A stretch of 64,000 bases of DNA from Bernardetia sp. ABR2-2B (GTDB taxonomy: Bacteria > Bacteroidota > Bacteroidia > Cytophagales > Bernardetiaceae), in assembly GCF_037126435.1 (NCBI RefSeq), contig NZ_CP147020.1, forward strand, positions 2,221,293-2,285,292, given 5' to 3'. The notes below the pieces were generated by a model. It did not search any database. It was not told the DNA's origin and saw nothing but the letters and a program-made list of their open reading frames with translations. This document shows positions 1-64,000 of this stretch, piece after piece. The position numbers and the translations under genes are program-made. Within the stretch, counting starts at the first letter, position 1; each line of letters begins with the position of its first letter.

Positions 1-974
1 TTCTCTAAAAACAATAAATAGATATTGTAATAATTAGCACCTAATATCAGACCTATAAGTAGGAAAGAATAGCAGACACATATCCACAATAAATAAGTCA
101 ATATTTTATTCCAAAGAGGCAGGTAAGTAGCAAGTTTTAAATACAAACAAGTAAATTTTGTAATCCCCATCAATATTAAAATGAGACCAATTCGTATCAC
201 AACAGCATTACTATCAAAGAAAAAAAATGAGCCATTTGACATTACTTCTATACTCAACCACTTGATAGGAAGAAAAATATTAGTATGATTACGGACACTT
301 GTTATGTATATCAAACTACCTATAAGTATAATCAAATAGTATAAATATACTCGGTCTTTAAAAATAAAAAAAAGATAGGTGTTATATAAAAAGAAGAATA
401 CCAAAACAGAACAAGTAGAAATCCATAAAATAAGCATAAACTGTTCTTTTTCAGTAAAAACGTGTTTTTTTTCTAAAGAAAGAGTTATAGGAACAGGATA
501 AGGTTGTTTTGATAAATATTCTACATTTACCTTTGTAAAAAAAGTAGTTATACTATTGGCACGAAATAGACAGGGAAATACATTAGGTTGTCTTTGATAA
601 TCTGCTACTTTTAGTCCAGTAGTAGTTTGTGTCCAAGTATTATTTTCAAAATCAAAAGTATATAAAGTATTTTCAATAGTAGGAAATACACTCAAGTACA
701 TTTGCTTAGAATATGGAGAGTTATTTTTTATACTACAACGAACCCAATAATAGTCGCTTTCTTTTGTCTTTTGAAAATCTACTTCTTCAGGATTTTTGAT
801 AAATACCAAAGAAGTGTCTGTCAGAATTTGTTCAAACGTATAATTCTTATCAGGCAGAATCTCAAAGTTTTGTGTTCTTTCAAAGTCTTTATTTTTCAAA
901 AGAAGAGGATTTTGAGCAAACAAAAGTGATATGTTTAGCACAAATAACAAAGTCAGAACGTAGTTTAGTTTCAT
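1..974 (-). CDS. 7TMR-DISM family sensor protein, N-terminal part (runs off the left edge)
   Basis: An open frame runs from an ATG at 974 to the window edge with no stop. It opens with a signal peptide (MKLNYVLTLLFVLNISLLFA, then QNP). A soluble region of about 150 residues follows and resembles the extracellular 7TMR-DISMED2 domain (YYWVRCSIKN, MYLSVFPTIE). After that come several hydrophobic helices of the 7TMR-DISM seven-helix type, including the characteristic stretch KDRVYLYYLIILIGSLIY. In this family the extracytoplasmic domain senses a ligand, often carbohydrate, and passes the signal to a C-terminal histidine kinase, cyclase or DNA-binding module. That effector lies outside the window, so the output is unknown. 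Confidence 0.8.
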   Translation of the reverse strand, partial: MKLNYVLTLLFVLNISLLFAQNPLLLKNKDFERTQNFEILPDKNYTFEQILTDTSLVFIKNPEEVDFQKTKESDYYWVRCSIKNNSPYSKQMYLSVFPTIENTLYTFDFENNTWTQTTTGLKVADYQRQPNVFPCLFRANSITTFFTKVNVEYLSKQPYPVPITLSLEKKHVFTEKEQFMLILWISTCSVLVFFFLYNTYLFFIFKDRVYLYYLIILIGSLIYITSVRNHTNIFLPIKWLSIEVMSNGSFFFFDSNAVVIRIGLILILMGITKFTCLYLKLATYLPLWNKILTYLLWICVCYSFLLIGLILGANYYNIYLLFLE

Positions 975-1245
975 AACCTATAATTTTTATGCTAAAGAAA
1001 TAAAAAGCCTTTATGAGCAAAGAAAAATATTTTACTAAACTAATGAAAATAAGAATATTTTACTACTTGTTCATAAAAGATATTTCTAAATTGTAAAATA
1101 AAGGCTATTACGGTTTGTTAGGGGGAATTCAGACACCCTGTCTGAACACAAAAAACAGCCTTTATTTGTCTTAGTCAGTTTAGAAGACTGACATACAAAA
1201 TAACTGTGATAATGTTTATTGTTTAAAAGTAACTTTGATAATAGA
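975..1245. other. intergenic region with two short palindromes
   Basis: No gene is seen between the sensor start and the oxidoreductase stop. Two hairpins are visible. At 1128-1146, 8-base arms TTCAGACA and TGTCTGAA flank CCC. At 1174-1192, GTCAGT and ACTGAC flank a 7-base loop. Neither has a clean T-tract. They resemble the many other short palindromes between genes in this window. Confidence 0.5.
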
Positions 1246-2295
1246 TTAAGAGTCTTGAGATACAGATAAAATAATTTTTCCTTTATTCTGATTGTCCTCC
1301 ATGTGTTTATGTGCGTATTCTGCTAACGACCAATCAAAAATAGAATCAATGATAGGTTTTAATGTTTTGTTTTGAAATAATGGCAAAGCAAATTCTGAAA
1401 ACTGTCTTGTAAGCTCTCTTTGGTACTCCAAAGAACGAGAACGCAGCGTCGAACCTGTAATCTGAATTCTTTTTATCAAGATTTTTGAAAGGTTTGCATT
1501 TTCTAATTTTGCGCCACTCATTGCTGCCAAAACTGCTAGTTGCCCATCAACAGCAATACAATCAATATTTTGTTTCCAATAATCTTTACCTATAAAGTCG
1601 ATGATATAGTTTACTCCCTTATCATCAGTTTTTTCTGAAATTACTTTTGCAAAATCTTCATTTTTATAATCAATGATTATATCAGCACCTAGATTTTGAC
1701 AGAACTCATGTTTGGATTTTGAAGCTGTAACAAAAACTTTCATTCCCAAAATTTTACAAATCTGAATGGCTGCCGAACCAACACCACTAGCACCTGCATG
1801 AATCAAAATTGACTTTTGATTTCCTACATTTTCATTTTCATTCCCAACTCCTAATTCCTCATTCCTAGTTCCTGTATTTTCATTTCCTAATAACGTCCAA
1901 AAAATAGTCTGAAAAGCTGTCAAAAATACTTCTGGAATTGCAGCAGCTTCTTCAAAAGAAAAGTGTTTTGGTTTTGAGATTGCCATCTGGGCATCAATGA
2001 TAGCAAACTGGGCATATCCTCCTCCTCCAATAAGTCCAAAAACTTCATCACCAACTTTATGATTGGTTACTTTTTCTCCAATTTCTACTACTTCTCCTGC
2101 TATTTCTAAACCTAAAATTTTTGATGCTCCTTTTGGTGGTGGATATTTTCCTGCTCGTTGTAAGAGATCGGCTCTATTCAACGCTGTTGCTTTTACTTTT
2201 ACCAAAACTTCATTTTCTTTTGGCTTTGGGTTTTCTGTTTCTTCTATTTTTAAAGGTTCATTTGGGTTTTCAGAATTATGTAAAACAGCTTTCAT
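1246..2295 (-). CDS. NAD(P)H quinone oxidoreductase, PIG3/QOR-like
   Basis: A zinc-free medium-chain dehydrogenase/reductase, expected to reduce quinones with NADPH. The N-terminal GroES-like domain (NRADLLQRAGKYPPP, then LGLEIAGEVVEIG) is followed by a Rossmann domain with the HAGASGVG dinucleotide-binding motif near residue 166. The longer frame begins at TTG 2343 and would overlap the upstream gene. I chose the ATG at 2295 because it gives the family-typical start MKAVLHNS (349 aa). A low-complexity Asn/Glu/Gly-rich stretch of about 24 residues sits just before the nucleotide-binding motif and makes the protein longer than usual. Its DNA resembles the intergenic repeats. Confidence 0.85.
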   Translation of the reverse strand: MKAVLHNSENPNEPLKIEETENPKPKENEVLVKVKATALNRADLLQRAGKYPPPKGASKILGLEIAGEVVEIGEKVTNHKVGDEVFGLIGGGGYAQFAIIDAQMAISKPKHFSFEEAAAIPEVFLTAFQTIFWTLLGNENTGTRNEELGVGNENENVGNQKSILIHAGASGVGSAAIQICKILGMKVFVTASKSKHEFCQNLGADIIIDYKNEDFAKVISEKTDDKGVNYIIDFIGKDYWKQNIDCIAVDGQLAVLAAMSGAKLENANLSKILIKRIQITGSTLRSRSLEYQRELTRQFSEFALPLFQNKTLKPIIDSIFDWSLAEYAHKHMEDNQNKGKIILSVSQDS

Positions 2296-2327
2296 AGTTT
2301 TTTTAGTTTGGTTGCAAGATTTCTTTT

Positions 2328-3110
2328 TTAATTTCTTCGCCAATTATCACAAATAATAGCCGTAGCAACGGCAGCATTTAAAGATTCTGCATTTTCTTTA
2401 TTCTTTGGCGCAAAACTAGGAATTGTAACTTTATTCAAAATTTCTTTTCCTAGTTTTTCTGATATTCCGTGAGATTCGCTTCCAATAACTAAAATCCCTT
2501 TTTGTGGAAATTTGGTTTGATGTACGTTTTTTCCATCTAAAAAAGCACCAAAAGTATTTCCTTCTGCTAGTTTCAAAAAGTCAAATTCATTTCCGTAATG
2601 CACACGTACACGCAGAAAAGAACCCATAGTAGAAGAAAGCGTTTTTGAGTTGTATAAATCAACTGTTTGTTCAGAGCAAAAAATATCTGCTATTCCATAC
2701 CAATCTGCAATTCGGATAATTGTACCCAAATTACCGGGGTCATTGATATTTTCTAAAAGTAAAGCTAGACTTTCTAGTTTTTTGGGAACTGTTAAAAAAG
2801 GAATTTCTACCACAGCAATCGCAGCATTATTAGACTTTAAAGAACCTGCTTCTGAAAGTTGTCTTGGAGTAGATAAAATAATTTCAAAATCAGTATCTGA
2901 ACCACTTACTTTATCATTCAGAACATTTTGTTTTTTTAAACTATCTAAAAACTCTTGTGTAATAAAAAGTTGTTTTATTTTGTAATCTGAATTTGTTGCT
3001 TTAAGTGTCTCGGTAGTTATTTTTGCACCTTCTATCAAAAAGCAATTTTCTTGTTTTCGTACTTTTTTCTGTTGAAATGAACGTAGAAATTTTCTTTGTG
3101 CGTTTGTCAT
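2328..3110 (-). CDS. TrmH/SpoU family RNA 2'-O-methyltransferase
   Basis: A SPOUT-fold methyltransferase expected to 2'-O-methylate a ribose in rRNA or tRNA using S-adenosylmethionine. All three SpoU motifs are visible: NDPGNLGT with a following Arg (residues 123-133), VIGSESHG (208-215) and the ESLNAAVA helix (242-249) that forms the knot. The N-terminal 100 residues (FLIEGAK) match the small substrate-binding domain of RlmB/TsnR-like enzymes. Length is 260 aa, normal for the family. The gene stops 32 bases before the preferred start of the downstream oxidoreductase and begins 9 bases after rsmG, so the three are probably co-transcribed. The exact target nucleotide cannot be read from sequence. 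Confidence 0.88.
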   Translation of the reverse strand: MTNAQRKFLRSFQQKKVRKQENCFLIEGAKITTETLKATNSDYKIKQLFITQEFLDSLKKQNVLNDKVSGSDTDFEIILSTPRQLSEAGSLKSNNAAIAVVEIPFLTVPKKLESLALLLENINDPGNLGTIIRIADWYGIADIFCSEQTVDLYNSKTLSSTMGSFLRVRVHYGNEFDFLKLAEGNTFGAFLDGKNVHQTKFPQKGILVIGSESHGISEKLGKEILNKVTIPSFAPKNKENAESLNAAVATAIICDNWRRN

Positions 3111-3119
3111 AATTTTTTC

Positions 3120-3758
3120 TTAAATCTGTACATAAAGAATTTTCTTAGTCTCAAAAAACTCTTCTTCAAACATATCACTCAAATTATATAATCTAAAAAA
3201 GTGCTTAAAATCAGCTAATTCTTCCTTCAAATCTCCTCCTTTTAGAGCTAAGATTCCGTGTTTGAACTCATCTTTTTCTACTAATGAAGGTTTATTTTTT
3301 CGTAGTGCAGGTTTTATCCAATGATAGAGTTTTGAAGTTTGGGCAACGGCACGAGTAACAGCAAAGTCATAATTATTTTTCTTCGCTTTCTCTACTCTCA
3401 TTTGTTCTGCCACTACATTATCTAACCCAATTTCTTTCGCCACTTCTGTTACTACTCTAATTTTTTTTCCGATAGAATCCATCAAATGAAATTGTGTTTC
3501 TGGAAAAAGAATAGCCAACGGAATACCGGGAAAACCTCCACCTGTTCCAATGTCAATAACATTATCATTTGGGTCAAATTCAACAATTTTTCCGATACTC
3601 ATCGAATGCAAAACGTGTCTTTCATAGAGGTTTTCTACATCTTTTCTTGAAATAACATTTATTTTTTCGTTCCATTCAGCATACAAATTTTGTAAGGCTG
3701 CATACTGCTCAAGTTGTTTTTCTGTAAGATTGGGAAAATAACGGGTAATGATTTCCAT
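3120..3758 (-). CDS. rsmG: 16S rRNA m7G527 methyltransferase RsmG (GidB)
   Basis: Expected to methylate N7 of G527 in 16S rRNA. The SAM-binding motif DIGTGGGFPGIPLAIL lies at residues 69-84, followed by the GidB signature HLMDSIGKKIRVV and, later, NYDFAVTRAVAQ. The N-terminus (EWNEKINVISRKDVENLYERHVLHS) is typical of the family, and 212 aa is full length. The gene lies 9 bases upstream of the SpoU-type methyltransferase, giving two rRNA-modification genes in one run. Loss of this enzyme gives low-level streptomycin resistance in other bacteria, which is family knowledge and not something seen here. Confidence 0.95.
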   Translation of the reverse strand: MEIITRYFPNLTEKQLEQYAALQNLYAEWNEKINVISRKDVENLYERHVLHSMSIGKIVEFDPNDNVIDIGTGGGFPGIPLAILFPETQFHLMDSIGKKIRVVTEVAKEIGLDNVVAEQMRVEKAKKNNYDFAVTRAVAQTSKLYHWIKPALRKNKPSLVEKDEFKHGILALKGGDLKEELADFKHFFRLYNLSDMFEEEFFETKKILYVQI

Positions 3759-3803
3759 TGAGATAAGATTGATTTTTTGAAGTGATTGATGTCATTTGTT
3801 TAA

Positions 3804-3832
3804 CCGTCAACGAGGCGTTGCCGTCGTTGAGG
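3804..3832. repeat. short intergenic element, copy 1 of 4
   Basis: A 29-base element carrying the words CCGTCAACGAGG and CCGTCGTTGAGG. TCAACGA and TCGTTGA can pair as a 7-bp stem. Related copies are at 22782-22812, 31576-31604 and 61216-61246. This copy begins 11 bases after the stop of the nuclease-fold gene on the minus strand. Confidence 0.75.
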
Positions 3833-3842
3833 AAAGTAGTAT

Positions 3843-4514
3843 TTATTCATTTTCTTCTACTCTTTTTTTATATTCTTTGTAGTGTTCAGTTTCTTTGTAT
3901 TCCTCTCTCAAAATTCCTTTTGTTACATACATATTCCAAATTCCTTTTTGCTTTGTTCTTGCTTTTTCTTGTAGTTTTCCAAATTCTTTTGCGAATTTTA
4001 TAGTAAAAGCATGGTTTCTTATCCACCCATAACCTTCTTTCAAAAGTGTTGCATTCAGGCACTCTCCAGAAGGAAAATAAATATAGGCTAGATGCTTTTC
4101 AAATTTATCAAAAAGCTGCTCATCAAAAACTAAAATGATATTTTTATCTGCATTAAACCTATCTTCTGTATAGGCTAAGGCTTCTTTTCCAAAAGGAGCT
4201 TCATCGATATACAAAGAAGCACGGCTTTCAGGCGTATCGACACCAATCAGACGAACTGTCCAACTTGTTTCGCTTTCATCATTTACAGAAAGAGATGTTG
4301 AGGTTTTGTTTGGCTGATTTTTATCCTTAGGAATTTCTACGACAATCGTATCTCCTTCCAAAACTTCTAAAACAGTTGTTTTGACAGCTTTATCAGAAAA
4401 ATTAGTCAGTAAGAAAAGCATAATTTTTTTGCGAAATACAAGTAAAATTATCACTACAATAAGTAATGCACCTAAAATACTTCCATACAAGACATAGTTT
4501 ATTGGTTCTTCCAT
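3843..4514 (-). CDS. membrane-anchored thermonuclease (SNase-like) family protein
   Basis: An N-terminal membrane segment (residues 10-30, GSILGALLIVVIILLVF) is followed by a staphylococcal-nuclease OB fold. The VLEGDTIVVE strand and RLIGVDTPE (R88, D93, E96) keep the equivalents of SNase Arg35, Asp40 and Glu43. At the position of catalytic Arg87 (family YGRxLAY) this protein reads FEKHLAY, so Lys140 replaces Arg. Compared with small SNases there is an insertion between the first strands (residues 62-84). The domain probably faces the periplasm or cell surface. Enzymatic activity is uncertain because of the substitution. Confidence 0.82.
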   Translation of the reverse strand: MEEPINYVLYGSILGALLIVVIILLVFRKKIMLFLLTNFSDKAVKTTVLEVLEGDTIVVEIPKDKNQPNKTSTSLSVNDESETSWTVRLIGVDTPESRASLYIDEAPFGKEALAYTEDRFNADKNIILVFDEQLFDKFEKHLAYIYFPSGECLNATLLKEGYGWIRNHAFTIKFAKEFGKLQEKARTKQKGIWNMYVTKGILREEYKETEHYKEYKKRVEENE

Positions 4515-4634
4515 TTTAAAATTGAGGATAAAAGCAGATAAAATAAGACAAATCAGATTTATACAAGTTGCCCAAAAATAAGCATTTCGTTATAGATTAG
4601 ATAGTATTTTTTAAATTAAATTCTCAAAGACATA

Positions 4635-5585
4635 TTAGTTTAATGACTTATCTTCATTTTCTGCATTCGTTTCTGCCACAAAATAAAGAGGACGATTCTT
4701 GACATCTGTATTTATTCTGCTGATATATTCTCCAATAATTCCTAAGCTAATAAGCTGCACACCTCCCAAAAACATAATACTGACCATAATAGAAGACCAG
4801 CCATCTACATAACCTGTAACAACAAAATACTTTGCAATAAAAGAATAAATTATCATCAAAAAAGCAATCGCAGAAACCACAAAGCCAGAAACAGTAACAA
4901 ATTTGATAGGAACATTTGAGAAAGCTGTAATTCCATTAAGTGCAAGATTTATCATTTTTTTATATGAATACCCTGTAACTCCTGCATTTCTTTCGGCTCT
5001 ATCATATTCTACATAGGTCTGATTATAACCAATCCAAGCAATTTGTCCACGCAGAAATTTATGATTTTCTTTCATTTGGCGAAGTCCGTTCACTACTTTT
5101 TTATCCATAATTCTGAAATCTCCAGTATCGACAGGAATTGGAAAAGAAGTAATCTTGGAAAGCAAACGATAAAATGTTTTGGCAGTTAGTTTTTTCAAAT
5201 ATCCTTCTCCTGCTCTTGCTCTTCGTTTGGCATAAACGACTTGATAACCTTCTTTGAGCTTTTCCCACATTGGTTCGATAAGCTCTGGTGGGTCTTGCAA
5301 ATCAGCATCAATAATCACAACCATATCTCCTTTACAATAATCCAAACCTGCTGAAACAGCAATCTGATGACCAAAATTTCGGCTCAAATCAATAAATTTC
5401 ACATTACTATCTTCAAGAGAAAGCTCTTTTACAAGTTCTAATGAATTATCCTTGCTTCCATCATTTATAAAAATAAGTTCATACGTTTTTGCCAAATTAG
5501 AAACTACTTTAGTAAGTCTTTCATGAAGCAAATGAATATTGAGAGATTCGTTGTAGATAGGAATAATGACAGAAAGCTGGGTCAT
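4635..5585 (-). CDS. GtrB/DPM1-like glycosyltransferase family 2
   Basis: Expected to transfer a sugar from a nucleotide sugar to undecaprenyl phosphate at the inner membrane. The GT-A domain shows LSVIIPIYNES, FINDGSKDNS and the metal-binding DADLQDPPELI (residues 93-103), then DTGDFRIMDKKV, which is typical of polyprenyl-phosphate glycosyltransferases. Two hydrophobic segments near residues 225-250 and 262-287 match the GtrB C-terminal membrane pair. The 316-aa length is normal for the group. It stands alone, with a 120-base gap before the next minus-strand gene, so the receiving polysaccharide pathway is not shown by context. Confidence 0.88.
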   Translation of the reverse strand: MTQLSVIIPIYNESLNIHLLHERLTKVVSNLAKTYELIFINDGSKDNSLELVKELSLEDSNVKFIDLSRNFGHQIAVSAGLDYCKGDMVVIIDADLQDPPELIEPMWEKLKEGYQVVYAKRRARAGEGYLKKLTAKTFYRLLSKITSFPIPVDTGDFRIMDKKVVNGLRQMKENHKFLRGQIAWIGYNQTYVEYDRAERNAGVTGYSYKKMINLALNGITAFSNVPIKFVTVSGFVVSAIAFLMIIYSFIAKYFVVTGYVDGWSSIMVSIMFLGGVQLISLGIIGEYISRINTDVKNRPLYFVAETNAENEDKSLN

Positions 5586-5784
5586 GAAAATGATGAATTA
5601 TGAATTGTAAATGATGAATGAATGCGAATGCAAAAGTACGGATTGTTTTTTAGTTAGAATCAACTAAATTCATTAACAGTAAAATTATGAAAATAGTAAA
5701 CTGCACTAATTTGGGTATATTTGTAGTATAATATAAAAATATTTATAATTTTTCATCTTTAACTCTATTTTCTAAATTAATACT

Positions 5785-6867
5785 ATGCGTTTTTTATACT
5801 CTACAATCATATTATCATTTGTACTTATAACTTTACTTTCCTCTTCTTATACTGAAAAAAAATCAAAACTCCCTTACCCTTCTCCTACTAATGCTAGACA
5901 GGTTATAGAGAATTATATTGCAGCCGTTGGAGGAGCGAGTAACTTACCAATTGGAAGAACAGCAAAATGTATTATGACAGCATATGCTAACGGAGATAGC
6001 ACAAAAAAAGAGGTTCTAAAAATCAATGGAAAATTCAACTGTGAATTACTTGACAATGGACAGACTATAATACAAATAGATAATGTTGGTATTTCAAAAA
6101 CGCCAGAGTATATTATTGCACTGCCTCAAAAACAACTACAAGGAAGTAAAGATGCTCTTTACATAATAGGAGAACAAGCATTATTAAAAGAGAATAAAAA
6201 AATGGAATTTCTAGGTGAAAAAAAACAAGGAGATTCCATAGAAGTATATCGTATTAAAGTAATAGGAGATGATGGTAGAAGCGATATTAGAGAATTTGAT
6301 AAAAAAACTGGTCTTTTGACAAAGATAATAGATACTTATTTTACGTCTAATTTCAGCGATTATAGGAATATTTCTGGTATTTTGATCCCTTTTAGAATAG
6401 AAATAACAGGGCAAATTTCTATGACAGTAATCCGTAATAGTTATGAATTAGATATTCCAATCAAAGAAGAAGAGTTTTATTGGAATAATGAAGAAGATAA
6501 AAAATTAATAGGAAGTTGGACAGCCATTATACCAAGAAAAAATACATCTCAATCTGATTTCTTCGAGCTAGTCTTAAATACTGATCGTAGTGCAAATCAG
6601 GGAACAGGAGTTATCTTACCTAATGGAAAAAAAGAAACAGCCAGTTTTGCCTCTGTGCCTATTGCTGGTTGGGACTTTAATCAAGACACACTCAAATTAT
6701 TCAGTATAAACCCTAGACACCGAAATATTCAAACTTACTACTGGAAATTTGAAAATCAAACAGACACTTCGTTTACAGCTTATTACGTTGATCCAGAAAT
6801 GGATAGAATATTAGGAAAGGACAAAGAGAATTTCACTCCTATCAAAATGTTCTTCACAAAAAAATAA
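5785..6867 (+). CDS. exported protein with a possible LolA-like and lipocalin-like layout
   Basis: The start gives a signal peptide (RFLYSTIILSFVLITLLSSS). The next 190 residues open with VIENYIAAVGGASNLPIG, a pattern seen at the start of LolA-like beta-rich domains, and continue as alternating strands. The C-terminal 130 residues begin KLIGSWTAIIPRK and end with WKFENQTDTSFTAYYV, which resembles lipocalin-like single-domain barrels. No catalytic motif is visible. It is divergent from the glycosyltransferase and separated from the following thioredoxin by 184 bases. Function unknown. The domain suggestions rest on pattern only. Confidence 0.6.
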   Translation: MRFLYSTIILSFVLITLLSSSYTEKKSKLPYPSPTNARQVIENYIAAVGGASNLPIGRTAKCIMTAYANGDSTKKEVLKINGKFNCELLDNGQTIIQIDNVGISKTPEYIIALPQKQLQGSKDALYIIGEQALLKENKKMEFLGEKKQGDSIEVYRIKVIGDDGRSDIREFDKKTGLLTKIIDTYFTSNFSDYRNISGILIPFRIEITGQISMTVIRNSYELDIPIKEEEFYWNNEEDKKLIGSWTAIIPRKNTSQSDFFELVLNTDRSANQGTGVILPNGKKETASFASVPIAGWDFNQDTLKLFSINPRHRNIQTYYWKFENQTDTSFTAYYVDPEMDRILGKDKENFTPIKMFFTKK

Positions 6868-7051
6868 ACCTTAGTAATAAAAATTTATTCCACCCAAATA
6901 TTATAAAACATAACCATTTCACAAAAGTTCTTTAAGCTGGACAAAAAACTATTTGGTTTTTTGTTTGTATTTTTGCAAAATATTATTCTCATTTCAGATG
7001 TTATTTGTCTTTACTTCTAACTTCTGAAATCTAACTTCTAACTTTATTATC

Positions 7052-7366
7052 ATGGCAGTTATAGACATAGACGACTCAAACGTAAAAGAAAATTTGAACC
7101 AAAACGAAAAAGTAATTGTAAAATATTACGCAGGTTGGTGTGGCTCGTGCCGACTTATCAAACCAAAATATAAGCGTCTTTCTAATGATGAGCGTTTCGA
7201 AGGGATTACTTTTTTAGATACTGATGCAGAACACAATCCAGAAGCTAGAAACTTAGCAGGTGTAAAAAACTTACCTTATTTTGCTATTTTCAAAAATGGA
7301 GAGTTTGTAGAAGGAGTTTCGACAAGCAAAGAAGAGGGAATTGTTGAGCTTTTGGAGAAATTGTAA
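7052..7366 (+). CDS. thioredoxin-family protein (WCGSC)
   Basis: A 104-aa cytoplasmic thioredoxin fold with active site WCGSC (YYAGWCGSCRLIKPKY) and the cis-Pro loop VKNLPYFAIFKNGE. There is no signal peptide, so it is a cytosolic disulfide reductase or redox partner. The catalytic dipeptide is Gly-Ser rather than Gly-Pro, as in many Bacteroidota small thioredoxins. The next gene, a small conserved protein at 7462, is a common neighbour of such thioredoxins in this phylum. A second, canonical thioredoxin (WCGPC) is at 35482-35793. Confidence 0.88.
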   Translation: MAVIDIDDSNVKENLNQNEKVIVKYYAGWCGSCRLIKPKYKRLSNDERFEGITFLDTDAEHNPEARNLAGVKNLPYFAIFKNGEFVEGVSTSKEEGIVELLEKL

Positions 7367-7373
7367 AGTAGGT

Positions 7374-7449
7374 GACACTTTGAAAGTGTCGTAACAACAA
7401 TTCAATAAATTATTTTATTTACCAAAATAAAAACAGTTTAAAACTGTTT
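7374..7449. repeat. two palindromes between the thioredoxin and the next gene
   Basis: At 7374-7390, GACACTTT and AAAGTGTC flank one G, starting 8 bases after the thioredoxin stop. At 7431-7449, AAACAGTTT and AAACTGTTT flank one A, followed by GCTAC. The second palindrome has a diverged relative at 46135-46154 that is also followed by GCTAC. Confidence 0.6.
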
Positions 7450-7461
7450 GCTACTTATACT

Positions 7462-7704
7462 ATGAAATTACCAGTTATAAAACAATTAGTAGAAAACCAT
7501 TCATTAGAAGACCTCAAAAAAGCTGAAATGGCTATGGAAGAAGGCGAAAACCCTACTTTTGAAGTAAAAGGCGAAGACGAAGGCGAACAATTTACACACG
7601 TAATTGCAGCCGTTTGGGTAAAAGAAAAAATGGCAACAGATGGCATTGATGCTCGTGCTGCTATGCGTGAATATACGCAGAAAGTTAGAAATTCAATCTC
7701 CTGA
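7462..7704 (+). CDS. small conserved protein, DUF6952-like
   Basis: An acidic 80-aa protein (MKLPVIKQLVENHSLEDLKK, later AAVWVKEKMATDGIDARAAM). The opening MKLPVIK and the helical, charge-rich composition match a small Bacteroidota family often found beside thioredoxin or peroxiredoxin genes, which I associate with DUF6952. There are no cysteines and no membrane segment. It follows the thioredoxin by 95 bases on the same strand, with two palindromes between, so co-transcription is possible. Function unknown. Confidence 0.6.
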   Translation: MKLPVIKQLVENHSLEDLKKAEMAMEEGENPTFEVKGEDEGEQFTHVIAAVWVKEKMATDGIDARAAMREYTQKVRNSIS

Positions 7705-7790
7705 ATTACGAATTTTCAATTACGAATTACGAATTGGAAATTACATTAATACGATATAATAGTAGATGCACAGCTACTTAACAATAAACT

Positions 7791-8144
7791 ATGAAAGATA
7801 ACATTATTCAGAAAAAGAGCTTTGATTTTGCTATCCGAATAGTGAATGCTTATAAGTTTTTAGTTTCTGAACAAGAATATGTTTTGTCAAAACAATTATT
7901 ACGTAGTGGAACTTCAATAGGTGCAAACGTAGAAGAGGCTATAGGTGGATATTCTAGAACCGATTTTGGTTTTAAATTATCCATTGCATACAAAGAAGCT
8001 AGAGAAACACTTTATTGGATTAAACTCTTAGAAGCAACTGACTATCTTTCAGAAGAAATGAGTAAAAGTCTGATTCAAGATGCAGAAGAAATCTGTAAAA
8101 TAATTGGTAAAATACAGGTTTCTTTGAAGAAGAATAACAAATAA
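7791..8144 (+). CDS. four helix bundle protein (23S rRNA intervening-sequence/S23 type)
   Basis: A 117-aa all-helical protein with the family hallmarks SFDFAIRIVNAYKFL, SKQLLRSGTSIGANVEEA and SIAYKEARETLYWIKLLEA. Relatives are encoded inside 23S rRNA intervening sequences, but most, as here, sit elsewhere as lone genes of unknown role. The AT-rich flanks (7705-7790 and 8145-8230) contain repeated GAATTACGAATT-like words. Such genes are often gained and lost, and the repeats around it fit a recently mobile position, but this is inference. Confidence 0.85.
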   Translation: MKDNIIQKKSFDFAIRIVNAYKFLVSEQEYVLSKQLLRSGTSIGANVEEAIGGYSRTDFGFKLSIAYKEARETLYWIKLLEATDYLSEEMSKSLIQDAEEICKIIGKIQVSLKKNNK

Positions 8145-8254
8145 ATCAGTAAAGCTGAAAATTATGATTTTTCAATTTGTAATTTGTAATTGACAATTCG
8201 TAATTAAATAAATCGTTTTTAGTGGACTTTGAATCCACTTCAAAAAACAATACT

Positions 8255-9457
8255 ATGAATATAAAAACAAAAAATCCAGAAAACCCTAATTCGAAAGGAA
8301 GAGTTTTGGTCGCCATGAGTGGTGGAATTGATAGTTCATTGGCAGCCGTTTTGCTGCACGAACAAGGGTATGAAGTCATCGGAATGACAATGAAAACGTG
8401 GGATTATGCTGCTTCTGGTGGCAATATGAAAAAAGAAACAGGCTGTTGTAGCTTGGATTCTATCAATGATGCCCGTTCTATTTCGGTTGATTTGGGTTTC
8501 CCTCATTATATTTTGGACATTCGTTCCGAATTTGGCGATTACGTCATCGATTATTTTACAGAAGAATATATGGAAGGCAGAACGCCAAATCCATGTGTGC
8601 TTTGCAATACGCATATCAAATGGGATGCACTTTTAAGACGTGCCGATAATTTGGGTTGTCAGTATATTGCGACAGGTCATTATGCCAATATTAGAGAGGA
8701 AAACGGACGTTTTATAGTTTCAAAAGGTGTCGATACCAAAAAAGACCAATCGTATGTTTTGTGGGGCGTTTCGCAAGAAAGTTTGAGTAGAACAATGCTT
8801 CCTTTAGGAAATCTTACAAAAGCACAAATTCGTCAAATGGCTTTGGATAGAGGTTTTGATGAGCTTGTCAAAAAATCAGAATCATATGAAATATGTTTTA
8901 TTCCAGATAATGATTACCGTAGCTTCTTGAAAAGAAGAGTTCCAGATATGGACGAAAAAGTAGGAAAAGGAAATTTCATAATGACAACTGGAGAAGTAGT
9001 CGGACAACATGAAGGTTATCCGTTTTATACAGTCGGACAGCGCAAAGGATTAGGAATTGCACTCGGCGAACCTGCTTATGTAGTTGAGATTAAAAAAGAT
9101 ACCAATGAGGTTATTTTAGGTTTCAAAGATGATTTGTATAGAGATGGAATGATTGTCAAAAAATTAAATCTTCAAAAATATGCAAACATTGAAGGCGATT
9201 TGCTGACCACTACAAAAGTTCGTGTACACCACGCAGGCGCACCAGCAACCATCACACAAAGCGAAGACGGACAAGAACTTACCGTTCTTTTTCACGAGCC
9301 TGTAGATGCCATTGCCCCTGGACAGTCTGCCGTTTTTTATGATGGCGATGATGTAATTGGTGGAGGTTGGATAGTTTCTTCCTTCCAACAAATTGGAAAC
9401 GAACGCATAGAGAAAAATTTGTTTCCTACGGAAGTTTATAAGCCTAAGACGGTTTAA
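8255..9457 (+). CDS. mnmA: tRNA-uridine 2-sulfurtransferase MnmA
   Basis: Thiolates U34 of Lys, Glu and Gln tRNAs using persulfide sulfur and ATP. The PP-loop VLVAMSGGIDSS is near the N-terminus. TPNPCVLCNTHIKWD contains the first catalytic Cys region, and YEICFIPDNDYRSFL holds the second Cys. DQSYVLWGVSQ and TVGQRKGLGIALGEPAYV are further family signatures. I chose ATG 8255 (400 aa) over an in-frame GTG at 8222. The GTG lies inside a small palindrome (AGTGGA/TCCACT, 8221-8239). Length is slightly above the usual 360-380 aa because of a short N-terminal extension. Confidence 0.95.
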   Translation: MNIKTKNPENPNSKGRVLVAMSGGIDSSLAAVLLHEQGYEVIGMTMKTWDYAASGGNMKKETGCCSLDSINDARSISVDLGFPHYILDIRSEFGDYVIDYFTEEYMEGRTPNPCVLCNTHIKWDALLRRADNLGCQYIATGHYANIREENGRFIVSKGVDTKKDQSYVLWGVSQESLSRTMLPLGNLTKAQIRQMALDRGFDELVKKSESYEICFIPDNDYRSFLKRRVPDMDEKVGKGNFIMTTGEVVGQHEGYPFYTVGQRKGLGIALGEPAYVVEIKKDTNEVILGFKDDLYRDGMIVKKLNLQKYANIEGDLLTTTKVRVHHAGAPATITQSEDGQELTVLFHEPVDAIAPGQSAVFYDGDDVIGGGWIVSSFQQIGNERIEKNLFPTEVYKPKTV

Positions 9458-9470
9458 GATTATTACTTCT

Positions 9471-9516
9471 ACCCTTGTTAGTTTCTTTATTTTTATGGAA
9501 ATTGATAAGGGTATTT
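9471..9516 (+). terminator. possible terminator after mnmA
   Basis: ACCCTT (9471-9476) pairs with AAGGGT (9507-9512), helped by inner GTTTC/GAAAT pairs, and a T-rich run follows. It begins 14 bases after the mnmA stop. Confidence 0.45.
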
Positions 9517-9577
9517 CTTTATAAGAAATGGCACTAAATTTTTAGCTATATTTTATTTTACTCAAAAAAGCAAAAAT

Positions 9578-9841
9578 ATGGATTCAGAAAAATATCCAAG
9601 TTTAGCTTGGTGGATTAATACACAAGGCTGGATAGAATTAGGAGTTTCTCAAGAATATAGTTCTTTAGTTAGAGTGTTCTATGAAGATACTTTATGTCAT
9701 GAAGATGAAGATTCTTCTTCTTTAGATTCTGCATTAGAAAAAGCTGAATCTTGGCTTTCAGGCGAATTACTAAATAGATTTGGGGAAACAACTCCACCTA
9801 ATTATGATGAATTATCAGATTGGTTAGACAAAAGTTGGTAA
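9578..9841 (+). CDS. small acidic hypothetical protein
   Basis: An 87-aa acidic, Trp-rich protein (LAWWINTQGWIELGVSQ; ending DELSDWLDKSW) with no signal peptide, membrane segment or Cys pair. I do not recognise the family. It lies after mnmA beyond a possible terminator. A shorter ORF 32 bases downstream starts with the same MDS and contains SLAW, so it may be a decayed partial duplicate. The composition and clean ATG make it a plausible gene. Confidence 0.6.
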   Translation: MDSEKYPSLAWWINTQGWIELGVSQEYSSLVRVFYEDTLCHEDEDSSSLDSALEKAESWLSGELLNRFGETTPPNYDELSDWLDKSW

Positions 9842-9873
9842 TAAAACTATTATTTATTAGATAAGAAAAACTT

Positions 9874-9957
9874 ATGGATTCAGATTACGAAGACAAGCTA
9901 GTCAATGTAGAAAATAATGTTCAAGATGAAACTTCTTTAGCTTGGCAGAAACACTAG
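9874..9957 (+). pseudogene. short ORF cut by the start of the hairpin array
   Basis: A 27-codon frame beginning MDSDYEDKLVNV and ending TSLAWQKH. The start MDS and the SLAW word echo the preceding 87-aa gene. Its stop (TAG, 9955-9957) is formed by the first bases of the transposon-derived repeat. This suggests a gene copy truncated by insertion, but the ORF is too short to be sure. Confidence 0.3.
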
Positions 9958-10457
9958 CCGTTGTCGGTGTTTAAGCGTAGCGACACCGACAACAAAAACT
10001 ACCCAAAAATCTATGGAAATAACAATAAAGAATTACTCAAAATGAATTTTGTGCGGTCATGAAACGTTTTTTGCAAGTGTTCTTGTTGGTGTCGCTGCGC
10101 TAAAACACCAACAAGGGCAGAGGAAAATACCTATATATTTTTACCTTGTAACAAGAAGTTTGTCACTTGATAAATGAATCATAACATAAAAGCAGAAGCA
10201 CTAGCCGTTGTCGGTGTTTAGGCATAGCGACACCGACAACAAAAAACTACCCATAAATCTATAGAAATAACAATAAAGAATTACTCAAAATGAATTTTGT
10301 GCAGTCATGAAACGTTTTTTGCAAGTGTTCTTGTTGGTGTCGCTGCGCTAAAACACCAACAAGGGCAGAGGAAAATACCTATATATTTTTATCTTGATAA
10401 CAAGAAGTTTTGTAACTTGATAAACCAATCATAACAGAAAAGCAGAAGAACTAGCCA
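9958..10457. mobile_element. two tandem non-autonomous derivatives of the RAYT element
   Basis: Two units of about 247-250 bases repeat head to tail and lead directly into the RAYT copy. Each has a left hairpin (9960-9993 and 10207-10240, 11-bp stems), a core of about 90 bases, and a right hairpin (10082-10115 and 10330-10363, 11-bp stems). The cores keep the RAYT 5' edge (AATCTATGGAAA) and 3' edge (AATTTTGTGC), with the coding middle missing. They are therefore internally deleted copies that could be moved in trans. Confidence 0.8.
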
Positions 10458-10489
10458 TTGTCGGTGTTTAAGCGTAGCGACACCGACAA
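10458..10489. repeat. left-end hairpin of the RAYT copy
   Basis: TTGTCGGTGT (10458-10467) pairs perfectly with ACACCGACAA (10480-10489) around the loop TTAAGCGTAGCG. Its reverse complement has the same loop pattern (CGCTNCGCTNAA) as the right-end hairpins, so the two ends are inverted copies of one motif. Confidence 0.85.
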
Positions 10490-10508
10490 CAAAAACTGCC
10501 ACAAATCT

Positions 10509-11057
10509 ATGGAAAACGAAGATGAAGAGTTATTCGAACACATTTATCCTAACTTTTTTACGGCTACAATTTTAAACTGGTTACCTCTTTTGAAGCTAGA
10601 TAAATACAAACAGTTGATTATTGATTCATTAGCTTTTTTGGTAACTCAAAAAAGAGTAAAAGTGTATGCTTTTGTGATTATGCCTAATCATATTCATTTG
10701 ATGTGGAAAATTTTAGCACCTTATCGTTTGTCAAATGTGAAGCGTGATTTTTTTAAATTTTTGTCCAATAAAATCAAAAAAGACTTAAAAGAGTTTCATC
10801 CTAACGTTTTACCTCGTTTTGAATCAACTCAAAGCGACAGAAAATATCAGTTTTGGCAGCGTAACCCTTTGCCTATTTTTCTTTATTCTAGGAAAGTGCT
10901 AGAACAAAAATTAGATTATGTTCATCACAATCCAGTAAAAGGAAAATGGATGTTGGTAGGTTCTTTAGAACAATATAAATGGAGTTCTTTTAATTTTTAT
11001 GAAGAAGAAACAAATGATTTTGAATTTTTATCGCATTATATGGAGCAGTATGAGTAA
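10509..11057 (+). CDS. REP-associated tyrosine transposase (RAYT, Y1 family)
   Basis: A single-strand HUH/Y1 transposase of the RAYT branch of IS200/IS605. The metal-binding motif MPNHIHLMW (HIH near residues 61-63) and the nucleophile region KLDYVHHNPVKGKWM (Tyr near residue 137) are both intact, as is WSSFNFY. The frame can be extended upstream to 10458, but that stretch is the left hairpin itself. The ATG at 10509 (182 aa) is therefore the better start. The gene sits between inverted hairpins at 10458-10489 and 11073-11106, and two deleted copies precede it, so it looks like the mobilising enzyme for this palindrome family. Confidence 0.9.
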   Translation: MENEDEELFEHIYPNFFTATILNWLPLLKLDKYKQLIIDSLAFLVTQKRVKVYAFVIMPNHIHLMWKILAPYRLSNVKRDFFKFLSNKIKKDLKEFHPNVLPRFESTQSDRKYQFWQRNPLPIFLYSRKVLEQKLDYVHHNPVKGKWMLVGSLEQYKWSSFNFYEEETNDFEFLSHYMEQYE

Positions 11058-11072
11058 TTTTGTGCAAATGTT

Positions 11073-11106
11073 CTTGTCGGTGTTGCTTCGCTAAAATACC
11101 GACAAG
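11073..11106. repeat. right-end hairpin of the RAYT copy
   Basis: CTTGTCGGTGT (11073-11083) pairs with ATACCGACAAG (11096-11106), with one G-T pair, around the loop TGCTTCGCTAAA. It begins 15 bases after the RAYT stop and is followed by GGCAGA, as in the other right ends. Confidence 0.85.
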
Positions 11107-11144
11107 GGCAGAAAAACTTTTGCTTTCCATATAAACAATACATT

Positions 11145-11729
11145 ATGAACAAATACACAAAAATTCTACTTTCGTTAGCCTTCTTTGTCTTTTTTACTAA
11201 TTCAGTTTTTGCCCAAACGACAGATACAGAATTTTATGATTCTTGCTTAGTAGGAAGGGAAATAAAAGAACTTAGAGATGTGATGGATACTACAAAAGTA
11301 GCTATTTTGTATTTTGGTGTAAATCCTCAAAATCGTAAAGATATGAGAGAAATTAAAAAACTATTCAAAAAGGGAGTAAATGCTATGGATATAGCAGATT
11401 TGGCTGTAAAAGATAATCAATTGAACATGTTGTATATCAAAAACTTATATGTGCTTAATGAAAAAGAAAAAAATGAACTTTATAGTATAATTACAAGCAA
11501 AACAGGGGATAAAGAAGGACCTAGAACAACTGCTTTTTGTTATGAACCTAACCATGCACTTGTTTTTTTAGATAAAAATGATGAAATAAAATTTGAAATA
11601 GAAATATGTTTTAAATGTTTGATGGCAGTAATGCCTTTATCTAACTTCCCACTAGATAACTTTTGTAGAGAAAGCTGGAATAACTTAGAAAAATTTATTT
11701 TAGAGAGAAATCCAGAAATAGACAAATAG
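11145..11729 (+). CDS. secreted hypothetical protein
   Basis: A 194-aa protein with a clear signal peptide (ILLSLAFFVFFTNSVFAQ, cleavage after FAQ). The mature part is mixed alpha/beta with four Cys residues (SCLVG, AFCYEP, ICFKCL, NFCRES). One pair is spaced CFKC and could form a disulfide. I do not recognise the family. It follows the RAYT right end by about 40 bases and ends before a strong bidirectional terminator. Export is well supported, function unknown. Confidence 0.65.
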   Translation: MNKYTKILLSLAFFVFFTNSVFAQTTDTEFYDSCLVGREIKELRDVMDTTKVAILYFGVNPQNRKDMREIKKLFKKGVNAMDIADLAVKDNQLNMLYIKNLYVLNEKEKNELYSIITSKTGDKEGPRTTAFCYEPNHALVFLDKNDEIKFEIEICFKCLMAVMPLSNFPLDNFCRESWNNLEKFILERNPEIDK

Positions 11730-11743
11730 TTCTCTATAAAAAA

Positions 11744-11775
11744 ACGAACGGTTCACACAAAAGCAAACCGTTCGT
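11744..11775. terminator. bidirectional terminator between convergent genes
   Basis: ACGAACGGTT (11744-11753) and AACCGTTCGT (11766-11775) form a 10-bp stem around a 12-base loop, with an A-run before it. It lies between the stops of the secreted gene (11729) and the T9SS type B gene (11801). Confidence 0.85.
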
Positions 11776-11800
11776 TATAGAATTAAATTCGTAATTACTC

Positions 11801-14614
11801 TTATTCTCTAAGCAAAGAAACCCAACCTTTCAAAATCAAAACTTCATCAGTTGGATTTAAGCGATTGAAAGTTACTTTTACTTGGAAAAAATACATTCCA
11901 GAAGGCATTGCTGTTCCGTTGTTATTTTCTCCATTCCAATCAATAAAGACATTATTATCTTCTTCACTATTGGTTTCAAAAACAAGTTGTTCCCAACGAC
12001 TATAAATTTTGGTTTCTACACTTTTTACAAAAGCAGGACAATCTAAGGCTCTAAAAGTATCATTTATTCCGTCGCCATTTGGTGTAAATACATTTGGTAG
12101 CGCATAATTCGGACAGTTATCATTACAAACTTGATTGCTAAATGTACTCTCATTTCCAGAAGCATCCACAGCCGTAACCACATAACAACCTGCCACAGAA
12201 CGAACCTGCTCGTGTATAAAAGTAGTATCAGTAGTATTGACTAAAAGCTGCAACGAATCATTAATTTGAGCTTTAAAGTATAAATTATAACTACTCACTT
12301 CCAAATCACAATCAGGCGAATAATCATTTTGCCATCTCAAATTATTTCTAAAAAGAGAATCACTACAATAAATTGGGTCTTCAAAATTGATGGTTTCGCA
12401 AATCAAAGAATCTAAAAATAATGTCGTTGGCGAACAAGGAGGCGTTTCATCTAGTGGAACAATACAAACTCGTTGAGATTTATTCAAGAGTGGTTCTGGC
12501 AATCCTTCCTCGTTATAACTTCCTTGTGTCGTAACAAAATAACAATATTCTGTTTTATCTTCCAGTCCTGTATCTGTATAAGAAAACGAACCACTAAAGA
12601 CATTTATACTATCCAAAAGAACAAAATCAGTTCCATCAGCATCCGTTTGGCGATAAATATAATGTTGTGGAAAACGTGAATCTGTATTATTCCAAGGCAC
12701 TTCTGCACTCCAATTTAAAGTAGCTGCATTTACCAAAGGCGTTGCATTTAATCGAACCGAACTAGCCACAGCAGAAGAATCTACCAAACTATTATTTGAA
12801 TAAAAAAGAACTCTATAATTATAAACTTCTTCTTCTGTATTCAAATTTATATCTCTAAAAGTCGTATCATTTTCTGCAAAACGAGTTCCTAATTGAGTAT
12901 AATTTTGTGTTCCTGAAAAACCATCGGCACGGAAAAGTTCGTATTCATACGGTCGTGGAAACTGACTTTCTACAAGGTCTTGAGGTTTTGTCCATTCTAC
13001 TTGCATTTCTCCATTTTGTGTGTTTGTTTCTTCTACACTTACCTTTGTGATGTAGGGTGCATTAGTTGGAATGATTACACAAACCTCATCAGAAACATAA
13101 CTTTCTCCTCCTGCTGGGTTTGGGAATTTTGCAAAAATACGATAACAATATGTTTTTCCTCGTTCTAACCCTTCGCCATTATTATCATCTAAAAAGAAAC
13201 GATTTCCTATTTCGTTTGTTCCAATTTGTGTATAACCTGTAAAAGCTGGTAAGCCTGTTTCACACGTATCAGGATTGAACTCAAAAGAACCTGTTCTTCG
13301 CCAAATCGTCATTTCACTGGCATTCGGACATTGATAAGAAAACCAACTTAGTGAAATACTATTATCAACTGTATTTGCTTCTGCAATAAGCGTATCAGGT
13401 TTTGGCCCTACCACTCGTATTTGCCATGTTTTCAAATCTACTAATTTCCTATTATTAGGGTTTGGGTTATCTTCTGCCTTGAATGTTACGGCATACGGTT
13501 GCAAACGAACATCTTCACAGACGGTTTGCCAATCAAAAACACCTTTTTCTTCTCCATTTGGAGGCTGAATATTCAGAATATCAAAATTTGCATAATTTCT
13601 TGGTGGGACAGGCTCTAATTGTTCTGATTCTGCAAATAAGGCACTAAATGCAGAAAGACGGACAAAATCTTCGTCTGGGTCTGTTCCTGTAATCGTATCT
13701 CTCAAAAATGCTCCTGCCGTAACACAAGTATCTCTAGGAATTTCTAAAATAGGACGTTTATTTGGATTATCTCGTACAATAATCTGCATATCACGATTTA
13801 CTTGCCCTATCAATACTCCTTCTCGCCACTCTTGTACAATAAAAGCAACATTAAACTGACCTGTTCGCCCTGGCGTATTCCAAACCAAATCCCCTGTTAT
13901 TGGGTCAAGAGTAGCCGTAACAGCACCTCCATCTTCACTTTCTCCACCAAAAGAAGGGTCATCTAAAAGCCTAAAACCTTCAACTGGCGTATTTATAGCA
14001 CGTTTGGGAGTAACAAAAATATAGGCTAAACTATCTCCATCAGCATCATATGCTCCTGGATTATGAATGAATGTTTCACCTACACGAGCAAAGTCAATAG
14101 GTGGCACAAGCAAAACAGGTGAGCGATTCAGTCCCAAAAAAGGATTTATCAAAAATGTAGATTGAATATGAAACGCCGTATTGACCGAATTAGGAATATT
14201 AACGATTCCTTCATTACGATTTCGAATAGCTACACCTACATTATACTCTCCAGCCCCAGGGAATGTGTAAGTAGTTGTATAAGTATTTCGTGTCGTAGAA
14301 TTTCCAATACTGACTCCTGAAAGACGACTTACCATACGTGTTTCTCCAGTTCCAAAATTAAATTCAATTTCAGCATCAGGTGGAACTCCTGCATCATCAG
14401 TATAAATAATTGCTGTGATTCGATAGGTTAGACTAATATCAGAAATACGCTCGGCTGTCAAATCTCCTGCTCTCACATGAGTAGCATATGTATTTTGAGA
14501 AAAAAAGAATAAAAAGAGTAAACATATAGAAACTCTATACATCAAATTAGAAGCAAAAAAAGTTGATTTGATAGGCTTTATGTTTTGTAAAAAATAGAAC
14601 AAATCCTTATTCAT
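11801..14614 (-). CDS. T9SS type B sorting-domain protein with Ig/fibronectin-like repeats
   Basis: A 937-aa surface or secreted protein. The signal peptide ends near SQNTYA (residues 40-45) after a longer charged leader. Beta-sandwich modules follow (THVRAGDLTAERISDISLTY, then several fibronectin III-like repeats such as NAATLNWSAEVPWN). The C-terminus is a CHU_C/gliding-motility type sorting domain: NVFTPNGDGINDTFRALDC, WNGENNNGTAMPSGMYFFQV. Such domains direct passage through the type IX secretion system to the cell surface. Probable role in adhesion or matrix. No enzymatic motif is visible. It converges on a shared terminator with the preceding plus-strand gene. Confidence 0.9.
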   Translation of the reverse strand: MNKDLFYFLQNIKPIKSTFFASNLMYRVSICLLFLFFFSQNTYATHVRAGDLTAERISDISLTYRITAIIYTDDAGVPPDAEIEFNFGTGETRMVSRLSGVSIGNSTTRNTYTTTYTFPGAGEYNVGVAIRNRNEGIVNIPNSVNTAFHIQSTFLINPFLGLNRSPVLLVPPIDFARVGETFIHNPGAYDADGDSLAYIFVTPKRAINTPVEGFRLLDDPSFGGESEDGGAVTATLDPITGDLVWNTPGRTGQFNVAFIVQEWREGVLIGQVNRDMQIIVRDNPNKRPILEIPRDTCVTAGAFLRDTITGTDPDEDFVRLSAFSALFAESEQLEPVPPRNYANFDILNIQPPNGEEKGVFDWQTVCEDVRLQPYAVTFKAEDNPNPNNRKLVDLKTWQIRVVGPKPDTLIAEANTVDNSISLSWFSYQCPNASEMTIWRRTGSFEFNPDTCETGLPAFTGYTQIGTNEIGNRFFLDDNNGEGLERGKTYCYRIFAKFPNPAGGESYVSDEVCVIIPTNAPYITKVSVEETNTQNGEMQVEWTKPQDLVESQFPRPYEYELFRADGFSGTQNYTQLGTRFAENDTTFRDINLNTEEEVYNYRVLFYSNNSLVDSSAVASSVRLNATPLVNAATLNWSAEVPWNNTDSRFPQHYIYRQTDADGTDFVLLDSINVFSGSFSYTDTGLEDKTEYCYFVTTQGSYNEEGLPEPLLNKSQRVCIVPLDETPPCSPTTLFLDSLICETINFEDPIYCSDSLFRNNLRWQNDYSPDCDLEVSSYNLYFKAQINDSLQLLVNTTDTTFIHEQVRSVAGCYVVTAVDASGNESTFSNQVCNDNCPNYALPNVFTPNGDGINDTFRALDCPAFVKSVETKIYSRWEQLVFETNSEEDNNVFIDWNGENNNGTAMPSGMYFFQVKVTFNRLNPTDEVLILKGWVSLLRE

Positions 14615-15058
14615 TGGTATAAATTTATTTTGTCGATTAAGAGTAGCATCGAAATAACTGTATTTTTAAAAGAGGGTTTTGATAAACCTCTACTTATTTT
14701 TTTTAGAAGGGAATTTAATTATCAACTCTAGTTCAGAATTGTATTTTTTAGAAGGTAAATATAAAGATAAGGTAGTCAATCACAAATACAAAATTTTGGA
14801 TTATATTAAAATTCTATTTATTATCAAAGGTAAATTATATCTATGAAGTTGTTTAAGAATAGGTTTTACATGTATTTGTTGGTGTCGCTTCGCTAAAATA
14901 CCAACAAAGGCAGAGATATTTTCTTTAGAATTGAGTTCTTAAATCTAATTCTAAAGACAAGTCTGCATTCTTAAACAAATTCTATGACTGTAATTATAAA
15001 ATCATAAATAAAAAAAATTAGCCCTGCTATTTTGATAGAATTATCTTATTTTTGAAAA
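14615..15058. other. intergenic region holding a miniature inverted-repeat element
   Basis: A 444-base gap between divergent genes. It contains the element at 14847-14980. I see no additional gene. The remaining DNA is plain AT-rich sequence, presumably holding both divergent promoters. Confidence 0.6.
14847..14980. mobile_element. 134-bp miniature element with a RAYT-type hairpin inside
   Basis: The ends AGTTGTTTAAGAAT and ATTCTTAAACAAAT are inverted repeats (13 of 14). TCTATGA occurs immediately outside both ends (14840-14846 and 14981-14987), a likely 7-bp target duplication. The hairpin at 14875-14908 (TTTGTTGGTGT/ATACCAACAAA, loop CGCTTCGCTAAA) matches the RAYT right-end hairpins. A second element with the same ends is at 27288-27441. 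Confidence 0.65.
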
Positions 15059-15814
15059 ATGAATGCTTCAAATATATCTGTTACTCGTACTATTCCACAA
15101 ATTGACTCTTCCAAAGGTACTCGCTATGCCATTTCGGACATACATGGCTGCGCTCAAACGTTCAAAGCACTCATCAAAAAAATAAACCTTTCTTCTCATG
15201 ACCAGCTTTTTTTATTAGGAGATTATATCAATAAAGGACCTGATAGCAAAGGAGTTTTAGATTATATTATAGAACTTCAAAAAACCTACTCTGTTTTTTG
15301 TTTGCGAGGAAATCACGAAGAACTTCTTATAAGAGCGCATCGTAGGGCAGGAGGAGATAAATCAATTCGTCTCGTTCCTGTTTTGCATCGTGGGAGAGGT
15401 TTGGTAGATGAAAACCGTCGTATTCTGCCTGAATATTTACCTTTTTTGGAAAGTTTGTGTTATTATTTTGAATTAGAAGATTATTATTTGGTTCATGCAG
15501 GTTTTGATTTTGAAGCTCCAGACCCTTTCTCTGAAACTGAAAAAATGCTTTGGTTGCGTTATTTCGAAGTTGATACAAATATAGTGGGCGAAAAAAGAGT
15601 TATTCACGGACATGTTCCTGAATATTTACAGTTTATTCAAGAAGAGATTGACTATGGTTATCCTTCTATTTGTATTGATAATGGTTGTGTTTATAAAGCA
15701 CGTAGAAAAGCAGGTTTGGGACAACTCTTAGCTCTTAACTTAGATACTTTAGAAATCATTTTGCAAGAAAATATAGAAACAGAACGCTCTTCGTCAAGAA
15801 GTCATTTTTTGTAA
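15059..15814 (+). CDS. PPP-type metallophosphoesterase (serine/threonine phosphatase-like)
   Basis: A 251-aa calcineurin-like phosphoesterase of the bacterial PPP group. Metal-ligand motifs are visible in order: SDIHG (26-30), GDYINKG (54-60), RGNHE (83-87), a VHAGF motif, and IHGHVPE near residue 182. The usual GDxxDRG reads GDYINKG, so the second Asp is Asn and the Arg is Lys. The three core metal motifs remain, so a phosphatase role is likely, but substrate (protein or dinucleotide) is not shown. It is a single gene followed by the 52-bp tandem repeat. Confidence 0.85.
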   Translation: MNASNISVTRTIPQIDSSKGTRYAISDIHGCAQTFKALIKKINLSSHDQLFLLGDYINKGPDSKGVLDYIIELQKTYSVFCLRGNHEELLIRAHRRAGGDKSIRLVPVLHRGRGLVDENRRILPEYLPFLESLCYYFELEDYYLVHAGFDFEAPDPFSETEKMLWLRYFEVDTNIVGEKRVIHGHVPEYLQFIQEEIDYGYPSICIDNGCVYKARRKAGLGQLLALNLDTLEIILQENIETERSSSRSHFL

Positions 15815-15827
15815 AAAGAAGGATTGC

Positions 15828-16139
15828 TCCCAGCTCCTTGCATTCGTATTTCCCTAATTCCCAATATCTATTTCCTATGTCCTAAATAATTGCATTCGTA
15901 TTTCCCTAATTCCCAATATCTATTTCCTATGTCCTAAATAATTGCATTCGTATTTCCCTAGTTCCCAATATCTATTTCCTATGTCCTAAATAATTGCATT
16001 CGTATTTCCCTAGTTCCCAATATCTATTTCCTATGTCCTAAATAATTGCATTCGTATTTCCCTAGTTCCCAATATCTATTTCCTGTGTCCTAAATAATTG
16101 CATTCATATTTCCCTAGTTCCCAATATCCAGTCCCTAAT
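15828..16139. repeat. 52-bp tandem repeat between convergent genes
   Basis: Six copies start at 15841, 15893, 15945, 15997, 16049 and 16101 (the last is diverged), with period exactly 52. Key words are CATTCGTATTTCCCTA, TTCCCAATATCTATTTCC and GTCCTAAATAATTG. Copies 1-2 read CTAATT where copies 3-6 read CTAGTT, so there is an internal mutation gradient. Copies abut without spacers. The array fills nearly the whole gap between the stops at 15814 and 16142. Confidence 0.95.
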
Positions 16140-16141
16140 TC

Positions 16142-17137
16142 CTAATAAGCTGCTCTTCTCAAACGGTCATTGATTGCTCTTCCTAATTCTTTTTCGGGTA
16201 AAAGTTCTGCCAAAATAATTTTAATATTGAGCTTATCTAGTTCTCTCATATGAGAAAAAAGGTTTTGTGCAGCTTCCGAAAAATCACCTTTTTCTGATAA
16301 AACAAATTGATGTTGAGTAGGAATTTGATTGTACGTTTTATTAAATGACAAAATTCCTATTTCATTATTTGATATATTTTCCTTCAACATTTGTTCGATA
16401 TTTCCCAAACGCATTTTTATTTTGGGTGCATAATGACTCAAAAGCATTCCAGAAGAAGCTACTTTTGTTAGTTCTTTTTTATCAGAATGAGGATTCGAAT
16501 TTGAATGTTCCTTTACAATCAGTTTTCCCACTACTTTCTCTAGTTCTTCTATTGCTATTCCTCCTTTTCTAAAAACTGTTAGTTGTCCATTTTCTTCTCC
16601 AATTATTGTTGATTCTACTCCTATCTGACAGCTTCCCCCATCTAAAATATAACTTACTTTTTCGCCTAATTGCTCAAAAACATGATTTGCCGTTGTCGGA
16701 CTGATATAACCAAACGGATTTGCACTTGGTGCAGCTAGTGGAAAATCAAGACTTTTAAGAAGCTCTAAAGTAAGACTATGGTTTGGAATACGAACAGCAA
16801 CGTGTGGAAGCCCACTTGTTACAAGGTCTGGAATAATTGGTTTTCTAGGTAAGAGTAGTGTCAAAGCACCTGCCCAAAAATGTTTTCCTAGTTCTTCTGC
16901 CCAGCTTGGAAAATCAGTTGTCCAGCTTTTAATTTTATCAATACTGTCTGTATGGACAATCAAAGGGTCAAAAGTAGGACGGTTTTTGGCTTCAAAAATT
17001 TTGGCAACAGCCTTTATATCAAAAGCATTGGCTGCCAAACCATAAACTGTTTCGGTAGGAATAGCAACTAAACTTCCTTTTTCTAAATTTTCTTTTGCAA
17101 TTTTTATATTGCTTCCAATAATTGATTTTTGATTCAA
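16142..17137 (-). CDS. L-threonylcarbamoyladenylate synthase, Sua5 type
   Basis: Makes threonylcarbamoyl-AMP from threonine, bicarbonate and ATP for the t6A37 modification of ANN-decoding tRNAs. The YrdC domain shows GSLVAIPTETVYGLAANA, KNRPTFDPLIVH, VAVRIPNH and the SANPFGYISPT region. A C-terminal Sua5 domain (SSGMLLSHYAPK, then ELGRAINDRLRRA) brings it to 331 aa, distinguishing it from short TsaC. The C-terminal codons abut the 52-bp tandem repeat array. It appears to be a single-gene unit. Confidence 0.92.
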   Translation of the reverse strand: MNQKSIIGSNIKIAKENLEKGSLVAIPTETVYGLAANAFDIKAVAKIFEAKNRPTFDPLIVHTDSIDKIKSWTTDFPSWAEELGKHFWAGALTLLLPRKPIIPDLVTSGLPHVAVRIPNHSLTLELLKSLDFPLAAPSANPFGYISPTTANHVFEQLGEKVSYILDGGSCQIGVESTIIGEENGQLTVFRKGGIAIEELEKVVGKLIVKEHSNSNPHSDKKELTKVASSGMLLSHYAPKIKMRLGNIEQMLKENISNNEIGILSFNKTYNQIPTQHQFVLSEKGDFSEAAQNLFSHMRELDKLNIKIILAELLPEKELGRAINDRLRRAAY

Positions 17138-17230
17138 AATATAATCTGGTTTTTTCTTTAAAATGAATGAAAGATTATTTATTAATGTTATGTGTCTTTA
17201 GTGAGACACTAGAAATAGCAAAAAATTATA

Positions 17231-17728
17231 TTATTTGTCTTCTAGAGGATGTCCTATATTTAAAAAAAATGTTCGTAATTTATCAAATATTGTATAATCT
17301 GTTTTTATGTTATCTTGATAATCATTTTCTATTCTATCACAAGATAAACAGATGTTTAATAAAGATATTATATTGTGATTACTATCATAAAATACAATCA
17401 TTTCTCTAAAAACTGGCGCACACATCCAATCATATTGTTGACTAAAATCTGTACTTAAAATTTGCTGTAAAACTTCATATTTGGTACTATTTTTTATAAA
17501 AACACCTGTTTCTTTTGCTGTTGGGTGAGGAAGACCCGTTTTTACTAAAAGTTCTTTTGTTCCCCTAATCATTAGGCTTAATACTCTACTTCTTTCTATT
17601 TCATCTATCGTACTTTTTAGTTTGACCTCCAACTCATCATTGTAACTTCTAGTTTCTTCTAACCTAAGAAGAGAATAGGTTTTAAAATATGAAAAGTTTA
17701 ATTTTTCAATAAATTCTTTTGTAGTCAT
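17231..17728 (-). CDS. hypothetical cytoplasmic protein
   Basis: A 165-aa protein with no signal peptide or membrane segment, helical N-terminus (KLKSTIDEIERSRVLSLMIR) and a C-terminal half with the words NICLSCDRIENDY and LRTFFLNIGH. The single CLSC pair resembles surface-exposed Cys seen in small immunity-type or SMI1-like proteins, but I cannot place it. It follows a strong terminator belonging to the upstream dehydrogenase, so it has its own promoter. No function assigned. Confidence 0.6.
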   Translation of the reverse strand: MTTKEFIEKLNFSYFKTYSLLRLEETRSYNDELEVKLKSTIDEIERSRVLSLMIRGTKELLVKTGLPHPTAKETGVFIKNSTKYEVLQQILSTDFSQQYDWMCAPVFREMIVFYDSNHNIISLLNICLSCDRIENDYQDNIKTDYTIFDKLRTFFLNIGHPLEDK

Positions 17729-17739
17729 AGCAGTTTTTT

Positions 17740-17777
17740 TTTAAAAAAACCCTAAGATTCTTCAAAAAACCTTAGGG
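17740..17777 (-). terminator. rho-independent terminator of the dehydrogenase gene
   Basis: On the minus strand, CCCTAAG and CTTAGGG (17771-17777 and 17750-17756) pair and are followed by a long T-run. It starts 10 bases after the stop at 17787. Confidence 0.85.
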
Positions 17778-17786
17778 ATTGAGTTT

Positions 17787-19052
17787 TTATTTTCCTTCCA
17801 AGTAATCTCTCAAATATTCAAAATCTTCTCCAAGGTCTTTATTTTTTGCGATGGTAGCTCTGCTGATTCGCTTTCCATCTGTGAAATTATGTTCTTTCAA
17901 ATAATGAGGATTATCTTCAAATAATAAATATGGCAACACTTGGTCTATGAGTTCTCTACCAAAATCTTTTGAGGCATTTCTAGGAAGCTCACAAGGCAAA
18001 TTATCTACTGCCATAACTGTTATATTTTTTTCATCAGAAAATGGTTTTTCTTCACTTTCTGTTTCTGCATTATAATCATAATGAGGCTCTGCAATCGTAG
18101 AAGGACGTTTTGTAGAAGGAATAGAACCTTCAATATCGCAAGTAATATCTGCAATGACTTTTATTTTGAAATCATGTTGTTTCATCTCCTCTTTTGTAAA
18201 CAAAACAGGTGATTTTGGATTCCAATAAGCAGCAGCAATTAGTAAATCAGTTTTTTGAGTAAAATCTGAAAAATGACTTTCATAATTTGTAGCATTATCA
18301 TAAAAATCTCTTAGCTCAAATTCTTTATTTTCTTTAGAGCTTCCTTTTTTGAAATGATAATCTTTTGAGCGTAGCTGGGTAAAAACAGCTTCATCAAACT
18401 CTTTACTCAAATAATCTTCTGGGCTTACTTCTTTTATTTTCATTCCCTTCAAAACTTCTACCGAACCCTTTGCAACTCTTCCACCTCCCGTAACGGCAAT
18501 TTTGATATTTGGGAGTTTTACTTTTTCAAACTCACTCCACATTTCGTCCATATCAAAACATTCATTGGCTGATTTCAAATCAAACAAACCAAAACGCTTT
18601 CCATACGTCAAGATTCCATTATACGCTCCTACAATTCCAGCATAACGACCAAAGGCAATTACTCGCTGTCCTGCTGCATTAGTCAGAACTTCATAATCTA
18701 TGAGACGAATATTACTTTCTACTATTTTTTCTAATAAATCTTGATTATAAGGCTGTTTTTTGATGGTATGAGAGAAAAATAAATACGTTTTGTTGGGAAT
18801 AAGCTGAGGTTTTGGAACTTCTTTTACGCCTAAGAGAATACTCGCTTCGTTTATATCTTCTGTGATTCTACAACCTGCTTTTTCATATTCTTCTTCTGAA
18901 AAACAACGAATGGGACTTGGCTGAACCAAAATCTCAAAATCCTTATCAACTGTTCTATATTTATCTAAAACTTCTTTACATTGTGTGGGAGTAAGAGCGA
19001 CACGACGGTCTGGTGGCGTTTTGCCTTCACGAATAATAGCTATTTTTTGCAT
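17787..19052 (-). CDS. lysine-forming saccharopine dehydrogenase/alanine dehydrogenase-like oxidoreductase
   Basis: A 421-aa NAD-dependent enzyme of the AlaDH/PNT superfamily. The N-terminal domain starts IAIIREGKTPPDRRVALTP, with the KEVP loop (LLGVKEVPKPQLIPNKTYLF) and FFSHTIKKQP, a pattern shared with LYS1-type saccharopine dehydrogenases. The nucleotide domain contains VTGGGRVAKGSVEVLKGM. Later IKVIADITCDIEGSIPST and AVDNLPCELPRNASKDFG match the same group. The likely reaction is oxidoreduction at an amino-acid nitrogen, but the physiological substrate is not certain from sequence. Transcribed alone and followed by a terminator. Confidence 0.82.
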   Translation of the reverse strand: MQKIAIIREGKTPPDRRVALTPTQCKEVLDKYRTVDKDFEILVQPSPIRCFSEEEYEKAGCRITEDINEASILLGVKEVPKPQLIPNKTYLFFSHTIKKQPYNQDLLEKIVESNIRLIDYEVLTNAAGQRVIAFGRYAGIVGAYNGILTYGKRFGLFDLKSANECFDMDEMWSEFEKVKLPNIKIAVTGGGRVAKGSVEVLKGMKIKEVSPEDYLSKEFDEAVFTQLRSKDYHFKKGSSKENKEFELRDFYDNATNYESHFSDFTQKTDLLIAAAYWNPKSPVLFTKEEMKQHDFKIKVIADITCDIEGSIPSTKRPSTIAEPHYDYNAETESEEKPFSDEKNITVMAVDNLPCELPRNASKDFGRELIDQVLPYLLFEDNPHYLKEHNFTDGKRISRATIAKNKDLGEDFEYLRDYLEGK

Positions 19053-19313
19053 AAAAAGGAACTGTGTTTCTGTGTGTTAAACTTAATTTCGCTGCAAAAT
19101 ACGAAAAAAATGTTCCTTCTGTTTGAGTTGTTGGAGACTGTAACGGTAAGCTGAAAATAAAGACCAAATAAATCTAATTTATAATGACCCACACTGGCAA
19201 ATCTAAAATTTAGCTACGCTGACTTAAAAGTTGCCATACTGATAAACCGTAGTCGCAGATTACGTTTAACTATAATTTATTTTTTCATTCTACATCCAAC
19301 TGAGAGCAAGTAG
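19053..19313. other. intergenic region with a decayed palindrome module
   Basis: It contains TTAGCTACGCTGACTTAAAA near 19210. That word shares the GCTNCGCT core with the RAYT hairpin loops, and CTGACTTAAAAG with DNA near 20870. No gene is visible. Confidence 0.4.
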
Positions 19314-19889
19314 CTATCTAAACTTCTTAATTATATTTGGTATTTTATTTTTCAATTCATCTGAATTTTTGATTTTAGACTTTATTTCTCCATAAGACGT
19401 TGCTAGATAGAATTTTAAAACAGATTCTTTTTCTAATACCTCATAAGGATCTTCTAAGGCATTGTTAGAAAGGGAAAAACTTAATTCTTTTATAGTATAT
19501 ACACCTTCAGTAGAAGGTCTAATCGTTTTATAACACTTCCCATCTGATAGTACTTTGAAACAACCCATTTCAACTGATTCTGCCTCTTCTGTGGTTATTA
19601 CAACTGGGTCGTAAGTGGTTTTTTCATGCTTCGAACTCGGCATAATTAATCCAATATTTCGATATGCCTCCAGTTCTTCATACTTTGTATGTACCTCCAT
19701 ATCAAAGACTATCAAATTCCTAGAATACTTTTGTTTTGAATAAAAATTCAAGACTACATAATCTAAATGGGGATCTTGTTCTTCAAAATTAAGTACAACT
19801 GAAATAGTTTCATTTATATCATTAACATGATGTTCTTTTTTAGTGAAAGCAAATAAAAACACAAGCAATATAAAGGTAATTTTTCTCAT
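19314..19889 (-). CDS. secreted hypothetical protein
   Basis: A 191-aa protein. It begins with a short exported leader (KITFILLVFLFAFTKKEHHV), although the hydrophobic core is brief and cleavage unclear. The rest is beta-rich (VVLNFEEQDPHLDYVVLNFY) with two Cys residues (EMGCFKVL, DGKCYKTI) that could pair. Not recognised. The upstream 65-base gap to the next minus gene suggests the pair may be linked, but that neighbour is cytosolic-looking. Confidence 0.55.
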   Translation of the reverse strand: MRKITFILLVFLFAFTKKEHHVNDINETISVVLNFEEQDPHLDYVVLNFYSKQKYSRNLIVFDMEVHTKYEELEAYRNIGLIMPSSKHEKTTYDPVVITTEEAESVEMGCFKVLSDGKCYKTIRPSTEGVYTIKELSFSLSNNALEDPYEVLEKESVLKFYLATSYGEIKSKIKNSDELKNKIPNIIKKFR

Positions 19890-19954
19890 AGATAAGATAT
19901 TTTAATGGATTGTTCACATTATTATTCAAATACTAAAAATTATTGTAAATGTTT

Positions 19955-20722
19955 CTATTTTAGTTCATAAAGTTGATTTCTAAAATCCTCGTACAAAAAT
20001 ACTTTGTCAAAATCCGTTTCAATATTCATATCAAATGATTCATCTACTTCAAAAGAACTTGCTCCTAATCCACCAATTATTAATACTAACCACTGTTTTA
20101 ATTCTGTGTTTTTTCTGTATGTAGCGATTTTATCTTTTTTCTTTTCTATATGTTTAAATATCAAATCTTTGGTAATTGTCTTTTGCATATAAGCTCCGAA
20201 ATTTGGAATTACATTTTTTCTACTATGCCTCATTTTGTGTGCATCTCTCACAATTTTATTTTCAATTAATGTATCTGTCAGAATAAACTTTTTAACAATT
20301 TCCGTCAAGTCAGAAATCAAATTTACCTTATCATTTACCTTAAAGCTCAAATTACCTTTCAAATAGAGGTTTACAAGACAGTTTGGAATTGAATCATCAT
20401 TCTGTAAATTTATTTCAACTTTCTCACAAATATTTTCATAGAATCCTTCTTTTGCCTTAGCTTCATTATCTAAAATCAATTCGTGTTCAACACCAATTGA
20501 TACTTGTCCATTCGTTATTACAAAATCTGGTTTTTCAGTTACTTCCTTTATTTCAAAGTCATTAAAGTAAGTCCCTAAAAGTTTTCCAACTTGACATAAC
20601 TCTAAGATTTTCTGTTGGTCGTCTTTTTTGTATTTATTAAGCCCCTCTAAATGAGAACTAATTTTTTGAGCAATTAAATTGTGAGTATCCTTGAACTCTA
20701 CTTTAGATTCTATTTTTTTCAT
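19955..20722 (-). CDS. hypothetical protein, possible divergent nuclease fold
   Basis: A 255-aa cytoplasmic, lysine-rich protein. An N-terminal helical region (QKISSHLEGLNKYKKDDQQK) is followed by KPDFVI (D66) and VSIGVEHE (E79, E81). That spacing resembles PD-(D/E)xK nuclease folds, though the usual Lys is replaced by Glu. A basic stretch (KMRHSRKNVIPNFG) follows. No neighbours suggest a restriction or toxin system. The nuclease reading is weak and the protein may be something else entirely. Confidence 0.5.
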   Translation of the reverse strand: MKKIESKVEFKDTHNLIAQKISSHLEGLNKYKKDDQQKILELCQVGKLLGTYFNDFEIKEVTEKPDFVITNGQVSIGVEHELILDNEAKAKEGFYENICEKVEINLQNDDSIPNCLVNLYLKGNLSFKVNDKVNLISDLTEIVKKFILTDTLIENKIVRDAHKMRHSRKNVIPNFGAYMQKTITKDLIFKHIEKKKDKIATYRKNTELKQWLVLIIGGLGASSFEVDESFDMNIETDFDKVFLYEDFRNQLYELK

Positions 20723-20899
20723 GATACTATAATTGTTTGAAAAGATATTCCCCTGCCCTCGCTCATTTTTAACGAATGAGCAATATGTATTCAGCTTCCA
20801 GTCATATATTTTGCAGATGTAAATTAGTTAATTTTCATTTACTTTCAAAGGAGATAGAAGACTTGGCTAAACTGACTTAAAAGCTGTATTATCCTTCTT

Positions 20900-22762
20900 T
20901 CACTCATCATCCAAAGTCTTCAAAAAAGCAATTACATCTTTAATCTCTTGTTCGGATAAATTCAAAGGTTCAGTAGGTAAGGTTTGATATTCCAAATCAA
21001 TTCCAATTCCTGCACCACCACCACGATTATAAAAATCCATTACTTCTTCTAGTGTTTGATAAACTCCGTTGTGCATATAAGGAGCAGTTTTTGAAATATT
21101 TCGAAGTGTTGGCGTTTTGAAAAAATGCTTTCTTTCTTCTGTTTGGAAAACGTTATATCTTCCTAAATCAGTATCAATTTTGGCATTGATGGTATCGTTT
21201 TTTGAAGGAACTCCAATCAATTCAATTTCAGATTCTTTAAACGATGGTGGAACTGTTCCATTGAAAAGTGGCGCAAAATGACAGGTTGCACAAGCAGCTT
21301 TTCCCATAAAAAGATTAAAACCATTGATTTCATTTTGTGTAAAACTGTTCTCTGTTCCATTCATATTTCTGTCTAATTTAGAAGAAAAAGGCGAAAAACT
21401 TCGGATATAATCTGCCATTGCTGTACGGATATTTTGTTCGGTAACACTGTCTGGGTAAAGCTCTGAAAACTGTTTTACATAAACTGGATTTTCTTTGACA
21501 GCTTTTAATATAATTTCTGCATTGGTATGAAATTCTGTTTCATTATTAATAACCGATACAATTTGTCCTTCAAGGCTTCCTGCTCTGTTGTCGTGAAAAA
21601 AGCCTTTTTGAAGTGCTGCATAAGTGAGCGTCGGACTATTTCTTTTTTGTCCTTCTGAAATTTTCTTTCCATCTGTAAATGCTAACTCTTGGTTATGACA
21701 AGTCGCACAGCTCATTTTTTTGTTGCTAGAAAGATTTACGTCATTGAAAAGCTGTTTGCCTAAAACAATTTTATCTTTTGAGATCTGTCCTAGTTTTTGG
21801 TCAGAAAAGAAATTGAGATTGAATGTAGAATCTGAAAAAAGTGAAGTAGCATCGTTTTGAATGGCAAGTTCTAAAGGAAAATCTATATTCCAATCTTTTG
21901 CTGTTTTGTTCCAAAGCTGAATCTGTTCTTCTGTATGATTCTTTATAAATGAATACCTATCAAAATTCTCAAAATTAGTTTTGTCATCTTCATTCAAAAA
22001 CTGAATACTTTTTTGTAGTGAATTTTTCCATTCTTGATACATGTTTTCATCTTCAAATTCATTTTCAAAGAAAGTCAAGTAGTTTTTTAGTTCTTCATAA
22101 ACAGTTTTGTTATCATCAAGAGAAATTCCAGACGGCGAATCAAAACCAGTAATTCCTGTAAGTGCCACTCTAAAAATTGCATCTCTAAAAAGCCACAAAA
22201 AATGATAGTTTTTATAAACAGAAAGGTCAGTATTTTGAGAAATGAGTGTTAATCTTTGCAATGTTTTGTCTGCACTTTTCTGAATATTTTTGATTGTTTC
22301 TTTGTCTATGTTTCCATTTTGAGGAGTTTCTAAAAACAAAAGCTCTTCCAATACTTGAAATCCAAAAGGCTCTATAATTTTGATATTCGTTGCGTCTTCT
22401 TCTTCTACTTTCAAGATATTTGGAGCATTTAATGTTTTGTAATTATCAGCATCTACAAAAGCTAAAATTGGTTCTATTTTCTTAAAACTATTTCTCGCTT
22501 CTCTATAATGCTTCTGACTTTTTTGAATATGAACTTTATTGTAAGCAGTATCTTTATCAATAAAATTGAGTGCTGTTTTGGTAGCTTCTAAATTTTTGAT
22601 ACAGTTTTCTATATTGGATAAATAAATTGCTTCTATTTCTTTGAATGGATTTGTAATTTCTTTTTTGCTGTCTTTTTGAGGAATTTCTTTTTGTGAGTTT
22701 TGACAAGCAACTGCAACTAATAAAATAGAAAGTATGGTAAGTAGAAATGTGGAGAGTTTCAT
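20900..22762 (-). CDS. imelysin-like/di-heme cytochrome c peroxidase fusion lipoprotein
   Basis: A 620-aa envelope lipoprotein (lipobox LLVAVAC, Cys20). Residues 40-280 are helical and resemble an imelysin-type region (NIENCIKNLEATKTALNFI, IIEPFGFQVLEELL). The C-terminal half is a MauG/CCP-type di-heme peroxidase. It has CATCHNQELAFTDGK and CATCHFAPLF heme-binding motifs, TPTLRNISKTAPYMHNG with the distal Met/His region, and EQEIKDVIAFLKTLDD at the end. It would reduce peroxide with electrons from periplasmic cytochromes. It lies downstream of a PhoX-like lipoprotein, an outer-membrane barrel and a diheme cytochrome, all on the same strand. Confidence 0.85.
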   Translation of the reverse strand: MKLSTFLLTILSILLVAVACQNSQKEIPQKDSKKEITNPFKEIEAIYLSNIENCIKNLEATKTALNFIDKDTAYNKVHIQKSQKHYREARNSFKKIEPILAFVDADNYKTLNAPNILKVEEEDATNIKIIEPFGFQVLEELLFLETPQNGNIDKETIKNIQKSADKTLQRLTLISQNTDLSVYKNYHFLWLFRDAIFRVALTGITGFDSPSGISLDDNKTVYEELKNYLTFFENEFEDENMYQEWKNSLQKSIQFLNEDDKTNFENFDRYSFIKNHTEEQIQLWNKTAKDWNIDFPLELAIQNDATSLFSDSTFNLNFFSDQKLGQISKDKIVLGKQLFNDVNLSSNKKMSCATCHNQELAFTDGKKISEGQKRNSPTLTYAALQKGFFHDNRAGSLEGQIVSVINNETEFHTNAEIILKAVKENPVYVKQFSELYPDSVTEQNIRTAMADYIRSFSPFSSKLDRNMNGTENSFTQNEINGFNLFMGKAACATCHFAPLFNGTVPPSFKESEIELIGVPSKNDTINAKIDTDLGRYNVFQTEERKHFFKTPTLRNISKTAPYMHNGVYQTLEEVMDFYNRGGGAGIGIDLEYQTLPTEPLNLSEQEIKDVIAFLKTLDDE

Positions 22763-22781
22763 TTGAGGTTATGTTTATTAA

Positions 22782-22812
22782 CCGTCAACGAGGCATAAAG
22801 CCGTCGTTGAGG
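22782..22812. repeat. short intergenic element, copy 2 of 4
   Basis: A 31-base copy with CCGTCAACGAGG and CCGTCGTTGAGG around the loop CATAAAG. It sits 20 bases upstream of the peroxidase start and 107 bases after the preceding stop. Confidence 0.75.
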
Positions 22813-22833
22813 TATTTTACAGTATTAAATTTC

Positions 22834-22877
22834 AAAAACCCTAAGAAAAAATTGAATGATTCAATCATTTCTTAGGG
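22834..22877 (-). terminator. terminator of the PhoX-like gene
   Basis: CCCTAAGAAA and TTTCTTAGGG (22839-22848 and 22868-22877) form a 10-bp stem. On the minus strand it is followed by TTTTTG. It lies 42 bases after the stop at 22919. Confidence 0.85.
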
Positions 22878-22918
22878 CTGTTTTAGACATTATTTTAATG
22901 ACGTAAGAATAGAAAAAA

Positions 22919-24388
22919 TTATCTTCCTAAACCATTCACAACAAATAACATACTGCCTTCTTTTCGGCTATTTTCTACATTAGAAACTGCATTTGGGTCT
23001 GTAAAAGCTGTGCCGTCAGCATTTTCCCAACCGTGATTTTGAGTAATAACTATGAAAGTTTCATCTATTCCTACTATATCAGAAACATCAATCATTCCTG
23101 TTATTTCCCAAATTCTATCTTCTTTGCCATAGCCTTGTGCTGCTGCTGTGATTTGGTCGCATTCCAAAACAGTTTTTAATGCTCCACTTCTCAAATCGTA
23201 TTGATACAAACGTGCATAATGCGTTTTGTCTTGTGTATCAAAATAGCCATTTGGGTCTTCTTGAATGTAAGCATAGTTTTCAGTTACCAAAATATTATCT
23301 GGACTGTGGAATGCTTTTGCTTTGCCATCTAGTTTGTCGCCATCTAAAACACAAGTAATTTTTCCTGCTTTTGTAGGGTCTTCTGGGTTCATTTCTAATT
23401 TGTAGATACGTCCGTAGAGTGTTCCTTTTCCTACCAAACCATCTTTTTTACGTCCTGTAACACAAAAATAAATTTCTCTGTTGTTTGAAGCTGAACCTCT
23501 TCTCCAGTCAATGTCTTCTACTCTTGAGAATCCCATTGTGCCTTGTTCTTTTGCTTCTGCATCAAGCAAATCAATGTTTTTTTCATTGAGTTCTACAAAT
23601 TCCATATCGTAAGAATTACCTTCTTTCATATCCATTTCATAATTGATACCTGCCGAAGTTACTTTCAAAGCATAAAGTTTTCCTCCATCTAAATCTCCTC
23701 TATCGCCTACGTACATTCCAAGCTGACCAGAAGGAACAGAATTATCTGCATGGTCATCTCCAATGAAAACAACGGTCTGATTAGGATAAGCATCTTTTCC
23801 GATTGGAACAGCATTTTCCGTCGACCATTGTCCCATCGCTGTCAGCATACGAGCCGAAGAGGCAGAAGTAGCACTTTTGAAAGGGTCAGTTGCAAAAACT
23901 CCCTTTGAAGCTCCACCCCATTCTCCACCAGAAAGATATAAAGGACCAAATCCGTGTTCTTGTGGCGTAACTAAAGTACCTGAACATTGAGCCGTAGCAG
24001 CCGTAGCTTGTGCATTGAGAATATAATCGCCCTTGATAGGCTTGAAAGTTTTGTCAAGTGTAATTCTTGCGATAGAATAATCTGCCTCAATGTTGTTGAT
24101 GAGTGTATAAGTTCCGTCTGCGTTTTGCAATAAACCTGCTCCGTCAGCCATTGAACCATACACAAAGTTGGGAGTTTCGCTTAGTTTGTCTTCTGAAGAA
24201 AGTAAAGGATAAACTTTTACAGATGAAAATTCGGGAGATAGCTTTAAAAAGGAAGGTGTAATAGAATGAGCTGCTAATTCTGCTTCTGTTGTGATTGCTT
24301 CTGGTGTGTCTTCGTTGTCTTTACAAGAAGAAATAAGACTTGAAGCTGCCAGAGCAAAGGTAAATAAGGTAATTCTTGAAGTTTTCAT
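22919..24388 (-). CDS. PhoX-like (DUF839) beta-propeller lipoprotein
   Basis: A 489-aa lipoprotein (lipobox SSLISSC, Cys22). The body has the PhoX/DUF839 character: FVYGSMADGAGLLQNADGTY and TLINNIEADYSIARITLDK near the start, TPQEHGFGPLYLSGGEWGG in the middle, and later DWRRGSASNNREIYFCVTGR. PhoX phosphatases are Ca/Fe-dependent propellers, but many relatives in Bacteroidota sit beside cytochrome peroxidases and have unproven activity. The gene ends with its own terminator before the peroxidase. Expected location is the periplasm or outer membrane surface. Confidence 0.75.
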   Translation of the reverse strand: MKTSRITLFTFALAASSLISSCKDNEDTPEAITTEAELAAHSITPSFLKLSPEFSSVKVYPLLSSEDKLSETPNFVYGSMADGAGLLQNADGTYTLINNIEADYSIARITLDKTFKPIKGDYILNAQATAATAQCSGTLVTPQEHGFGPLYLSGGEWGGASKGVFATDPFKSATSASSARMLTAMGQWSTENAVPIGKDAYPNQTVVFIGDDHADNSVPSGQLGMYVGDRGDLDGGKLYALKVTSAGINYEMDMKEGNSYDMEFVELNEKNIDLLDAEAKEQGTMGFSRVEDIDWRRGSASNNREIYFCVTGRKKDGLVGKGTLYGRIYKLEMNPEDPTKAGKITCVLDGDKLDGKAKAFHSPDNILVTENYAYIQEDPNGYFDTQDKTHYARLYQYDLRSGALKTVLECDQITAAAQGYGKEDRIWEITGMIDVSDIVGIDETFIVITQNHGWENADGTAFTDPNAVSNVENSRKEGSMLFVVNGLGR

Positions 24389-24686
24389 TTTGAATGATTT
24401 TGAATAGTAAATTTTTGACTGAGCATTTAGTGATTTTTTGATGCTGCAAACTTACTCTCCTCATCTTACCTAGATATAAACTCTTGACTACAAAATTATA
24501 ATCATTCAAAACGATTTCTTTGGATTCTTTTAACCCAAAGTTTTTTTATTCAAAAATGGAAAATCTATTTATTTTGTATTTTTCCTTGATTTACAACTAG
24601 CTAGAGCTATTTCTTTAATTTGCTAAGATTACTAAAGTGTTAAAAGTAATTAGATGATTTAATTACTCTAAGTCGCATTTCCCTAA
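24389..24686. other. intergenic region without visible gene
   Basis: About 300 bases of AT-rich DNA between the barrel stop and the PhoX-like start. A short opposite-frame ORF covers part of it but has no protein-like character. No hairpin with a T-tract was seen. Confidence 0.5.
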
Positions 24687-25880
24687 TCAAAAAGCTTCTG
24701 CTACTCCAAAATAGAAATTTAGGTTATCCCCTTTTGCTATATCAAAACGAAGGTTGAGCCTTTCAGCTTTTGAAAGTTGGAAACGTATTCCTGCCCCATA
24801 GCCTGTTTTTAGATTAGATAGATTGAGTTCTGAAACAGAATTATATACCTGTCCAATGCTCCCAAAAATAACCATTCCAATAGGTTCAAGAATTGGAAAG
24901 CGATATTCTGCTTGTGTTGCAATAACGTTGTTATCTATAAAACGCCCTTGAATATAGCCTCTCATAAGTTCATTTCCTCCCAATGGAGCTAGTTCTAGTA
25001 GGGGAGTAGTTTGACTATTAAAAATTCCAAAGGCTTGAAATGCAAGTATATCGTTTCTTTCAGAGAGTTTGAAATAATGTCGCATATCCATTTGAAGTGT
25101 TCGAAAAGGAATACTACCTCCTATTTTTTGATGGTTTACATATCTAAAGTTGTAAAAAACTCCTTTGAAGCAGTTCAAAATATTATCTCTACTATCCAAA
25201 ATAGCACCTAACTGCCATCCTATAGCTACTGAACCTTTATAGCCAAAAGGCTTTTCCATATCTATCAGTCCTTCTTTGTTATACTTAATATTCCAAATGT
25301 TTCTATATCTAAAACCTACACCTAGGAAAAACTGTCCAAAAATTTTCTTGTACAAGATATTTGAAGAGCGAATATTTTGATAATCAATGATTTCCTCATC
25401 TTCTTTACGTGAAGAAATTCCGATACCAAAATAAGATTGAAGAAACTTAGAATATCTACTATTTCCCCTAATCATATAGTTTTCGTGGTTAGTAAAAATG
25501 GTGTATCTGCTGCCTATAATAAACTGATTTCTGAGAGTGTAGGCTATCATATTACCTGCATTGGAAGTACGAGTAGAGGAAGAGATATTTTTAAATCTGA
25601 AATTCCAATTGATTCCTGTTCCTACTCCCCAACTTGTAACAGGGCTATATGTAAGCCCAGGAGAGAGAACTAATTTGCTTCTGAACCGAATTGAGTCTTG
25701 TGTTTTCTCTGCTTTGTTCTGAAAAGCTAATAAATCTGTGATTTTTTTGACAAAACTCTTTTGCTCTGTTTTGTTTTGGGTAAGATGTGTAGAATCTGTT
25801 GTGTGAGAAGTTTGTGCTTTTAGTATTCTTGGAGAATAACATAAAACTACAAAAAAGTATAAAAATAAAGTACGTTGCAT
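24687..25880 (-). CDS. BamA/TamA-type outer-membrane beta-barrel without POTRA domains
   Basis: A 397-aa protein with an N-terminal signal peptide (LFLYFFVVLCYSPRILKAQ) and a barrel of the Omp85/surface-antigen type. Alternating strands run through WNFRFKNISSS, FLGVGFRYRNIWNIKYN and AIGWQLGAILDSRDNILNC. The signature stretch ELAPLGGNELMRGYIQGRFI precedes VIATQAEYRFPILEPIGMVI, and the protein ends in an aromatic Phe (GVAEAF). There are no POTRA domains before the barrel, as in patatin-associated or free-standing forms. Probably an outer-membrane channel or assembly factor. Same strand as the redox lipoproteins around it. Confidence 0.85.
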   Translation of the reverse strand: MQRTLFLYFFVVLCYSPRILKAQTSHTTDSTHLTQNKTEQKSFVKKITDLLAFQNKAEKTQDSIRFRSKLVLSPGLTYSPVTSWGVGTGINWNFRFKNISSSTRTSNAGNMIAYTLRNQFIIGSRYTIFTNHENYMIRGNSRYSKFLQSYFGIGISSRKEDEEIIDYQNIRSSNILYKKIFGQFFLGVGFRYRNIWNIKYNKEGLIDMEKPFGYKGSVAIGWQLGAILDSRDNILNCFKGVFYNFRYVNHQKIGGSIPFRTLQMDMRHYFKLSERNDILAFQAFGIFNSQTTPLLELAPLGGNELMRGYIQGRFIDNNVIATQAEYRFPILEPIGMVIFGSIGQVYNSVSELNLSNLKTGYGAGIRFQLSKAERLNLRFDIAKGDNLNFYFGVAEAF

Positions 25881-26092
25881 TGAAAAATATCTATTTGGGA
25901 AATAGTTTTGAAGTTTTTTTGAATTTGTAATGTATCTTTCCCCAAAAGAATTATCAATCTTTGATAGATATTTTATTTAGCAAAGGTTGATAGTTTTAAT
26001 TTCCCCCCGTTTCCACAATATTTATTTTATGGAATACGATTTTATATCAAAATACAAAATAATATACAGTATTTCTAAAATCACTAAAATAA

Positions 26093-27275
26093 TTACAGAC
26101 TATTGATATATTCAATCACTAGCTCAACTCCTTCTTCATCAATTACAGTTGTTCCTAAATAGGGCATTTCTCCACTTTGTAGAACTTCCTTAATTTTATC
26201 CTTATTATCTAAGATTCTAGTATTTGATATATCTGTCTCAAATCTAAAATCGTAACCTGTTCTTGCTGGTCTGCTCCATCCAGAAGGGCTATGACAATGA
26301 GCACAGTTCATTTCCATATAAGCCCTGCCTTTCTCTACTGATGTAACATTTAAACTTTTGTAGTTTGGAATTTTTGCAACTTGACTTTTATCAAAATCAT
26401 TTAGAATCTCAAGCGATTGTAAGTGTTCTAATTGATTGATACTTTCATTATTTCGTATTACATCTATATTTAGGTTTCTTAGCTTAGGACCTATCGGCAA
26501 AACTTCTGAATTGAGTTGGTGGCAAGAAATACATTCATTTTGATTCGGTACTTGATACCTAATTGTTCTGTTTATCCCAGACAGAGTTGTCCAACTGACT
26601 TGTGTATCATAACCATTTAATTTTAAGTCAGCATCCGTTTGTTCGTCATTCCAAACATAAGTAGCAACATTCCATAAACCCTCACTTTTAATAAGTAACC
26701 TTGTTTCTATTACCTTTTTGCCCAAAGTTGTATCTCTAACATCATTGAAATAATAAAATGTTTTGACCAAAATTGTTCCATTAGAAAAAATAGGAATACC
26801 ATTACCATCATATATCATTTTTTCTCCTGTGGGTAGTTTAACGAGCCTTTGTTTCTCAGCATAATTTGAAAATAAAGCTGAACTAAGTTCTAATAAATGG
26901 TATTCTGCAGAAGGATTCAATTTTTTAATCTCTCCTTGATAAATATTGTAGCTAGAGAGTTTATCTTCAAACTGCTCTGTTCTTGGTATTGGGAGAGAGT
27001 CTTCTTGCTCTGCACAAGAAAATAATATTAACGTGAACTCGGTATTAAAAACAGTTTGAAATATCTCTCTATCTACAAGGAAAGCTACTTTCGGTCTGCT
27101 CTAACGATACTGACCTACTTTTAATCAAGGTCAGCCCGAAAGGGCAGTACCGAAGATTAAAAAAAACAGGCTAACTATTTGACAATCAGTAGGTATAATC
27201 CCGAGTTTACGTTAATATTACTAATGAACATATAACCAGAGACAAGAATAAAAATAGGGAATTGTTATTTTTCAT
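26093..27275 (-). pseudogene. SO2930-type diheme cytochrome c lipoprotein, broken in its signal peptide by a mobile element
   Basis: The intact 3' part encodes two heme c motifs, NECISCHQLN and NCAHCHSPSG, with LPIGPKLRNLNID between them, matching the SO2930/HNE_0200 family. Without the insert at 27031-27212 and one 8-base target copy, the ATG at 27273-27275 reads into the frame. It gives the leader MKNNNSLFLFLSLV followed by ICSLVILFSC and AEQED, a perfect lipobox. With the insert the frame stops at TAA inside the element's end after 22 residues, and no ATG, GTG or TTG follows before codon TTG at 26920. Likely non-functional now. An untreated reading would call only a 275-aa leaderless protein. 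Confidence 0.85.
27031..27212. mobile_element. 182-bp miniature inverted-repeat element, copy 1
   Basis: The left end ACGTGAACTCGG (27031) and the right end CCGAGTTTACGT (to 27212) are inverted repeats with one mismatch. TAATATTA lies on both sides (27023-27030 and 27213-27220), an 8-bp target duplication confirmed by the rebuilt host gene. The interior holds palindromic words (GGTCTGCTCTAACGATACTG, CCGAAAGGGC) but no ORF. Confidence 0.92.
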
Positions 27276-27287
27276 TTGTAATTGTGA

Positions 27288-27441
27288 AGTTGTTTAAGAA
27301 TAGGAAAGCTAAGGTCTATATGTTACCAAACATGAATAGGAATTAGAAAACTAAAAATATCTGAAATACACTACCAAACGGTCTGCTCTACGAAGCTGAC
27401 CTATATGGAAATATAGTAGCAAGAATCATTCTTAAACAGGT
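27288..27441. mobile_element. 154-bp miniature element with the same ends as 14847-14980
   Basis: AGTTGTTTAAGAAT (27288-27301) and ATTCTTAAACAGGT (27428-27441) are inverted ends shared with the other copy. No clear target duplication is visible. The interior carries GGTCTGCTCTACGAAGCTGA, a word also present inside the unrelated element at 27031-27212. Confidence 0.55.
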
Positions 27442-27514
27442 TTGGTGTTTTAAAAACTATCTTCTCAATAGACGTATTTTTTTATTCTACCCCCTATTTG
27501 ATTTCAAATAAATT

Positions 27515-28261
27515 TTACAAATCATCATTATCAGCCTTTGGAGGTGTTCGGATTCCTACTAAAAGACTGCTCCACTCATCAGCTTTCCATAATCCTTTGT
27601 CATTGCGAGTTACTTTTATAGGACGTGGCGAATCTGCTCCCGAAGAAGGCACAAATAACTTTATTTTTCCTTCATCTTCTGAGCCACTATATTTATTTGT
27701 AGAAAAACTAAACTTCAAAGGCTTGTCAGATAAACTATATCCTTCTTGTGGAGATGTTTCCAAAACATAAGAGTTAGGTAAAAAAGGGTAGCGTTTGAGT
27801 TGGTCTTTTATCAAACGAAGGTCAGAAGGATTGGGAATATAGCCTTTATAACCTTTACTACTTTTTTGTAAGCGAGATTTTGCTACTGCCACAGTCAGAG
27901 GAGCTAAATCATTATCCGAAGAATTGACATACATCATACAAGCCACAATAAACATTGTTGCACCTCCTTTTGGTGTTGTGGAAATTTTATCACGAACTTC
28001 TAAAAACTCATCTATATTTTGAGGCAAACGGCTTATTTCAACTTCATTATTTTCTTCTTTGATAGATATTGAAGGCAAGTTATTGACTGGTTCTGATGTT
28101 TCTGTATTCTCTGTATTAGAAGATGTCGTTGTATTATTTTTTTCTTCTGTGGCAGAAGCTTCTGATTTTTCTATCTTGGTGTTTTCTTGTTTTTCTGATT
28201 TATTTTGACAGGAAACATTCAAAAAAAGTAAGCAGAGTAAAAAAAGAGAGTAACGTAACAT
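27515..28261 (-). CDS. lipoprotein, DUF6935-like
   Basis: The ATG at 28261 gives MLRYSLFLLCLLFLNVSC, a clean lipobox, rather than the TTG two codons upstream. A Ser/Thr/Glu/Asn-rich linker of about 50 residues (TEEKNNTTTSSNTENTETSE) follows, then a compact domain. The domain contains TTPKGGATMFIVACMMYVNS, VAVAKSRLQKSSKGYKGYIP and DSPRPIKVTRNDKGLWKADE. The central words resemble the DUF6935 family. Expected to be tethered to the outer or inner membrane on a flexible stalk. Function unknown. Confidence 0.65.
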   Translation of the reverse strand: MLRYSLFLLCLLFLNVSCQNKSEKQENTKIEKSEASATEEKNNTTTSSNTENTETSEPVNNLPSISIKEENNEVEISRLPQNIDEFLEVRDKISTTPKGGATMFIVACMMYVNSSDNDLAPLTVAVAKSRLQKSSKGYKGYIPNPSDLRLIKDQLKRYPFLPNSYVLETSPQEGYSLSDKPLKFSFSTNKYSGSEDEGKIKLFVPSSGADSPRPIKVTRNDKGLWKADEWSSLLVGIRTPPKADNDDL

Positions 28262-28309
28262 AAGCAATAAGTAAAGTTTGGTGAAATAATGTAAGTAGAA
28301 AAACTTATT

Positions 28310-29059
28310 TTAAGAAGCAACGGAAGGCTCTCCTCTCATCAAAACAAACTCATTAAAACTTGGCTCTTCTTTTATTTCCAAACGAATTTCTCCCACTTGA
28401 ATAAGCTCTAAAATAGCTAAAAAGTTAAAAACGACCAAAACACGGTTTCCACTTTCTTTCAAGACTTCTATAAAATCTACTCGTTCATTATTCAAGACCT
28501 TCTGAATCAAATATGCTCTTTGATTATTTACGCTGTATGGATAGGGTTTTATATTATTTAATTTTGGCTTTGAAAGCTCGTGCAGTTCCATTGCATTCTG
28601 AAAAGCCTTTAGGAGTTTGTACAAATCTACATCTTCCAAATCTACATCTTCTGGACGGACTTTATTAAGCGATTTGAGTTCTGAAATAATATTTCCTCTC
28701 ACTTCTCTAGCCAAAGCATCATCTTCTAAGTTAGAAAGCTGCTGAATAACAGGACGGTAACGCTTGTATTCTAAAAGCTGTTGGATAAGTTCTTTTCTTG
28801 GGTCAATAATATTTCCTTCTTCATCCACCTGCTCACGAGGAAGTAGCATTTTTGCTTTTATTTGCATGAGCGTGGCAGCTACTACAATAAATTCACTTGC
28901 CAGTTCAATATTCATTTGTTCTAGCGCACGGATATACTCCAAAAAATCAGTCGTTACTTTGGTAATCGGAATATCATAAATATCTAATTCGTCCCTCTCA
29001 ATAAAGAAAAGTAACAAATCAAATGCGCCTTCAAAAACGGGTATTTTTATTTCGTACAT
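28310..29059 (-). CDS. scpA: segregation and condensation protein A
   Basis: The kleisin subunit of the Smc-ScpAB chromosome condensation complex. It has the conserved start YEIKIPVFEGAFDLLLFFIE, then DELDIYDIPITKVTTDFLEY, and EFIVVAATLMQIKAKMLLPR, all typical of ScpA N-termini. The C-terminal winged helix (LVVFNFLAILELIQVGEIRL) binds Smc. At 249 aa it is complete. There is no scpB in the window. The gene lies downstream of a small hypothetical gene and upstream of the DUF6935-like lipoprotein by 48 bases. Confidence 0.93.
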   Translation of the reverse strand: MYEIKIPVFEGAFDLLLFFIERDELDIYDIPITKVTTDFLEYIRALEQMNIELASEFIVVAATLMQIKAKMLLPREQVDEEGNIIDPRKELIQQLLEYKRYRPVIQQLSNLEDDALAREVRGNIISELKSLNKVRPEDVDLEDVDLYKLLKAFQNAMELHELSKPKLNNIKPYPYSVNNQRAYLIQKVLNNERVDFIEVLKESGNRVLVVFNFLAILELIQVGEIRLEIKEEPSFNEFVLMRGEPSVAS

Positions 29060-29142
29060 AGATGCAAAGTTAGAAATATGAAGTTAGGTTTTAGAAGTTA
29101 TTTGATAGATGTAATAAAAAAATGAGTCTAATTAAATTTCTG

Positions 29143-29364
29143 TTATGTAGATTTTACTTCATAATATCGATTAATTGCCTTATTAATTACTAATAATAGA
29201 TCATTTCCATGGTATTGAATTGTGCCTTCTATAGATTTTACCCTACTAATTACAACTGTAATTTTATCTTTTTCTCTTGCTCCATCAAGTTTAACTAGAA
29301 CAATATTACTCTCTTCTTTTATTTTTTCTAATTGCTCAAAGGCTTCTTCTAGGTTATATTTCAT
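29143..29364 (-). CDS. small hypothetical protein
   Basis: A 73-aa charged protein (MKYNLEEAFEQLEKIKEESN, later ISRVKSIEGTIQYHGNDLLL) with a helix followed by strands. No cysteines, signal or membrane segment. Not recognised. Its clean ATG and composition make it a plausible gene, 83 bases upstream of scpA on the same strand. Confidence 0.55.
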   Translation of the reverse strand: MKYNLEEAFEQLEKIKEESNIVLVKLDGAREKDKITVVISRVKSIEGTIQYHGNDLLLVINKAINRYYEVKST

Positions 29365-29675
29365 TGTTTTTTAGTTAAAAAAAGTAATTAAATTTATGAC
29401 TTCTTCCTATTCTCAATAAATAATTTTTCTCGTTCTAGCTCTGCTTTTAGCAAAAACAACTTTGTCAGTAGTTTTTTGGTAATCCAAAATAACTCTGACA
29501 ATAGTTCTATAATAAACTATTGTCAAAGTCTGATTACAGACTATTTACAAAGTTTCAATTTATCTTCTTTTCCAAAATATCTAAAGAAAATTAAAATCAT
29601 CATCATCAAATTCTAATTTTTCATTGTATTCGTGAAGGAGACTTTATTCAATATTTTAAGTAAAATTTTATGGCG
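29365..29675. other. intergenic region with nested hairpins and a gene-end remnant
   Basis: It holds a 40-base palindromic element (29515-29554) identical to 43567-43606. An overlapping hairpin GACAATAGTT/AACTATTGTC surrounds its left side near 29497-29523. At about 29587-29620 there is a copy of the 3' end of the zinc-ribbon gene at 30372. No intact gene. Confidence 0.7.
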
Positions 29676-30242
29676 TTACAATCTAAAAAATAATTCTTTC
29701 ATATCGATTACTTCTGCAAATTCTTTATTTAGACTTGCTAAAGTAGTTTGATGAATTATTTCTGATGAAAATTTTTCTCCGTTTACTCCAATTCTGTCAA
29801 ATGTAGCTGTTGCATCAGATATTAATAATGTCTCAAAGCCAAAATTACCAGCCATTCTTGTTGTTGTTGAAACACAATGATTTGTTGTTAGTCCTACAAT
29901 TACTAAATTTTTGATATTCTGCTTTTCTAACCTTTCTTTTAAATCTGTTCCTATGAAAGCACTATTTACATTTTTTTTGATTACAGGCTCTCCTTTCAAA
30001 GGTTTTACTTCATTTTTTATCTCAAATCCTGCGTGAGATTCATGCAACCTTGAAGTAGGAGTTTGAGAACTATGAACAATATGAAAAATAGGTAGGTTTA
30101 GTTCTCGCCATTTGCTTAAAATTTGTCCTGATTTTTGTTCAGCATCTTTGTTATTTCGATTGCCTCCCCAATACTCTTCCTCATCAAAAGCTTTCTGAAT
30201 ATCAATCAAAAGTAGTGCTATTTTTTTTTGTCTTAATTTCAT
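29676..30242 (-). CDS. isochorismatase-family cysteine hydrolase
   Basis: A 188-aa alpha/beta hydrolase of the isochorismatase/nicotinamidase superfamily. The catalytic triad is visible: Asp in LLLIDIQKAF, Lys in VIKKNVNSAFIGTDLKERL and Cys in VIVGLTTNHCVSTTTRMAGN (Cys near 128, the GLTTNHCV form). ATATFDRIGVNGEKFS follows as in family members acting on amides. The substrate is not set by sequence. It is a single gene on the minus strand. Confidence 0.9.
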   Translation of the reverse strand: MKLRQKKIALLLIDIQKAFDEEEYWGGNRNNKDAEQKSGQILSKWRELNLPIFHIVHSSQTPTSRLHESHAGFEIKNEVKPLKGEPVIKKNVNSAFIGTDLKERLEKQNIKNLVIVGLTTNHCVSTTTRMAGNFGFETLLISDATATFDRIGVNGEKFSSEIIHQTTLASLNKEFAEVIDMKELFFRL

Positions 30243-30312
30243 TTTATATGTTGTTTTTTTGATAAATATTATTTCACATACAGAATAAAGATGTAATTTA
30301 AGTAACTCGAAA

Positions 30313-30348
30313 GAGAATAGAATCAGAATTTATCTAATTTCTATTCTC
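30313..30348 (-). terminator. terminator after the zinc-ribbon gene
   Basis: GAGAATAGAA (30313-30322) pairs with TTCTATTCTC (30339-30348). On the minus strand a short T-run follows. Located 24 bases past the stop at 30372. Confidence 0.65.
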
Positions 30349-30371
30349 CCTTTTCAATCTTTAAAGAAAAA

Positions 30372-30575
30372 CTAAAACTCCAAATCATCATCATCAAATT
30401 CTAATTTTTCATCGCACTCAAAACAAAAAAGTTCTGTCGGACTATCATCTTCTACTAGCATTGATTCTTGAAAAACAAGTTTTCCATCTTCTGCTGAAAA
30501 TAAATCAAAATGATTGGGTTTGGTTACAAACTCGTTGCCACCACAAGACTCACAAATATATTTTTCTGTTGCCAT
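30372..30575 (-). CDS. small zinc-ribbon protein
   Basis: A 67-aa protein with two Cys pairs, CESCGG (residues 8-13) and CFECDEKL near residue 51, spaced as a zinc ribbon. The tail is strongly acidic (LEFDDDDLEF). No signal peptide. It probably binds zinc in the cytoplasm. A similar acidic tail sequence exists as a broken copy near 29590-29620. Confidence 0.65.
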   Translation of the reverse strand: MATEKYICESCGGNEFVTKPNHFDLFSAEDGKLVFQESMLVEDDSPTELFCFECDEKLEFDDDDLEF

Positions 30576-30646
30576 TTTTTTATAGACTGGTTGAATATTT
30601 TAGTAACATACTGAATCAGATGTTACATTTTTTCAAATTTACACAC

Positions 30647-30685
30647 AAAAAAGCGTATTGCAACTAAATTACAATACGCTTTTTT
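30647..30685. terminator. bidirectional terminator
   Basis: AAAAAAGCGTATTG (30647-30660) pairs with CAATACGCTTTTTT (30672-30685). It follows the stop at 30708 on the minus strand and includes flanking A and T tracts. Confidence 0.9.
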
Positions 30686-30707
30686 AAAAAATTTAGAATG
30701 TTATTTT

Positions 30708-31460
30708 TTAATTTTCAATAACAAGTTTGCGTTCGATAATCTGATTTCCAATTTTAATTTTGAGATTATAAATGCCATTTTTCAAGAAATCAGTTTTATA
30801 ATTGATTTTTTGGCTTCCTGCTTCGTATTCTTCTTTTACAACTTCATAACTCTCTAAAGTTTGAAGATTATAAATTTTGATTTCTACTGCTGATTTTTCT
30901 TTTAAGTTCAAAGCAATATTTACAAAGTCTGAGGTGGGATTAGGAAAAATATTGATAGCAATTTCTTCTACTGTTTTTTCTGTTTTCTCTTCTTTGATTT
31001 CTTTCTTTTTTAGTGTAATTAAAATTACTCCGTTTGCACCTCGTGAACCATAAAGAGCTGTTGCTACTGCTCCTTTTAAAACTGTAATTGATTCAATATC
31101 TTCTGGAGAAATTGTAGTTAAAACAAAATCACTTTCTTGTAGTATTCCGTCTATTATACACAATGGGCGATTATTTCCATTAAATGTTCCACAACTTCTT
31201 ATTCTAATTGTAGTTTTGGTTGTGTCTTTTACTGTTTGTGTTGTGTCCTTTACTTTAGCTTCATAATGAGGAACACCATTTATATTAACAGTTGGTAAAG
31301 GCTTATCATCAACAAGTGTTATTACTTGAATACAAACTATTTTACCAGCTAGTGCAGTTTGTATAGTGGTTGTATCTATCTGCCCAAAAACTAAACTTTC
31401 CTGTCCTCTAATAAAAAATAAAACAGAAATGATAAAAACGATTTGATAGATTTTTTTCAT
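30708..31460 (-). CDS. stand-alone TonB-plug domain fused to a T9SS type A sorting domain
   Basis: A 250-aa secreted protein with an N-terminal signal region ([19 protein letters not shown]). Residues 85-135 read as the plug domain of SusC-type receptors: [15 protein letters not shown], then [20 protein letters not shown], then [16 protein letters not shown] short charged linker leads to a C-terminal T9SS type A domain ([20 protein letters not shown], ending [11 protein letters not shown]). There is no beta-barrel, so it cannot be a transporter alone. A surface-exported plug is an unusual architecture. It may interact with receptors or surface assemblies, but that is speculation. Confidence 0.85.
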
Positions 31461-31516
31461 AACAGGAGATTGATTTTAAGGCAATTTATTATTTGACTCT
31501 CTAAAACCATACGCAC

Positions 31517-31555
31517 AAAAAAAATGTATTGCTGCAAAGAACAATACATTTTTTT
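31517..31555. terminator. terminator-like hairpin upstream of the plug gene
   Basis: AAAAAAAATGTATTG (31517-31531) pairs with CAATACATTTTTTT (31542-31555). On the minus strand it lies 65 bases after the stop of the leucine-type dehydrogenase. Confidence 0.88.
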
Positions 31556-31575
31556 ATGTTTTATAACTTTTTCAA

Positions 31576-31604
31576 CCGTCAACGAGGCGTTGCCGTCGTT
31601 GAGG
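31576..31604. repeat. short intergenic element, copy 3 of 4
   Basis: Identical over 29 bases to copy 1 (3804-3832). It lies 16 bases after the stop of the dehydrogenase on the minus strand. Confidence 0.8.
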
Positions 31605-31619
31605 ATTTGATAAAGAAAA

Positions 31620-32714
31620 TTATCTTACTGTCTTGATATGAGCAATTTGGTCAATTCTCTCTTGTGCAATCTGAATAGCTACATCTTGAGCGTTTTTGTT
31701 TTCAGATTGTGAAGTATTGATCACTTCCAAACACATATCATAAAGGCGTTCTGTTTTTTGAACGACCCACTCACGAGGAAGAGATGCAAATTCAGAATAA
31801 ACATTGATTACACCACCCGAATTAATCAAAAAGTCTGGAACATAAATAATTTCACGCTCAAGACAAGCATTTCCGTGTATCGTTTCGTCTTTAAGCTGAT
31901 TGTTTGCACAACCTGCAATGATTTGACATTTCAAACGGCTCAATGTTTCATCATTTACTGTCGCTCCAAGCGCACACGGAGAATAAATATCAACATCTAA
32001 ATCATAAATTTCATCTAAGCCTACAATTTCTACTTTGTATTTCTTTGCAATATCTATCAGACGGTCTTCATAGACATCCGTAACATAGATTTTTGCACCT
32101 TCTTTTGATAAATGCTCAATGATATATTCGCCTACGTGTCCTGCACCTTGAATAGAAACTTTTTTACCTTCTAAGCTATCACTTCCGTATAATTTTTTGG
32201 CTGCAGCTTTCATTCCCATATATGTACCCAAGGCAGTAAATGGAGAAGGGTCGCCCGAACCACCACGATTTTCATCCAAACCAGTTACGTGTTTGGTTTC
32301 CATAGCGATATAGCTCATATCAACTGTCGTCATTCCTACGTCTTCAGCTGTGATATACTTTCCGTTTAGGCTTTCTACGAATTTACCAAAACGACGCAAC
32401 AAAGGCTCATTTTTTTGAGTACGTGCATCGCCAATAATGACAGCTTTTCCACCACCTAGATTAAGTCCAGCGATAGAGTTTTTGTAAGACATGCCACGAG
32501 AAAGGCGAAGCGCATCAGTTACAGCTTCATTGCTAGTAGCATAATTCCACATTCTAGTTCCACCCAAGGCAGGCCCTAAAACAGTAGAGTGAACTCCAAT
32601 AATTGCACGAAGTCCAGAGTGTTTGTCTTGACAAAAAACGAGATTTTCGTGTCCCATTTTTTGCATGATTTCCATTACAGAATCAGTTGTCGGAGGTGTG
32701 AGTGTTTGTACCAT
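31620..32714 (-). CDS. Glu/Leu/Phe/Val dehydrogenase, leucine dehydrogenase type
   Basis: Catalyses NAD-dependent oxidative deamination of branched-chain amino acids or the reverse amination. The glycine-rich catalytic segment LSRGMSYKNSIAGLNLGGGK (residues 71-90) carries the substrate-binding and catalytic lysines (K78, K90). The nucleotide motif KVSIQGAGHVGEYIIEHLSK is in the C-terminal half. CVNDETLSRL-like loop residues and VPDFLINSGGVINVYSE complete the pattern. The 364-aa length fits the small leucine/phenylalanine branch, not the 450-aa glutamate branch. Substrate choice is inferred from length and motif. Confidence 0.9.
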   Translation of the reverse strand: MVQTLTPPTTDSVMEIMQKMGHENLVFCQDKHSGLRAIIGVHSTVLGPALGGTRMWNYATSNEAVTDALRLSRGMSYKNSIAGLNLGGGKAVIIGDARTQKNEPLLRRFGKFVESLNGKYITAEDVGMTTVDMSYIAMETKHVTGLDENRGGSGDPSPFTALGTYMGMKAAAKKLYGSDSLEGKKVSIQGAGHVGEYIIEHLSKEGAKIYVTDVYEDRLIDIAKKYKVEIVGLDEIYDLDVDIYSPCALGATVNDETLSRLKCQIIAGCANNQLKDETIHGNACLEREIIYVPDFLINSGGVINVYSEFASLPREWVVQKTERLYDMCLEVINTSQSENKNAQDVAIQIAQERIDQIAHIKTVR

Positions 32715-33201
32715 AATTTAAAGAGGAAAAGAGGTAATATGTGTGTGTTTATTGATGTAGTAGCAAGACAAGTCTTGCTTAAATAATTGTAGATACAATT
32801 ATAAATATAAAGAATTTTATTAATGTTGATTGCTCAAATTATTTCATTAGACCAAATATAATTTTGAAGTCTGTCTTTCGAAAGAATTTTATTTGCAGAG
32901 CGTTGTTTAGTAACTTCCTATTCACAAAAATATAATAATAATTGAATAAATCGCTATTTCATTGATAATCAGCTAGTAATAAAAAAAATTTCGCTGAAAA
33001 TCTATTTTGTAAAAAGTCTGTATTACAAAATAATAGTTCATTAACAAACAATATTGCATTGTGAATTAATTGTTAAATAAGTTAAAATCAGTAGGAAATT
33101 TTTTTTGTTTTTTTTTAAAAAAAAGTTCATCTTTTTTGCTCAAATTAACCTTTACAGTAAATTTTGCGTTAATTTACCTTTCTTATCCACTCAAAAATGC
33201 T
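32715..33201. other. intergenic region between divergent genes with two palindromes
   Basis: 487 bases. AGCAAGAC/GTCTTGCT at 32762-32779 surrounds two bases. AATTGTA/TACAATT at 32785-32800 surrounds GA. The remainder is AT-rich DNA, presumably the divergent promoters. No gene seen. Confidence 0.55.
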
Positions 33202-34099
33202 ATGAAATATATTCGGAAATTATTAAATCCTCTTATTCCTTTTCTTGTTTTGCTTATAATTTTGGCTAAGATGAGTTATGACCATTTTTCAAAGTTAGAA
33301 GATTATACGGAGGAGGAAAATAAACTTTTAATGGCTAACATTGATAACCTTAGAGAAATACATAAAAAAAAGTGTGTACGATTGGAAGTATTATAAATAC
33401 TTTCCAAGAAAACAAGGTAACGATTGTAGTTTTGATTCCTTAACAAGGATAAATGAAGAAAAAATTAATTTGCTTAAAGAATTATATGAGCGTTATTATC
33501 TTCAAAACAGTCAATATATTATGACTAATAATCTTATTTTTGGAAACACTCAGTACAGAATAAATGGAAAAATTATAGCATTATTTAGGAATTACGTTTC
33601 CGAGGTTCAAAAAGTAGATAGTGTACTTATACCTATTTTTAAAGATTATGAGTTTAATAATGGTATTTCTGAAACAGAGCTTCAACGTTTGTATGTTTCT
33701 AAAAACAAAAAAGAGTTAGAGTATATCATCTCTTTATTTGCAACAGAAATAACTATAATCCATAATAGAGCAATTGAAGAGTTTATTTATCAAAAGGTAT
33801 TTTTAAGGGAGAGTAAATTTCTTCGTAAAAACACTCAAATTATTCCCATTTTGAACACAGATAGCAGCTCCCTACAAATAGAAACACCTCTTTTTTTGGC
33901 ATTAGATACTACAGAAACAAAAATCAGGAAACAGCAGAAACCACATCAAATAGCGCATCATTTTTCAGAAAATAGTTGTTTTTTAGTTGTTGAAGGGAAA
34001 AGAGCTATGCAAAGCATAATGGACGACAAATTTTATATGACTGTGAGGACATTAAAAACAACAGAAAACTGTGATACCACATTTATTCGAAATTATTAA
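33202..34099 (+). pseudogene. membrane-anchored hypothetical gene, split by a one-base shift at an A8 tract
   Basis: The first frame starts at ATG 33202 with a membrane anchor (LLNPLIPFLVLLIILAKMSY) and a helical stretch (EEENKLLMANIDNLREIHKK). It stops soon after the A-run at 33364-33371. The second frame, displaced by one base, continues in the same style (SVYDWKYYKYFPRKQGNDCS) to 34099 without its own good start. Deleting one A joins them into one protein of about 298 aa. The cause may be sequencing error, phase variation, polymerase slippage or decay. The two-frame layout is seen directly. Function unknown. Confidence 0.7.
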
Positions 34100-34107
34100 A
34101 CTACAAA

Positions 34108-34827
34108 ATGAAGAACTTTAAAGGCATTTTAGGAGCTATACTTTGGATAATTGTCATTCTTATAGGATTTTACTTTTATCAATTTTCTAATCAAGAAAAA
34201 AAATTTATTTCTATTTATAACAGTAATGACAGTATTTTATATGAAAGCATGTACAAAAAATACAAAATAGACAGATTAGACATGACCGAACTACATTTTT
34301 ATACTGATGAAAGTTTAACAGAACGCTCATACCCATCTGAACAACGTATCTATACTTTCAACAATTCTTATCCAATATTAGACTCACTTAAAAAAAATAA
34401 TTTAATTACTTTAAATTCTATCATAACTCGTATTACATCTAAAGTAGATACACAAGCCATCATACATTCTGAACTAGCTTGGATAGCAGATGAAACAACA
34501 AACCCAAAGTTAAAATATCTCAGCAAAACTTGGCTTTCTAGAATATATGCAAATGCTTGGATAGATGTAATGAAAGGTGTGAAAATACGTCGCCTAGGGT
34601 TTGAACTCAAAAGAATAAAAGGAGATTCACTCGGTGTATTTATGAAGAGTTCAGATATTCCAAAAATATATTTAGACCAAACCATAAACATCAAAGAAGA
34701 CCAAAATAAATTCTCAATCACTACGCACTATTTTGGAAGAGATACATTAACGGTTACAAAAAACTATCGCATCACAACTCCAAAAGGACAGAAAATACAG
34801 CCTTTTGATTACGAAGAAATAAAATAA
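34108..34827 (+). CDS. hypothetical protein with an N-terminal membrane anchor
   Basis: A 239-aa protein with one hydrophobic segment (GILGAILWIIVILIGFYFYQ) and a soluble domain rich in strands (HFYTDESLTERSYPSEQRIY, later KFSITTHYFGRDTLTVTKNY). No enzymatic motif. It starts 8 bases after the split membrane gene and 6 bases before the pentapeptide gene, so the three probably form one operon. The first two share a layout (short anchor, then an extracytoplasmic domain), which suggests a common membrane complex. Function unknown. Confidence 0.65.
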   Translation: MKNFKGILGAILWIIVILIGFYFYQFSNQEKKFISIYNSNDSILYESMYKKYKIDRLDMTELHFYTDESLTERSYPSEQRIYTFNNSYPILDSLKKNNLITLNSIITRITSKVDTQAIIHSELAWIADETTNPKLKYLSKTWLSRIYANAWIDVMKGVKIRRLGFELKRIKGDSLGVFMKSSDIPKIYLDQTINIKEDQNKFSITTHYFGRDTLTVTKNYRITTPKGQKIQPFDYEEIK

Positions 34828-34833
34828 AAATTT

Positions 34834-35403
34834 ATGTCAGAATATATCGTATCAAAGTCATATCAAAACGAGGATTTTACAGAAAGTGAATTTTTAAAAG
34901 GAGAATATGAAGAATGTATTTTTTTGAATTGTATCTTTTCGCATAGTAATTTATCACATACTACATTTATTAATTGTAGCTTCGAAAGCTGTGATTTGAG
35001 TAGTGCAAAACTAGGAAATACTTCTTTTCAAGAAACAAAATTCAGAAACTCTAAACTTTTAGGTCTTCAATTTTCAGATTGTAATCCTTTTTTATTGGCT
35101 CTACATTTTGAAAACTGTTTGCTTGATTTTTCTTCCTTTTATAGGCTCAATCTCAAAGATTCTACCTTCAAAAACTCAACACTCAAAGAAGTAGATTTTA
35201 CAGAAACAAATCTAAAAAACATAATTTTTCAAGATTGTGAACTAGTGGGAGCTATTTTCGAAAATACTATTTTGGAAGGAGCAGACTTCCGAAGAGCAAC
35301 TAATTATTCTATTAATCCAGCTAAAAATAAAATCAAAAAAGCCAAATTTTCAACGTATGGAATAAAAGGGCTTTTGGATAGCTATGATATTTTGATTGAA
35401 TAA
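34834..35403 (+). CDS. pentapeptide-repeat protein
   Basis: A 189-aa right-handed quadrilateral beta-helix protein. Pentapeptides of the A(D/N)LxX kind run through most of the length: CIFLNCIFSHSNLSHTTFIN, SFESCDLSSAKLGNTSFQ, then SFYRLNLKDSTFKNSTLKEV, then AIFENTILEGADFRRA. The central run NPFLLALHFENC breaks the helix, as in McbG/Qnr-type relatives that bind DNA gyrase. Whether it protects gyrase here is unknown. It overlaps no neighbour and follows the membrane genes by 6 bases. Confidence 0.85.
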   Translation: MSEYIVSKSYQNEDFTESEFLKGEYEECIFLNCIFSHSNLSHTTFINCSFESCDLSSAKLGNTSFQETKFRNSKLLGLQFSDCNPFLLALHFENCLLDFSSFYRLNLKDSTFKNSTLKEVDFTETNLKNIIFQDCELVGAIFENTILEGADFRRATNYSINPAKNKIKKAKFSTYGIKGLLDSYDILIE

Positions 35404-35413
35404 TTTTAAAAAC

Positions 35414-35452
35414 TAAAAAACTCTTCTCTATTTTTAAAAATAGAAAAGAGTT
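35414..35452. terminator. terminator after the pentapeptide gene
   Basis: AAAACTCTT with TCTATTTT pairs with AAAATAGA and AAAGAGTTTT across a very short loop. It lies 11 bases past the stop at 35403 and can also serve the convergent thioredoxin gene. Confidence 0.85.
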
Positions 35453-35481
35453 TTGTCTTTACTTGTTGAAAGTGATACTTT

Positions 35482-35793
35482 TTACTTTACTAAGTGAGGC
35501 TCTACCATTGAGCGAAGACCTGCGAGAGGCATCATACCCGACTGACGAGAAACTGCTTCGCCATTCTTAAAGACAATAAAAGTAGGAATTCCTCGTACAT
35601 TGAAAGTAGAAGCAACAGCAGGATTATTATCTACATTTATTTTGACTACTTTTACTTTTTCTCCCATTTCAGAAGAAAAATCAGTAATCACAGGTGTCAT
35701 TGCTTGACAAGGTCCACACCAGTCTGCATAAAAATCTACTAAAACAGGTGTTTCTGATTGAATAATATCTTGAAATGATGGCTTAACGTCCAT
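35482..35793 (-). CDS. trxA: thioredoxin
   Basis: A 103-aa canonical thioredoxin with active site WCGPC (DFYADWCGPCQAMTPV) and cis-Pro loop VRGIPTFIVFKNGEAV. The open frame extends upstream to 35955, but that extension is low in complexity and not thioredoxin-like. The ATG at 35793 (MDVKPSF) matches the family start. No signal peptide, so it is the general cytosolic disulfide reductase. Confidence 0.92.
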   Translation of the reverse strand: MDVKPSFQDIIQSETPVLVDFYADWCGPCQAMTPVITDFSSEMGEKVKVVKINVDNNPAVASTFNVRGIPTFIVFKNGEAVSRQSGMMPLAGLRSMVEPHLVK

Positions 35794-36232
35794 AATATTT
35801 AGTTTTTTGATGTTTTGTAATTGAGTTAAAAAAATGAGTTGAAAAAGTTTGAATTCTGTATTTTGAAATAATTTACACAAACATATCAACATTCTTTCAT
35901 ATATACGTCTTCTATCTAAAAAGGTTTTATTATGCTGAACTATTTTATACTTCAAATTATTAAAGTAGTGTCAAAAATCTCTTTCTGAACTGATAAAGTC
36001 TATTTCCTCAATCTTCGTTAAATCTTATTAAAACCATTTTTATTCTGTTTTCTTGAATAAAATATAAGTTATCTTAGTAGAGTTGTTATGCTTATAGTTA
36101 AAATAATTTTCTATATAAATTGTTTTTCAACAACTTTACTTAATTTTGTTTGATAAGAAGAAGTTAGCTTATAAAGATAAATCAGCAAATCAATTTAAGA
36201 ATAAATCATTATCTAATTTATAGTATAGTTTT
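35794..36232. other. divergent intergenic region
   Basis: 439 bases between divergent trxA and the S41 protease. AT-rich, no gene, hairpin or repeat stands out. It presumably holds two promoters. Confidence 0.5.
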
Positions 36233-37984
36233 ATGTCAGAAAGTAATTCAGAATCTTCAAATGAGCGTCTTATCTACACACGCAGTACGCCTAAAGAGAA
36301 TAAAGCAAAGACAAAATCAACTACTTCTATCTCAGCAGCTCAAATAAAACTACCTATTTTTACGGCAATTGCTTTGGGAGTAGGTTTGATTTTTGGCGCA
36401 CGTTTTTTTGGAGGTCAAGGCAATTCTTTTTCTTCTTCTTTAGTTGGTTTGCAAACAGAAGAAAGCGCATCTGACCAAGCCAAGAAAATACGTCAAGTTC
36501 TTTCTTATATAGAAGACTATTATGTCGATACAGTTGATTTGACTGATATTACAGACCACGGCATAAAAGAAATGCTCTCCAAACTTGACCCTCACACTAG
36601 TTATATTCCTGCAAAAGATGTGGAGATAATGAACTCTCAATTAGAGGGAGATTTTGAAGGAATAGGTGTTGAGTTTGTTCTTTTTGAAGACACCATTCAA
36701 GTCATTATGCCAATTCCGAACAGTCCGTCTTCTAGGGCAGGAATAGAGGCAGGAGACAGAATCATAAAAGTAGATGAAACACCCGTTGCTAATGTAAAAA
36801 TTGATAATAGAAAGGTTTTTGATTTGCTTCGTGGCAAGAAAAATTCAAAAGTAAACTTGACTGTTTTTCGTCCCTATCAAAATAAAGAACTTGTTCTGAC
36901 AGTTGAGCGTGGCACAATTCCGACCAGCACAGTAGAGGTAGGTTATATGCTTACTCCCAAAACAGGTTATATCAAGGTGTCTCGTTTTGGAATGAATACA
37001 TTTAAAGAATTTGAAACGCAGCTCAATAAGCTTCTTCGTGCAGGAATGAAAGATTTAGTTTTGGATTTGCGTGGAAACCCTGGTGGATACATGGATCAAG
37101 CTGTCAAGATGGTAGATGAGCTTTTGGCAGGAAAAGAAATGATTGTTTATACTGACGGTAAAAAAGACCGTTTTGATAGTGAAGAAAAAGCACACAGAAA
37201 AGGAGATTTTGAAGAAGGTGCTGTAGTTGTTTTGTTAGATGAAGGAAGTGCTTCGGCTTCTGAAATTGTGGCTGGTGCATTGCAAGACAACGATAGAGCT
37301 TTGATAGTTGGTAGGCGTTCGTTTGGAAAAGGATTGGTTCAAAAACCGATTACACTTCGTGATGGTTCGGAGCTTCGTCTTACTATTTCTAGATATTATA
37401 CGCCAAGTGGTCGTAGCATTCAGAAGCCATACAGCGACACAACGGATTATAGCTTAGAGATTATGGAACGTTATACGAATGGCGAACTTTATGAAGCTGA
37501 TAGCTCAAAAATGAATAGAGAGAAAAAGTACAAGACGGCTCATGGAAGAACAGTTTATGGAAGTGGTGGAATAATGCCTGATATTTTTGTAGCAAGAGAT
37601 ACTTCTTATTTTACGCCTTATGTAGATTCACTTTACACAAAAAATGTAGTTCGCAACTGGACAAGCACCTATTATAATCTCAACAAGGAGAAATTCAAGG
37701 CGATGAGCGTAAAAGAATTTGTCTCTAATTTTACGATTGATAAAAACCTAGAAAATGATTTTTTAAGTTTTGCTAAAGGTCAAAAGGTAATTTTTAATGA
37801 TTCTCAATATCAGACTTCAAGAAGTTTTATTTTGAATCAGATAAAGGCAAATTTGGCAAAACTTAGTTGGCAGTCTGAAGGATATTATCCTGTTTTGAAT
37901 AAAGAAGATAAAGAAATCAAAGTTGCTTTAGAAAATATTGAAAGAGCAGAAGAACTCAAAAAATATTATTTGGTAAAAGAATAG
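36233..37984 (+). CDS. S41 family C-terminal processing peptidase (CtpA-like)
   Basis: A membrane-anchored serine protease. An N-terminal segment (PIFTAIALGVGLIFGARFFG) spans the membrane near residues 41-60. The S41 N-region YIEDYYVDTVDLTDI and LSKLDPHTSYIPA leads to a PDZ domain (SRAGIEAGDRIIKVDETPV). The protease core shows LRGNPGGYMDQAVKMVDE, the nucleophile loop GSASASEIVAGALQDN (338-353) and the Lys of SFGKGLVQ (K366). It would cleave periplasmic or cell-surface substrates at their C-termini. The 583-aa length includes a C-terminal tail of over 100 residues. No neighbour is functionally linked. Confidence 0.93.
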   Translation: MSESNSESSNERLIYTRSTPKENKAKTKSTTSISAAQIKLPIFTAIALGVGLIFGARFFGGQGNSFSSSLVGLQTEESASDQAKKIRQVLSYIEDYYVDTVDLTDITDHGIKEMLSKLDPHTSYIPAKDVEIMNSQLEGDFEGIGVEFVLFEDTIQVIMPIPNSPSSRAGIEAGDRIIKVDETPVANVKIDNRKVFDLLRGKKNSKVNLTVFRPYQNKELVLTVERGTIPTSTVEVGYMLTPKTGYIKVSRFGMNTFKEFETQLNKLLRAGMKDLVLDLRGNPGGYMDQAVKMVDELLAGKEMIVYTDGKKDRFDSEEKAHRKGDFEEGAVVVLLDEGSASASEIVAGALQDNDRALIVGRRSFGKGLVQKPITLRDGSELRLTISRYYTPSGRSIQKPYSDTTDYSLEIMERYTNGELYEADSSKMNREKKYKTAHGRTVYGSGGIMPDIFVARDTSYFTPYVDSLYTKNVVRNWTSTYYNLNKEKFKAMSVKEFVSNFTIDKNLENDFLSFAKGQKVIFNDSQYQTSRSFILNQIKANLAKLSWQSEGYYPVLNKEDKEIKVALENIERAEELKKYYLVKE

Positions 37985-38015
37985 ACTCTAAAAGTGCCTG
38001 TCTTGAACAATTTTA

Positions 38016-38573
38016 TTAATATTCTTCGCTCTTAATTTTGAAAGAATAATTGATATTTTCTGCTGCAAAAATGGCTTTATTTTTCATTGGTAATATCATA
38101 AACTCAAATGTAGGTTCTTTACCTGTTGTTTGTTCTGTTTGTCCCCCCAAAATTGAAACAGAATAAATTCCATTAGCTATTTTAATTTGTGCCTTTCTAT
38201 TTTTTAATAAAATATTAATGTTCTCTGGGCTATAATTTTTCAAATAGGGTACTGTAAATAAACAAATCTGTTCGCTTTTGACTTCCAAAAAATATCCGTC
38301 TTGTCTTATTTGCAGGTCATTTTTATGCTTTGAGAACTCACTATTTCCACTAAAATTGAAATAGATGGTATAAGGGTAGTTCTCGATTTGTGAGAGTGTA
38401 ATCATCTTTCCCTCTTTTATTGCTCTCTCTCCAAAATCTGTCGTAGTAAAATTATCGATTAAATTATTGGGTAGGTTATGCTTATTTTTATAATCTAATA
38501 ATGTGTATGGGTCTGCCAATATAAAATAGTCAAATAAATCATTCAACTGTTCTTCAAATTTATGTATTTCCAT
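38016..38573 (-). CDS. hypothetical cytoplasmic protein
   Basis: A 185-aa protein without signal or membrane segments (EQLNDLFDYFILADPYTLLD, later SVSILGGQTEQTTGKEPTFE). Mixed helix and strand. Not recognised. It starts 8 bases after the dnaB stop on the same strand and may be co-transcribed with it. Confidence 0.6.
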   Translation of the reverse strand: MEIHKFEEQLNDLFDYFILADPYTLLDYKNKHNLPNNLIDNFTTTDFGERAIKEGKMITLSQIENYPYTIYFNFSGNSEFSKHKNDLQIRQDGYFLEVKSEQICLFTVPYLKNYSPENINILLKNRKAQIKIANGIYSVSILGGQTEQTTGKEPTFEFMILPMKNKAIFAAENINYSFKIKSEEY

Positions 38574-38580
38574 TTTTCAC

Positions 38581-41094
38581 TTAAAAAGGAGGTTCATCAT
38601 CAAAATCAGCTGCTTTATTGTTCTTCAAATCATTATCAATCGGATTCATATTATTTCCTTTGCTTTGAAGTGTCGTAAATCCGTCGTCAATTGAAGGAAG
38701 ACTTGAAAGATTATCATTTGCATTTGGAAAACCACTATCATAGCCTGTATTTCCTGCCGAAAATCCTCCTTCATCCAAATCTTGAAATTTGGTATATTTT
38801 CCTACAAACTGTAAAATAACAGTTTCCAAACTACCGTGACGATTTTTTGCGATGATTACTTCGGCTGTTCCCTGTGTAGGGTTTCCCATTTCATCTTGCG
38901 TAATTTCATAATACTCAGGACGATAAAGGAAAATTACCATATCTGCATCTTGCTCTATGGAACCCGATTCTCTCAAATCTGAAAGCATTGGTTTTTTATC
39001 TCCTCCACGAGTTTCTACGGCACGAGAAAGCTGTGAGAGTGCCATTACAGGAACATTGAGTTCTTTTGCAAGTTGCTTTAAAGCTCTTGAAATACCTGCA
39101 ATTTCTTGTTCACGATTTCCTCCTGCACTTCCAGAATCTCCAGACATGAGCTGCAAATAATCAATGACAATCATATCCAAATCGTGCTGAGACTTTAACC
39201 TTCTTGCCTTTGCACGAAGTTCTAACATCGTAATGGCTGGTGTATCATCAATAAAAATCTTGGAAGCTGAAAGCTGTGTTGTCCTGTGGATAAGTTGCGC
39301 CCATTCGTGGTCTGCAATACTTCCGTTACGTAGTTTCTGACTTTCTACTTCTGCCTCTGATGACATCATACGGGTAAGTAACTGTTCGGCTGACATCTCT
39401 AGTGAAAAAATAGCTACACAATGCTCGTATTTTACAGCTGCATTTACGAGTGCCGAAAGTACAAAAGCTGTATTGTGCGTAAGCGTAAAATCATCTGTTA
39501 CATACAAGCTATCAGCACTATCGATTTTGATACAAGAGGCTTCTTTGTTTCCAATAAAATCAACTTTAGTAATGTACTTAAAAAGTGGTGAAATACTGTT
39601 ATTTGTAGTCGTTTGCGCTCCTGTTTCCAAATCTAAAAGAGTAGCAGGTAATTCAAACTCTACATTAAAATAATTTTCGCCTTTTTCATTTTCCTTAATG
39701 AAAACTATTCCACCTAAAGAACGAATTAGAAAAACAAAATCATCTTTGAGACGAGAAGAATCTGTTTTATATTTTCCTTTTGAGTCTTGATTCAAACGTC
39801 CTGAAAAAGCCAACATTCCATCTAAAAGCTCGGTTCGTTGTCGCACACTTGACCACAAATATTCTTGAGGAATAAAAGGCTCTTCTGAAAAATTGACCAT
39901 TTGGTCGCCAAAAGCATGTTGTAGTTTTTCATACGTTTCTGCCATTCTTTCGCTCGTTTTAAACGCATCTTTATCAGCTAAAAGGCTTGTTTGTCCTTGA
40001 TTGGCTACAAAAAGCCCCACCAAATAGCTACTCAAAGGTAGTTTTTTCTCTTCAAACTGAATTGGCATTACCATCGGAATATAATGATTTGGCTTACCTG
40101 CACCTGTAAGAAGTGTTTTTTTGATTTCCTTTAGAGAGCGAACAGCTAATTTATTTTCAGATTGCTGAAAAGTAATCCATAGATGTTCTTCACAACACTC
40201 TGTACTTGTTCCATCTTCAAAAGTAACTTTATAAATTGGTTTATTGCCTTGTGGAAAAACGTCTTTTACCTTATAAAACTTTCCATCACTTCCTGCCAGT
40301 AAATCTTCTTTTTTTATCTCTCCCATCGTTTTCCAACCATTTTGAGCCAGAAGTTTTGCATCGTGAGGTTGTGCTTTTCCCATACCGGGACGAGCTGCCA
40401 AAATAATCAAATCCGAACGCTGCCAACCTGCTGTTATTCTGTCCAAAGCCGTAAAACCACTCTGAATACCTGTAATTCCTGTTTTATTTTTTCGTTTTTC
40501 TTCTAAATCTTTTAAAGTATTGAGATAAACGGATGCCATATCAGAAGTACGTTTCCTAACATTATCTTCTGTAATTTCGAAAAGTTCACTCTGTGTTTCA
40601 TCTAAAAGCTCAAAAGCATCTTTTGTATCTTCGAAGGCATTTTCACGAACTGTAGAAGCTACACCAATCATTTTTCTTTTAATAGCACGTTCCACAACCT
40701 CGTGTGCGTGATAGACAACATTTGCAGAAGAACTAACCTCAGTAGTCAGACGAACAAGCGCATACGCACCTCCCACAATCTCTAAACTTCCATTTTTTTC
40801 TAATTGAGTTCTGACTGTCAGAAGGTCAATCGGAGAACCTTTAGCAGAAAGTTCCAACATTGATTGATAAATAAGCTGATGTGCATCTTTATAAAAACTA
40901 TCTGCCTTCAAAATATCAACTACATCTTCAAAAGCCTTTCTTTCTAATAAAAGCGCACCCAAAATAGCCTCTTCCAAAGGAATAGATTGAGGTGGAAGTT
41001 TGCCCATTTCATTGGATAAATCATTCGCAAAACCGTTTTGCTTTTTTTTGTTGAAAGAACCTTTTTTAGAAAAATTATTGCTTTTGTTATCCAT
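38581..41094 (-). CDS. dnaB: replicative DNA helicase DnaB with an in-frame intein
   Basis: The extein is a full DnaB: N-terminal helical domain (PPQSIPLEEAILGALLLERK), linker, and RecA-fold helicase. The Walker A loop ARPGMGK (to K240) is interrupted by a 301-residue intein and resumes with T542 (TAFVLSALVNAAVKYEHC). Walker B IVIDYLQLMS and LRESGSIEQDADMVIF follow. Spliced length is about 536 aa. The C-terminus ends ADFDDEPPF, an acidic tip resembling the SSB C-terminal tail. Splicing is required to restore the P-loop, so the intein must work for the cell to replicate, unless a second dnaB exists elsewhere. Confidence 0.95.
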   Translation of the reverse strand: MDNKSNNFSKKGSFNKKKQNGFANDLSNEMGKLPPQSIPLEEAILGALLLERKAFEDVVDILKADSFYKDAHQLIYQSMLELSAKGSPIDLLTVRTQLEKNGSLEIVGGAYALVRLTTEVSSSANVVYHAHEVVERAIKRKMIGVASTVRENAFEDTKDAFELLDETQSELFEITEDNVRKRTSDMASVYLNTLKDLEEKRKNKTGITGIQSGFTALDRITAGWQRSDLIILAARPGMGKAQPHDAKLLAQNGWKTMGEIKKEDLLAGSDGKFYKVKDVFPQGNKPIYKVTFEDGTSTECCEEHLWITFQQSENKLAVRSLKEIKKTLLTGAGKPNHYIPMVMPIQFEEKKLPLSSYLVGLFVANQGQTSLLADKDAFKTSERMAETYEKLQHAFGDQMVNFSEEPFIPQEYLWSSVRQRTELLDGMLAFSGRLNQDSKGKYKTDSSRLKDDFVFLIRSLGGIVFIKENEKGENYFNVEFELPATLLDLETGAQTTTNNSISPLFKYITKVDFIGNKEASCIKIDSADSLYVTDDFTLTHNTAFVLSALVNAAVKYEHCVAIFSLEMSAEQLLTRMMSSEAEVESQKLRNGSIADHEWAQLIHRTTQLSASKIFIDDTPAITMLELRAKARRLKSQHDLDMIVIDYLQLMSGDSGSAGGNREQEIAGISRALKQLAKELNVPVMALSQLSRAVETRGGDKKPMLSDLRESGSIEQDADMVIFLYRPEYYEITQDEMGNPTQGTAEVIIAKNRHGSLETVILQFVGKYTKFQDLDEGGFSAGNTGYDSGFPNANDNLSSLPSIDDGFTTLQSKGNNMNPIDNDLKNNKAADFDDEPPF
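39472..40374 (-). other. DnaB intein, class 3-like, with degenerate LAGLIDADG region
   Basis: Residues 241-541 of the precursor. The first residue is Ala (AQPHDAKLLAQNGWKTM), so the usual Cys/Ser1 is absent. Block B contains EEHLWITF (Trp), block F has ASCIKIDSADSLYV (Cys), and block G ends FTLTHN followed by extein Thr. This Trp/Cys/Thr set is the signature of class 3 inteins, in which the block F Cys starts splicing. In the middle, YLVGLFVANQGQ and LLDGMLAFSG occupy the LAGLIDADG positions but lack the catalytic acidic residues. The endonuclease therefore looks inactive. Confidence 0.9.
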
Positions 41095-41188
41095 TTCTAT
41101 TTTAGATTAACCATTATCAATATCTTAGTTGTAGATGATTGATAAGGTAGAGTTATTTTTACTATTTCTATTATTCTATCAGAAAGCT

Positions 41189-42043
41189 TTATTTTTGTTT
41201 CTTTTTCTTGATCAACTTTCTTCCTTCGCCATCAATACGACGTTTTACTTTTTTAGTATCTTCTGCTGCTGGTAGCTCTTCTGGAACAAACCCACGACGT
41301 ATCAATAATTGCCTTACTTCTTCATTATTTGTGATATGTTCTTGAGCTATTTCAGCAGAATTTTGCAAGTTTTTGTTTTTAATGTTTCCATTTGTTAGTG
41401 TTGTAGCTAATTGTTTACCACTAATCAAAGGAGTTTGTAAATAATCGGCTAATGCTCTATTTTTTGGAACACCTAATTTGTCTTTCATTCTTTGTGTTGT
41501 ATTTCCACCAAAAAAAGCTGTATCCCCTTGTGAACGTATGAGAGCGAAACCACGACTATCTGTACCTCGCTCATAAGCTAGTTGAGAGAGTAATTTTTCA
41601 GCAAGTGTTAATTTATCTCTTTCTTTTAGTCGTTCGGTTTCTTCTAAACGTTTTTCTATTAACTCTTGTTTTCTTGTCTGTATAGCAAAATACATTTGAG
41701 CAAAAGCAATTTCTTCTTTATTTGGGTCTCCATTTTGAGCAATAAGATAACAGGCATACCTAGTAAGTGCATAATCTTTCACTTCTCTTTCTCCTCCTTT
41801 TCCTACTAGTATCATTTTGCTGACATCAGCAAAATGATACTCAACACTCTGGGAGGCATTCTCACAAGAAATGACAGCCTTCTTTATTACCTTCTCAAAG
41901 TTCCTCCATTGTGTATAGTCAAAAATAGTTTGTAAATCTCTAGCAGACCAAAACTCTACTCCATCTTTTTCCTTTCTAATGTATTCAAGTTGAGCAAATA
42001 AATAATTACTTGTTGTCTTATCCATATTCTTTGAAGTTATCAT
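41189..42043 (-). CDS. dinD: DinD-like DNA damage-inducible protein
   Basis: Matches DinD over its length: VEFWSARDLQTIFDYTQWRN, FEKVIKKAVISCENASQSVE, the central ALTRYACYLIAQNGDPNKEE, and YFAIQTRKQELIEKRLEETE. The later GDTAFFGGNTTQRMKDKLGV is another family hallmark. In E. coli DinD is SOS-induced and inhibits RecA strand exchange. The ATG at 42043 is preferred over TTG 42049, and ATG 42025 is also possible. A Lys/Arg-rich C-terminus (KKVKRRIDGEGRKLIKKKKQ) may bind nucleic acid. It lies 94 bases upstream of dnaB. Confidence 0.85.
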   Translation of the reverse strand: MITSKNMDKTTSNYLFAQLEYIRKEKDGVEFWSARDLQTIFDYTQWRNFEKVIKKAVISCENASQSVEYHFADVSKMILVGKGGEREVKDYALTRYACYLIAQNGDPNKEEIAFAQMYFAIQTRKQELIEKRLEETERLKERDKLTLAEKLLSQLAYERGTDSRGFALIRSQGDTAFFGGNTTQRMKDKLGVPKNRALADYLQTPLISGKQLATTLTNGNIKNKNLQNSAEIAQEHITNNEEVRQLLIRRGFVPEELPAAEDTKKVKRRIDGEGRKLIKKKKQK

Positions 42044-42177
42044 TGTCAAATATATCTAAAATATAAGATACTTGAATTTAATCAAAAATTAGTAGAGATA
42101 GTTTTGGAAGCGTTTTTAATACAAATTTACTAAAATTAATAGCATAAACTAAAAAATAGAGTTTCATTTTTAAAGTT

Positions 42178-42672
42178 TTATTCCTCATTATTTTGATTCT
42201 GCCTATTCCAAATTCGTGTCAAATTCTCTATATTTTTTTTAGTCAGTATTTGTGTTCTAATTAAGGTTCTTATTCCATGAACCATAATCATAGATGCTTT
42301 ACCTGTTTCAATAAAATATTTTAATTCTAACTCATTTGTTAATCTAACCAATCCAAATATAATTTCAACGTCTCCGTAACCTTTGAAATTTCCATAGCTT
42401 TCATCTGAAACTTCATTCATACTACCTATTTTCTCAACTCCATTTTCTTTAGTAATTAGTCTTTGAGTAGTTAGAATACTATGATTTTCAGAATCAAGAA
42501 CCGTTGAACAAATGAGTAACTCATTTTCTTGTAATTCTAGTTGAATCTCATCATAAGGAAAGTCTGAATTGCAGACATAAAATTTAGTCCATCTAAAATT
42601 ATATGGTTTTATAGTATGTTTTCTGATAGCAGCAATGCAAATTCCGTGTTTTGATTTATCAGTCTTACTCAT
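42178..42672 (-). CDS. hypothetical protein with a mobile element just upstream
   Basis: A 164-aa cytoplasmic protein (HGICIAAIRKHTIKPYNFRW, later SYGNFKGYGDVEIIFGLVRL). Not recognised. Its start codon at 42672 is only 7 bases from the target duplication of a miniature element, so any promoter must now lie inside or beyond the element. It may be silenced, or be driven by the element. Confidence 0.55.
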   Translation of the reverse strand: MSKTDKSKHGICIAAIRKHTIKPYNFRWTKFYVCNSDFPYDEIQLELQENELLICSTVLDSENHSILTTQRLITKENGVEKIGSMNEVSDESYGNFKGYGDVEIIFGLVRLTNELELKYFIETGKASMIMVHGIRTLIRTQILTKKNIENLTRIWNRQNQNNEE

Positions 42673-42687
42673 TTTTGATTATCATTA

Positions 42688-42947
42688 ACGTGAACTCGGT
42701 ATTATATTTTTCAATTTTTACTCCTTTAGGAGTTCAATGTTGGTAGCAAATAAAGTAAAAAAGTGGTTCTTTACTCCTTTAGGAGTTATATATTCATTTC
42801 TCCACGTCAAAGATTTATATGTAGTTCCTACGGAACAATTTGATTTTAATCGTCTATTTTCTACCAACATATAGTTCTGATGGAACAAAATACAAAAAAT
42901 AGTGTGTAAACAGTTGAATTATAGTTTATTAAAAGCCGAGTTCACGT
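42688..42947. mobile_element. 260-bp miniature inverted-repeat element, copy 2
   Basis: The ends ACGTGAACTCGG (42688) and CCGAGTTCACGT (to 42947) are exact 12-bp inverted repeats. TATCATTA lies on both sides (42680-42687 and 42948-42955), an 8-bp target duplication. The interior differs from copy 1 and holds two copies of the palindromic word ACTCCTTTAGGAGT. No ORF. Confidence 0.93.
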
Positions 42948-43002
42948 TATCATTAGTGATTAATAGTAAAAAAATAATAGCATAAACTAAAAAACTTTGG
43001 GT

Positions 43003-43440
43003 TTAATGTAGGCGAAATGTTACAGAAGTTAGCACTATAGTATTAACAAATTCTAAATCAAAATGATAGAGTAGAGCTTCCTTTAAAACTCTCTCTGCTT
43101 CTTCATCACATCCATACCCTATTCCATTAACAACCTTTATTTTAACGGTAGAGTCAGTCAAAACTTGGTATCTAATCATAACACTTCCTTCGACTCCTTT
43201 CTCTTTGGCTTCTAAAGGATATTTTATGTTTTCATTAATATAACTATGAATTTTAAATGTTCTCTCTTTATCACCTTGAGCTAATTTAATCATCTCTAGA
43301 CTATCATATACAGGATAAACATTTTCTTCCGAAAGTTTACTGCTATCTATTTCTAAATTGCTTGTACTCTTAGGTGCTTTCCTAGTACTACAAGATAGTA
43401 GTATGCATAAAAAAAGTATGCTCATTATATTATTTTTCAT
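43003..43440 (-). CDS. lipoprotein with a TonB C-terminal-like domain
   Basis: A 145-aa lipoprotein (lipobox SILFLCILLSC). Residues 65-145 look like a TonB C-terminal domain: SYINENIKYPLEAKEKGVEG, then SVMIRYQVLTDSTVKIKVVN and GIGYGCDEEAERVLKE. There is no membrane anchor for ExbB/D pairing, so it is not a true energy transducer. Similar periplasmic lipoproteins are common in Bacteroidota and of unknown role. Confidence 0.75.
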   Translation of the reverse strand: MKNNIMSILFLCILLSCSTRKAPKSTSNLEIDSSKLSEENVYPVYDSLEMIKLAQGDKERTFKIHSYINENIKYPLEAKEKGVEGSVMIRYQVLTDSTVKIKVVNGIGYGCDEEAERVLKEALLYHFDLEFVNTIVLTSVTFRLH

Positions 43441-43566
43441 AGATTTCTTTTATACCTCTATTTTTGATAAAATTATATGAGCTCAAATTTAATGAATCAA
43501 TATGGTATAAAATAGTATAAACTAAAAACTTGTGCGTAAATTTGTCGTAATCCATACTTTCACTTT

Positions 43567-43606
43567 AACTATTGTCAAAGTCTGATTACAGACTATTTAC
43601 AAAGTT
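43567..43606. repeat. 40-base palindromic element identical to 29515-29554
   Basis: Arms AGTCTG and CAGACT flank ATTA, with further imperfect pairing outward (AACT to AGTT). All 40 bases match the copy in the 29.5-kb gap, which argues for recent duplication. It ends 21 bases before the DUF6268-like gene start. Confidence 0.85.
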
Positions 43607-43626
43607 AAAGCGCATAAAATCAAGTT

Positions 43627-44601
43627 ATGAAAAAAATATCCTATTTCCTGCTTTTTGCTTTCTTATTTCTAATTTCCTTCAAAAGTCAGTCTCAAAATAT
43701 TGGTCTTGGTTTTTTGTTTCGTCCTAATATTACGCTCGGAACGGCTATTGTTCCTACTCAAAATGTAGAAGATAGCTTGAAGTTTGGAATGAATCGTTTT
43801 TATGCCAATTTGGTTGTACCACTTAGTGGAAAATTAAAATTAGATATAAAAAATATCAATGCTTCTTTTACACAGCATTTTCTGACTGTCAATACAGGTT
43901 TGAGATTACCTCAAGGAAATTTAGTAGAAGAGAATACCAAAATCTATAATTTTTCAGCAGGGATCACAGGAGTTCATGCAAATATCAGAAGTGGCGTTTG
44001 GTTTTATACGGTTAATGGTGGAATTGTACAAGATATTCAAAAACTGAATGAATCTAGCCCCTTTTTTACGGCTGCAGGTGCGTATATTCGTGTAAAAGGA
44101 ATTTATAAACACAATATTTATGGTGTAGCTTTGCTGTATCAATACGAACGTTTTTTGCCTGTTCCTATTTTGGGAATCAATCGTAGATATAATAAAAAAT
44201 GGTTTTTGGAATTACTTTTACCTGCACAAGGCGCAATGCGTTATCAGTTTAGCAAAAAGTTTAAAGCTGGTGTTTTGGTCGGATTGGGAAGTTTTCGTGC
44301 TGGTGTGAATCCTTCTACGAATATCGTTTTGCCAAATTTAGGAGGAAAAGGAAATTTGAATCTTAATTATACCGAACTCAAAATTACTTCTGTTGCTGAA
44401 CTAAAAATTAAAAATGGAATCTTTTTGAGTAGTGAAATTGGCGTTTCGACAGCTCGTAGTCTTTCCTTCTTACGTACTTCTGATAATGAAATTACTTTTG
44501 GAGCTTCTACTGTTCCTTATGGTGCAATAAATTTACATATTGACTTACAAAAATCTAAAACTAGCCCGATTAGTTCTCGTCTTTTTGGAAATGATTTTTA
44601 A
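43627..44601 (+). CDS. DUF6268-like outer-membrane beta-barrel protein
   Basis: A 324-aa protein with an N-terminal signal peptide (ISYFLLFAFLFLISFKSQSQ) and repeated amphipathic strands (NKKWFLELLLPAQGAMRYQF, GVLVGLGSFRAGVNPSTNIV). The pattern and PAQGAMRYQFSKK motif fit the DUF6268 outer-membrane family. The role is unknown, perhaps a small porin. Transcribed alone. Confidence 0.7.
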   Translation: MKKISYFLLFAFLFLISFKSQSQNIGLGFLFRPNITLGTAIVPTQNVEDSLKFGMNRFYANLVVPLSGKLKLDIKNINASFTQHFLTVNTGLRLPQGNLVEENTKIYNFSAGITGVHANIRSGVWFYTVNGGIVQDIQKLNESSPFFTAAGAYIRVKGIYKHNIYGVALLYQYERFLPVPILGINRRYNKKWFLELLLPAQGAMRYQFSKKFKAGVLVGLGSFRAGVNPSTNIVLPNLGGKGNLNLNYTELKITSVAELKIKNGIFLSSEIGVSTARSLSFLRTSDNEITFGASTVPYGAINLHIDLQKSKTSPISSRLFGNDF

Positions 44602-44604
44602 ATA

Positions 44605-44642
44605 AATAACTGGTTTAAACATCAACACTTGAATCAGTTATT
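44605..44642. terminator. possible terminator between convergent genes
   Basis: AATAACTG (44605-44612) pairs with CAGTTATT (44635-44642), 4 bases after the barrel stop. It could serve both directions. Confidence 0.5.
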
Positions 44643-44656
44643 GCTTTTGCGAGAAA

Positions 44657-45199
44657 TCAACAAAACATAAACCATACTGTCTTCGCTCCATATTCTTTTG
44701 CAAACTCTAAAAAACGTTTAAAATTTCTTAAATCTTGTCCAAAGTTTCCTTTATCAACATTAAAATCAGAAAAATAATATTCTGAATTAAGAGTATCATA
44801 ATCTGGTGGCAGTAAAAGTTTATTCAAGTCTTCAATTTTTGAAAGTTTTTCTAGTAGAGAATTTATTGTAACTAGAACTTTGTCTAGATTATTTTCTATC
44901 TCAGCTTTTGATTTTTCAGCATCATCTAGTATTTTTTGTTCTGCTTCTTCATCTTGAACAAGTTCTAACTCATGTTCTATCTGTATCTCTTGTGGGTATT
45001 CTAACATTTGATAAATAATGGAAATATCAACCTCTGTAATCTTTCCAATTTGGTCTAATTCGGCTTCTTCCTCATTCATTATTACATTTTTTCTAAACAT
45101 AAAATCAGCGAATGTTCTAGTTAAATAATGAAGTTCATGCTGTTCTTCTGTTTCCCGCAAATCATCATTATCTGTCCAATAATGTAGATCAAGTCCCAT
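44657..45199 (-). CDS. coiled-coil-rich hypothetical protein
   Basis: A 180-aa acidic protein from ATG 45199 (MGLDLHYWTDNDDLRE). The annotated frame also includes a TTG two codons earlier. A helical central region (DAEKSKAEIENNLDKVLVTI, NSLLEKLSKIEDLNKLLLPP) likely forms a coiled coil. No signal peptide. The ending YGAKTVWFMFC is short and hydrophobic. Unrecognised family. Confidence 0.55.
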   Translation of the reverse strand: MGLDLHYWTDNDDLRETEEQHELHYLTRTFADFMFRKNVIMNEEEAELDQIGKITEVDISIIYQMLEYPQEIQIEHELELVQDEEAEQKILDDAEKSKAEIENNLDKVLVTINSLLEKLSKIEDLNKLLLPPDYDTLNSEYYFSDFNVDKGNFGQDLRNFKRFLEFAKEYGAKTVWFMFC

Positions 45200-45242
45200 A
45201 TTCAAAGAAAATTATAGATTTTAGAAAATTGAAATATTAAAG

Positions 45243-45276
45243 AAAAAACCTATTCCAATCACAAAATCAGAATAGG
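45243..45276 (-). terminator. terminator of the methyltransferase gene
   Basis: CCTATTC (45249-45255) pairs with GAATAGG (45270-45276). On the minus strand it is followed by TTTTTTC, 13 bases after the stop at 45289. Confidence 0.8.
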
Positions 45277-45288
45277 CTCACAAAAAAC

Positions 45289-46059
45289 TTACTTCTCCAC
45301 TACAGCAAAGAAATCAAAGCATTTATCGGCATCATCAGAGATAAAATAATCGTCCATTGTAACCGAACCAACTAATGAATTATCTTGTTCTTGCAATTTT
45401 TTACGATTCATTCTATTCAAAATATCATACGGAATTTGCAGAATTTGTCTAGGCAAGTTTTGTTCTAAATTAAAAATATCTAGTTTTTTGTATTTAGCTA
45501 CCGATTCTTTATTTTGGTTGTAATATTCCCAAATTTTTTCATTTCCTGTAATTCCTTTTAGCTCTACTTTTGAGAAATATTTCTTTAAAAGTGTTTCTAA
45601 TTCTTGCGCTGTGTATTCTCTTACGTGCCACGGATTGCGAGTAAGCGAAAGTTTGATATTTGGTGTAGTGAGTATCATTTTTCCACCCTTTTTCAACACT
45701 CGTTGAATTTCTTTGAGGTAAAAATTATCATCTTCGATATGCTCAATAACTTGCTGCGTAACAACAGTATCAAAACTCTCATCTGCTTGATTTGCAAACG
45801 GAGGAATATTTTGATTCAGAAAAGTAAATTCTGGATGTTGCTTTTGCAAGTGATTGATAAGTTCTTGATTTTTGTCAAGAGCTGTATAATGCGTACAGTG
45901 AGGTTTGAAAAGCTCTGCACCTTTTCCCACTCCACAACCTGTTTCCAAAACGCTTCCACTTATGTGCTTTACAGTTTGGTAATAAGCAAAAAGCAGACGC
46001 TGATGAATTACATTATCACTAGGAATGGTATAAGCTGTTATTTCGGTAGTTTTGAACAT
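45289..46059 (-). CDS. class I SAM-dependent methyltransferase
   Basis: A 256-aa Rossmann-fold methyltransferase with motif I VLETGCGVGKGAELF (residues 37-51), an acidic motif II region (TALDKNQELINHLQK) and motif IV SFDTVVTQQVIEHIEDDNFY. The C-terminal part (HVREYTAQELETLLKKYFSK) is typical of methyltransferase type 11 proteins acting on small molecules or cell-surface glycans. The substrate is unknown. A terminator follows the stop. Confidence 0.85.
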   Translation of the reverse strand: MFKTTEITAYTIPSDNVIHQRLLFAYYQTVKHISGSVLETGCGVGKGAELFKPHCTHYTALDKNQELINHLQKQHPEFTFLNQNIPPFANQADESFDTVVTQQVIEHIEDDNFYLKEIQRVLKKGGKMILTTPNIKLSLTRNPWHVREYTAQELETLLKKYFSKVELKGITGNEKIWEYYNQNKESVAKYKKLDIFNLEQNLPRQILQIPYDILNRMNRKKLQEQDNSLVGSVTMDDYFISDDADKCFDFFAVVEK

Positions 46060-46373
46060 ATATGTAGTCGACAGGTTAGCTTCGCTGATTTACAATTCCA
46101 AGCTGTCATATTTTTTTGTATGGTTATTATTTTCAAACAGCTTGGAAGCTGTTTGCTACGTATTACAAAGGTCTTAATTTTTCTTGTAAAAACGCTATAA
46201 ATTAGACTTTAAAACCCTCAAATTCACATTTTATAGATTTTTTTGATTACATTTTGATAAAAATTAGTAGAAATTTTGAAAATTATTTATGCAATCTGAT
46301 GAACTATTGCATCTACTTAGTATAAAATGAGAAAAATCATCAATCACAATCAAAAAACTAACTCTATTTAATT
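46060..46373. other. intergenic region with a palindrome module
   Basis: TTAGCTTCGCTGATTTA near 46088 shares the GCTNCGCT core seen in the RAYT hairpin loops. At 46135-46154, AAACAGCTT and AAGCTGTTT flank GG and are followed by GCTAC, a relative of 7431-7449. No gene. Confidence 0.55.
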
Positions 46374-47255
46374 ATGAAAACTACTTTGAAATTTTCGCTT
46401 TACTTTTGGATACTATTTATTCCATTTTTAACAGCTTGTGGTCAGTCAGACTCTTCTTATAAAACAGAATCTGCTACTGCTGGGTATTCAGATGAAGAAT
46501 TAATAGATGTACCACTGACAAATATACCACCACCAATAAATACTTTAGTAAGTTATCAAGACGGAACAGAAGGAGGAACTTCTACTGAACCGATTGTACA
46601 AGGCTTGTATGTCATCAAAACAGGAAATATGCAACTTCAAGTACAAGAATTAGAAAAAGCTAAAGAAGAAGTTTTGCAGAAAGTAAAAGCAAACAAAGGA
46701 TTTACTTCAGCTGCCAATTATAACGATTATAGCTCTTCAAAGCAGCAAACTATAACAATTCGTGTAGCATCTAGTAATTTTGAGAACTTGATGAAGGAAC
46801 TAGTGACGATTGGTTTTGTGGAAAGTCAGTCGCAAAACTCACAAGATGTAAGTGAAGAGTTTGTAGATATTCAAGCACGTTTGAAGTCAAAAAGAGAAGT
46901 AGAAAATCGTTATGTAGAAATTTTGAAAGATGCCAAAACGATTTCTGAAATATTGGAAATTGAAGATAAGTTGCGTGTCATTCGTGAAGAAATAGAAGCT
47001 AGAGAAGGACGTTTGCGCTACCTAAAAGACCAAGTTTCACTAAGTACAATCAACCTAACACTTACTCAAAAATTAGAAAATTACTCTAAACCACCAGAAC
47101 GTTCATTCTTTAGTCGTCTCTTCGAAAATATGGGCGAAGGTTGGGACGATTTCTTGATGTTTGTGGTTGGAGTGATGCGTCTGTGGGTATTTTGGATTGT
47201 ATTGGCAGGAGTTATTTTTGGAATTGTGAGATGGAGAAAAGCTAGAAAGAAATAA
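46374..47255 (+). CDS. DUF4349 domain lipoprotein
   Basis: A 293-aa envelope lipoprotein (lipobox PFLTACG). It has a disordered Ser/Thr linker, then the DUF4349 region (IKTGNMQLQVQELEKAKEEV, TIRVASSNFENLMKELVTIG, VDIQARLKSKREVENRYVEI), followed by a long coiled coil and a single C-terminal membrane segment (WVFWIVLAGVIFGIVRWRKA). It probably spans the periplasm. A strong terminator follows. Function unknown. Confidence 0.85.
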   Translation: MKTTLKFSLYFWILFIPFLTACGQSDSSYKTESATAGYSDEELIDVPLTNIPPPINTLVSYQDGTEGGTSTEPIVQGLYVIKTGNMQLQVQELEKAKEEVLQKVKANKGFTSAANYNDYSSSKQQTITIRVASSNFENLMKELVTIGFVESQSQNSQDVSEEFVDIQARLKSKREVENRYVEILKDAKTISEILEIEDKLRVIREEIEAREGRLRYLKDQVSLSTINLTLTQKLENYSKPPERSFFSRLFENMGEGWDDFLMFVVGVMRLWVFWIVLAGVIFGIVRWRKARKK

Positions 47256-47330
47256 ATTACTAAAAATCAACACGTATAGTTCTGAGTTCACTTTAGCAAT
47301 AAATCAAACTCAAAAATAATTTTAGCCATA

Positions 47331-47365
47331 AAAAAAGTCTTCATTTATAAAATGAAGACTTTTTT
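47331..47365. terminator. bidirectional terminator between convergent genes
   Basis: AAAAAAGTCTTCATTT (47331-47346) pairs with AAATGAAGACTTTTTT (47350-47365). It separates the DUF4349 gene from the large T9SS protein. Confidence 0.92.
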
Positions 47366-47395
47366 ATATTTATCTATAAAATATGCTGTGAATAA

Positions 47396-50300
47396 TTAGT
47401 TTCTAACAATTCTAAGAACTTTACTTTGTTTGTTAGAAATAACTTCTATGAAATAGACACCAGCTTTTTGATTTTGTAAATCAAAGGTCGTCTCTAAATT
47501 TGCACCTTCTTTATTTTGTTCTTGTACTTCAATAACTCTACCCAATACATCCATCAGACGAAGAGTAACTGCTCCTTTAGCTTCTTGGTTTGTCCAAGCT
47601 ACCGTTACTTTTCCATTACTTGGGTTTGGATAAGCTTTTAACTTTTCATTCAAATCTATTTGACTAGCTACTTTAGATGCTACTCTAGTAACAAGAGGAG
47701 TACAAAATGATGTTTGTACTTGCCCTGTATTTCCTGATGGTGAATAAATAGCAACATCGGCCACTAAAGTTTCACTAGCATCAACAGTATACTCTTGAAC
47801 CACAACTCCATTTTTATAAAACTTCATCTGACTACCCTCTCTTGCTACTGTAAATACATCTCCTGCTTGGTAAGCGACAGGTGTACCACGTTGGCGGTTA
47901 AAACTTGGAATCGCAAGTGAGTTGGCTACAAAATACCACGCATAATCAATAGATGTATAAGATACTTCTGTATTAGGAGTTGCTAAACCTACCATATAAA
48001 ACGTTTTGTTATCAACAATAGTATTACTAACCCATCCATCATTACTACTTGTAATTGATTGTGTTGAAGTAGCTCCACTTGTCCAACTTTTAGTAGAACT
48101 TGTTTTAGTGAAAACATTATTTGATAGACCTATATCTACTGCATTGTCAATATTGATAGAGTAACCAATAGCAACATGTTTGGTACGAGAACCATATGAT
48201 CCAGAAGCAGTAACAGAATAAATGCCTGTATTCTTATTTGAAACATTAGGCGTAGTTTCTCCTCCTCCTGACCACAAATAACTAGTAATGCCTGTCTCTC
48301 CAAATAAGGTTGTTGTTGCAGCTCCTGCTCCATCAGTAGGGCAAGTATTGGAAGTAATAGAACTAACTTCTAAAGTTATAGGACAAGACGTAAATTGTAT
48401 TTGTGGAACAACAGCAGAACTTGTAAGTGCTGAAACATCAACCGTTAAATCTCCTGTTGTAACTCCAGGAACTGTTCTAAATGCGACTCCATTTTTAGAA
48501 TATACAAGTGTTGTTCCTGTACGCTCTATTTGAAAATCATCTCCTACCTCATAAGTACCAAATTCACCACCAACACCATACGGAATTCCATTCTCATAAA
48601 CAGCAATAGTTCCAGCATTAGTAAGATAAATAGCAAAACGAATTTGTCTAAAACCTACTACTCCTTTATTATAAGAAAGACCAACCATATAATTATAGTT
48701 TTCAGAGTCTGATGCAGTAAATGCAATACCTCCATCACCTCCAATTTTTTCCTCTGAGAATGCCTTACTTGTCCAACCTGTAGTTGCTGACTTAACAAGT
48801 TGTTGATTTGCATCTACTGTAAACTGAGTTAATTCTGAAGCATTCCACGTTAAATCATACCCTACTTCATAAGTGGCTGTATAATCAGTACCTCCATCTG
48901 TAATCGTAACGGTATATTCTCCTGGTGCAAGTCCAGTAATAGTTGATGTAGTAGCTCCACCTGGAGACCATGAATAAGTTGCACTGCCAGTACCTCCTGC
49001 TACTATTAACTCTATCTCTCCTGTAGAAGTTCCTGTACAACTCGCTCCTGTTACTTCAGCAAAATAAGTCAAAGGAGATGGAGCTACAACTGGACAGCTA
49101 AGTAGTTCTATTTGAGGGAGAGTAACAGAAGCACTATAAGCTGATACATCAGCTATCAAGCCAGTAGTAGGTACACCAGTAGTAACTGTTCTAAGTGAAG
49201 TGCCATTTTTAGAATATACAATTGTAGTTCCAACACGCTCTACTTGGAAAATATCTCCAATTTGAAAAGTCCCAAATGAACCTATGTTTGCACCAGACTC
49301 AAATATTCTAACATTACTTCCATCTACGTAAATAGCATATTCTATACTAGCAAAACCTACTGAGCCTTGAGTAGATGAAAGACCAATCATGTATCTTTTA
49401 TCATTAGTAGTTGCTGTAAAGATAACTCCGCCATCATCTGTCATAGCCTCATCAGAAAATGCTTTGGTATTCCATCCTGTACTTCCTGATTTTACTAATT
49501 GATTGCTTCCATCTACAGTAAGACCTGTTATTCCTGTCCAAGTTAATGTAGCAGGTACAATATATGTAGCTGTATAATCAGTTCCACCATCTGTAATGGT
49601 AACTTCATACTCTCCTACCGCTAAACCAGTAACATTTTGATTCGTAGATATTTCTGTCGTTGCTGGTACTGTATTCCACGAGTATGTTTGTGCTCCACTA
49701 AAATCATTTAAAGTTAAAGTAATTGCTCCTATATCGCTAGAACAACTTGTGCTTGTTATATCAGCAGAAAAAGTTGGAGTAAGAGGAGCTACAACTGGAC
49801 AGCTAAGTAGTTCTATTTGAGGGAGAGTAACAGAAGCACTATAAGCTGATACATCAGCTATCAAGTCGCTAGTAGGTACACCAGTGGTAACTGTTCTAAG
49901 TGAAGTGCCATTTTTAGAATATACAATTGTAGTTCCAACACGCTCTACTTGGAAAATATCTCCAATTTGAAAAGTCCCAAATGAACCTATGTTTGCACCA
50001 GACTCATATATTCTAACATTACTTCCATCTACGTAAATAGCATATTCTATACTAGCAAAACCTACTGAGCCTTGAGTAGATGAAAGACCAATCATGTATC
50101 TTTTATCATTAGTAGTTGCTGTAAAGATAACTCCGCCATCATCTGTCATAGCCTCATCAGAAAAAGCTTTGGTATTCCATGCTGTACTTCCTGACTTTAC
50201 TAATTGATTGCTTCCATCTACAGTAAGACCTGTTATTCCTGTCCAAGTTAATGTAGCAGGTACAATATATGTAGCTGTATAATCAGTTCCACCATCTGTA

Positions 50301-50569
50301 ATGGTAACTTCATACTCTCCTACCGCTAAACCAGTAACATTTTGACTTGTAGATATTTCTGTCGTTGCTGGTACTGTATTCCACGAGTATGTTTGTGCGC
50401 CACTAAAATCATTTAAAGTTAAAGTAATTGCTCCTATATCGCTAGAACAACTCGTGCTTGTTATATCAGCTGTGAAAGTTTGAGCAAAACTTGTTGATAT
50501 AGTTACAAGTAAAAGGAGGGTAAGAAGCCAATACCTTTTAAAAGATAAATAATTAGAAAAATAATTCAT
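47396..50569 (-). CDS. large T9SS type A secreted protein with duplicated 235-aa modules
   Basis: A 1057-aa surface or secreted protein (signal region WLLTLLLLVTISTSFA). It consists of four SprB-like/beta-sandwich modules (FTADITSTSCSSDIGAITLT; SFSGAQTYSW-type starts with TDYTATYIVPATLTWTGITG) and a lectin-like section (NKRYMIGLSSTQGSVGFASI). The first two modules are nearly identical and correspond to a 705-base tandem duplication in the DNA. The third is diverged and the fourth partial. The C-terminus is a T9SS type A domain (LKAYPNPSNGKVTVAWTNQE, then GVYFIEVISNKQSKVLRIVR). Likely role is adhesion or binding. Confidence 0.9.
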   Translation of the reverse strand: MNYFSNYLSFKRYWLLTLLLLVTISTSFAQTFTADITSTSCSSDIGAITLTLNDFSGAQTYSWNTVPATTEISTSQNVTGLAVGEYEVTITDGGTDYTATYIVPATLTWTGITGLTVDGSNQLVKSGSTAWNTKAFSDEAMTDDGGVIFTATTNDKRYMIGLSSTQGSVGFASIEYAIYVDGSNVRIYESGANIGSFGTFQIGDIFQVERVGTTIVYSKNGTSLRTVTTGVPTSDLIADVSAYSASVTLPQIELLSCPVVAPLTPTFSADITSTSCSSDIGAITLTLNDFSGAQTYSWNTVPATTEISTNQNVTGLAVGEYEVTITDGGTDYTATYIVPATLTWTGITGLTVDGSNQLVKSGSTGWNTKAFSDEAMTDDGGVIFTATTNDKRYMIGLSSTQGSVGFASIEYAIYVDGSNVRIFESGANIGSFGTFQIGDIFQVERVGTTIVYSKNGTSLRTVTTGVPTTGLIADVSAYSASVTLPQIELLSCPVVAPSPLTYFAEVTGASCTGTSTGEIELIVAGGTGSATYSWSPGGATTSTITGLAPGEYTVTITDGGTDYTATYEVGYDLTWNASELTQFTVDANQQLVKSATTGWTSKAFSEEKIGGDGGIAFTASDSENYNYMVGLSYNKGVVGFRQIRFAIYLTNAGTIAVYENGIPYGVGGEFGTYEVGDDFQIERTGTTLVYSKNGVAFRTVPGVTTGDLTVDVSALTSSAVVPQIQFTSCPITLEVSSITSNTCPTDGAGAATTTLFGETGITSYLWSGGGETTPNVSNKNTGIYSVTASGSYGSRTKHVAIGYSINIDNAVDIGLSNNVFTKTSSTKSWTSGATSTQSITSSNDGWVSNTIVDNKTFYMVGLATPNTEVSYTSIDYAWYFVANSLAIPSFNRQRGTPVAYQAGDVFTVAREGSQMKFYKNGVVVQEYTVDASETLVADVAIYSPSGNTGQVQTSFCTPLVTRVASKVASQIDLNEKLKAYPNPSNGKVTVAWTNQEAKGAVTLRLMDVLGRVIEVQEQNKEGANLETTFDLQNQKAGVYFIEVISNKQSKVLRIVRN
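49083..50492 (-). repeat. 705-bp tandem duplication inside the T9SS gene
   Basis: The segments starting at 49083 and 49788 match almost base for base (705 = 235 codons, in frame). A few substitutions, such as GCCAGTAGTA versus GTCGCTAGTA, show slight divergence. Such repeats are prone to expansion or contraction. Confidence 0.9.
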
Positions 50570-51133
50570 AAAAAAGCATTTTAAAGTGAAATGAACGAAA
50601 TAAAAAAACGGTTTTGAAAAATTTTATAACTTATGAAAATAATAATTTAGTATAGCCTTCTTGCACTTATTAACTCCTTTTAAATTTAGGAGGAAAAGTC
50701 TAGTCTGATTTTGAGTTTTTTTGATGAAAATAGCACTATCCTATACAGAAATAGTAAAGCTAAGTTCATTATATTAAACATATTATTATCTAATATTTAA
50801 AAATAAAATATAACTTTTCTATTTTTTTTTCTACAGGAAATCATAGTTTCAAAAATTTCATAAAACCTTTTTCTAAGGTACTTCATTTTTGACTAAAAAG
50901 CAAGTTCGTAAGTTGATTATTATTATATGTATTTTGTGGAAAATTATTGTGTCTTTATTTTCTAAAAAATTGAGTATTCATGCTCAACTTTTTAAATAAT
51001 ACATTTACTTTCATTTAAGTTAAAGCATCACTAATATATATACTAGTAAATTTGATTATGGTACTTTTCCTAGACCAACTTTTATTTTGAAGCTTATTAC
51101 CTCCATCATTGTATGTTTTACTCATTTTCAACT
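50570..51133. other. long intergenic region without visible gene
   Basis: 564 bases of AT-rich DNA upstream of the large T9SS gene and downstream of the nucleotide-sugar dehydrogenase stop. No ORF, clear hairpin or repeat was found. It presumably holds the T9SS gene promoter and a long 5' untranslated region. Confidence 0.5.
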
Positions 51134-52387
51134 TTAAAGCCTCGCCGTTACTTTAGACTTATCAAATTTTCCTTTTATATCATAAATAACTGTTTTTTCA
51201 TGTTTGATATTATCAAAATCTAAGGATTCAAATTCTTTGTGTGAAACTGCTAAAACAACAGCATCATACTTTTGAGTAGGTTCTTTTATCAAATCAAGAT
51301 TATATTCATGTTTTACTTCAGCAGCATCTGCCCAAGGGTCATAAACTTCTACATTTGCACCAAAATCTTGAAACTCTCTAATTACATCAATTACTCTTGA
51401 ATTACGAATATCAGGGCAGTTTTCTTTAAAAGTAATTCCCAAAACTAAAATTCGTGCGCCTTTTACACTACTACTTCGCTGAATCATTAGCTTTACCACT
51501 TTTGCAGCTACAAAAACACCCATAGTATCATTGATTCTTCTTCCTGCCAAAATTACTTCTGGATGATAACCCAAACTTTCAGCTTTATAAGTCAAGTAAT
51601 AAGGATCTACGCCTATACAGTGTCCACCAACAAGCCCTGGCTTGAAAGGTAAAAAATTCCATTTTGTTCCTGCTGCTTCCAATACTTCAAGCGTGTCGAT
51701 ATTCATTTTATCAAAAATAAGAGCGAGTTCATTGACGAAAGCAATATTCAAATCTCTTTGTGCATTTTCAATTACTTTTGAGGCTTCAGCTACTTTGATA
51801 GAAGAGGCAAGATGAGTTCCTGCTGTTATAATTGAACCATAAAGAGCATTTAATTCTTCTGCTATTTTAGGTGTACTTCCACTGACTACCTTTTTTATTT
51901 TAGCAATTGTATGTTCTTTATCTCCTGGATTGATACGCTCTGGGGAATATCCACAAAAGAAATCTTGATTAAATTTTAATCCACTTTGCTTTTCTAAAAT
52001 AGGAACACAATCCTCCTCCGTACATCCTGGATAAACTGTTGATTCATAAACTACAATATCTCCTTTTTTAAGAACCTTTCCTACCGTTTTTGAGGCTGAA
52101 AGGATAGGTGTTAAATCGGGTTTTTTATATAAATCAACAGGTGTAGGAACAGTAACAATATAAATAGTTGCTTCTGCCAGTTTTTCAAGACTTGTAGTAA
52201 AAGATAGTTTTTTTGATTTTTTCAATCCTTCTGTATCTACTTCAAGCGTTCGGTCATATCCTTGCTTTAACTCTTCAATACGATTTTCATTAATATCAAA
52301 ACCAATAGTAGAATACTTTTTACCAAACTCAACAGCTAATGGTAAACCTACATACCCCAAACCAATAATTGCTAATTTATATGTCAT
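51134..52387 (-). CDS. nucleotide-sugar dehydrogenase, TviB/WbpO type
   Basis: A UDP-sugar dehydrogenase that oxidises C6 of a UDP-N-acetylhexosamine with NAD in two steps. GLGYVGLPLAVEF (9-21) is the Rossmann motif. YESTVYPGCTEEDCVPILE and GYSPERINPGDKEH are family signatures, and the catalytic Cys is in GGHCIGVDPYYLTYKAE (Cys257). The whole matches TviB/WbpO more than UDP-glucose dehydrogenase. It would feed capsule, O-antigen or exopolysaccharide synthesis. No adjacent polysaccharide genes are visible except the unlinked GtrB-like gene, so the target is unknown. It is single. Confidence 0.93.
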   Translation of the reverse strand: MTYKLAIIGLGYVGLPLAVEFGKKYSTIGFDINENRIEELKQGYDRTLEVDTEGLKKSKKLSFTTSLEKLAEATIYIVTVPTPVDLYKKPDLTPILSASKTVGKVLKKGDIVVYESTVYPGCTEEDCVPILEKQSGLKFNQDFFCGYSPERINPGDKEHTIAKIKKVVSGSTPKIAEELNALYGSIITAGTHLASSIKVAEASKVIENAQRDLNIAFVNELALIFDKMNIDTLEVLEAAGTKWNFLPFKPGLVGGHCIGVDPYYLTYKAESLGYHPEVILAGRRINDTMGVFVAAKVVKLMIQRSSSVKGARILVLGITFKENCPDIRNSRVIDVIREFQDFGANVEVYDPWADAAEVKHEYNLDLIKEPTQKYDAVVLAVSHKEFESLDFDNIKHEKTVIYDIKGKFDKSKVTARL

Positions 52388-52520
52388 AAAAATAAAGACT
52401 TTGTTAAATCAAAAGGAGAGTTAAAACTATTTTTTTATTATCAGTTTACAAAGTACCTAATTTTTAGTTACATAAAAAAACTAACTAACTTTATTTTTAA
52501 GTCAGTCAAAAAATTCTCTA

Positions 52521-52712
52521 CTATCTGTTTTGAGAACCCTTTAGCTCATCTATTTGCTTTAATACTTCCTCTGCCTCAGCAGTTTTGAGATCACTGGCTT
52601 TTCTATCTGTACGAGAGAGTTTGAAAGCTTCTTCTGTCATTTTTTTATATTTTTCTGTCAATTTATCAATTTTTGCTTGTATTGGGTCTTTTTTCTTGAA
52701 CAGTCCGAACAT
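52521..52712 (-). CDS. Lacal_2735 family small protein
   Basis: A 63-aa cytoplasmic helical protein (MFGLFKKKDPIQAKIDKLTE, then KMTEEAFKLSRTDRKASDLK). It matches the Lacal_2735/DUF6435 small family of Bacteroidota, with the MFG(L/F)(F/L)K start and SRTDRKASD core. Unknown function. Located between the dehydrogenase and a hypothetical gene. Confidence 0.8.
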   Translation of the reverse strand: MFGLFKKKDPIQAKIDKLTEKYKKMTEEAFKLSRTDRKASDLKTAEAEEVLKQIDELKGSQNR

Positions 52713-52803
52713 AATTTTGTTGATTAGTGATTAATTAAATTGTTAATGAATAAATGGCTAACAAGTTGTATTCTGATTTGTTTTGCTATATATCAGCCAT
52801 AAA

Positions 52804-52840
52804 AAAAGTCATCAGCAAGTAAATTTTGCTGATGACTTTT
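52804..52840. terminator. bidirectional terminator
   Basis: AAAAGTCATCAGCAA (52804-52818) pairs with TTGCTGATGACTTTT (52826-52840). It lies 21 bases after the stop at 52861. Confidence 0.92.
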
Positions 52841-52860
52841 GTTTTCCACAAAATCAAGAA

Positions 52861-54180
52861 TTAGAAACGAAGTTCTATAAGCTCCCAAAACTCTTTTACT
52901 TCATCATTCTGAAAGTTCCAATCATATTTCATGATATAGTTATTTTTCAAAAACATAATTGCCTCTTTGTGTGTGGCACAACGGTCTATTCCTGTGAGTG
53001 CATCCTCTAATTCATCTTGATTATTACCAAACAATTTTTTAGTAAAAAGAAATTTTTGATTTAGTGTTATGAGTTCCTTAATTGTTTTTCCAGAAGGTTT
53101 AAAACGCTCTGCAAAAGTAGGTGCATCAGTATCTGCGCCAGTTGTATATTTATCTGCAAAAGTAGGAGCTTTTACTGCTTCAGCTTGTTTAGCAATTGTT
53201 TTTGTAGTTGCTATTGGACTATTACTTTTGTCTTCCTCATTCATAAAATTAGGCGAAGAATAACTAGTTTTTTCCTCAGCTACTTCTTCACGCTTATAAG
53301 ATTTGAACAAAGGAGCTTCCTTTTTTTCTACTGGCTGTTCCTCTGGCTTTTCTTCTTCTTTTTTTACTTCCTCTTTCTTTTCTATATGCGTTATTTCAGA
53401 AGGAGCAAAGTTATTTACATTCTCTTCTTCAAAAGAAGTATCAAAAAAGCTTTTTACTTCTTCTTTTTTAGGAGCAGTTTCGATTGTAGGCTCAAGATTT
53501 TTTTCTTCTACTTTCTCCGTCTGCTGTGTTTTGTCAGTAAAAGTTACAAATTCTTGAATTTTGAGAGGTACAATATCTCCAAGCTGACGTAAAACAGTCT
53601 TTGGATCATCATATTCTACATTGTTATCTACAACATTTCCAATTGTATCAATTGCCTTTGTAGCTGAAATCATTCCAGCATTACTTTTTTCTTCTAATCC
53701 TTTTATAATTTGCTCAAAGAGAATTTTGTGTGTCTTTACATACTTCAAAGCAGGTTTAAATTCTTCATTAACACGAATTGCACCTCCATTTTGAGCTAAT
53801 TTTTGAACTTCTTGCTCATAGAAAACATAAGGAGCTAAGAGAAGTTGTATAGTATCAGCGACAGATTGAGTAACTAATTTTTCAAAGGTAACTTGGTCAA
53901 TAGAAATATTTCTAGAGAGCATATTCATAAGTTTCTCTAAAAGAGCTTTTATTTCTGGATGCTCATAATCAAAAAATGGACTTTTAATTTTAGCATTGTC
54001 AGCTTGCCATTTTTCGAAAAGAATTTTGATAATAAATAAATTTATCTGTTTGATACCACAAAAATCTGTGAGTTGAGAGCCTGTGATACGCTCGTGTTTT
54101 GCAAAGAAATCCGAACAGACGGCTTTAGCGAATGATTCGGCGTAAGCAAGAACAGCGTTGTTATTTAATTTACTTGCCAT
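52861..54180 (-). CDS. hypothetical protein with a Glu/Lys-rich disordered linker
   Basis: A 439-aa protein. The N-terminal 220 residues are helical (AYAESFAKAVCSDFFAKHER, LLEKLMNMLSRNISIDQVTF). A disordered Glu/Lys-rich linker follows (EKKEEVKKEEEKPEEQPVEK), then a short conserved C-terminal helical domain (KTIKELITLNQKFLFTKKLF, DRCATHKEAIMFLKNNYI). No signal peptide, so it is probably cytoplasmic. The antisense strand carries a long but composition-driven open frame, rejected. Family not recognised. Confidence 0.75.
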   Translation of the reverse strand: MASKLNNNAVLAYAESFAKAVCSDFFAKHERITGSQLTDFCGIKQINLFIIKILFEKWQADNAKIKSPFFDYEHPEIKALLEKLMNMLSRNISIDQVTFEKLVTQSVADTIQLLLAPYVFYEQEVQKLAQNGGAIRVNEEFKPALKYVKTHKILFEQIIKGLEEKSNAGMISATKAIDTIGNVVDNNVEYDDPKTVLRQLGDIVPLKIQEFVTFTDKTQQTEKVEEKNLEPTIETAPKKEEVKSFFDTSFEEENVNNFAPSEITHIEKKEEVKKEEEKPEEQPVEKKEAPLFKSYKREEVAEEKTSYSSPNFMNEEDKSNSPIATTKTIAKQAEAVKAPTFADKYTTGADTDAPTFAERFKPSGKTIKELITLNQKFLFTKKLFGNNQDELEDALTGIDRCATHKEAIMFLKNNYIMKYDWNFQNDEVKEFWELIELRF

Positions 54181-54530
54181 AATTTTATTAGTAATTGGGT
54201 TTGGATATTTTTTTTTATTGGATTAGCTTCTATTTTTGTGCTTTACAAGCTACCAACTTTTTGATTCAGATTACAAGTTCGTAAAAATGATAATCAATAA
54301 TTTACTTTACTGTATTTTTTTGAGTTTTTTTTCTTCCAGTCTATTAAGAAGGAGTATTCTAAAATTTTATCTAAAAATACAAAAACAATTTGAACTCTAT
54401 TTGATTGACTTTAATAATCTAAATAATCAAGCTATGTATAGTAGCTATTATTTTTCAAAAAGACATTAAAGTATTTATTTTTTGTTCTATTCTTTAATTA
54501 CGTTTCTTAATTTCCAAAATATTGCCAACA
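54181..54530. other. divergent intergenic region
   Basis: 350 bases between the hypothetical gene and the ferredoxin. A 77-codon frame (54236-54469) starts at a non-ATG codon and is Ser/Phe/Leu-rich without family character, so I do not call it. No hairpin found. Confidence 0.5.
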
Positions 54531-54872
54531 ATGCCAAAAATTACAATTCTGAACATGAACGCCTTAGAATTTTCGGCAGACACAAAAAAAAGTCTGTTAC
54601 AGAACATTTTAGATGAGCAAATAGACTGGTTACACTCTTGTGGAGGAAAAGGAAAATGTACAACCTGTAAAGTTATTCTTAAAGAAGGAGGCGAATATCT
54701 TACACCAAAAGGGAGCGTAGAAAAAAACTTTTTTGAACTAGAAAAACTAAAAGAAGGCGAACGTTTGGCATGTCAGTGTAGCTTCAAACAAAAAGTAGAT
54801 AAAGATACAAAATTAGTAATCTGTGCAGCAGATGAAAACAAGCTTCCTCATATAGAATACTCTGATTGTTAG
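54531..54872 (+). CDS. plant-type 2Fe-2S ferredoxin
   Basis: From ATG 54531 (113 aa, MPKITILNMNALEF) rather than the TTG at 54522. The cluster ligands are visible as HSCGGKGKCTTCKV and LACQC, the C-x5-C-x2-C plus distal Cys arrangement. A one-electron carrier in the cytoplasm. The partner is not indicated by neighbours. A strong terminator follows. Confidence 0.88.
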   Translation: MPKITILNMNALEFSADTKKSLLQNILDEQIDWLHSCGGKGKCTTCKVILKEGGEYLTPKGSVEKNFFELEKLKEGERLACQCSFKQKVDKDTKLVICAADENKLPHIEYSDC

Positions 54873-54885
54873 TTAGTTAAATCAA

Positions 54886-54918
54886 AAAAACCATATTCTT
54901 TTAGTGAATATGGTTTTT
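54886..54918. terminator. bidirectional terminator after the ferredoxin gene
   Basis: AAAAACCATATTC (54886-54898) pairs with GAATATGGTTTTT (54906-54918). It lies between convergent genes. Confidence 0.92.
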
Positions 54919-54942
54919 CAGTTTTGTATAAACCAACTCGTT

Positions 54943-55365
54943 TTATTTTGCAAAAAGCTGGTCTATATTTTTGAAGGCTTTAAATTCTAAAGCATTATTT
55001 TCTGGGTCTAAGAAAAACATCGTTGCCTGTTCGCCCACTTTTCCTTCAAAACGCAAATAAGGTTCAATGATAAATTTTATATTCTGATTTTTCAGTTTTT
55101 GAGCTAACTCTTCCCATTTTTCCCATTCCAAAACAACTCCAAAATGAGGAACAGGAACATCATGTCCATCCACAGGATTAGATGCTAATTTCTCTTTTGG
55201 AAAGTCATTTCTTGGTTTTTGATGAATAACAAGTTGATGTCCAAAAAAATCAAAATCGACCCAATGAGAATCACTTCGTCCTTCCGAACACTCTAAAACA
55301 TCTCTATAAAACTCACGACATTTTTCTAAATCAATGACAGGAATAGCTAAATGAAAAGGCTGCAT
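54943..55365 (-). CDS. VOC (glyoxalase-fold) family protein
   Basis: A 140-aa protein with two betaalphabetabetabeta halves. Metal-ligand candidates are His in PFHLAIPVID, His in FGHQLVIHQKP, His in VPHFGVV and Glu in NNALEFKAF. It is likely a metal-dependent lyase, isomerase or dioxygenase of unknown substrate. It starts 8 bases before (minus strand, downstream of) the T9SS paralogue gene and may share its transcript. Confidence 0.82.
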   Translation of the reverse strand: MQPFHLAIPVIDLEKCREFYRDVLECSEGRSDSHWVDFDFFGHQLVIHQKPRNDFPKEKLASNPVDGHDVPVPHFGVVLEWEKWEELAQKLKNQNIKFIIEPYLRFEGKVGEQATMFFLDPENNALEFKAFKNIDQLFAK

Positions 55366-55373
55366 AGTTATTT

Positions 55374-57365
55374 TTATTTTTTAATAAATTTTTCTGTCAG
55401 AACTTTGCCTGTTTTTAGATTAGAAATTCTGAGAATATACAATCCTTTTGAAAAAGAGGAAAGATTTTGATTAAAATTTTGAATTCCTTTTGGATATGTA
55501 TTTATGTTTTTTGAAACAGACTTTCCATTACTATCAAAAATTTCTACTTGAATTTCAGAATTAGAAGTCGGAACGGCAAAGATAAAACTAATAGCATTTT
55601 GAGCTGGATTTGGATACATTTTTTGAAGTTCAAAAGCTGTAATTATTCCTTGATTATCAATCGCAATTGTTTTGGTATAAGTAAATGTTCCGTCCAAATC
55701 TACTTGCTTTAACCTATAATAATTAGTTCCATTTTGTGGTTCTTTATCCCAATATTGATAAATTTGATTTTCAAGGTTATTGTTTCCAGCCTTCAGCTCT
55801 CCAATCTTGATAAAATCCATTGCATCATTACTTCTTTCTATTTCAAAATGAGAAGTATTGAACTCTCTAGCTGTTGCCCAATGTAATAAGTTTTGTTCTT
55901 TTACTTTTTCTCCTCTAAACTCTGTAAACTCTAAAGGTAAAACAACACAATCTAGCCCTGCTGTACCTGAGAAGCTAATATCAAAACCAATACCTGTACT
56001 ACTAAAGTTATTTATGACAATATAATACCTTTCTCCAGCAATTACATTCAAACCATCATTAAATGGATTTCCTCCACCTGGATTTTCAGAATCAGGATCA
56101 GGGTCATTATCTCCAAAACCTCCTGCTAATCCTGTGTCTAATCCTGTTGTACCTCCTGCGCCTGTGGTAGAGCTTGCATTACAAGAAACACTATTTGCAC
56201 CAACGACATCAGCACATGTATTAGCTCTAAAGAGATTAAAATCATAATCATCTCCACCTGGATTTTGAGAATCTATTACAAAACCTAGTGTTCCAGAAGT
56301 CTGAATTTCAAAATTTAGCCAAATAGACTGTAACTCTGTTTCATCTACTCCTCCTGTAAAACAGTTTCCAATATTACTATCAATAGCACCAGGACCAAAA
56401 CTATTTGTATTAAAAGAAGAGCTACTACATAAAGGGAAACTCACATCACAGTCTGAATATTGATTCTGTACACAAATATCCATTGTTCCTTCTCCTCCTC
56501 CATTGCTCCAAACTCTCAGATAGTATGTATCTCCTCCTACAAGACCATAATCTAATATTCTTGACATATTCCCATCTCCGCTATCATTATCACAAGCGAC
56601 AGAAGTAAGTGTATTACACGTTCCATCAGTTGAGCGATATAATTCCATTCCACTATTCGTGATTGTTCCTGCTTCTGTATCAATGACTGCTTGTCCTCCA
56701 GCAGGTGCTACAAACTTATACCAAACATCCTCTGTTCCTGTACCATTCGCACATGAGGGGTCTCCTCCAAAGGTATTGCTGTACGTTCCTCCCGAATTAG
56801 TGATTTCTTCAAAAGTACAATCAAACTGTCCTACTGGCAAATCAAAAGCTCCTGTGCATTCATCATTGGCTAGGGGTGGGGGAGTTCCAAATACACACAT
56901 ATTGCCATTCATATTTCCTCCACCAGTATTAAATCGAATCACTCTAATATGGTAAGTTACACCTATTACTGCAGTAAATGTTACTACTTCAGTTCCTCCA
57001 TTACCGAATGCATCTGCACAAGCCCCTGCTACTTGAGTTCCTCCACAACCTCCTTCATAAATAGCCAATGCTGCATCACGATTAGTATTAGAATTAGCAG
57101 CTACTGTCATATTCGTAGAATTGGCTACGAAAGAAAACCAAGCATCCTCTCTAATATTACCATTCGTAACACAAGAAGTGTTAGCAACTGTATTATCTCT
57201 TGAAAAACTTCCTGGTAAAGAATATCCAAATCCCACACAAGTTGTAGTAGGAGTGATCGAAATAGCACCTGAACAATCATCAGACTGGGCATTTGTATTT
57301 ATAGTAAAAAAGCAAAACAAGAAAGTAATTGCTAAAGTATAAAGTAGATAATGTTTGTTTTCCAT
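55374..57365 (-). CDS. T9SS type A secreted protein, paralogue 1
   Basis: A 663-aa secreted protein with signal peptide (LLYTLAITFLFCFFTINTNA). Repeated beta-sandwich modules with paired Cys follow (DDCSGAISITPTTTCVGFGY, ANDECTGAFDLPVGQFDCTF), resembling pre-peptidase or carbohydrate-binding-like folds. The C-terminus is a T9SS type A domain (LQKMYPNPAQNAISFIFAVP, KGLYILRISNLKTGKVLTEK). The last 180 codons are nearly identical in DNA to paralogue 2 (57495-59438). Confidence 0.88.
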   Translation of the reverse strand: MENKHYLLYTLAITFLFCFFTINTNAQSDDCSGAISITPTTTCVGFGYSLPGSFSRDNTVANTSCVTNGNIREDAWFSFVANSTNMTVAANSNTNRDAALAIYEGGCGGTQVAGACADAFGNGGTEVVTFTAVIGVTYHIRVIRFNTGGGNMNGNMCVFGTPPPLANDECTGAFDLPVGQFDCTFEEITNSGGTYSNTFGGDPSCANGTGTEDVWYKFVAPAGGQAVIDTEAGTITNSGMELYRSTDGTCNTLTSVACDNDSGDGNMSRILDYGLVGGDTYYLRVWSNGGGEGTMDICVQNQYSDCDVSFPLCSSSSFNTNSFGPGAIDSNIGNCFTGGVDETELQSIWLNFEIQTSGTLGFVIDSQNPGGDDYDFNLFRANTCADVVGANSVSCNASSTTGAGGTTGLDTGLAGGFGDNDPDPDSENPGGGNPFNDGLNVIAGERYYIVINNFSSTGIGFDISFSGTAGLDCVVLPLEFTEFRGEKVKEQNLLHWATAREFNTSHFEIERSNDAMDFIKIGELKAGNNNLENQIYQYWDKEPQNGTNYYRLKQVDLDGTFTYTKTIAIDNQGIITAFELQKMYPNPAQNAISFIFAVPTSNSEIQVEIFDSNGKSVSKNINTYPKGIQNFNQNLSSFSKGLYILRISNLKTGKVLTEKFIKK

Positions 57366-57494
57366 ATTTTTTATTTTAGTCTTACTTTTAAGTTAAAGCA
57401 TACCGTATTCAAAGAACGTACAAAAAATTGCAAGTATTGCATCAATTATTGATATAATACAATATATTTACCAAATCACACTACTTTTTAAGAA

Positions 57495-59438
57495 TTATTT
57501 TTTAATAAATTTTTCTGTCAGAACTTTGCCTGTTTTTAGATTAGAAATTCTGAGAATATACAATCCTTTTGAAAAAGAGGAAAGATTTTGATTAAAATTT
57601 TGAATTCCTTTTGGATATGTATTTATATTGTTTGAAACAGACTTTCCATTACTATCAAAAATTTCTACTTGAATTTCAGAATTAGAAGTCGGAACGGCAA
57701 ATATAAAACTAATAGCATTTTGAGCTGGATTTGGATACATTTTTTGAAGTTCAAAAGCTGTAATTATTCCTTGATTATCAATCGCAATTGTTTTGGTATA
57801 AGTAAATGTTCCGTCCAAATCTACTTGCTTTAACCTATAATAATTGATTCCATTTTGTGGTTCTTTGTCCCAATATTGATAGATTTGATTTTCAAGGTTA
57901 TTGTTTCCAGACTTCAAGTCTCCAATCTTGATAAAATCCATTGCATCATTACTTCTTTCTATTTCAAAATGAGAAGTATTGAACTCTCTAGCTGTTGCCC
58001 AATGTAATAAGTTTTGGTCTTTTACTTTTTCTCCTCTAAACTCTGTCAGCTCTAGAGGAAGAACAACACAATCTAGCCCTGCTGTTCCTGTAAAGTCAAG
58101 ATCAAACCCTGAACTAGAGTTTTCAAAATTATTTATTAATAAAAAATAACGTTCTCCTGCCACCACAGGTACATCTGCATTGATATTTGTTCCCCCAGCA
58201 GTTTGTGAATCTGATGTTCCACCACTAGCACCTGTATCACCTGGACTCACATCATCTGAATAATTACAAGATCTTACTGTTCCATTTGCATTTATGTCAT
58301 TACAAAAAGAACCCTCATCTCTATACAGAATGAAATCATAATCATCTGAATCGTCTTGTGGAGAGATAATAAACTCTAAGACACCTGATGTTTGTATCTC
58401 AAAATTTACCCATACAGACTGCCTTTCTGTATCATCAGTCCCAGTAAAGCAGTTCCCAACGCTAGTATCTGTTGCTCCAGGACCAAAGCTATTTGTATTA
58501 AATGATGAGCTACTACACAGAGGCAAACTCACATCACAATCTGAGTATTGATTCTGAATACAAATATCCATTGTTCCCTCTCCTCCGTTATTCTCCCATA
58601 CACGCAAATAATAGGTGTCTCCTCCTATGAGACTATACTCTAGTATTCTTGACATATTTCCATCTCCTCCATTGTTATCACAATCAACTGATACAAGTGA
58701 ACCACAAGTACCATCTGGTGCATGATAAAGTTCCATACCACTATTGGTAATCGAACCTGCTTCTGTATCAATAACTGCTTGTCCACCTGCTGGAGCTACA
58801 AATCTATACCACACATCCTCTGCGCCCGTACCATTAGCACAAGTAGGGTCTCCACCAAAAGTATTACTATATGTTCCACCTGCATTTGTAATTTCACTAA
58901 AAGTACATTCAAACTGACCTACTGGCAAATCAAAAGCTCCCGTACATTCGTCATTGGCTGGGGGAAGAGGGGTACTGACTACACAAATATCACCACTCAT
59001 GCCATTATTTCCTCCACTATTAAAGCGTATTACTCGTATTAAATATGTTGTAAGTGGTACAGTTGGCACAGTTAAAGATTCTGTTCCAAAAAAATCATCT
59101 ACACAACCTATTTGAACAAGTCCACCACAGCCACCTTGATATACTGCTAATACTACATCTCTATTTGTAGTTGCTGTAATTGTAGCCGTAGTATTATTAG
59201 CAACAAAAGAAAACCAACCATCTTCTCTATTCAAAGCACCTGTTGCGCAAGTTGCATCTACTACTGCATCTGTACTAAATGTTCTAGGAATAGAATAAGG
59301 AGTATTAATACAAGACGCTGATGGAGCTAAAGAAACAGCTCCTCCACAATCATCAGATTGTGCATATGTACTAGCACTTATCAACGTTAATAAGAGAGTT
59401 ATTATTGGAATGTAAAATAAGTAGTTTTTCTTTTTCAT
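57495..59438 (-). CDS. T9SS type A secreted protein, paralogue 2
   Basis: A 647-aa secreted protein with the same plan as its neighbour: signal peptide (LFYIPIITLLLTLISASTYA), Cys-paired beta modules (PPANDECTGAFDLPVGQFEC), a homologous middle (NSFGPGATDTSVGNCFTGTD) and a T9SS type A C-terminus. The middle and N-terminal parts have diverged, while the last 180 codons are nearly the same. This suggests duplication with recent gene conversion of the 3' part. Confidence 0.88.
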   Translation of the reverse strand: MKKKNYLFYIPIITLLLTLISASTYAQSDDCGGAVSLAPSASCINTPYSIPRTFSTDAVVDATCATGALNREDGWFSFVANNTTATITATTNRDVVLAVYQGGCGGLVQIGCVDDFFGTESLTVPTVPLTTYLIRVIRFNSGGNNGMSGDICVVSTPLPPANDECTGAFDLPVGQFECTFSEITNAGGTYSNTFGGDPTCANGTGAEDVWYRFVAPAGGQAVIDTEAGSITNSGMELYHAPDGTCGSLVSVDCDNNGGDGNMSRILEYSLIGGDTYYLRVWENNGGEGTMDICIQNQYSDCDVSLPLCSSSSFNTNSFGPGATDTSVGNCFTGTDDTERQSVWVNFEIQTSGVLEFIISPQDDSDDYDFILYRDEGSFCNDINANGTVRSCNYSDDVSPGDTGASGGTSDSQTAGGTNINADVPVVAGERYFLLINNFENSSSGFDLDFTGTAGLDCVVLPLELTEFRGEKVKDQNLLHWATAREFNTSHFEIERSNDAMDFIKIGDLKSGNNNLENQIYQYWDKEPQNGINYYRLKQVDLDGTFTYTKTIAIDNQGIITAFELQKMYPNPAQNAISFIFAVPTSNSEIQVEIFDSNGKSVSNNINTYPKGIQNFNQNLSSFSKGLYILRISNLKTGKVLTEKFIKK

Positions 59439-59527
59439 AAAGCAAATTAGTTTATATTTTGGCTAAAAATAATCATAAATTATGAGTTTTGATGTATTTT
59501 GTCAAAAAAATAAAACAATCTACAAAC

Positions 59528-60235
59528 TCAAACTGCTTTAGCAGTTATTTTAAAACCAACACGAGGAATATTTTCTATTTTAACGTTGCTATCCTCTTTT
59601 AAGTATTTTCTTAGCCTTGAAATAAAAACATCTAAGCTTCGCCCTAAAAAGTAGTCGTCATCTCCCCAGAGTTCTGTCAAGATAAACTCCCTTCTCAAAA
59701 CTTGCTCTTTATTTTTACAAAAAAGCTCTAGCAGTTCGGCTTCTCTTGAAGTAAGTGAATGTTTTTTTTGAGAGGGGGAAAGCAAAGACATGTTTTTTAT
59801 ATCAAAAATATAATTTCCTATTTTTATGGAAGAATTTTTCGAATTATCAGTTTGAGAAATAACCGAACGTCTCAAAAAGACTTCTATTTTTAAAACTAGT
59901 TCTTCTATACTGAAAGGTTTTGTCAAGTAATCATCAGCACCAATACGTAGCGCATGTAAACGGTCTTCTTGTAATGATTTGGCAGTCAGAAAAAGAATTG
60001 GAATTTGTTTGTTTTTGGCTCGTACTTTTTGAGCTAACTCAAAGCCATCTAATTTGGGAAGCATTACATCAAAAATACATAAGTCGAAATTATTTTCTTC
60101 TTTCTCAAAAGTTTCAAAAGCTGTTTGTCCGTCTTTTATCCATTCAATAATGTAACCCTCTAATGTTAAGTGGTCTTTTACTACAAAGCCAAGTGTGGGG
60201 TCATCTTCTACAAAAAGTATTTTTTTACTGGACAT
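59528..60235 (-). CDS. OmpR/PhoB-type response regulator
   Basis: A 235-aa two-component regulator. The receiver has acidic residues DD (11-12), phosphoacceptor Asp56 in FDVMLP, and Lys106 in YLTKPF. A winged-helix DNA-binding domain follows (HSLTSREAELLELFCKNKEQ; FLGRSLDVFISRLRKYLKED). No histidine kinase is adjacent, so the partner is elsewhere. It starts after a lipoprotein gene with 23 bases between and could be co-transcribed. Confidence 0.93.
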   Translation of the reverse strand: MSSKKILFVEDDPTLGFVVKDHLTLEGYIIEWIKDGQTAFETFEKEENNFDLCIFDVMLPKLDGFELAQKVRAKNKQIPILFLTAKSLQEDRLHALRIGADDYLTKPFSIEELVLKIEVFLRRSVISQTDNSKNSSIKIGNYIFDIKNMSLLSPSQKKHSLTSREAELLELFCKNKEQVLRREFILTELWGDDDYFLGRSLDVFISRLRKYLKEDSNVKIENIPRVGFKITAKAV

Positions 60236-60258
60236 TTTTCAAGGTTTTAATAACTCTT

Positions 60259-61146
60259 TTACTTCAAGTGAGCTTTAATAAAAGTGGTTGATTTGGTTAG
60301 TACGTCTGCAATACTTGCATCATCAAGTTCGTGTCCGACATTAGGATAAAAATGATAATTATTAGCAACTCCAAAACTTTCTAAAGTTTCTCTCAAGACT
60401 TCTCCTTGCCCAAAAGGCACAAGTGTATCTTCACCAGCATAAAACATAATTGTTGGAGGAGATTGGTTATTTACTGCATATTTCGGGCTGATATTTTCAT
60501 AATAATTGGAATTGCCTTGGAAAAATTTTCCGAATAAAAGCTGTATGCCGATAGCAGCTTGTTGTACTTCTGGGTTTTGGCTGCTAGTATAAGAAGTATG
60601 TAAAAAATCAGTAGGACCTACTACATCTACAACTGCTTTAACATTATTTTCCGTATCATATTTATAGCTATAAAGCATTGAAATATGCGCTCCTGCACTT
60701 ACCCCCACCAAAGCATATTGATTCATTATTCCATATTCTTGACTCTTATTTTTTAAGTCTTCCAAAACCATTCTTATATCGTCTGTTTGCATCGGAAATG
60801 GTTGTCTAGTAAAATTAGCCAATCTATAATTGATATTTACCACAGCATATTCTGTTGCAAAAATCTTTAAATAATCATAGGTTGCTTTCATATCTTTTTT
60901 ATCTCCCTCTACCCAAGCTCCTCCGTGTACCAATACAATCGCTTTTGTTTTGGCAGCACTACGATTTTTTGGCAGATAAATATCGTATTTTTGTTGTGTG
61001 TCATCTCCATAAGCAACATTTTGAAGTTCTTTTTCTTGCTCAAAAACAGTATTATCAGTCGTTGTTTCAGAACTAGAATCTTCACAAGAAGAAAGAGAAA
61101 AGAAAAATACGAAGAATAGAAGGTATAATAAATATGATTGTTTCAT
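60259..61146 (-). CDS. alpha/beta hydrolase (esterase-like) lipoprotein
   Basis: A 295-aa lipoprotein (Cys21 in LSSCED). The oxyanion-hole motif VLVHGGAWVEGDKKD (72-86) and nucleophile elbow VGVSAGAHIS (Ser150) are visible, with Asp in AGEDTLVPFG and His in NVGHELDDAS. This is the HSL/BD-FAE-type esterase group, often acting on acylated carbohydrate or small esters outside the cell. It lies between the response regulator and the HsdR-N gene. Confidence 0.88.
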   Translation of the reverse strand: MKQSYLLYLLFFVFFFSLSSCEDSSSETTTDNTVFEQEKELQNVAYGDDTQQKYDIYLPKNRSAAKTKAIVLVHGGAWVEGDKKDMKATYDYLKIFATEYAVVNINYRLANFTRQPFPMQTDDIRMVLEDLKNKSQEYGIMNQYALVGVSAGAHISMLYSYKYDTENNVKAVVDVVGPTDFLHTSYTSSQNPEVQQAAIGIQLLFGKFFQGNSNYYENISPKYAVNNQSPPTIMFYAGEDTLVPFGQGEVLRETLESFGVANNYHFYPNVGHELDDASIADVLTKSTTFIKAHLK

Positions 61147-61215
61147 TATTTTAGAATTTTAGTTTGTTTTAGAGTTATAATGTAAGAATCAAAAATATAT
61201 CCAGTCTCTACTTTA

Positions 61216-61246
61216 CCGTCAACGAGATTTGAACCGTCGTTAAAGG
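61216..61246. repeat. short intergenic element, copy 4 of 4
   Basis: A diverged copy (CCGTCAACGAGATTTGAACC, then GTCGTTAAAGG). It lies 12 bases after the stop of the HsdR-N gene on the minus strand, the same spacing seen for copies 1 and 3. Confidence 0.7.
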
Positions 61247-61257
61247 ATTGTAAAATC

Positions 61258-62436
61258 TTATCTTACTCTAGAAAAAGCCTCAAAAACCCAATTGAGAATT
61301 ACCATCATTAGTGATTGAACAGGAATTCCGATTACAAAAGGAACAAAATAATTCATCATTCGCCACGATTCTTCTACTTTATAATAATGCTTTCTACTCC
61401 ACCAACAATACCAATACTCTGAACAACAGGTACGACACATTTCGTCTGTTCCGAATAAAAATTCACTCAAAACCAAAGATGGAATTACTACAATAAGTGT
61501 TGCGAAGATGACTTTATTATTAAAAACAAAAGGCAAGTTTTTTCCTTTTTTCTTACGATTTCGTGCTGTTCTTTTTTCGGTAAGTTTGGGGAATAGTTTG
61601 CGTTTGAAGCCCCACATCATTAAAAGTGTAGTCAGAATAGGAACTACCCAATACAAATGTCCATAATGAATACGCTCTTTTACTAGCCAACGAGTATGAT
61701 TATCAATTTGAGCCGTCAAAACTTTTGCATTAAACCAACTAATCATAAAGCCAATAAAAACAAAGACAAAGGTAAAAAGTAGAAAATCAGAAACCCAAGG
61801 TTTTTTGGTTTGAGGAATAATATAGTTTTTATAAAAGGCTTTTAATGAGTGTTTTATTGTCCAAAAGGTTTCGGTAAAAGCTCCTGTAAACTTCGAAGAG
61901 GTAGAAAAAGAAGGTAAATCGTCAATTTCTATGTATTTTCTACCATTTTTTTCTGGTTTGGTTTTGTAGTAAGTATTTCGTTTTTGAGAAGTAACCCAAA
62001 CATACTTTCCATAAAGTTGATTATCATACGACTTTCCTTGCTCAACAGCTTCTAAAAATGCTCTTTTACCTACATCAGCACGTTTACACTCTATAATAAT
62101 GTCGTCATTTTGATGCTGATTATCCGAAAAAATAACAATATCAACAAATCGATAACTAGAGCCCATTTTTACTTTTCGCTCAAAAGCTATTTTATTTGGG
62201 TCATATTTTTTTTCTAAGACGAGCTTTATATATGCCCACGCCCTTACCTCCTCTTCAGGCTCCCACCTCAAACGCATGGCTTGAAAAGGATAGAAAACAT
62301 AACGGTCTTTTCCTGTGCCATCAAAACGAATGAGTCCTTCCAAAATTCCTTTTTTCAAGATTTCGGACATTTTGTAAGGGTCTAATGATTTTACCGTTTT
62401 TCTATTATTTCTTTTTGAAGTAGAGTTAGTAGCCAA
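61258..62436 (-). CDS. HsdR N-terminal-type nuclease domain fused to four membrane segments
   Basis: A 392-aa protein. Residues 55-150 match the type I restriction HsdR N-terminal (HSDR_N_2) domain: RWEPEEEVRAWAYIKLVLEK, E86 in IAFERKVKMGS, D99 in RFVDIVIF and E116/K118 in IIIECKRADVGKR, then EQGKSYDNQLYGKYVWVTSQ. The nuclease residues look intact. The C-terminus has four hydrophobic segments near 216-236, 260-277, 308-327 and 362-386, plus a Cys-rich loop (MCRTCCSEYWYCWW). No HsdM/S genes adjoin. The start may be TTG 62436 (used) or ATG 62370. Confidence 0.8.
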   Translation of the reverse strand: MATNSTSKRNNRKTVKSLDPYKMSEILKKGILEGLIRFDGTGKDRYVFYPFQAMRLRWEPEEEVRAWAYIKLVLEKKYDPNKIAFERKVKMGSSYRFVDIVIFSDNQHQNDDIIIECKRADVGKRAFLEAVEQGKSYDNQLYGKYVWVTSQKRNTYYKTKPEKNGRKYIEIDDLPSFSTSSKFTGAFTETFWTIKHSLKAFYKNYIIPQTKKPWVSDFLLFTFVFVFIGFMISWFNAKVLTAQIDNHTRWLVKERIHYGHLYWVVPILTTLLMMWGFKRKLFPKLTEKRTARNRKKKGKNLPFVFNNKVIFATLIVVIPSLVLSEFLFGTDEMCRTCCSEYWYCWWSRKHYYKVEESWRMMNYFVPFVIGIPVQSLMMVILNWVFEAFSRVR

Positions 62437-62736
62437 TTTATGGAGTAAGTTATATTTAATTAGATAGAATGAAATTAGCTTTAAAAATGCGTTTTTTTTA
62501 CTAAAAATCCTAACTCACTTTATCAAAACACTATCTTTTGCTATTATTTTTGACAAAAGGATAATTATTTAATTTGATAAAATTGTATTAATCAAATATC
62601 AAAAAAAATATTTTATAAAAGTAAAAGAAATAATTTGTTTTATAAATTTACTCCATCTACATTTGTCGCACCTAAATCCTTTACGAAAAACTATTTATAT
62701 TCATATTAAATATTTATCTAAATCTATTTTTCAGTC
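62437..62736. other. divergent intergenic region
   Basis: 300 bases of AT-rich DNA between divergent genes. No ORF, hairpin with T-tract, or known repeat. Presumed to hold both promoters. Confidence 0.5.
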
Positions 62737-64000
62737 ATGTACAAAAAGACATTCCTATTTTTAATTTTATTATTTTGCTATTTATTGCAAAGTAACTATA
62801 TCTATGCTCAAGCTAATTTTATTGAAGTAATATCCAATGAATCAATTAAGTTTTCTAAAAAAGGACAAGAAAAACTAAATCGTATAAAAAATCAAAAGCT
62901 CTATCAAGAACCTTTGTTGGTTCGATTTAATGATGTTGAGAAAGTCATTGAAGAAAACAAACTTGAATTTGTACTACCTAATTATCCTTGTAAATTATAT
63001 TTTACATATCAAAGTGGAGAGTATGAAGATAGTAATAATTACCATTGGTACGGAACTCTCTTTAATGAGAAACAACAGAACTGTTCTGGTGGAAGTATTT
63101 TGTTTGTAAAAAAGAACGGCAAAACCTTTGGGACAATAGATGTAGATGGCAACTCCTACGAATTTGTAGAAATAGAAAATGGCTATCAAATGCTCTATAA
63201 AATAGACTCTGAACACAAAGGAGTTTGTGGTAATTTAGATAAAAATGTCATATCTCCTACAAAAAAGCCAACATTAGACGAAGTCATAGACCAAAACACA
63301 GCAGAGCGCATACAGTGTCTAGAACTCACAAAAGTACGTGTATTAGTGCTTTACACTCCAGCAGCAGATGCAACAGCAGATATAAATGCAGCTACTACCA
63401 TAGGCATACAACAGTTAAAAACAGCTCTAACTAACTCTGGTGTCGGAAAAGACGATGTAGATATAGAACTCGCTGGTTTGTTACCTTTTAGTTTTACTGA
63501 AACTAACAACATTTATAAAGATGTGGAATCTCTTAGTAAGAGTTCTACTGCACAGTCTTTACGTACCCAATATCAAGCTGATGTTGTCGTTCTTCTGACA
63601 GATGGAATATATGGTTTGATACTAGGAATTGCAGCAGGTGGAGAAGTTAATACACAATTTGAAAATGGGTATGCTATTGTAGAAGCTACTGTAGCTTCTC
63701 AACAGACCTTTGCCCATGAAGTAGGACATATATTAGGAGCAAGACACCAATACGATATCGATAATGTAGGGACGATAGAACACGCCTACATTTTCAGACC
63801 CGGATGGTGGCCCACAGCCGAATGTTTTACGATTATGTCAGGAGATTTGACTTATAACCAAAGGCAAAGAAGACTTTTACACTTTAGCAATCCGAATATA
63901 AATTATAATGGTCATGCAACGGGAGATAATCACAGAAGCAACACAGCAAAACATTTCAGAACCACTGGCAAAATAGTAGCAAATCACATTCCTAATGTTG
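62737..64000 (+). CDS. secreted metzincin metalloprotease (M12B-like), truncated by the window end
   Basis: An open frame from ATG 62737 runs past the right edge. The signal peptide (FLFLILLFCYLLQSNYIYAQ) is followed by a propeptide-like region (VLPNYPCKLYFTYQSGEYED; SGGSILFVKKNGKTFGTIDV). The catalytic domain starts near LVLYTPAADATADINAATTI. The zinc motif HEVGHILGARH begins at residue 327, the HExxHxxGxxH pattern of reprolysin-type metzincins. TIMSGDLTYN later in the sequence supplies the Met-turn. A T9SS domain probably follows outside the window. Likely an extracellular protease. Confidence 0.85.
   Translation, partial: MYKKTFLFLILLFCYLLQSNYIYAQANFIEVISNESIKFSKKGQEKLNRIKNQKLYQEPLLVRFNDVEKVIEENKLEFVLPNYPCKLYFTYQSGEYEDSNNYHWYGTLFNEKQQNCSGGSILFVKKNGKTFGTIDVDGNSYEFVEIENGYQMLYKIDSEHKGVCGNLDKNVISPTKKPTLDEVIDQNTAERIQCLELTKVRVLVLYTPAADATADINAATTIGIQQLKTALTNSGVGKDDVDIELAGLLPFSFTETNNIYKDVESLSKSSTAQSLRTQYQADVVVLLTDGIYGLILGIAAGGEVNTQFENGYAIVEATVASQQTFAHEVGHILGARHQYDIDNVGTIEHAYIFRPGWWPTAECFTIMSGDLTYNQRQRRLLHFSNPNINYNGHATGDNHRSNTAKHFRTTGKIVANHIPNV

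Follow-up and report, generated by a model that had tools for sequence, protein, structure and literature searches.

The sequence analyzed here, called the window below, is a stretch of 64,000 nucleotides from the genome of Bernardetia sp. ABR2-2B. Its minus strand carries a gene for a diheme cytochrome c, the leader of which is split by a 182-bp element at 27031-27212. The features of the site are listed below, together with a second element of the window that has the same type of ends.

26093-27022, minus strand: body of the SO2930-like diheme cytochrome c gene, open and without a start of its own
26291-26305, minus strand: heme motif CAHCH; C240, C243 and H244 are invariant in alignment A1
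26519-26533, minus strand: heme motif CISCH; C164, C167 and H168 are invariant in alignment A1
27023-27030, no strand: target-site duplication TAATATTA, copy on the gene-body side
27031-27212, no strand: element classified as an IS982-derived MITE, 182 bp, non-coding, with copies in the genome and ends as on the 1050-bp IS982 of congeners
27031-27047, plus strand: terminal inverted repeat ACGTGAACTCGGTATTA, no mismatches to the end pattern
27196-27212, minus strand: terminal inverted repeat ACGTAAACTCGGGATTA, one mismatch to the family pattern
27207-27209, minus strand: premature TAA, from the end of the element
27213-27220, no strand: target-site duplication TAATATTA, copy on the ATG side
27221-27275, minus strand: detached 5' portion of the cytochrome gene, comprising the ATG (27275-27273) and the larger part of the signal peptide
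42688-42947, no strand: second element, 260 bp, sharing the IS982-type ends but not the interior, between exact 8-bp copies of TATCATTA at 42680-42687 and 42948-42955

A miniature element in the leader of a cytochrome gene

The element starts with ACGTGAACTCGG and ends with CCGAGTTTACGT. Its 17-bp inverted ends are imperfect, with two differences. Neither strand has an ORF of at least 60 aa that overlaps it, and all three minus-strand frames contain stops. Folded as a single strand it reaches -52.3 kcal/mol (z -5.5), as expected of a long inverted structure. The frame of the gene that opens at ATG 27275 runs for 22 residues and ends at the TAA 27209-27207 inside the element end. The premature stop is independent of mutation in this particular copy, because the family consensus end gives TGA at the same codon. 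The net insertion amounts to 190 bp, so the cytochrome frame is shifted as well. When the flanks are joined with one TAATATTA, an open frame of 330 aa is obtained with a leader ending in CSLVILFSC.

The original prediction had described a miniature element in the cytochrome gene, an early stop combined with a frame shift, and a frame that is restored when the element and one duplicate are taken out. Each of these was confirmed by direct reading: the element lies at 27031-27212 between two copies of TAATATTA, the stop and the 190-bp shift are there, and removal of the element with one TAATATTA joins ATG 27275 to the body without interruption.

The body was also predicted to encode a diheme cytochrome, and this identity holds. 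It contains two CxxCH motifs, and its best NCBIfam match is TIGR03806 (E 2.5e-69, 233.9 bits), though below the cut-off of 313.3 bits. As the score is under this curated cut-off, we call the gene SO2930-like and do not file it as a member. The C-terminal part of the body matches the cytochrome c domain PF00034. Compared with TIGR03806, the two CxxCH motifs and other blocks are alike and invariant with seven order-level relatives, whereas a segment of about 25 residues, present in those seven ahead of the C-terminal Met region, is missing from the ABR2-2B body. Alignment A1 consists of seven of the eight order-level relatives and includes neither L055 (the source gene) nor L059 (the eighth relative).

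The rebuilt start and its relatives

The rebuilt protein begins with a basic-hydrophobic leader ending in LFSC, which passes a home-made lipobox rule. A similar automatic rule, applied to the best 80 among 582 confirmed relatives (mostly from Bacteroidota), found a lipoprotein-type leader in 48. The remaining 32 of these 80 fail the rule; several clearly have other leaders, and in some cases the rule itself seems to have missed one. In a scan of named genomes, which may omit records very near the source genome, the first six listed relatives are Flavobacteriales, Bacteroidia and Bacteroidetes records with 48-56% identity, and five of the six pass. Among the listed matches, L123 is second by identity (51.5%) and fails, being one of those with a clearly different leader. 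The alignment with L128 begins at the first residue of the rebuilt protein and places the FSC of L128 opposite the FSC beside the insertion (LICFSCKKDE in L128, VILFSCAEQED in the rebuilt protein). The leaders in 48 of the best 80 relatives support a lipoprotein start for the rebuilt protein. With five of the six first-listed relatives passing, the lipoprotein nature claimed for the rebuilt start is retained as a prediction based on a home-made rule.

Could the element simply lie upstream of the gene, with the real start downstream of the element and with ATG 27275 and the hydrophobic codons after it produced by chance? Mechanical ORF calling gives the body a longest frame of 275 aa from TTG 26920, which would suit such an arrangement, and no empty site was found in the genomes searched. 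However, the 275-aa product has no export leader, while the leaders of many relatives directly precede the region aligned with the body. TTG 26920 is residue 35 of the body, and homology extends upstream of it, to body residue 4 in L123 and to residue 1 in L128. A leader of the rebuilt kind is also uncommon by chance. Of 127,700 arbitrary joins to the same body, made from overlapping 150-base stretches of both strands of the window, 1136 (0.9%) had an acceptable leader. We therefore consider a start downstream of the element very improbable, and an insertion within the leader is the reading we keep. The earlier remark that a gene caller would report a misleading leaderless protein here is plausible.

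Length of the flanking duplication

The original prediction held that the gene can be rebuilt exactly. TAATATTA is its own reverse complement, and with a palindromic flank the copy at 27031-27212 alone cannot prove a target duplication. A 2-bp duplication (TA only) with longer inverted ends fits this copy too, and the resulting join is likewise in frame. TAATATTA would then belong to the inverted ends, and the original leader would have been two residues shorter.

Other members of the family bear on this choice. We compared the flanks of 23 elements with these ends, chosen from the three genomes G000, G002 and G006, and 19 of them have perfectly matching direct repeats of 6-8 bp on the two sides. 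By class, the duplications measure 6-8 bp in 13/16 short elements and 6-7 bp in 6/7 IS copies. As a control, left and right flanks from different elements were paired; 6 of 506 such pairs showed an exact duplication of 6 bp or more, and none of the 506 shared an exact 8-mer. The four elements without an exact 6-mer duplication are L009 (8 bp with one mismatch), L048, L098 and L102. Outside this count stand L006, L105 (a partial IS), L108, fragments and all copies from G001, G003, G004 and G005; L006 has TAAGAAA on both flanks by eye and a deletion at its end.

The flanks of the source-genome copies vary and are mostly direct repeats of 6-8 bp, such as TAATTTTA, TAACTA, TATTCAA and TAAAATA. Just TA is exact in two of the 23 elements (L009 and L098), as a TA-only duplication would have it. 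Elsewhere the bases beside the ends vary among copies yet match directly across the element (TAATTTTA, TATCATTA and TATTCAA are examples), which makes the TA-only scheme extremely improbable. Exact rebuilding thus holds through the duplications of the family (19/23 against 6/506 in the control) and does not follow from the palindromic 8-mer of this copy by itself.

The element family and its IS982 partner

The source genome (5.38 Mb in four contigs, 99.5% complete) contains at least 14 matches to the element, at least 10 of them near full length, with 40 of the 49 first-look candidates scored. The copy at 27031-27212 departs from the consensus of 10 copies at 5 of its 182 positions, compared with 23 positions for L010 and between 1 and 9 for each remaining copy. 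Whole or partial matches occur in five of the six congeners and in none of the four other genomes of the same family, with up to 40 candidates scored per genome (at least 40 matches in G003).

A search of the family with the end pattern located the same ACGTGAACTCGG ends 1050 bp apart in the congeners G002 and G006, where six and one of these elements, respectively, were read. Two transposases were scanned, one from a G002 copy (302 aa) and one from the G006 copy (301 aa); they match NF033520, the IS982 family, with 210.5 and 209.8 bits at a cut-off of 130. Among the 11 same-family genomes, these two are the only ones with an IS982 transposase. The search of the source genome for the IS982 family returned nothing over the cut-off, the best score being 12.5 bits (E 0.19).

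This score was reached by 16 equal matches on contig C1 (including L117-L122), each in an open frame of 376 aa, and these were not counted as IS982. They suggest a multi-copy transposase of another family. A pair of inward-facing ends 2.8 kb apart (about 3117894-3120692) was considered as an autonomous partner and rejected, as it spans an unrelated reading frame of 1165 aa. Four further end-bearing loci of the source genome showed no recognizable transposase in their ORF lists by eye.

The element is short and lacks a transposase gene, its ends are those of the autonomous IS982, its duplications fall in a similar length range, and its copies are dispersed. Since it has the ends of IS982 without a transposase, we classify it from these sequence features as a MITE derived from IS982. 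Because the source genome has no IS982 transposase above the cut-off, the MITE family looks orphaned there and is probably immobile at present. The suggestion that the family is, or recently was, active is weakened by this result and by the 5/182 differences from the consensus.

The copy in the cytochrome gene is the sole one of 10 in the source genome that lies well inside an ATG-started ORF of at least 50 aa. The L008 copy lies close to the end of a 147-codon ORF, with five codons left, and the other eight span no ATG-started ORF of at least 50 aa. In this test, the flanks of L006 and L009 were joined without removal of a duplicate.

Distribution and neighborhood of the cytochrome gene

At E <= 1e-20, the cytochrome gene is present in nine of 59 genomes, namely the source genome and eight of 48 from the same order. 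None of the six congeners and none of the four other same-family genomes has it at this threshold, two of these ten being 84% complete. The gene looks accessory in its genus. Its absence from the congeners means that no empty allele can be found within the genus. The original prediction had spoken of a before-and-after picture of one insertion event; the "before" is a reconstruction, and none of the genomes searched shows an empty site.

In G001, G002 and G006, scpA and a PhoX-like gene are adjacent, with no cytochrome gene between them. In G004 and G005, scpA adjoins a gene of 421 aa instead. The G003 contig breaks off within the gene that follows scpA. The interval from scpA to the PhoX-like gene in the window (24687-28267) is about 4 kb longer than in G001, G002 and G006, and it holds the cytochrome gene, an Omp85-like gene and a DUF6935 lipoprotein gene. 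A 73% match to the DUF6935 lipoprotein stands beside scpA in G003. The loci of the cytochrome relatives (best 80 of 582) gave no match at E <= 1e-6 to the MauG-like, PhoX-like, Omp85-like, DUF6935 or ScpA proteins of the window (0/80).

Proposed course of the insertion

On balance, the results point to an IS982-derived MITE, mobilized in trans, that inserted into the signal-peptide codons of the cytochrome gene, duplicated 8 bp and broke the gene; we give this reading a probability of about 0.92. An IS982 transposase acting in trans would have inserted the non-autonomous MITE, and the insertion would have duplicated an AT-rich target of 8 bp. Judging by the ends and the duplications, mobilization by the IS982 transposase is the most likely route. 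With translation ending after 22 residues and the frame shifted, the exported lipoprotein cytochrome would not be made from its own start. Heme attachment of the c type, which depends on cytochrome c maturation, is not expected in a leaderless body that is not exported. The gene was presumably functional before the insertion and would now be null.

Alternatively, the insertion might be tolerated or exapted, with the MITE providing transcription or a rare translation start so that the cytochrome is still made. The body is free of internal stops over 309 sense codons, and its frame continues without a stop through about 25 codons of the element. However, that open stretch contains no ATG, GTG or TTG. 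With a sigma-70-type consensus, which gives weak evidence for this organism, the region 26900-27520 gave one promoter-like match, located outside the element, against a shuffled mean of 2.5. In a neutral simulation at 2.7% divergence (point substitutions, no indels), the body remained free of stops by chance in 32%. At this neutral chance, the openness of the body says little about its age or continued use. Continued production of the cytochrome therefore appears very unlikely, and a gene broken by the MITE remains the preferred reading.

More speculatively, the MITE may have outlived its transposase here and move episodically when an IS982 from a congener enters. The cytochrome allele would then perhaps be polymorphic, and precise loss of the insert would work as a slow switch by which an exported electron carrier is turned on or off. 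We regard this scenario as a long shot.

Other repeats in the window

A second repeat is located at 27340-27470, just upstream of the broken gene, with at least 37 matches in the genome (40 of 92 candidates scored). Many of these matches cover only its hairpin core GGTCTGCTCTACGAAGCTGACC. The interior of the MITE has a core similar to GGTCTGCTCTACGAAGCTGACC, and many G003 matches cover that part of the MITE alone. The MITE may thus contain, or share, a smaller mobile hairpin.

The region 9960-11106 includes an ORF of 199 aa (10458-11057) with a weak match to Y1_Tnp (22.8 bits in hmmscan and 23 in the genome search, cut-off 23). Several short hairpins lie 5' of this ORF and one lies 3', with arms of 10-12 bp, for example GTTGTCGGTGT/ACACCGACAAC. 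We take the region to resemble a REP/RAYT-type unit. A direct-repeat array with a spacing of 52 bp and six copies in register occupies 15786-16197.

Comparison with known systems

The locus documents a gene loss cleanly: each component has a name, from the element family and its partner transposase to the duplicated target and the interrupted reading frame. It also illustrates how automated gene calling could produce a cytochrome without a leader. Its palindromic flank teaches that other copies should be compared before an insertion is called exactly reversible. The work also adds an IS982-derived MITE family that is apparently orphaned in its source genome.

Our literature search found no report joining IS982, MITE and target site duplication, and none on insertion sequences of Bernardetia. 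One paper that mentions Flavobacterium lists an IS982 element with direct repeats of 0 bp. The ABR2-2B element shares its ends with the autonomous 1050-bp elements of the congeners, which belong to the IS982 family (NF033520), but it has no transposase.

Cardinium is a member of the Bacteroidota. As outlined in sections of the report on the Cardinium strain cOegib, MITECca01 is about 240 bp long and is present in 169 copies, with intact parental IS982-family copies in the same genome (PMC9769881). According to these sections, its copies are mostly intergenic or inside other mobile elements and more rarely inactivate genes (PMC9769881). By this description, MITECca01 and the ABR2-2B element are alike in being short, in lacking a transposase gene and in having IS982-family ends; the ABR2-2B element differs in its length of 182 bp, its at least 10 near-full-length copies and a genome in which no IS982 transposase was found (PMC9769881). 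IS982-derived MITEs, some of them gene-inactivating, are thus already published in the phylum, and the insertion in the cytochrome gene is an ordinary kind of event.
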